This document shows positions 1-21,329 of a stretch of 21,329 nucleotides of DNA, one piece after another; positions within the stretch are counted from its first letter, which is position 1; every line of letters begins with the position of its first letter. The stretch covers positions 1 through 21,329 of IMG/VR virus record IMGVR_UViG_3300032242_003240; one strand, written 5' to 3'. The notes beneath the pieces are model-generated. The model was not told the DNA's origin. It did no database searches and saw nothing but the letters and a program-made list of their open reading frames with translations. This stretch comes from a virus. The position numbers and the translations under genes are program-made.

Positions 1-163
1 GTGAATTATTATCATTAGAAGCACCTTCTGATATGCGTTTACCAATATATAGGTGTTCAGTATCTTCTGCCCATCCAAATTCGCCAGCATCCAATTGCGG
101 AATGCCCGTTTGATTTTCTTGTCCTCGACGTACTTGTATCTTCGCTATTTCTAAAATTGCCAT
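1..163 (-). CDS. Mtd-like N-terminal phage structural protein, partial (C-terminus outside window)
   Basis: Only the first 54 codons are present; the gene runs off the left edge. The peptide starts MAILEIAKIQVRRGQE and continues with an LDAGEFGW...DTEHLYIGKR block. This spacing (IQxRRG, then GE-G-W, then DT-x-LYIG) is typical of the small N-terminal domain of the Bordetella phage major tropism determinant and many phage fibre or baseplate proteins, where it trimerises or attaches a receptor-binding protein. The ATG at 163 has an AAGGG ribosome site 8 bases upstream. The gene follows the exonuclease by 29 bases, and that gap holds a late-type promoter box and a perfect hairpin that contains the ribosome site. 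A late structural role is inferred; the receptor-binding part is not visible. Confidence 0.72.
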   Translation of the reverse strand, partial: MAILEIAKIQVRRGQENQTGIPQLDAGEFGWAEDTEHLYIGKRISEGASNDNNS

Positions 164-165
164 GG

Positions 166-189
166 AAATATCCCTTGTATGGGATATTT
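166..189 (-). promoter_or_regulatory. 9-bp hairpin masking the ribosome site of the Mtd-like gene
   Basis: Bases 166-174 and 181-189 are perfect inverted repeats (AAATATCCC / GGGATATTT) around a 6-base loop. Read on the minus strand, the right arm and loop contain the AAGGG ribosome site, and the stem ends 2 bases before the ATG. The left arm overlaps the late promoter box at 185-192. With T4 spacing the late transcript would start near 179 and lack the left arm, so only read-through RNA would fold. The fold is seen; the regulatory role is inferred. Confidence 0.7.
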
Positions 190-192
190 ATC
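185..192 (-). promoter_or_regulatory. Late-type promoter box GATAAATA
   Basis: The minus strand reads GATAAATA, 7 of 8 matches to the T4 late box TATAAATA. It lies 21 bases before the start of the Mtd-like gene and directly after the exonuclease stop codon. The predicted start of transcription is about base 179, inside the loop of the hairpin at 166-189. Confidence 0.6.
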
Positions 193-918
193 TTACTGTG
201 TGAGCAATTGCTTCAAGCCGTTCATGCCGGTGGTATAATATTCTTCTACTTTACTCAACCAAATATCTTCATACTTGTTAAAGTTATCTTTAGTTAAATC
301 AAATTGTTGATATTGAAAATCTCTACTACACATAAAGATAACGCCCCTACGAATGTCAGTACCATAGACTTCATTATGTGCTAGGATATAGGCAACTAAC
401 TGCACATAGTAATCTTCAACCCATTCAGCCTTCTTGGGTTTATTGGTTTGTTTATGATCGCAAACAGCTGGTTCGCCTTCGAATACACCCACTAAGTCTG
501 TAGTACCCGAGTATAATCCCGGAAAATATAGACTCTGTTCCATAGCCCATACTTCATTCATTTTGCTTAGGCCGTTTTCAATAATAACATCAGCCATTTT
601 ATTAGCCTGTACATGAACAGCATTATTGCCAGGCTGTCGTTGTTCGCCAATTAGGAAACGTTCTAAGTTGGCGTGCATAGCTGTCCCTACCCCGGCTGCC
701 TCTGTGGTAATCTGTTGTGCCTTATCATGCCCAATCCTGTTACGCCATTCGTTAAGATGTGTCATATCCTTGGTGCTGCTAAGGATAGTTGTTACACTTG
801 GAAGTTTCTCGCCGTCCGGAGTTTGGTAAACCCGTTTACGGGTTACTGGATCATTTATCTGCTTGCAGTTTTTATATTGGAAACGTTCAATGAACGGAGG
901 AGGAGTATATATAGTCAT
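193..918 (-). CDS. PD-(D/E)XK exonuclease (Cas4/MGME1-like)
   Basis: A 241-residue nuclease-fold protein. The PD-(D/E)XK signature is readable: GTTDLVG with Asp141, then AVCDHK with Asp154 and Lys156, then QLVAY (Gln173 to Tyr177). GTAMHANLE around His82 is the usual N-terminal helix of this branch, and Glu127 lies where the fold often has its first acidic residue. Similar proteins are common in T4-type cyanophages and marine phages, where they are thought to process DNA ends during replication or recombination. The ATG at 918 has no ribosome site; it lies 7 bases after a perfect consensus -10, so the mRNA is probably leaderless. That sigma70 promoter suggests early expression inside a late-gene region. 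The stop codon is 29 bases before the next gene. Confidence 0.85.
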   Translation of the reverse strand: MTIYTPPPFIERFQYKNCKQINDPVTRKRVYQTPDGEKLPSVTTILSSTKDMTHLNEWRNRIGHDKAQQITTEAAGVGTAMHANLERFLIGEQRQPGNNAVHVQANKMADVIIENGLSKMNEVWAMEQSLYFPGLYSGTTDLVGVFEGEPAVCDHKQTNKPKKAEWVEDYYVQLVAYILAHNEVYGTDIRRGVIFMCSRDFQYQQFDLTKDNFNKYEDIWLSKVEEYYTTGMNGLKQLLTQ

Positions 919-925
919 AAACTTA

Positions 926-954
926 ATTATAACTATATATTCTCATGATGTCAA
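926..954 (-). promoter_or_regulatory. Perfect consensus sigma70 promoter for the exonuclease
   Basis: On the minus strand TTGACA (954-949) and TATAAT (931-926) are separated by exactly 17 bases, a perfect match to the bacterial housekeeping consensus. Only 7 bases separate the -10 from the ATG at 918, which places the usual transcription start at or next to the A of the start codon. The -35 overlaps the stop codon of the upstream gene (953-951). Confidence 0.88.
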
Positions 955-1292
955 ATTTTAGGAGTAAGATCCGAATTTGATTTTGCCATTTGATCTACGG
1001 TAGAGCCCGAAGATTTTTTAACGGCTGGATCTTGTGCATTGCTAGGTACTTTTGTTTTTAGTACCACTGTGCCGTTGTCTAGGATATCTTGAATTACATC
1101 GCCAGTTGGGTCGACTTCATTTTTAAGTGCAATTAGCCCGTCTGGTGTACTGATGCCTAAACCAAATGGTCGAATCATATTCATCACTGCAGGAAAAGGC
1201 AACTCTGATGATTGCCCTTGTTTGTTTGCTAGTCCTTGGAACACTGCTAGAACATCTCTAGCAGATCCCAAATCTACTTCAAATAATCTCAT
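951..1292 (-). CDS. Conserved-style phage protein of unknown function
   Basis: A 113-residue protein that I do not recognise. The N-terminal half looks globular (a DVLAVFQGLANKQG helix and an MIRPFGLGISTPDGL segment). The tail from about residue 80 is low-complexity and polar (Ser, Lys, Asp, Thr). The start ATG overlaps the stop of the 496-residue gene in a TAATG junction, so translation is probably coupled. The N-terminus MRLFEVDL resembles the MR/MK-hydrophobic starts of two other small proteins here that look like T4 capsid-targeting peptides, but this match is weak. Its own end overlaps the -35 of the exonuclease promoter. Confidence 0.75.
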   Translation of the reverse strand: MRLFEVDLGSARDVLAVFQGLANKQGQSSELPFPAVMNMIRPFGLGISTPDGLIALKNEVDPTGDVIQDILDNGTVVLKTKVPSNAQDPAVKKSSGSTVDQMAKSNSDLTPKI

Positions 1293-2782
1293 TACTTGGC
1301 TAGTTTAGACATGATGCTGTGTGATTCAGCTAGCTTGCGAGCAAACTTGTTTTCACGCATTGCACGACCACTTGTCTCTGGTCCACCAGCAGCAGCATCA
1401 GCAGCACCGAACTCATCACCAGCTGGCATTGGGTTCATTTCATCAGGAGCACTCATGTCCATGCCGTCTTCTGGAGGCATACCTGGCTCCATCCCCATTG
1501 GCTCTTCTGGCATACTGCCGCCTGCTAGAGTAGCAACAGCAGCGCTGATAGTTTCACGTTGTTGTGTTAGAACTTCTAATGTAGCACTCAATGCAGGAGC
1601 AACAGCTTGCTTGAACGCTTCGCTTTCGGCTTGACCAAAGTCTGCTTTGATACTGTCAGCTAGTTCAATCATAGATTTAGTTTGGTATTGACCAACACGT
1701 TGCATCCAGCTTGTGAAGTCGTTGACCATATCACCGGCAGCAGTAATAGCTTTAGCTTTACCTTCTTCGTCTTCTTGCAACAAGAACTGTAAACTCTCAT
1801 TTACAAAACGAACATTATGTTTGAAGTTGCTTTCTTCCAGTTTACCTTGTTTGGCCAATTTAGCACGTACAGCACCTGCTACACGTTCGCCAGCTTCTTT
1901 AGAACCGTAGTGCTTGCCTGCTGACTTAGCAATCTTGGCAAAGTTCTTACCTGGCTTACCTTCGTCCTTGCCTTCGTACATTCCCATGCATTCATTGCAA
2001 TCACAATCCTTAGGATGCTTCATGCCTTCTTTGACTTTCTTATCGCTGTCAGGTGTCTTAGGAGCATCCTTGCCACCGTAGTTCTTACCAGCAGTGTGCT
2101 TCAAACCAGTAGCAGTCTTTGTAATCTCGCCACCTGTGCTAGACTTCTTCTTCTCGCCAGCTTTCATGCTAGCTGTACCTGCGGCTGCTTTCTTAGCATC
2201 GTCAACAGTTGGGAAACCTTCTTTAACTGAATATTCTTTACCGCCAACTTTGATCTTCTCACCAGGTTGTACACCATCTTTCTTTGCGTTGCGAACAGCT
2301 TGGCCAAAGGCGTTACCTTCTAGTTCTTTTTCATCTTTCTTAACAGTCTCTTTGACTTTAGCACTCTTGGCTGCACTTTTCATTGGCTCGGCCTTGTTAC
2401 CGTCTTTGTCTAAATCAAGAAAGTCTGGTTTACTGCCTTTAGCTTTCTTGGCATGTTTGATATCGCGCACGCCTTTTTTGGCCTCGCTTAGTTCGTCCAT
2501 TTTATCACGTAATTGTTTAAGGTTTTCGCCTAGCATTTCTTTAATCCTTGTGTTTAGCAAATCTAACATTGCTTTATCTTTTTGGTATGTCTCATTGGTT
2601 AGCAGGTCATTAATACCAGCAGCACCTTCCTGTTGAAAAATACGTGTGCGTAGCTTGTTACGTATGTCTTCTAGCTGTTCTCTGTCATACTTGGCTAGAT
2701 TAACACGAGCACCGAAACGCTTTTCCAAGTCCTCTTTGAGTTGAGCACTTGTAATTGCTTTGTTAAAATCTGTGGTTTTCAT
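1292..2782 (-). CDS. Lys-rich probable virion or prohead-core protein with EF-hand-like loop and CxCxxC motif
   Basis: A 496-residue, Lys-, Ala- and Glu-rich protein. Residues 1-110 look helical and coiled. Residues 119-133 read PDFLDLDKDGNKAEP, a calcium-loop-like DxDxDG pattern common in marine T4-type phage proteins. Residues 256-265 hold a His and three cysteines (HPKDCDCNEC), a possible metal site. A GKPGKNFAKIAKSAGKHYGS segment at about 275-295 looks like a repeated phage-protein motif. Residues 340-420 are helical, 420-470 are Met/Pro/Gly/Asp-rich, and the last 25 are basic. The composition suggests an abundant head-interior or scaffold protein, but I cannot match it to a T4 gene. It has a perfect late promoter 26 bases upstream. 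A large antisense open frame inside it is a codon-bias shadow. Confidence 0.8.
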   Translation of the reverse strand: MKTTDFNKAITSAQLKEDLEKRFGARVNLAKYDREQLEDIRNKLRTRIFQQEGAAGINDLLTNETYQKDKAMLDLLNTRIKEMLGENLKQLRDKMDELSEAKKGVRDIKHAKKAKGSKPDFLDLDKDGNKAEPMKSAAKSAKVKETVKKDEKELEGNAFGQAVRNAKKDGVQPGEKIKVGGKEYSVKEGFPTVDDAKKAAAGTASMKAGEKKKSSTGGEITKTATGLKHTAGKNYGGKDAPKTPDSDKKVKEGMKHPKDCDCNECMGMYEGKDEGKPGKNFAKIAKSAGKHYGSKEAGERVAGAVRAKLAKQGKLEESNFKHNVRFVNESLQFLLQEDEEGKAKAITAAGDMVNDFTSWMQRVGQYQTKSMIELADSIKADFGQAESEAFKQAVAPALSATLEVLTQQRETISAAVATLAGGSMPEEPMGMEPGMPPEDGMDMSAPDEMNPMPAGDEFGAADAAAGGPETSGRAMRENKFARKLAESHSIMSKLAK

Positions 2783-2807
2783 GTGAGTTCCAAAAAGTGT
2801 TTAGTAT

Positions 2808-2815
2808 TATTTATA
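2808..2815 (-). promoter_or_regulatory. Perfect T4-type late promoter box TATAAATA
   Basis: The minus strand reads TATAAATA, an exact match to the T4 late consensus, 25 bases before the ATG at 2782. It overlaps the stop codon of the upstream gene. It should drive the 496-residue protein and the genes after it. Confidence 0.78.
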
Positions 2816-3278
2816 CGAGTTTTCGAAGTTTCTCGAAACTCTTGTTAATAGTAGTGCGACACTGTTCTTTTTTGGCACGAGCCACAGTACATTTACCCAT
2901 CATTACTTCGAAGTGTTCTAACGACTTCTTCTTGCTTAATCGAACAGCACGTTCATGTACCATTTCATCAAACAGGGCATAACCATAGTTTTGGTCTTCT
3001 TTAAGCAATCCGTCATCTAGAAACTTACCTAGTGCTAATCCATTGGCTAACAAAATAGCAGTATGGGGTAAATTAATTTGATCAACAATTGCATCACCAC
3101 TACGATTAACTATAGCATAAAATCCATCAGAATCTTTAGTTATGGTGAAATTATCTAGTGTTATTGATCCGTCTTTATTTTCTACAGGAATTACAAGTCC
3201 CTTACGGCGAAAATCTTGTTTGACTTCCGTAGAGACTTTTATCAACTTCTTATATAGTTCGTCAGTTAGTGGTTTCAT
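2811..3278 (-). CDS. Phage protein of unknown function
   Basis: A 155-residue soluble protein with no motif I recognise. The N-terminal part is helical and charged (TDELYKKLIKVSTEVKQDFR). The centre has beta-type segments (GSITLDNFTITKDSDGFYAIVN). The C-terminal third is very basic (KKKSLEHFEVMMGKCTVARAKK) with two cysteines. The start overlaps the upstream gene by 17 bases and has no clear ribosome site, so it is probably translated by coupling. It belongs to the cluster of small minus-strand genes between 2811 and 4038. Confidence 0.75.
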   Translation of the reverse strand: MKPLTDELYKKLIKVSTEVKQDFRRKGLVIPVENKDGSITLDNFTITKDSDGFYAIVNRSGDAIVDQINLPHTAILLANGLALGKFLDDGLLKEDQNYGYALFDEMVHERAVRLSKKKSLEHFEVMMGKCTVARAKKEQCRTTINKSFEKLRKLV

Positions 3279-3471
3279 TTACGTTATTGATCAGTGTGGT
3301 ACTGTCTTTACTTATGGCGTAAACGCCCTTGCGAACTAAACTTTGGGCTAACCATTTATCATGCTCATCCAGGCTTGTTAGTCTAACATCGTTCTCAAAA
3401 CGTTCCATGAACTTTTGTTCTTCGTTAGTGACTGGGATTCTTACACCCGATAGGAGCTGATGGATTTTCAT
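3262..3471 (-). CDS. Small phage protein of unknown function
   Basis: A 69-residue polar protein, MKIHQLLSGVRIPVTNEEQ onward, mostly helical by eye. It starts at an ATGA overlap with the upstream Pro/Gln-rich gene and its end overlaps the next gene by 17 bases, so all three are probably translated in series. Its MKIHQLLS start resembles other MK/MR-hydrophobic starts in the window but lacks the Glu expected at a prohead-protease site. I cannot assign a function. Confidence 0.7.
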   Translation of the reverse strand: MKIHQLLSGVRIPVTNEEQKFMERFENDVRLTSLDEHDKWLAQSLVRKGVYAISKDSTTLINNVNETTN

Positions 3472-3803
3472 GGTGTAGGTTGTTGCATTTGCTGTTGCAT
3501 CTGCTGTTGTTTCTGTTTGAGGCCTACAATCTGTGCTGCAATTTTATCAAGGTCTGTCATTGTAGTTTTCATACCTTGCTGTAGTGCTGGATTAGTGGGG
3601 GCAGGTTGTGTTCCTGTAGCTGTTTGTTGTTGACCAATTTTAGAAGCATTGGGGTTAGGTGGTGCTGTTGCCACAGGCGGTGTTCCAGGTGCCGGAGGAG
3701 TAGTTGCTGTAGGGGCACCTGTCTTGGGCAATCCATCGGGATGTGTTGGATCAGTAGTAGAACCAACAGTTCCTATAGCTTCAAATAATTCTTTAATTCT
3801 CAT
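3468..3803 (-). CDS. Pro/Thr/Gln-rich low-complexity protein with a capsid-targeting-like N-terminus
   Basis: A 111-residue protein. After the start MRIKELFEAIG, residues 20-65 are Pro/Thr/Ala-rich and disordered (TATTPPAPGTPPVATAPPNP). The end is Gln-rich (LKQKQQQMQQQMQQPTP). The first ten residues resemble the N-terminal capsid-targeting peptide of T4 internal proteins, which ends in a hydrophobic-x-Glu site cut by the gp21 prohead protease; here LFE is followed by Ala. A packaged head protein is therefore possible, but this is inference from a short motif. The start lies one base after the upstream stop. It ends in an ATGA overlap with the next gene. Confidence 0.72.
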   Translation of the reverse strand: MRIKELFEAIGTVGSTTDPTHPDGLPKTGAPTATTPPAPGTPPVATAPPNPNASKIGQQQTATGTQPAPTNPALQQGMKTTMTDLDKIAAQIVGLKQKQQQMQQQMQQPTP

Positions 3804-3804
3804 A

Positions 3805-4038
3805 TTAGTGTTTAGTTAATAGAACAATCAATACGCTTAATACACCAGTTACTACTGTACCTGCTGTACCAACTAATACTTTGAACATGCTGTTGTGACT
3901 GTCCTCAATTAGTTTTTGTAGAGAACCGACTTTGCCTTCAATAGCAGTTAGTCTAGTCTCTAATTGACCGTAGCGTAATGCACACAGTTCTACGTGTGTT
4001 TCTAAATTCTCTTTTTCAATGTCCGTGGTTGACGACAT
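3805..4038 (-). CDS. Holin-like membrane protein: coiled coil plus C-terminal transmembrane segment
   Basis: A 77-residue protein with two visible parts. Residues 5-50 form an amphipathic coiled-coil-like helix (ENLETHVELCALRYGQLETR, then LTAIEGKVGSLQKLIEDS). Residues 54-75 are a single hydrophobic span (VLVGTAGTVVTGVLSVLIVLL) ending in a short basic tail. This layout matches small phage XhlA-like and class III holin-type proteins, which anchor in the inner membrane with the coiled coil in the cytoplasm. No endolysin is next to it, so holin remains a guess and a virion or membrane anchor is also possible. The ATG at 4038 has a GGAG site in TTTTGGAGC. Confidence 0.75.
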   Translation of the reverse strand: MSSTTDIEKENLETHVELCALRYGQLETRLTAIEGKVGSLQKLIEDSHNSMFKVLVGTAGTVVTGVLSVLIVLLTKH

Positions 4039-4083
4039 ATGTATGCTCCAAAATGATGCGTTAATAACCTAACTAACCGTTGC

Positions 4084-4512
4084 CTATATTGCGCCTTTGA
4101 GAGCCTTGATGATTGTGTTTTTATATTGACTATCTTTGAGATCGAAGATAGCCTTGTCGATATTTATCGTTTCTAAAAGATTTTTGGTAAATGGAACTTG
4201 ATTGAGATCATTGACTAATTCACCAACCGGATCATTCCTATCGTCGGTATATACACCTTCGCGGTCCGGAGTAATTCTAAATGTCCATACAGTATGTTTA
4301 CCTTTATATGCACTGCCGAAGCCCATATCTTTAATATCAAAAGTATCGAATGAGGGACGAGTGTCATAGCTGACAACAGATCTAATCTCAATACACTGCA
4401 TCAATGTGATGAAGTTACGTTGTTGATCTAACTGTAGTTGTGTACCTTGATTAGGTCTTATCACCCGTGTATTAGTGATATCAACTAGTGTTTGAATTTC
4501 TATGATCTGCAT
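4084..4512 (-). CDS. T4-type marine-phage protein of unknown function
   Basis: A 142-residue protein beginning MQIIEIQTLVDITNTRVIRP. The first half has Q-rich and beta-type segments (GTQLQLDQQRNFITLMQCIE). The middle (HTVWTFRITPDREGVYTDDR) is rich in aromatic and charged residues, and the end is helical. I recall similar starts in hypothetical proteins of T4-type cyanophages, but know no function. The gene has its own late-type box CATAAATA 17 bases upstream, right after the terminator of the preceding gene, so it begins a new transcription unit. Confidence 0.78.
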   Translation of the reverse strand: MQIIEIQTLVDITNTRVIRPNQGTQLQLDQQRNFITLMQCIEIRSVVSYDTRPSFDTFDIKDMGFGSAYKGKHTVWTFRITPDREGVYTDDRNDPVGELVNDLNQVPFTKNLLETINIDKAIFDLKDSQYKNTIIKALKGAI

Positions 4513-4533
4513 AATATACCTATATAATATATT
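4513..4533 (-). promoter_or_regulatory. Weak AU-only hairpin over the start region of the 142-residue gene
   Basis: AATATA (4533-4528) and TATATT (4518-4513) on the minus strand form a 6-bp stem around a 9-base loop holding the AGG ribosome site, directly before the ATG. The upstream arm overlaps the late box, as at 166-189 and 8874-8896. The stem is short and all A-U, so stability is doubtful. Confidence 0.3.
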
Positions 4534-4537
4534 TATG
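4530..4537 (-). promoter_or_regulatory. Late-type promoter box CATAAATA
   Basis: The minus strand reads CATAAATA, 7 of 8 matches to TATAAATA, 17 bases before the ATG at 4512 and 4 bases after the terminator of the upstream gene. A start about 6 bases downstream would give a leader of about 12 bases with an AGG ribosome site. Confidence 0.6.
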
Positions 4538-4541
4538 CCAT

Positions 4542-4567
4542 AAAAAAAGGAAGTTAAAAACTTCCTT
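4542..4567 (-). terminator. Rho-independent terminator after the 137-residue gene
   Basis: On the minus strand, AAGGAAGTT and AACTTCCTT (4567-4559 and 4555-4547) form a perfect 9-bp stem with a 3-base loop, followed by an unbroken T run (4548-4542). It lies 22 bases after the stop codon of the gene at 4590-5003 and isolates that gene from the next one. Confidence 0.88.
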
Positions 4568-4589
4568 CTTTGTTTTCTAACTTTTAATA

Positions 4590-5003
4590 TTAGAATGTTT
4601 GACCACGAACACCAGCAGCTACAGTAGTAGCAGTGTTAGCGATACCTTGTAAAGATACACCTGCGGTAGCACCGCCAGCAGCAGCAACGATCAATTGTTG
4701 GCAACGTGCAGCAAATGTTTCTGGAGCGCCGTCACCAGCATAGTCCTCAGTACCAAAATCACCACCAAGAGCTGCAACAGCGATTGGCAATGTTGTTGTG
4801 GAAACCGTACCGATCAATTCGATGCTAGCAAGTTGGCTGATAGCTTCTAGAGCTTGTACAACTGGGCTTTTAACACCAGCAGTGGTAGCACTAGTAAGAG
4901 CGCTAACGTCGCCTGGGAATGTGATTGTCAAGAACTGTAGAGATACGCCGTTCTTGTAAAAAGGTGCTACAACCTTTTCGTTCTTTTTAATAATTTGAGC
5001 CAT
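4590..5003 (-). CDS. Small Ala/Thr-rich protein, probably abundant in the virion
   Basis: A 137-residue protein with an Ala-, Gly- and Thr-rich body: VSALTSATTAGVKSPVVQAL, then IGTVSTTTLPIAVAALGG, then AAAGGATAGVSLQGIANTAT. It has no transmembrane span, signal peptide or enzyme motif. It is the only gene here with every sign of isolated strong expression: a late box at 5060-5067, a 5'-proximal stem-loop, a strong AGGAGG ribosome site before the ATG, and a strong terminator after it. It also looks less AT-rich than its neighbours. Together these suggest an abundant structural protein such as a head-decoration or tail component. The role is inferred from context only. Confidence 0.8.
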   Translation of the reverse strand: MAQIIKKNEKVVAPFYKNGVSLQFLTITFPGDVSALTSATTAGVKSPVVQALEAISQLASIELIGTVSTTTLPIAVAALGGDFGTEDYAGDGAPETFAARCQQLIVAAAGGATAGVSLQGIANTATTVAAGVRGQTF

Positions 5004-5031
5004 TTTGGGCCTCCTAATCTTTTATTATTTT

Positions 5032-5050
5032 GAGCTTCCCTATGAAGCTC
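5032..5050 (-). promoter_or_regulatory. 5'-proximal stem-loop in the leader of the 137-residue gene
   Basis: GAGCTTC (5050-5044) and GAAGCTC (5038-5032) on the minus strand form a perfect 7-bp stem with a 5-base loop. It starts 9 bases after the end of the late box, near +5 of the predicted mRNA, and lies well upstream of the ribosome site. It cannot mask translation, so an mRNA-stabilising 5' cap structure is the likelier role. Confidence 0.65.
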
Positions 5051-5059
5051 TAGTGTAAT

Positions 5060-5067
5060 TATTTATC
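5060..5067 (-). promoter_or_regulatory. Late-type promoter box GATAAATA
   Basis: The minus strand reads GATAAATA, 56 bases before the ATG of the 137-residue gene. It is identical to the box before the Mtd-like gene. The predicted transcription start is near 5054. Confidence 0.62.
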
Positions 5068-5105
5068 AAATTGATAAAAAAATACTCAATATGGTTATAA
5101 AATGA

Positions 5106-5405
5106 TCAGTCTTCGTCCTTAAGGTCACCTTCTATAATGGTCAAATGACGAGCTGTTTCTTTACTGTCGCGTAGTTTGCGTATGCTACGAACAAATTTGC
5201 TAGAATCACCACCTTTAATACTGTTGATCAATCTGCGTTCTAGCTCGTATGCCTGATCTGGAGGAAAGTTTTCTTTAATCAGTGTTAACAAATTGATAGC
5301 ACTGTCAATAACATGAGTGGCCCTAGCTTCAATAATAGCTTCACCATTCTTCTTTTCGGATATGGAATTAAGTTCTTCTAGTAAACTTTTTGTGGCTCGT
5401 TTCAA
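5106..5405 (-). CDS. Phage protein of unknown function, TTG start
   Basis: A 99-residue, charged, helical protein (KRATKSLLEELNSISEKKNG at the start, LERRLINSIKGGDSSKFVRS in the middle). I recall proteins of this type in T4-like marine phages but know no function. The start is TTG at 5405, supported by an AAAGGA ribosome site 7 bases upstream. The context CTAACTTGA is the same as for the collagen-like gene at 15345. A weak late-like box (ACTAAATA, 5430-5423) lies just upstream. It is the last minus-strand gene before the divergent plus-strand block. Confidence 0.75.
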   Translation of the reverse strand: MKRATKSLLEELNSISEKKNGEAIIEARATHVIDSAINLLTLIKENFPPDQAYELERRLINSIKGGDSSKFVRSIRKLRDSKETARHLTIIEGDLKDED

Positions 5406-5511
5406 GTTAGTATCCTTTTTAATATTTAGTCTTATTGTAACACAGTTGATGGGAAAGTAAAATTAGTATCTGCTCACTAGAAAAAAAAACTTTTGCGGCG
5501 GTGTAACATGT

Positions 5512-5519
5512 GCTATACT
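5512..5519 (+). promoter_or_regulatory. Extended -10 promoter for the plus-strand small-gene operon
   Basis: TATACT at 5514-5519 is preceded by TG one base upstream (TGCTATACT), the extended -10 form of a sigma70 promoter. The -35 is poor (TTTTGC at 17 bases or TTGCGG at 15), as is usual for extended -10 promoters. The predicted start is near 5526, exactly where the stem-loop begins. Confidence 0.6.
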
Positions 5520-5525
5520 AAATAA

Positions 5526-5556
5526 CAGTATCAGTGTTTACCATGAGTTGATACTG
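5526..5556 (+). promoter_or_regulatory. 5'-terminal stem-loop of the plus-strand operon mRNA
   Basis: CAGTATCA (5526-5533) and TGATACTG (5549-5556) form a perfect 8-bp stem around a 15-base loop. The left arm starts 6 bases after the -10, at or next to the predicted mRNA 5' end. It could stabilise the transcript or be an operator; the ribosome site at 5573-5577 stays free. Confidence 0.6.
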
Positions 5557-5583
5557 ATATAACATAACACACAGGAGAAAAAT

Positions 5584-5772
5584 ATGTTAAATTTACTAGT
5601 CGGATACATTTACCAAATGTTTGCCGGATTTGAAAAGCCGAATACCTATGGCTCTGCATTGGAATCGTATATTATTTCCAAGAACCCACAAGATAGCTGC
5701 GATGTAGATCGCCTAGCCCGCGAGTTTGATTTTAAAATGGCTGCTCGTACTCAATCAGGATGGCCAGTATGA
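5584..5772 (+). CDS. Small phage protein of unknown function
   Basis: A 62-residue protein with a hydrophobic N-terminal helix (MLNLLVGYIYQMFAGF). It continues with a YGSALESYIISKNPQDSCDV segment and DRLAREFDFKMA. The LE-x-YI-x-NPQ...DV-RL-REFD pattern is one I associate with short proteins of aquatic T4-type phages and some bacterial short proteins, without known function. It has a clear AGGAG ribosome site and is first in a plus-strand operon, from a host-type promoter, so it may be expressed early. Its TGA overlaps the ATG of the next tiny gene. Confidence 0.78.
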   Translation: MLNLLVGYIYQMFAGFEKPNTYGSALESYIISKNPQDSCDVDRLAREFDFKMAARTQSGWPV

Positions 5773-5870
5773 TTAAGAAAATTTTAAACACAATCTGGGA
5801 CTTCCTAATAGACCTTGGTGAATATCGTTATGAAGTCATCAAGTCACATGGCTATAAAGCATGGTATTGA
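5769..5870 (+). CDS. 33-residue microprotein
   Basis: A short frame starting MIKKILNTIWDFLIDLGEYR and ending GYKAWY. Its ATG overlaps the TGA of the preceding gene (ATGA), the commonest coupling junction in this window, and the next start follows its stop by one base. The N-terminal half is amphipathic and aromatic, so peripheral membrane binding is possible. The tight spacing on both sides argues that it is a real gene; function is unknown. Confidence 0.6.
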   Translation: MIKKILNTIWDFLIDLGEYRYEVIKSHGYKAWY

Positions 5871-5871
5871 T

Positions 5872-5946
5872 ATGAGTAAAGATTGTTCTTTATTTTCAGT
5901 TGGTATTATGTTATTCCTTTTTGGTATGCTTGTGTTAGTGGTCTAA
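5872..5946 (+). CDS. 24-residue single-span membrane microprotein
   Basis: MSKDCSLFSVGIMLFLFGML followed by VLVV: a short polar N-terminus with one Cys, then an uninterrupted hydrophobic span of about 18 residues. It starts one base after the previous stop and ends one base before the acetyltransferase ATG. It may be a true membrane peptide or a short leader that couples translation to the next gene. Confidence 0.5.
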   Translation: MSKDCSLFSVGIMLFLFGMLVLVV

Positions 5947-5947
5947 A

Positions 5948-6487
5948 ATGTCATATGTATCAGTTAGAAGGGTACTACCTCATGAGTACCCTAAGTATAG
6001 ATCACACCTTAAGGCATTAGATGCAGAATCTAGGACTCTTAGGTTCGGCTATCCTGTCACTGATTATGTAATAGATAATTTATGTGATAAGTTCGAAGCA
6101 GATCCCGGCAACCATGTGCTGTTTGCCATAGAGAATCGCAAGCTGGAATTTATTGCCGTAGGGCACATTGCATTAGATGGAGGTATGGAACTGGCATTTA
6201 GTGTGCTTAAGAAATATCAAGGACGTGGATTTGGTAATCTACTGATGAAACGATGTATACAATACTGCCGTACACACAACATACTTAACGGCAATATGGT
6301 CTGTTTAAGTTCTAACTCTGTTATTCGCCACTTATGCAAGAAGTATGGTATCAGCATAGAAAATGATCAAGGCGAAAGTCTTGCCAGTGTTCAATTACCA
6401 CCTGCTGACATTGGTACCTACATCAGCGAAACCATAGACAACAACATATCTGCCTTAGACTATATTTCCAAGCGAGTTATAGCCTAA
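5948..6487 (+). CDS. GNAT-family N-acetyltransferase
   Basis: A 179-residue acyl-CoA-dependent transferase. The acetyl-CoA loop reads YQGRGFGNLL at residues 90-99, a good match to the GNAT Q/R-x-x-G-x-G/A motif, preceded by the beta strand ELAFSVLKKY. The region FIAVGHIALDGG before it is typical of strands 2-3. The acceptor cannot be told; phage GNATs are known that modify small molecules or host proteins. It is the fourth gene of the plus-strand operon, starts one base after a 24-residue peptide, and has no strong ribosome site of its own, so coupling is likely. The C-terminal 40 residues (PADIGTYISETIDNNISALD) have no visible match. Confidence 0.85.
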   Translation: MSYVSVRRVLPHEYPKYRSHLKALDAESRTLRFGYPVTDYVIDNLCDKFEADPGNHVLFAIENRKLEFIAVGHIALDGGMELAFSVLKKYQGRGFGNLLMKRCIQYCRTHNILNGNMVCLSSNSVIRHLCKKYGISIENDQGESLASVQLPPADIGTYISETIDNNISALDYISKRVIA

Positions 6488-6498
6488 TAAATACTGGC

Positions 6499-7074
6499 AT
6501 GAAACTAGTGTATATTCACGGTGCGAATGCCACCAGCGAAAGCTTCAACTATATTAAGAGTAAAATAGGCAAGGGTATTGACCTAGACTATGACAGCCGC
6601 AATGGGTTTGAAAATAACCTAAAAGACATGTTGTCTAAACTAAGTGGACACACTGACCTAGTGTTTATTGCTCATAGCTTAGGAGGTATCTACAGCTTGC
6701 ATTTAGCTAATGCTATACCTAACCAGGTTGTCGGTGCTATTACTCTAAGCACGCCATATGGTGGGGCTGAAGTAGCAGACTATGCCCAGTATTTCTTACC
6801 ATTCAGCAGGTTAATGCGAGACATTGGACCCAGTAGTTGGGTAATGAAACAAGCAGACAAGATAAAGATACAGCATCCTTGGACTAATATTGTAACGGTC
6901 AAGGGGCAAAGTCCATTCATGCATGAGCCTAACGATGGTGTAGTAACCATTGCAAGTCAGCGACACCATGCTGACATGGAATTAGTAGATGTGGACTATA
7001 ATCACTATGAAGTAGTCTTAAGTGATCAAGTCATTAAACTAATCAAGGAAAGAGTAAACAATTTAAAAAAATAG
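6499..7074 (+). CDS. Alpha/beta hydrolase (lipase/esterase-like)
   Basis: A 191-residue compact hydrolase. The fold is clear: strand VYIHGAN with the oxyanion His7-Gly8, the nucleophile elbow AHSLGG with Ser60, then LSTPYGGAE. Asp146 in NDGVVT and His169 in YNHYEV complete a catalytic triad in the expected order. It resembles bacterial triacylglycerol-lipase and PGAP1-like small hydrolases; the substrate is unknown. It lacks a signal peptide, so it should act in the host cytoplasm or on the inner face of membranes. It lies 11 bases after the acetyltransferase. An AATAAATA box (6486-6493) lies 5 bases before the ATG, and it may be chance. Confidence 0.87.
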   Translation: MKLVYIHGANATSESFNYIKSKIGKGIDLDYDSRNGFENNLKDMLSKLSGHTDLVFIAHSLGGIYSLHLANAIPNQVVGAITLSTPYGGAEVADYAQYFLPFSRLMRDIGPSSWVMKQADKIKIQHPWTNIVTVKGQSPFMHEPNDGVVTIASQRHHADMELVDVDYNHYEVVLSDQVIKLIKERVNNLKK

Positions 7075-7084
7075 CTCATATCAT

Positions 7085-7118
7085 TTGCTATTGCAGGCAA
7101 GAGTCTATATAATAAATA
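7085..7118 (+). promoter_or_regulatory. Overlapping sigma70 and late-type promoter before the 88-residue gene
   Basis: TTGCTA (7085-7090) and TATAAT (7108-7113) are 17 bases apart, a good sigma70 promoter with a perfect -10. The same stretch contains AATAAATA (7111-7118), 7 of 8 matches to the late box. The gene could therefore be transcribed both early and late. Confidence 0.65.
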
Positions 7119-7120
7119 CA

Positions 7121-7142
7121 TAGACAGCAATAATGCTGTTTA
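7121..7142 (+). promoter_or_regulatory. 5'-terminal stem-loop in the leader of the 88-residue gene
   Basis: TAGACAGCA and TGCTGTTTA pair over 9 bp (one G-U) around the 4-base loop ATAA. The stem begins 7 bases after the -10, at the predicted mRNA 5' end. The ribosome site AAGGAG at 7160-7165 is outside it. Confidence 0.6.
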
Positions 7143-7171
7143 CACATAGACATACACATAAGGAGAATAAT

Positions 7172-7438
7172 ATGTCAACTACAACACCAAAACTACCAGA
7201 AGTTAAATTTAACAAGAATGGTTATGAGATCCGTACAGATATCTTGGCAATGGCCAAAGATCTAGTACAAACCGAACACACTACAAAGTTTGCTGGTTGG
7301 GAATTGTCAGCAAAGCGTGACGACAAAACTGGTCAGATCGTTACCACAGTTGGTATGCCAGAGTTCCCAGGTCTTGATAAAGTGTTAGAAACAGCGGAAA
7401 AAATGTACGCATTTGTCAACGCTGGTACAAAGAAATAA
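7172..7438 (+). CDS. Small, probably well-expressed phage protein of unknown function
   Basis: An 88-residue protein starting MSTTTPKLPEVKFNKNGYEI. I chose this ATG, not an in-frame one 39 bases upstream, because a strong AAGGAG lies 6 bases before it and the earlier start falls in the leader stem-loop. The middle (RTDILAMAKDLVQTEHTTKF, then AGWELSAKR) and end (PGLDKVLETAEKMYAFVNAG) look like an alpha/beta domain that I recall from T4-like cyanophages, function unknown. The gene has its own dual promoter, 5' stem-loop, strong ribosome site and strong terminator, so a monocistronic, abundant mRNA is likely. Confidence 0.8.
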   Translation: MSTTTPKLPEVKFNKNGYEIRTDILAMAKDLVQTEHTTKFAGWELSAKRDDKTGQIVTTVGMPEFPGLDKVLETAEKMYAFVNAGTKK

Positions 7439-7467
7439 TATTATAATAACATAGTAGAGCATAGCTC

Positions 7468-7492
7468 AATAGGACCTTCGGGTCCTATTTTT
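7468..7492 (+). terminator. Rho-independent terminator of the plus-strand block
   Basis: AATAGGACC and GGTCCTATT (7468-7476 and 7481-7489) form a perfect 9-bp stem closed by a stable TTCG loop. It runs into a five-T stretch (7488-7492). It sits 30 bases after the 88-residue gene and against the end of the converging metalloprotease gene. No T run follows on the minus strand, so it works mainly for the plus strand. Confidence 0.92.
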
Positions 7493-7913
7493 ACGAGTCT
7501 GGTGTAATTGGCTTACTGCTCAAGTATTCGGGATACTTTTTATTGAAGTGGCGCATGATAATACCCGCCATTTGATTTGCTTGGTTTTCTTCTGGACTGC
7601 CTGTAACGCCGCTTTGGTCGTTAAGTTTGTGCTCCGAGTCCTGTTTGTAGTGTGTTAGTTCGTGTGCTACTGTGCGTAGTATGTCATTAGGATGTCTATT
7701 AGTCAGTGCAACATATAAAGTGTGTTCACCATTGACATACATACCAAACGTTGGTTGATGTGTATCTTTAATATGCGAAGTGAAATGCATCTTAGGTAAA
7801 TGATCTAACTGTAAATAATGCATGGCCATTGGCAAGAATTTAGAAAACATTTCTACAAAGTCTTCTTTACTATTACCGTGGACATTTTCAGTGAGGAATT
7901 GTGCAGCTCGCAT
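7491..7913 (-). CDS. Zinc metalloprotease (HEXXH) with a capsid-targeting-like N-terminus
   Basis: A 140-residue protein with a clear zinc-metallopeptidase core: TVAHELTHYKQ gives His84-Glu85-x-x-His88, and SPEENQANQMAG supplies the likely third ligand at Glu108 or Glu109. The length and the HEXXH-to-E(E)NxAN spacing fit short minimal gluzincin-type peptidases common in aquatic phages. The start MRAAQFLTEN resembles the roughly ten-residue T4 capsid-targeting peptide ending in hydrophobic-x-Glu, so the enzyme could be packaged and injected; this is inference. The ATG has no strong ribosome site. An ACTAAATA box (7926-7919) lies 5 bases before it. The frame stays open for 24 codons upstream without a standard start. 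It follows a 142-base structured gap after the nuclease. Confidence 0.83.
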   Translation of the reverse strand: MRAAQFLTENVHGNSKEDFVEMFSKFLPMAMHYLQLDHLPKMHFTSHIKDTHQPTFGMYVNGEHTLYVALTNRHPNDILRTVAHELTHYKQDSEHKLNDQSGVTGSPEENQANQMAGIIMRHFNKKYPEYLSSKPITPDS

Positions 7914-8055
7914 ACTTGTATTTAGTTGCCGGTTACTTAATCCGGCGCTGAGTTTATTATGGTCCAGCAGTGTAATTACACCGGTAGCTTACGGCTACTA
8001 CTCGGACGCCTGGGCCTAAGCCCCCGTGACGACAACGGTCCCTAAGGTGAGATCT
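7914..8055 (-). other. GC-rich gap with several inverted repeats, possible structured RNA
   Basis: The longest non-coding gap on the minus-strand side, and visibly richer in GC than its surroundings. Short perfect stems are readable on the minus strand: CCGT/ACGG, GGGC-TTAG-GCCC, GTAGC-CGTAA-GCTAC, the palindrome GTGTAATTACAC, and GCCGG/CCGGC. No T-arm GTTCGA or tRNA cloverleaf is visible and I match no riboswitch consensus. Part of it (about 72 bases next to the protease) is open in the protease frame but has no start codon. It may be a structured leader, a processed small RNA, or a gene remnant. Confidence 0.4.
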
Positions 8056-8874
8056 TTACTCTGCGGCGTTAGCTCCGCACTTGTTTCTTTTGGCTTGTGT
8101 AAGAGCTCCAAAGTTAACTGGCCATTCTTGGCCAGGTTGTAGTTCTTTGGCACCTGCTGGGAACGCATAGGTCACTCCAGCTTGTTTCTGAATGTCTGCT
8201 ACAGGAACACGGAACTTGGTTAAGTCGTTGCCTAAATTAACATATGGCTTTACGTGTGGGAATCCCCATCCTGCAATTTCTTTAGTAGCATTGTTGATTA
8301 CAATCTTGTAGTATCCGTGTGGAACAATGACACCGTTACCGATAGTAGGGTCACCGGCGCCATACAATGCTCCAACGTATATAGTATACGGTTGATTCAA
8401 TTGGACTGCCCATCCTCTTACTGATGTCTCTAACAACTTCCAAATTCCCCTGTTTAAACTTCCATGTTGGGGGTACATATTTGTCATTAAAAAACTTTCG
8501 TACTCCACTTGCTGTGTCCAAGATAGGTCACCATCCGGAGCAGCATGACCTTTGTCGTATCCTGTGCCAGCATAGTCATCTGGGCGAGCTCCGCCCTGTA
8601 CCGATTGGTCAGCAACGAAGGCATTTGTTCTTGGAAAGCATCCTAATGCGTTTTGTGGTAATAGTGTGTAGGCAACGTAGACTGGAATCTTAACCGGAGC
8701 ATCATATGCAACTAGATATGCTTCACGGCAGATAGGTGTAGCTGTTCGTTGTGTGGCTGCAAATCCATATGGGCTATGCACTTGGCAAGCCTGAACAGGG
8801 TTAGGGGCACGTTGGTCCCATGCATGAGCTAGGCCAAAGGCCATTAGCATCAATGCGGCGAATAATTTTTTCAT
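8056..8874 (-). CDS. Secreted DNA/RNA non-specific endonuclease (NUC1 / endonuclease G family)
   Basis: A 272-residue protein with an N-terminal signal peptide (MKK, hydrophobic LFAALMLMAFGLA, then HAW), cleaved probably after residue 18. The NUC1 catalytic motif reads YDKGHAAPDGD at 106-116 with His110; the usual DRGH appears as DKGH. TNMYPQHGSLNRGIW at 131-145 contains the metal-binding Asn141, followed by Glu149 as in the family. Family members cut DNA and RNA without sequence preference using one Mg ion. Export means it would act in the periplasm or outside the cell, not on the host chromosome: it may clear extracellular DNA or block incoming phage DNA. It has a late-type promoter, and a hairpin covers its start region. 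Confidence 0.9.
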   Translation of the reverse strand: MKKLFAALMLMAFGLAHAWDQRAPNPVQACQVHSPYGFAATQRTATPICREAYLVAYDAPVKIPVYVAYTLLPQNALGCFPRTNAFVADQSVQGGARPDDYAGTGYDKGHAAPDGDLSWTQQVEYESFLMTNMYPQHGSLNRGIWKLLETSVRGWAVQLNQPYTIYVGALYGAGDPTIGNGVIVPHGYYKIVINNATKEIAGWGFPHVKPYVNLGNDLTKFRVPVADIQKQAGVTYAFPAGAKELQPGQEWPVNFGALTQAKRNKCGANAAE

Positions 8875-8896
8875 AGCAGTCCTTAATTAACTGCTA
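8874..8896 (-). promoter_or_regulatory. Start-masking hairpin of the secreted nuclease gene
   Basis: TAGCAGT (8896-8890) and ACTGCTA (8880-8874) on the minus strand form a perfect 7-bp stem around a 9-base loop. The loop holds AAGG of the ribosome site, and the stem takes in the spacer and the A of the ATG. The late box ends 2 bases upstream. With T4 spacing, late mRNA would start near 8892 and keep only 3 of the 7 left-arm bases, freeing the start. The fold is seen; regulation is inferred. Confidence 0.65.
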
Positions 8897-8897
8897 T

Positions 8898-8905
8898 TAT
8901 TTATT
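8898..8905 (-). promoter_or_regulatory. Late-type promoter box AATAAATA before the nuclease
   Basis: The minus strand reads AATAAATA, 7 of 8 matches to the T4 late box, 23 bases before the nuclease ATG. It overlaps the stop codon of the FkbM gene. The predicted start of transcription is near 8892, inside the left arm of the hairpin. Confidence 0.55.
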
Positions 8906-9569
8906 ATCTATGCATGAAATGGTAATATCTATCCATCTCTGTCCGGTAGACAAATGTGTAGCCCTGCGCTGTTAGCCATTGATCTACTTCTGCTGTGGTA
9001 GTATCAAAGAAGCTGCGCTCGACAATAACTCCAGGATGGAATTGATTGATAGTATTAGCCGCACCCTGTAGAACTTCAAGCTCATGTCCTTCCACATCCA
9101 AAAGTATTAGAGAGCAAGCAGTTAGCGACAAACTGTCAATCGTAGTCACGGGAACTGTAAGGTGCTGTTGTACAGGAATAGGGTAAACAGGTCTAGTGTC
9201 ATTCAATATTCTATGCTGTCCACTAGTGCCTACTTCTTCTAGAATAATTTTTCCTGTAGTTTTACCTAGTGCAGAATTAAACTTGTGTATGTTATCCCTA
9301 TTGCAGTTGGCAACAAGACACTCAAAGTTAGCAGGGTGCGGTTCAAACGTGTAGACCGTGTCAAATATGTTGCTCAAACATCTTGGATATAATCCCTGAT
9401 GCCCACCTGCCTGCACCACTGTATCAAACTCTAGTGTCACGCGATCTATATTGCTGCGGATCTCGTGCCAGCCCTGCACTATGATGTCCCAAGTTTCCTC
9501 ACCTTGGCTAACATCACTGACAGCCCAAGGGCCTGTGTTATCAACTAATTGATCCCGTGTGTATATCAT
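8904..9569 (-). CDS. FkbM-family methyltransferase
   Basis: A 221-residue S-adenosylmethionine-dependent methyltransferase. The nucleotide-binding glycine loop reads VVQAGGHQGLYP at 51-62, followed by VYTFEPHPANFECL with the acidic ribose-binding residue. LILLDVEGHELEVLQGA at 154-170 is the FkbM-family hallmark, and residues 178-185 (HPGVIVERS) form the last strand. Members O-methylate sugars and polyketides. Its ATG overlaps the stop of the 1122-residue glycosyltransferase in an ATGA junction, so the two are translated together. That giant protein also ends in an FkbM domain, making this a second, divergent copy. The likely target is a glycan built by its neighbour. Confidence 0.9.
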   Translation of the reverse strand: MIYTRDQLVDNTGPWAVSDVSQGEETWDIIVQGWHEIRSNIDRVTLEFDTVVQAGGHQGLYPRCLSNIFDTVYTFEPHPANFECLVANCNRDNIHKFNSALGKTTGKIILEEVGTSGQHRILNDTRPVYPIPVQQHLTVPVTTIDSLSLTACSLILLDVEGHELEVLQGAANTINQFHPGVIVERSFFDTTTAEVDQWLTAQGYTFVYRTEMDRYYHFMHR

Positions 9570-12500
9570 CTTCTAACAAAGTGGTAATCACCGTCCGGAC
9601 CATTGTTGCTGAAAATGCCGCGGCAGTCGTAGCCAATGGAATCCATATAGGCAATGACTTCATCACGCTTAGGAGCACCTTTGTTATAGTCGATAACCTG
9701 TAGTTCTAGTATAATGTGCTTGACAGTTTGTAGTGTTTCTAATGCGCCTTTCAACACATCCATCTCTGCACCCTGCACATCCATTTTAATCATATCCGGA
9801 TTAGGGAACTGTTTTAATCTACGAACTGCATCCAATGTAACTGTGCGTAGTCTACGTCTGTGAGTTTCATTGAAGTAGTTGACTGTATCGGGATTAACTT
9901 CTTCGTTTTCTTTGTAGTAGCTGTTGCCACCTGGATGATAATCATTTTGGTAGAAGTCAACTTCCTTACCACTAACGTCACTCAATACACCCATGTGATA
10001 TTTTAGTCCACGTTCTTGGTATAAGAACTCACTGGCATCCATAGCTTCAAAGGCAACAAACTCTGCCTTGTCCCAAATACGTTGTGCTTCGTTAGTCCAG
10101 TGTAGTACACAAGCGCCAATGTCGTAGATTACCTTGGGTTCGAATCCTTCATTTTTTAGTTGGATCAAGTACTCGACGTGATCGCGTGGGATTAGTCGTT
10201 GATTGCCTAGGTCTCTCAAACGTGCTTTAATATCAATTACTGGAGCATCTTCTAGTGCAGGAATAGCAGTGTCTACATTAAAGGTAAAGCTGCCTGTGTG
10301 GCTACATAGAACATTAGGATCTGCCCAGATTTTAAATCCTTTATCTCGGGCTTTCTTACAGAAATCTACATCTTCTGATACGGTGTTTCTGTGGTCAATG
10401 GCGCTGTAGTATTTGAACTGCGGATAACCTATTTCACGTAGGACTTCCGCTTTGACCAATGCACATCCAAATCCACAGCCTGCAACCTCAACTAGTCTGC
10501 GACCTTTGAGTTTAGGATAAGGCATATTGACCACGCCACCATTCTCGTTAGGCTCGTAGATTTCTAGTATGTGTAGTCCAGGCTTACGTTGTATGTATAG
10601 TCCACTGACAACATCTACATCGTGTGCCAACAGGCGTTCTAATGTATTGGAAGGAAAACTGATGTCGCTGTCTACTGAGAATAGATAATCAAATCCTTTG
10701 ACTACCCAATCAGCAATTAGGTTTCGGACCTGATCAATGTTGTATCCGTAGAAGTATTGGAATGTGGCTTCATAACCTTCGGGGATCGTTAGGTCATAGA
10801 TACTTTTAAAAGTTTCTGGCTCAATATTACGAGCCGTTGGGATTGCTATCAATATCTTTTTTTTAGATGTGTTCATTTTTTTAATAATTGTCTGTGCGTT
10901 GACATTCTGCTCTACTGCATTGACCTTATAGTCGTTGAGTGGACTGGCATCATTATAGTTATACACAATGTCTTGGAGGCATTTAACTTTGTTGGGATCA
11001 GCAGCTTCTATTAGCGCATAGAATACACTACCATCTCCGCCTGCTTTGAACCAACGGCCTTCTGCATCTTGGAACATACTGTCATCTATCCCATTTAACA
11101 ATGACTTCTTAAATGTGCGTAGGTGTGTATAGGGTAAGATCCAATTGAAGTGGTGATTCCTATATTCTCTATTTTGTTTTACATATTCGGGATAAGGTTG
11201 GCTGATCAGTGGGATGTTGTCAACCATACTCCAGCATGACCCATAGGTAAATTCAGCAGAGCCATCATACACTGTATTATAGTATGAGAACACTGTGTTA
11301 TCGTTGATCAAACTATCATCGCCGTCTAATAACATAACAATAGCATCGTCATTAACAAATGTTCGAATGTTTTCTATTTGATTCCTAACTGCTCCTAAGT
11401 TTTCTTTATTTGAGATAACTGTATATTTGTTTCTGATATCTTCGGGCAATATGGATAGGATGGCTGTTATTACAGCTAATGAGTTATCAGTAGAACAATC
11501 GTCAATTAGTATATGTCTGTAATTATCGTAGTCCTGTGTAGCTACACTGGTAATACAGCGTGAGATATATTCAGCACAGTTATAGAAAGGACTAACTACT
11601 ACAATCTCTTGTTCTGTTCCTGTCTTATAGTTTTCTAATTCAATGGTGTTGTGGAACTTGCGATTGTAGATTTTATGTATTCTACGATTGATTTTAGATA
11701 CGGCTCTGTATTCATCACGTTTTAGGTATCTACCCAATCGTTTAACCATTAACTGTTTCCACTGTAGTGCTACACTGTCCCATCCTGCTGTATCTTTAAC
11801 AATATTACAGTAGTATTGTTTCTGTTGATGCAGGTAAGGATTACGATATGCTTCTACTGCTGTTTTAACAAACTGTTCAATTTGTTGTGGAACATTGATG
11901 TCCGGGAACAAGCCGTTGGGTTCAATAGCATAGTCAATTAGATAGCAGGCGCCTTCGATGGCAATTTCTTCCAATGCACCGAATCGGCAGGTCACAATGG
12001 GTGTATTGTAGCATAGGCTTTCCATTGAGGAGATACCATAGGTCTCTGGGAAGGCTGCTGGATACAACATAAAGTTAGCTTGTGTTAGTATATCAGAAAT
12101 TTCTTGTTGTGATATAACACCTGTAAATTCTATACCTTGTGCTGCTAGTTTAGGATCAGCAGCCATTTCACGCCAATCTTTTTCCTGTTGATCCGGCTCA
12201 CTGCTGGTACTGAATCTATAGTAGCCGCCGATAACTTTTAGGCGGGCTTCTGGTATGTGATTCTTAATGTGTGGCCAAATTAGTTTGACCAACGGAATCA
12301 TACCTTTGGTCACTGATGCATTGTAGACAAATAGATTTTTATCTTTGGCCTTGATGTCTACTTCAGTGTTATAGATACGAACACCGTTACGTGTGATGAA
12401 GAATTTATTTTTTAATACTTCAAAGTTGCGCCTGCGTCCGTGATTGCAGTTGGCAACATAGGTCAAGTGAAAATCACTTAGCGTAAAGATATCTGTAATA

Positions 12501-12934
12501 CGATCAGCCAATGCTAATTCTTCAATTAGGTTATCGCCTAGACAGAATGTGTCGTGCATCCATAGGATACGCATTTTAGCATTAGCCAGTATCCTATTGT
12601 ATAGATCCATATTTTGGAATGGGATTGATCTGTAATCATTTAGTTTAGTGTAATCTTCGGGTCGAGTAAATGGTATTACTGTGCGCGAGCTGATTACAAT
12701 ATCAAATTGGTGATCGTTGGTTAGATCCGTTAATGGAAGATATTTTACACTGTCATATATACCGGACTGTGCGTGGTCGATGTTGCAGTTGTTAAACACT
12801 GTGACATCAAATCCAATTTGGGCAAGTTCCCTGCTCATTAGGATAACAGCACTTTCGCTGCCGCCTAGTCCTTGTTTGAAAACGGTTGTACCGTCATATG
12901 GGATACCAATAATATCAATAATAGCTAGCTTCAT
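9566..12934 (-). CDS. Four-domain glycan enzyme: GT4 - GT2 - GT2-like - FkbM methyltransferase
   Basis: An 1122-residue fusion. Residues 1-400 are a GT-B glycosyltransferase of family GT4 type: LGGSES at 23-28 and PETYGISSMESL at 296-307, which contains the Glu297-x7-Glu305 motif. Residues 444-665 are a GT2 transferase: VVSPFYN, IDDCSTDNS at 477-485, and LDGDDS at 536-541. Residues 693-890 are a second GT-A domain with PTAR, VDSDISF (Asp755-x-Asp757), and SEDVDFCKKARDKGFKIW. Residues 930-1122 are an FkbM methyltransferase with VIYDIGAC and IKMDVQGAEMDVLKGA. It probably builds and caps an oligosaccharide, on virion fibres or on a host surface. A near-consensus sigma70 promoter lies 7 bases before the ATG, with no ribosome site. 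Confidence 0.92.
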   Translation of the reverse strand: MKLAIIDIIGIPYDGTTVFKQGLGGSESAVILMSRELAQIGFDVTVFNNCNIDHAQSGIYDSVKYLPLTDLTNDHQFDIVISSRTVIPFTRPEDYTKLNDYRSIPFQNMDLYNRILANAKMRILWMHDTFCLGDNLIEELALADRITDIFTLSDFHLTYVANCNHGRRRNFEVLKNKFFITRNGVRIYNTEVDIKAKDKNLFVYNASVTKGMIPLVKLIWPHIKNHIPEARLKVIGGYYRFSTSSEPDQQEKDWREMAADPKLAAQGIEFTGVISQQEISDILTQANFMLYPAAFPETYGISSMESLCYNTPIVTCRFGALEEIAIEGACYLIDYAIEPNGLFPDINVPQQIEQFVKTAVEAYRNPYLHQQKQYYCNIVKDTAGWDSVALQWKQLMVKRLGRYLKRDEYRAVSKINRRIHKIYNRKFHNTIELENYKTGTEQEIVVVSPFYNCAEYISRCITSVATQDYDNYRHILIDDCSTDNSLAVITAILSILPEDIRNKYTVISNKENLGAVRNQIENIRTFVNDDAIVMLLDGDDSLINDNTVFSYYNTVYDGSAEFTYGSCWSMVDNIPLISQPYPEYVKQNREYRNHHFNWILPYTHLRTFKKSLLNGIDDSMFQDAEGRWFKAGGDGSVFYALIEAADPNKVKCLQDIVYNYNDASPLNDYKVNAVEQNVNAQTIIKKMNTSKKKILIAIPTARNIEPETFKSIYDLTIPEGYEATFQYFYGYNIDQVRNLIADWVVKGFDYLFSVDSDISFPSNTLERLLAHDVDVVSGLYIQRKPGLHILEIYEPNENGGVVNMPYPKLKGRRLVEVAGCGFGCALVKAEVLREIGYPQFKYYSAIDHRNTVSEDVDFCKKARDKGFKIWADPNVLCSHTGSFTFNVDTAIPALEDAPVIDIKARLRDLGNQRLIPRDHVEYLIQLKNEGFEPKVIYDIGACVLHWTNEAQRIWDKAEFVAFEAMDASEFLYQERGLKYHMGVLSDVSGKEVDFYQNDYHPGGNSYYKENEEVNPDTVNYFNETHRRRLRTVTLDAVRRLKQFPNPDMIKMDVQGAEMDVLKGALETLQTVKHIILELQVIDYNKGAPKRDEVIAYMDSIGYDCRGIFSNNGPDGDYHFVRR

Positions 12935-12941
12935 GCTATTA

Positions 12942-12969
12942 ATTATACACTAGTTAAGTGTAGGGTCAA
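12942..12969 (-). promoter_or_regulatory. Near-consensus sigma70 promoter for the glycosyltransferase operon
   Basis: TTGACC (12969-12964) and TATAAT (12947-12942) on the minus strand are 16 bases apart: 5 of 6 and 6 of 6 matches. Seven bases separate the -10 from the ATG at 12934, the same as at the exonuclease, which predicts a leaderless or nearly leaderless mRNA. The promoter sits in the 45-base gap after a fibre gene. Confidence 0.85.
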
Positions 12970-12979
12970 TGATCTTGAA

Positions 12980-13852
12980 TTAGAAAGTAATTGTTCCAGA
13001 CGTGGTAAAAGCGTAATACCTATATCCACCCGTCCTTGTATAGGTGGGATTTCCAGTAGTAATTGCAACTGCATAGGAATCAGGATATCGAACAATGACA
13101 ATTCCACTACCGCCTTGACGGGCACCCCCTACACTATCGCCGCCCATTGCTCCGCCTCCCGTTCCTAATGGACCGTCAAGGTAGCCTGATCCTAAACCGG
13201 GAACACCGTATGCTGCTATACCACTAGAGCCACCACCACCTCCGGCATAGTATGTACCTGAACCAGGTGGCCATTCTCTGCCAATACCTCCATCACCGCC
13301 GTGTCCTACAGTACCGGATTGCCCTGGGCCTCCAGCACCTCCACCGCCACCCGCATTATTACCACTACCAGATCCACCTGCATAACCTTGCCCTGCAATG
13401 CCGAGACTAGCAGCAGCACCGACACCAGTACCGCCACCACCTGAACCGCCTTGACCACCTCCGTTAGTACTTCCCGATCCACCGCCACCACCGGTAGTTG
13501 TTAAGAATGTACTAAAAGAACTATCTCCCCCGTTGCTTCCAGGGTTGTTACTAGATATTGATTGTTTTGGTCCACCACCACCGATAGTTACAACATACAA
13601 AACATATGGAACAACGGCAACGGTAGCTGTACTGAAACCACCACCACCGCCGCCGCCATGTTGTACATAACCCTGTGATGAGCCACCACCACCTGCAACT
13701 ACTAATATTTCTATATTACTATTCAATCTCTGCGGCCAAGTATTCGTGTAGTCTGCCTGTAGTTGTTCCCAAGGTTTCCAAACTCCTGTAGCACTATCTA
13801 CAGTGGGATTTACATATGTTGTTTGTAATATATTTGCAGGATTATTAGACAT
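12980..13852 (-). CDS. Glycine-rich fibre-tip adhesin-like protein
   Basis: A 290-residue protein with a short N-terminal region (NPANILQTTYVNPTVDSATG). A long domain with stretches of 4-7 glycines follows (from EILVVAGGGGSSQG to about residue 245), then a conserved closing strand GSGIVIVRYPDS and a C-terminal GYRYYAFTTSGTITF. Glycine-rich phage domains of this kind form polyglycine-II bundles in the distal adhesin gp38 of T4-like Salmonella phage S16, so a receptor-binding role is reasonable. It begins 2 bases after a 274-residue paralogue with the same layout, probably by translational re-initiation as no ribosome site is visible. It is the last fibre gene before the glycosyltransferase operon. 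Confidence 0.82.
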   Translation of the reverse strand: MSNNPANILQTTYVNPTVDSATGVWKPWEQLQADYTNTWPQRLNSNIEILVVAGGGGSSQGYVQHGGGGGGGFSTATVAVVPYVLYVVTIGGGGPKQSISSNNPGSNGGDSSFSTFLTTTGGGGGSGSTNGGGQGGSGGGGTGVGAAASLGIAGQGYAGGSGSGNNAGGGGGAGGPGQSGTVGHGGDGGIGREWPPGSGTYYAGGGGGSSGIAAYGVPGLGSGYLDGPLGTGGGAMGGDSVGGARQGGSGIVIVRYPDSYAVAITTGNPTYTRTGGYRYYAFTTSGTITF

Positions 13853-13854
13853 GA

Positions 13855-14679
13855 TTAAAACAATATAGAGCCAGTACGGTTGAAAAATGTATAGGTAACA
13901 TATCCGTTAGCATTTACAATTGTTGGATTACCTGTTACAACTTTAGGAAGATTATAAGTATTTAAGTGTCGAATTATAACTACTCCTGGATAACCTTGAC
14001 CCGTATTGAAGTAAACGGAATCTTGTGGTGCCCCGCCACCACCGCCGTAATCAGTTGCATTAGTGCCATTAGTGCTGTTGCTACCATTACCACCCCCATC
14101 AAGACCACGTCCTGCTGTACCGAACCCGGCTACACTATCACCGCCACCGCCACCGCCTGCAACTTTACGACCGAGAATTGTACTAAACAATCCCGGGCCA
14201 CCATTACTACTCACTGCACTACCAGGCCCACCGGCGCCGCCTCCACCAGGTCCAATCACTCCAGTGTCTAAGAAGGTTCCAACCTGGTTGTTTTGAGGTG
14301 ATCCGGATGTACCAACTGTTCCACCTCCGGCAATATAAGTTGCGGTTGTCACGTTACCTAAAGTCAACGATACACGAGATGCCGTTGCTGTCGTACCTGC
14401 TGTTATAGAAATAGTTTTACCCAATGGAATGGCAACGCCTAAATTTTCTATGAAACCTCCGCCTCCTCCGCCTGGCTGTTGGCCAGACCCTATGGCGGAG
14501 TTCCCACCACCACCGACTACTAAAAAATCAATTGGTATAACCGTTCCTAAATTCCAAATTCCAGCAGACTGGAGTAATCTTTGAGTTTTTATATTCCAAA
14601 TACCGTTGTAATTAGTAGTATTAACTGCTGGATCAGCAGGTCTAGATGCTGTAACTAATTTTTTATAAAACTTTGACAT
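13855..14679 (-). CDS. Glycine-rich fibre-tip adhesin-like protein, paralogue
   Basis: A 274-residue protein with the same plan as its downstream neighbour: a short N-terminus, an entry strand PIDFLVVGGGGNSAIG, a glycine-rich domain with several GGGGG runs to about residue 225, an exit strand GYPGVVIIRHLNTY, and a tail GYVTYTFFNRTGSILF. Both proteins share the GNPT...Y...F...G-S/T-I-x-F ending, which points to an old tandem duplication. Sequence between the shared strands differs, as expected if the loops contact different receptors. An AGGATAAT ribosome-type site lies about 8 bases before the ATG. Role as in the paralogue: predicted fibre adhesin. Confidence 0.82.
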   Translation of the reverse strand: MSKFYKKLVTASRPADPAVNTTNYNGIWNIKTQRLLQSAGIWNLGTVIPIDFLVVGGGGNSAIGSGQQPGGGGGGFIENLGVAIPLGKTISITAGTTATASRVSLTLGNVTTATYIAGGGTVGTSGSPQNNQVGTFLDTGVIGPGGGGAGGPGSAVSSNGGPGLFSTILGRKVAGGGGGGDSVAGFGTAGRGLDGGGNGSNSTNGTNATDYGGGGGAPQDSVYFNTGQGYPGVVIIRHLNTYNLPKVVTGNPTIVNANGYVTYTFFNRTGSILF

Positions 14680-14693
14680 CAGTCATTATCCTA

Positions 14694-15065
14694 TTAACTG
14701 ATAGTTTCAAATACAACTACATATTCTAATGCATTAGGAGTATTGTTTGATATTAGTATACTTTTATCTTCTAGTAGATATATAAAGTTTCCCTTATCAA
14801 CCAACTGCAAACTGGCGTTTGGAGGAACATAAATGTTATAGGCAATTCTATAACTAATACCTAGACCCGAAGCCGACCCGTTTAATGATACTGTTGTTTG
14901 ATCGATTGAAGAAGTAACGTTGGTAATAACAAGAGAGTTTATTTTAATTACAGAATTACTGTTACCGGGGTTGGAAATTAATATGTTTGCAGATGTGTTA
15001 GCTGGTATAAAACCTATAGTGCCAGCAACAATTGACGAGACGTTTACTATATTTGGTGATGCCAT
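14694..15065 (-). CDS. Small beta-rich virion or fibre protein
   Basis: A 123-residue protein starting MASPNIVNVSSIVAGTIGFI. I place the start at 15065, not at an in-frame upstream ATG, because a strong GGAGG site lies 5 bases before it and the longer version would overlap the collagen-like gene by 53 bases. The sequence alternates hydrophobic and polar residues (ANILISNPGNSNSVIKINSL, then DKSILISNNTPNALEYVVVF), which fits an Ig-like or jelly-roll beta sandwich. It lies within the fibre cluster between a collagen-like peptide and the glycine-rich adhesins. A structural role is inferred from context and fold pattern only. Confidence 0.75.
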   Translation of the reverse strand: MASPNIVNVSSIVAGTIGFIPANTSANILISNPGNSNSVIKINSLVITNVTSSIDQTTVSLNGSASGLGISYRIAYNIYVPPNASLQLVDKGNFIYLLEDKSILISNNTPNALEYVVVFETIS

Positions 15066-15066
15066 T

Positions 15067-15345
15067 TTATCCTCCGAATACCAATGCCATTGCAATGGCC
15101 TTACCTGTTGAGACTCCACTACCGGCGCTGCCGGTGTAGCCTGTATTACCTATATACCCTTGACTACCTGTGTATCCGCCTGAGGGGCCTCGACTTCCGG
15201 TATAACCTACAGAACCGGTGTAGCCACCAGCAGGACCTTGGCTACCTACATATCCTTGACTACCAGTGTAGCCGCCAGCAGGACCTTGGCTACCTGTATA
15301 GCCTACTAGGTTTGATCCTAAAATTGTTTTTACACTAAAAGTCAA
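15067..15345 (-). CDS. Collagen-like phage peptide, TTG start
   Basis: A 92-residue protein. After a 14-residue start, residues 15-75 are Gly-x-y repeats of the GYTGSQGPAG type, as in marine-phage fibres that fold as collagen-like triple helices. The C-terminus GKAIAMALVFGG is a hydrophobic tail that I recall at the ends of other collagen-like proteins of marine phages. The start is TTG at 15345, with GGAG 5 bases upstream, in the same CTAACTTGA context as the 99-residue gene. It ends against the ribosome site of the next gene, so the two are coupled. A probable linker or trimeric shaft within the tail-fibre complex. Confidence 0.8.
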   Translation of the reverse strand: MTFSVKTILGSNLVGYTGSQGPAGGYTGSQGYVGSQGPAGGYTGSVGYTGSRGPSGGYTGSQGYIGNTGYTGSAGSGVSTGKAIAMALVFGG

Positions 15346-15346
15346 G

Positions 15347-16207
15347 TTAGCTCCAGAATTGATATGTTGGTGTTGTTAGAGTGTTAGTTTTAACTGTGCC
15401 ATAGAGATCTAGATCTAAAATCCTAGCACGATCAGAACGAAATCCCTTTTCTATAAATGTATTTACTTCTCTTGTACCTATGGCCTGCATACTAGTTCCG
15501 CCAGTTTGACCATTATATGGTTGTATTCTACCCTGTGGAGTAGTTTGGTTAAGAGCCGGGCCAGATGTGATTGATACAGAACTAACTCCTTCGAATCCTG
15601 TTCGGCGAATAAATTTATCAAGTGCAGTATTTGGCTGTATTGGACTAGTTCCAGTTTGTCCATTATATGGTTGCAATCTACCAGCCCTAGTATCTTGCCC
15701 CACTGCTGTAGTGGTTGTATTTACGGCATTAACTGAACTCTGTCCATAGTTGTTGATAAATTTATCAAGTGCAGTATTTGGCTGTATTGGACTAGTTCCA
15801 GTTTGTCCATTATATGGTTGCAATCTACCAGCCCTAGTATCTTGCCCTAATGCAGTATTTGGCTGTATTGGACTAGTTCCAGTTTGTCCATTATATGGTT
15901 GCAATCTACCAGCCCTAGTATCTTGCCCTAATGCAGTACTTGTAGTTACTGCATCTACTGAACTTTGACCATAGTTGTTGATAAATTTACCTAGTGAAGT
16001 GCTTGATGTTACTGCATTTACTGCGCTTTGAGTAAGCCATGGTTGAAGCCTACCCTGTAGAGTGTTTTGGTTTAGCGCAGGAGCAATTAATATTGGTGAA
16101 GGCGAAGTACCGAACGGTGTATTCGATGCATTGGTTAGAAACTTATCAACCCCCGTGCCAAACAGCAAGGGGGTTGTTGTTGCTGTGCCAATTGATACAA
16201 TTGCCAT
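15347..16207 (-). CDS. Fibre protein with exact tandem repeats
   Basis: A 286-residue protein with several repeat types. Units reading GQDTRAGRLQPYNGQTGTSP plus IQPNTAL occur three times, separated by DKFINNYGQSSVNAVNT-type units. More diverged versions (LNQNTLQGRLQPW, LNQTTPQGRIQPYNGQ) flank them. The C-terminal 50 residues (EVNTFIEKGFRSDRARILDL onward) are non-repetitive and may be the attachment domain. No enzyme motif is visible. The repeats are identical at DNA level, so copy number may change by recombination and alter fibre length. The ATG is part of a TAATG junction with the upstream 705-residue gene. Confidence 0.8.
   Translation of the reverse strand: MAIVSIGTATTTPLLFGTGVDKFLTNASNTPFGTSPSPILIAPALNQNTLQGRLQPWLTQSAVNAVTSSTSLGKFINNYGQSSVDAVTTSTALGQDTRAGRLQPYNGQTGTSPIQPNTALGQDTRAGRLQPYNGQTGTSPIQPNTALDKFINNYGQSSVNAVNTTTTAVGQDTRAGRLQPYNGQTGTSPIQPNTALDKFIRRTGFEGVSSVSITSGPALNQTTPQGRIQPYNGQTGGTSMQAIGTREVNTFIEKGFRSDRARILDLDLYGTVKTNTLTTPTYQFWS
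15623..15928 (-). repeat. Three exact 78-base coding repeats
   Basis: Bases 15623-15700, 15770-15847 and 15851-15928 are identical over 78 bases by direct reading; each encodes 26 residues. Copies 1 and 2 share 12 further identical bases at the low-coordinate end (15611 and 15758). Copies 2 and 3 are only 3 bases apart. The lack of silent changes points to recent duplication or gene conversion. Confidence 0.92.
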
Positions 16208-18324
16208 TATGCCTTAATCAGCATTCTTCCAGTCTGATATCCGCCAATTGCAGTTGTGTTATACATGGTGTTGATATAGTTTGTTCTGTTATCAGTTGCA
16301 GATACCTGACTCCATGTAGTGAACAATCTTACACCGTTTGATGATGCACCTGCGGCAAATCCTAACGGATAACCAGTTGTGGCAGTTGTTGATGCGCCGA
16401 TACCAAATGTTAAACCAGGTGTAGTTTGACCAGGAAGGTTAAATTGTATACGAGCAGCATAACCAGTAGCAGCAGCCTGTCCTACCTTCTTTGGGAAGAT
16501 TAAGAATTGTCCGCGAACCGGAACAATGGCCATATCACCTCTGAAGTCATATGTGGTACTGGTTGTGGCCATGCTGGCCTGGCAAACAACACCAGTAGCA
16601 CCAGTTGTAAATGTACCGTTCTGCTGTAGTGTCAACAACTGGTTGTTTAATTCATATATAGAACCGTTTGTTGCAAAACCTACAACAAGATAAATTCTTC
16701 CAGAACTATAATCAATCCAGAAGCTAGTTGGACTATCAGCACCTGCTGTAGTAGAACCGGTTACTTTAGGATTAACGTTACCCTGAATCTGAACACCTGT
16801 ATCAGCAGTGAAGTTGGCAATTCTCATTGTCTGCGCGGAGTTAGTAGCAGCCTGTGTAGCAACATAGCAGTTACCTAGATAATCCGGAACTGGTGTTCCA
16901 AATCCTGTAGCAACAGTAGTACCAGTTGTGATGGTAAATGATGTAACAGTTGAAGCAGAGTTAAAGTTGTTCAATTGAACCATAAAGACCTGTGGAATCA
17001 ACTGAGCGGTTCTACCAGAAGCATAAATGTATTTCTGATCTAGTGCAAGGTAGCTGGTACCAGTTGTGATAGATGTTAATACAGTAGCCGTAAATGTTTC
17101 AGTATCAACTTTAACAATCCCGTTACTTGTAGATCCATAAATGCTACGCTGTCCGTCGAACACAATATCATAAACACCGTTTGCGTTGACATAACGCTGT
17201 GTAGTACCACCACCCTGGCCGGTGTTCATATCATATGTTCTAATGCCGTCATGTGATGGCAAATAAACAGTACTACCAACCGCAATTGGCTTACCAACAA
17301 TAGCAGCAGCAGTTTGACCGTAGGTAATAGTTGCTCTACCTGTTAGATATGCAGTATCGAGTTCGCAACCACCATTCATTGGCAATAGCAAATATTCTGT
17401 ACTTGTACCAGATGCACTGGGCCATCCGCCAGTAACATCGCCTGGAACTAGTGTCGAATCCAGGAACGTACCTAGAGATTTAGTAACACCTGTATTGTAT
17501 GCACGACCTACTGGCATACTTTTAAATTGAGAGTCAGCAGCAATCGGGCTAACGACAGTTTTAGTAGCATCCCAACCATATGTCATGTTATAGTAAGAAC
17601 CTAGGTGTAGTAAGTTAACATCAAGCGTTGGAGCAATTTGGTAAGTGCTGTTACCAATCGATGGATAGTTTGGAGGATACATACCTCTGTTGGTAGTAGG
17701 AGCATAAATTCTTGCAGCACTAGCGCCAGTTTGTCCGTCAGCAGTTCTTGGGAATGCAAACATTGTTTGGCTAGTAGAGGTACTTAATGAAGTCCCCCAT
17801 GGTGTTCCAATCATTAAAGAGCTAGTCCATGCAAAACACGGTACGTTAGCAGACGCAGTATCTTCACCTGCTACACGTTCAAATTCTAGAACACAGGTCC
17901 ACATTCCGCCTTCACCTTTGATAAAGTTCCAGAAAAGACAGTGTCGAGTAGTTCCGCCGATTACCAGTACACAATCTTTAAGGTCGTATCCCTGTTGGAA
18001 TGCCATCGCCCCGTTCCACGTTTCGTTGGTCGGCAAGTGAGTTGTAACCTGATCCCAACCTTCACATGCTGATGTATTAATAACCAACTGTTGTGTGTTG
18101 ATACGGAAAATCATATACTTGTAAGTAATAGTATCTGCGTTGATAGCACGATAGACTTTGGTTACAATTGGTGAAAAAGTTGTTACGGCTACGGTATCCC
18201 ATAATGTCCAACCAACTGCTGCCATACATGCATCAATTTGTTGAATAATGAAAGTAGACGAAGTTTCGTTGACAATAGTAATTTTCTTACTATTTGCTGT
18301 ATATGTTGATGTGGTTACTGACAT
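16207..18324 (-). CDS. Large virion structural protein with propeller-like repeats
   Basis: A 705-residue protein. I start it at the ATG at 18324 (MSVTTSTYTANSKKITIVNE), with AGGAT 5 bases upstream, not at a GTG 24 bases earlier that falls inside the leader hairpin. Residues 1-160 form a beta-rich N-terminal domain with conserved Trp and Cys residues, as in many tail or baseplate proteins. About residues 350-480 contain short repeated strands (GIRTYDMNTG, GVYDIVFDGQRSIYGSTSNG, YLALDQKYIYASG) like blades of a beta propeller. The last 150 residues are Thr/Gly-rich. No enzyme motif is seen. It has a perfect late promoter and is first in the fibre operon that continues to 12980. Confidence 0.8.
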   Translation of the reverse strand: MSVTTSTYTANSKKITIVNETSSTFIIQQIDACMAAVGWTLWDTVAVTTFSPIVTKVYRAINADTITYKYMIFRINTQQLVINTSACEGWDQVTTHLPTNETWNGAMAFQQGYDLKDCVLVIGGTTRHCLFWNFIKGEGGMWTCVLEFERVAGEDTASANVPCFAWTSSLMIGTPWGTSLSTSTSQTMFAFPRTADGQTGASAARIYAPTTNRGMYPPNYPSIGNSTYQIAPTLDVNLLHLGSYYNMTYGWDATKTVVSPIAADSQFKSMPVGRAYNTGVTKSLGTFLDSTLVPGDVTGGWPSASGTSTEYLLLPMNGGCELDTAYLTGRATITYGQTAAAIVGKPIAVGSTVYLPSHDGIRTYDMNTGQGGGTTQRYVNANGVYDIVFDGQRSIYGSTSNGIVKVDTETFTATVLTSITTGTSYLALDQKYIYASGRTAQLIPQVFMVQLNNFNSASTVTSFTITTGTTVATGFGTPVPDYLGNCYVATQAATNSAQTMRIANFTADTGVQIQGNVNPKVTGSTTAGADSPTSFWIDYSSGRIYLVVGFATNGSIYELNNQLLTLQQNGTFTTGATGVVCQASMATTSTTYDFRGDMAIVPVRGQFLIFPKKVGQAAATGYAARIQFNLPGQTTPGLTFGIGASTTATTGYPLGFAAGASSNGVRLFTTWSQVSATDNRTNYINTMYNTTAIGGYQTGRMLIKA

Positions 18325-18345
18325 AATTATCCTATAATTTAAAAA

Positions 18346-18363
18346 CACTGTGCATACACAGTG
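18346..18363 (-). promoter_or_regulatory. 5'-proximal stem-loop in the leader of the 705-residue gene
   Basis: CACTGTG (18363-18357) and CACAGTG (18352-18346) on the minus strand make a perfect 7-bp stem with the loop TATG, followed by five T. The shape resembles a terminator, but it lies 9 bases after a perfect late box, so it is near +5 of that transcript. It may stabilise late mRNA, and could also stop read-through from the upstream gene. Confidence 0.65.
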
Positions 18364-18372
18364 ACGATATTG

Positions 18373-18380
18373 TATTTATA
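18373..18380 (-). promoter_or_regulatory. Perfect T4-type late promoter box TATAAATA
   Basis: The minus strand reads TATAAATA exactly, 48 bases before the ATG at 18324, in a 79-base gap between fibre genes. The predicted start is near 18367. Confidence 0.78.
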
Positions 18381-18403
18381 ACTAAATTCTCATTAGCAAC
18401 AAA

Positions 18404-19219
18404 TTAAATAGCAGAATACTGCACCTGTAGATACAAATCTGTTCCCGGTACACTGCTTGATCCTACTTGTGTAACGTTGACTGTAAAATAGTCCCCTGCT
18501 GCTGCTATGATACCCGAAGTATACGGAGTTCCCTGCACTGCCCCAGAATTTATCGAAGTTGTTAGTACAGGGGTATCATTTTTTAACAATACTAGGTTAA
18601 CGTTTTGATCAGCGGCAACTCGTAGTCTAGGTATAACTGATGTAATTGTGCAGTTATAAGGAGCATACCAACGGGCTGTGCCTACGTAAACTGATAACGC
18701 TCCAGGCTGTTGCAGTGTAATTACTCCGGGACCAACGCTGCCCGTATAACCTACGGGTCCAATTGGGCCTGTTGTAGATGTTACTTGCCAGGTTGTGCCT
18801 ACGAAGATAAATTCAAACGTAGATCCTTTTAGATCTAGAATAATATTATCTGCATATCCTTCAATAGTAGATCCGTTTCTTAATACAGTTACAGGATATA
18901 AACTTAAATCGTAACCGTCTGTGATCTGTATGTAGTAACCTGATGTAGGGTTACTGGGCAATGTAATAGTAAAAGAACCATAAATTGTGTTGGCAATGAT
19001 CCTATCACCGTTACTGGCGGTGTAATCAGTGATTTTTGGTGTCCAAGGATTTGTTGCACTTCCTGGAATACCCTGACTACCTACATAGCCAAGGCTACCT
19101 GTATAACCAACAGTAGTAGAAACTGCCTTCCAAAAATCTCCGGTCCACTGCCATGTTCTGTCACCAAAGGTAAACGTTTGTCCTACTGATGTCGGTGTTG
19201 GAAAATTAATAGCTATCAT
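18404..19219 (-). CDS. Tail-fibre protein with short collagen-like segments
   Basis: A 271-residue protein. Residues 1-36 (GQTFTFGDRTWQWTGDFWKA) are the short W-x-W module often found at the start of marine-phage fibre proteins. Residues 38-53 are collagen-like (GYTGSLGYVGSQGIPG). A beta-rich domain with GYYIQITDGYDLS and GSTFEFIFVGTTWQVTST follows. A second collagen-like stretch (GPIGPVGYTGSVGPG) leads to a C-terminal beta sandwich ending YLQVQYSAI. This alternation of Gly-x-y linkers and beta domains is typical of fibres. It starts 18 bases after the upstream LamG gene. A weak TTAAATA sequence lies before the ATG, too poor to call a promoter. Confidence 0.82.
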   Translation of the reverse strand: MIAINFPTPTSVGQTFTFGDRTWQWTGDFWKAVSTTVGYTGSLGYVGSQGIPGSATNPWTPKITDYTASNGDRIIANTIYGSFTITLPSNPTSGYYIQITDGYDLSLYPVTVLRNGSTIEGYADNIILDLKGSTFEFIFVGTTWQVTSTTGPIGPVGYTGSVGPGVITLQQPGALSVYVGTARWYAPYNCTITSVIPRLRVAADQNVNLVLLKNDTPVLTTSINSGAVQGTPYTSGIIAAAGDYFTVNVTQVGSSSVPGTDLYLQVQYSAI

Positions 19220-19237
19220 ATTCTAGTATTTAACAAA

Positions 19238-21329
19238 TTAGCAAGATGGTGGAAGCAATGTCACGGGTTGGAAAGCATTAAATCCAAAAGAACTAGTTGT
19301 TCCAGTTGTCAGGTAACGAGCAAGTCCTTTGGTAACACGCACGTTGTCGATAAATCCAGTAAAATAAGCAAGTGACCCAGTTACAAGAGATGCACCTACT
19401 ATAATATTATGTTGGTTTAATGAATACCCATTTGAAAACGCGGCTATTTCAACATTACCGTTTAAGAATGTTGTTACTGAATTGGCAGATCTAACCATTG
19501 CAACATGATACCAGGTACCAGTGTTAATTACAGTGGTTCCTGTTGTGATAAATGCTGTAGAAGATGTAGCAGTATCTTTAAGAGTCACGGTTAACAAATT
19601 GGTAGTTTCTACACTTATGATAAAATAGTTATTATTATCCGATCCATCTGCACTGGATACAATCGGGTGAATAACTCCTGTTACATTACGGTTAAACCAA
19701 GCTTCTACAGTAAACGAATCATATCCAAATGCATTTATAGGTGTTGACAACATAGACACGCTGCTGGCTCCCGGGAAATACATTAATGCTCCACTACCAT
19801 TGGGGTTATATAAAGAAGAAGTTGTAGTATACGACAATCTGGGTACAGTGGCACCAATTGATGTGTTTATATTATTTCTACCACTTTGATCAACAATAGG
19901 AGCATCAGACATGGGCAATGAAAGAACAGTATTTGCTGTAGGATTCAATGGAATAGTAGATGGCGTAAAGTTTGTTGTGTAAATTGCCTGCCCTTTAATT
20001 ATACGCAAGTCAGAAATATAACCAATAAATGGAGTAGCAAGAGTCCCTCCCCAAGTAGTAACATAGTTAGAACCTATTGCCAACCCTCGAGGAGTAGAAT
20101 CATATAATGTTGCTGTAGAAGTTACCTGTGTAAATCCTTGTACTCCATTAACAAAACCTCTAAAAGTACTACCTGATCTTGTTACTGCAACGTGATTCCA
20201 AGTATATGCTGAAATAGCTCCTAAATTTCCGTTTGTATTTTCGCCACCAATTTCATATCCTGCGTTTGATGTACTTGCAGCAAATCTAACATATTTTGTT
20301 GTGCTGTCTATGTAGATTTCATAACTGGCGTTTGCAATACCTGTGCCGCCGCCCTTGTTAATCAACATACCTGTGCCGCTAATCCAATACATCCAAAACT
20401 CAATAGTGAAATCACCAGGCAAATGATGGTTGTATGTATAAGGCATCAACAAGTTACTTGAGGTAAAATAGGTTGAACCACCTATTATTGACCTATTATA
20501 TGGTCCGGGACTAGTAAACGGTGAAAATCTCTGTATACTAGGAGTACCAGTTATAGTAAAAGTAGAATTATTGTTGCTATTGTCAACAAATCTATTATTT
20601 TGTAAAGTTAACAGTTGCGTTCCGGGGATTGCTGCTAATTGAGCAACAGACGGTGTAAAATTTGAAGTATATACTGCTGTACCTATTACCATACGCACAT
20701 TAGATATAAAACCAATAAACTTTTCACTACCATTATTATTAGCTCCGATAGTTACTGTATATAAAGATAAGTTGTCGTTGATGTGTAGGAATCCAGTAAC
20801 GTTGTTAGTATAGGTAAAAACAGAACTAACAGTGAATACGTTTAAAGTAGTTGTTCCAGTAGTACTTGTTGTTCCATTACCCTGAGTAGTTCCCAGGCCA
20901 GCAAGATAACTTAGAACTACAACACCCGAACCACCGTTACCACCAGTGCCGGGAGTTCCTAGATCGTTAGTGGCAGCACCGCCTCCTCCTCCTCCTCCAG
21001 AATTTATTGATCCACTAATACCGTTAGCAAGACTACTACCGTTTTGTGTTTGACCACTGGCGCCACCACCGCCCATGCCACCAATAGATGCACCATTTAC
21101 TGCATACGCTGATGGAAACGCTGAGCTATTTAAGCCACTTATACTGCCGGCGCCACCGCCACCACCGGAAAACCATAAAGAATTAGTAGAGGTATTATAT
21201 TGACCAATACTTGTTGTAGTAGTAATAGTAATTAAAGTAGTATAAGTTCCAACTCCACCTCCACCGTAAGTGTTTGGACTGTAGTAGGTTTGATTTGTAG
21301 GACTGCTACCAGCACCGCCGCCACCACCA
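19238..21329 (-). CDS. Glycine-rich and LamG-repeat adhesin, partial (N-terminus outside window)
   Basis: At least 696 residues. The reading frame stays open to the right edge, so the ATG near 21076 is internal. From 21329 to about 20900 it has glycine-rich stretches, closing with a GSGVVVLSYLAG strand like the two glycine-rich adhesins. Three concanavalin-like LamG segments follow. The first (about 20830-20500) is short and has only a C-terminal half (FIGFISNVRMVIGTAVYTSN). The second (about 20480-19830) is complete (FTIEFWMYW, WNHVAVTRSG, FIGYISDLRIIKGQAIYT). The third (about 19820-19238) is also complete (FTVEAWFNR, WYHVAMVRSA, FIDNVRVTKGLARYL). LamG folds bind sugars or proteins, so this is a likely receptor-binding fibre. 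Confidence 0.87.
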   Translation of the reverse strand, partial: GGGGGAGSSPTNQTYYSPNTYGGGGVGTYTTLITITTTTSIGQYNTSTNSLWFSGGGGGAGSISGLNSSAFPSAYAVNGASIGGMGGGGASGQTQNGSSLANGISGSINSGGGGGGGAATNDLGTPGTGGNGGSGVVVLSYLAGLGTTQGNGTTSTTGTTTLNVFTVSSVFTYTNNVTGFLHINDNLSLYTVTIGANNNGSEKFIGFISNVRMVIGTAVYTSNFTPSVAQLAAIPGTQLLTLQNNRFVDNSNNNSTFTITGTPSIQRFSPFTSPGPYNRSIIGGSTYFTSSNLLMPYTYNHHLPGDFTIEFWMYWISGTGMLINKGGGTGIANASYEIYIDSTTKYVRFAASTSNAGYEIGGENTNGNLGAISAYTWNHVAVTRSGSTFRGFVNGVQGFTQVTSTATLYDSTPRGLAIGSNYVTTWGGTLATPFIGYISDLRIIKGQAIYTTNFTPSTIPLNPTANTVLSLPMSDAPIVDQSGRNNINTSIGATVPRLSYTTTSSLYNPNGSGALMYFPGASSVSMLSTPINAFGYDSFTVEAWFNRNVTGVIHPIVSSADGSDNNNYFIISVETTNLLTVTLKDTATSSTAFITTGTTVINTGTWYHVAMVRSANSVTTFLNGNVEIAAFSNGYSLNQHNIIVGASLVTGSLAYFTGFIDNVRVTKGLARYLTTGTTSSFGFNAFQPVTLLPPSC

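Follow-up and report, generated by a model that had tools for sequence, protein, structure and literature searches.

The DNA analysed here, hereafter the window, is a stretch of 21,329 nucleotides from the IMG/VR virus record IMGVR_UViG_3300032242_003240. At one end of it, on the minus strand, an exonuclease gene is followed closely by the start of a second gene, and the junction between them carries a T4-type late box, a hairpin and a ribosome site. Searches with Rfam and for tRNAs found nothing, and no near-identical phage was present in the phage collection searched. The features of this locus are:

1–163, minus strand: first part of a beta-helix tailspike-like gene, truncated at the window end, with a weak Mtd_N-like N-terminus
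166–174, minus strand: hairpin 3′ arm GGGATATTT, containing the GGG of AAGGG (176–172), from sequence and fold
178–180, minus strand: predicted late transcription start, A180 favoured, from a conserved A and T4 geometry (PMC2988020)
181–189, minus strand: hairpin 5′ arm AAATATCCC, expected to precede the point at which late transcripts begin
185–192, minus strand: T4-type late box GATAAATA (core 185–191), from sequence, the core occurring in 57/57 junctions
193–918, minus strand: PD-(D/E)XK exonuclease, the upstream gene (phrog_298, E 1.5e-53; PDDEXK_1)
926–954, minus strand: sigma-70 promoter of the exonuclease, TTGACA-N17-TATAAT, presumed early (12/12 consensus match)

The junction runs on the minus strand from the exonuclease stop codon TAA (195–193) through GATAAATATCCCATACAAGGGATATTTCC to the ATG (163–161) of the next gene, in the order TAA, late box GATAAATA (192–185), TCCCATACAAGGGATATTTCC and ATG. 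The first-pass annotation had described a perfect 9-bp hairpin at 166–189 that holds the AAGGG ribosome site and is overlapped by the late box. The stem is indeed perfect, with 9/9 pairs between AAATATCCC (189–181) and GGGATATTT (174–166) around the 6 nt loop ATACAA, and the box does overlap the 5′ arm, but only the GGG of the ribosome site (176–172) is paired, in the 3′ arm, both A residues lying in the loop. The local fold of the junction gave z = −3.3, with 0/200 shuffles equally stable. Perfect stems (at least 9 bp, loop of 3–10) are not rare in themselves (3 in the window, 1.0 expected), so the case rests upon the position of this hairpin and upon its conservation. The other two perfect 9-bp hairpins, at 4547–4567 and 7468–7489, are intergenic and resemble ordinary terminators. 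The word ATAAATA is not over-represented in the window either (9 found, 7.8 expected); 8/9 copies lie within ~60 nt upstream of start codons. The first base of the late box is G or C, whereas the T4 consensus has T.

An early-type promoter had been proposed for the exonuclease, and its match to the sigma-70 consensus proved to be perfect; it is kept in relatives with 17-bp spacing. Both here and in relatives, the −10 box ends ~7 nt ahead of the exonuclease ATG (918–954), so the mRNA would be leaderless or nearly so. A terminator scan found none at the exonuclease–tailspike junction, and the tailspike is followed by a small gene and then by nrdA, which lies downstream in 52/56 loci. The perfect promoter, the lack of a junction terminator and the downstream nrdA together make it seem that the tailspike lies inside an operon that is presumably transcribed early. 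The late sigma factor gp55 was found in the three largest relatives, G002, G003 and G004 (280–355 kb; phrog_12791, E ~1e-82 to 1e-85, and also phrog_234); the window, a genome fragment, showed none.

The downstream gene had been called Mtd-like. Its N-terminus does bear a weak resemblance to Mtd_N, although the match (18.2 bits) is below the Pfam cut-off of 26.3, and the full-length relatives are pectate-lyase-like beta-helix proteins of about 615–670 aa, two of which (L033:3756–5768 and L237:712–2643) match PF12708. An identity as Mtd was rejected on these grounds. The tailspike had no match among 50,697 phage records and no relative in a named phage; its product is tailspike-like and likely to be a host-recognition protein. 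Elsewhere in the window, 12980–21328 on the minus strand holds a run of glycine-rich, fibre-type proteins with GYTGSQG repeats (collagen-like).

Relatives were drawn from IMG/VR using the exonuclease, and reading the sequence past the exonuclease stop gave 57 distinct junctions. A late box, ATAAATA or CTAAATA, was present in all 57, 19–30 nt ahead of the start codon. In 55 of the 57, the segment from box to start pairs with that of the ribosome site to form a stem, so the pairing, whose absence from homologous junctions would have counted against the first-pass annotation, is conserved; L155 and L173 had no strong stem, without clear reason. The T4 late box occupies about −13 to −6, roughly one helical turn ahead of the start (PMC2988020), and this geometry applied to the window box predicts +1 at 178–180. 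An A at box+5, which is A180 in the window, occurs in 53/57 junctions and sits directly past the hairpin 5′ arm, which ends at 181. The predicted late +1 is thus more likely to be A180; the earlier estimate of 179 follows T4 geometry.

The ribosome site lies within a predicted helix of the long transcript, and both transcript forms were folded, as had been proposed. By computation, opening the ribosome site and AUG of the window costs 11.6 kcal/mol in the long form and 3.9 kcal/mol in the late form. Over the junctions, cutting the RNA at the predicted late start lowered the mean from 10.7 to 3.5 kcal/mol, and the late form was cheaper to open by at least 2 kcal/mol in 56/57.

The arms of the hairpin belong to unrelated types, namely TATCCC/GGGATA, TATCCT/AGGATA, TACCC/GGGTA, CTCTAT/ATAGAG and CTAGAAAC/GTTTCTAG. 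Each junction's own arms paired at −7.95 kcal/mol, compared to −5.70 kcal/mol when arms were swapped between junctions, and 0/10,000 permutations did as well. When neighbouring segments were paired as controls, the seven pairings gave z from −0.4 to 1.5, near zero, which argues that the arm-match effect does not come from relatedness alone. Mixed alignments (A1 and A2) were unusable for column-wise covariation, as the leader types are shifted in register, and counts were made on subsets A3 and A4 in their place. The close TATCC group has a nearly invariant stem, 91 % paired, in which covariation did not exceed that of shuffles (subset A3); the arm-match signal comes from differences between leader types and not from within this group. 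Leader types change at least 19 times on the exonuclease tree, on which branch support is modest, and this suggests that the leader and the tailspike are exchanged together as one module.

Four alleles are rearranged. In L031 and L057, a SegE-like GIY-YIG endonuclease lies between exonuclease and tailspike, and in the L061 group an antisense reading frame separates the two; all three keep the late box and have lost the strong stem, with opening costs of 1.9–6.3. L168 is the exception among the four, as a co-directional gene is inserted and the stem is retained. The alleles are few, and the losses fit a decay of the stem once read-through is broken, although in L031 and L057 replacement of the leader by the insertion itself may be the whole explanation. 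The endonuclease genes (L031:2660–3430 and L057:1640–2400) sit at the tailspike start, with a short remnant of its first codons upstream.

Taken together, this evidence makes it very probable that the tailspike leader is a T4-type switch allowing translation only late. Read-through RNA from the exonuclease sigma-70 promoter would contain both arms and fold, so that the ribosome-site GGG and the spacer ahead of the AUG would both be hidden. RNA begun at the late box would start at about A180, lack the 5′ arm and leave the tailspike start open. Such a switch would let a virion tailspike sit between exonuclease and nrdA without being produced early. We infer the timing of transcription, the start site and the repression in cells from these data.

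The alternative that survives best, which we nevertheless regard as improbable, is translational coupling, whereby ribosomes finishing the exonuclease would melt the hairpin and tie tailspike translation to that of the exonuclease rather than to late time. The exonuclease stop is 3 nt before the stem, so that terminating ribosomes could open it transiently, and in several relatives the stop overlaps the late box. However, the distance between stop and box ranges from −4 to +17 nt and beyond with the stem still kept, and coupling would need neither a late box nor an arm ending just ahead of the presumed start. In T4, moreover, nudE ends 37 nt ahead of e and pin ends 41 nt ahead of 49, yet repression of e in long transcripts remains strong (PMC3014915). 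A DNA palindrome or RNA hairpin serving as the target of a repressor protein has very little to recommend it: a near-perfect palindrome does overlap the promoter, but stem and loop sequences are wholly different among the types (TATCCC, CTCTAT, CTAGAAAC) with only the pairing kept. Hairpin stability was also higher on the sense than on the antisense strand in 42 junctions and lower in 10, a bias that fits selection on RNA (G–U pairs).

It is hardly credible that the hairpin is an intrinsic terminator closing the exonuclease transcript, since, stable and directly after the stop codon as it is, it lacks a U tract (a U-rich tail follows the stem in only 2/57 junctions), was not called by the terminator scan and would cut off nrdA. 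Chance pairing of an AT-rich late box with an AT-rich ribosome site can be dismissed with similar assurance: an equal arm score is found in 15 % of genes that lack a late box, but this does not account for stems in 55/57 junctions, the arm-swap result or the relatedness controls. Among the genes of four large relatives, 15/50 with a late box and a short leader have such a helix, compared to 144/946 (15 %) control genes (p = 0.009). This enrichment is only about twofold; most other late-box genes have open leaders, which indicates that the hairpin is not a by-product of the late box.

A second candidate for the same late-only switch was found within the window:

8056–8874, minus strand: DNA/RNA non-specific endonuclease with a signal-like N-terminus (Endonuclease_NS, E 1.9e-38)
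8872–8904, minus strand: candidate second switch, with box 8904–8898 and arms ATAGCAGT (8897–8890) and ACTGCTAT (8880–8873), from sequence

In the leader of this secreted nuclease, the late box is followed by ATAGCAGT ... ACTGCTATG; its ribosome site falls within the loop, and its AUG closes the 3′ arm. The arms change together among relatives, being ATAGTAGT/ACTACTAT in G003 and AATAGCACC/GGTGCTATT in L265, and other relatives pair GTAGTACTT with AGTACTAT-type arms. Across 35 nuclease leaders, own arms paired at −5.95 compared to −3.77 when swapped (0/10,000 permutations), and in a register-clean subset the covariation score exceeded all 500 shuffles. The nuclease leader at L275:1450–1503 has an 11-bp perfect stem, CTAGGGTCTCC/GGAGACCCTAG, whose loop carries the late box, so that the entire 5′ arm lies ahead of the start. 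A further candidate, ATAAATATCTGATAGGAGATATCAGTG at L206:1616–1640, precedes a 930-aa tail protein (phrog_5939) in a 355-kb relative.

Other leaders in the window were considered and rejected. The 142-aa gene at 4084–4512 (late box 4536) resembled a third switch in the genome scan and was discarded, as the stems of its relatives are short, AU-rich and weak; its leader (4530–4536) is very short and conserved, with 17 nt from box to ATG and weak AU-rich pairing only. Hairpins in the leaders at 5066, 7112 and 18379 were rejected by inspection, because they begin past the presumed late start and would remain in the late RNA. At 6487–6499, ATAAATA lies just 5 nt ahead of the ATG of a predicted hydrolase-like gene, whose late mRNA would be leaderless if this box were used.

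A broader reading, which we hold only tentatively and consider possible rather than probable, is that such leaders are a general device of T4-like jumbo phages for keeping late virion or toxic genes (tailspike, secreted nuclease, tail protein) within early operons, with late gene, box and hairpin forming an exchangeable module and the hairpin decaying off the read-through path. The tailspike leader would extend a classic T4 control device to a large group of uncultured jumbo phages and to a likely host-recognition protein, with evolutionary support across dozens of phages in the form of co-varying arms and of losses in rearranged alleles. It would also offer a simple signature by which late genes concealed within early operons could be recognised from sequence.

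To our knowledge, no earlier report in the open-access literature describes such an arrangement outside the T4 cases. The Klebsiella phage RaK2 and the Xanthomonas phage XaC1 have a homologous exonuclease (~47 % identity) followed by two small genes and then nrdA, and in XaC1 the exonuclease is also preceded by a sigma-70-like promoter; the exonuclease–nrdA junction of these phages holds no tailspike, late box or hairpin. In T4, the leaders of e, soc, 49 and I-TevI permit late-only translation (PMC3014915), so the first-pass annotation had named e, soc and I-TevI correctly as precedents, and gene 49 visibly has the same anatomy. When the T4 e and 49 leaders were folded in our analysis, their layout was that of the tailspike junction: the preceding gene ends close by, and the box supplies or adjoins the 5′ arm of a helix in which the ribosome site is buried. 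The late RNA of e and 49 lacks the 5′ arm (PMC3014915), and the same is predicted for the tailspike leader, which on sequence features falls within the e/soc/49/I-TevI class. The box is GATAAATA in the tailspike leader and TATAAATA in T4. Unlike in T4, the gene concerned encodes a beta-helix tailspike and lies between exonuclease and nrdA, the leader past the presumed start is short, and the phage group is uncultured. A switch of this type on a virion gene would not be a first, as soc of T4, which has such a leader, also encodes a structural protein, namely a capsid decoration protein unrelated to the tailspike.
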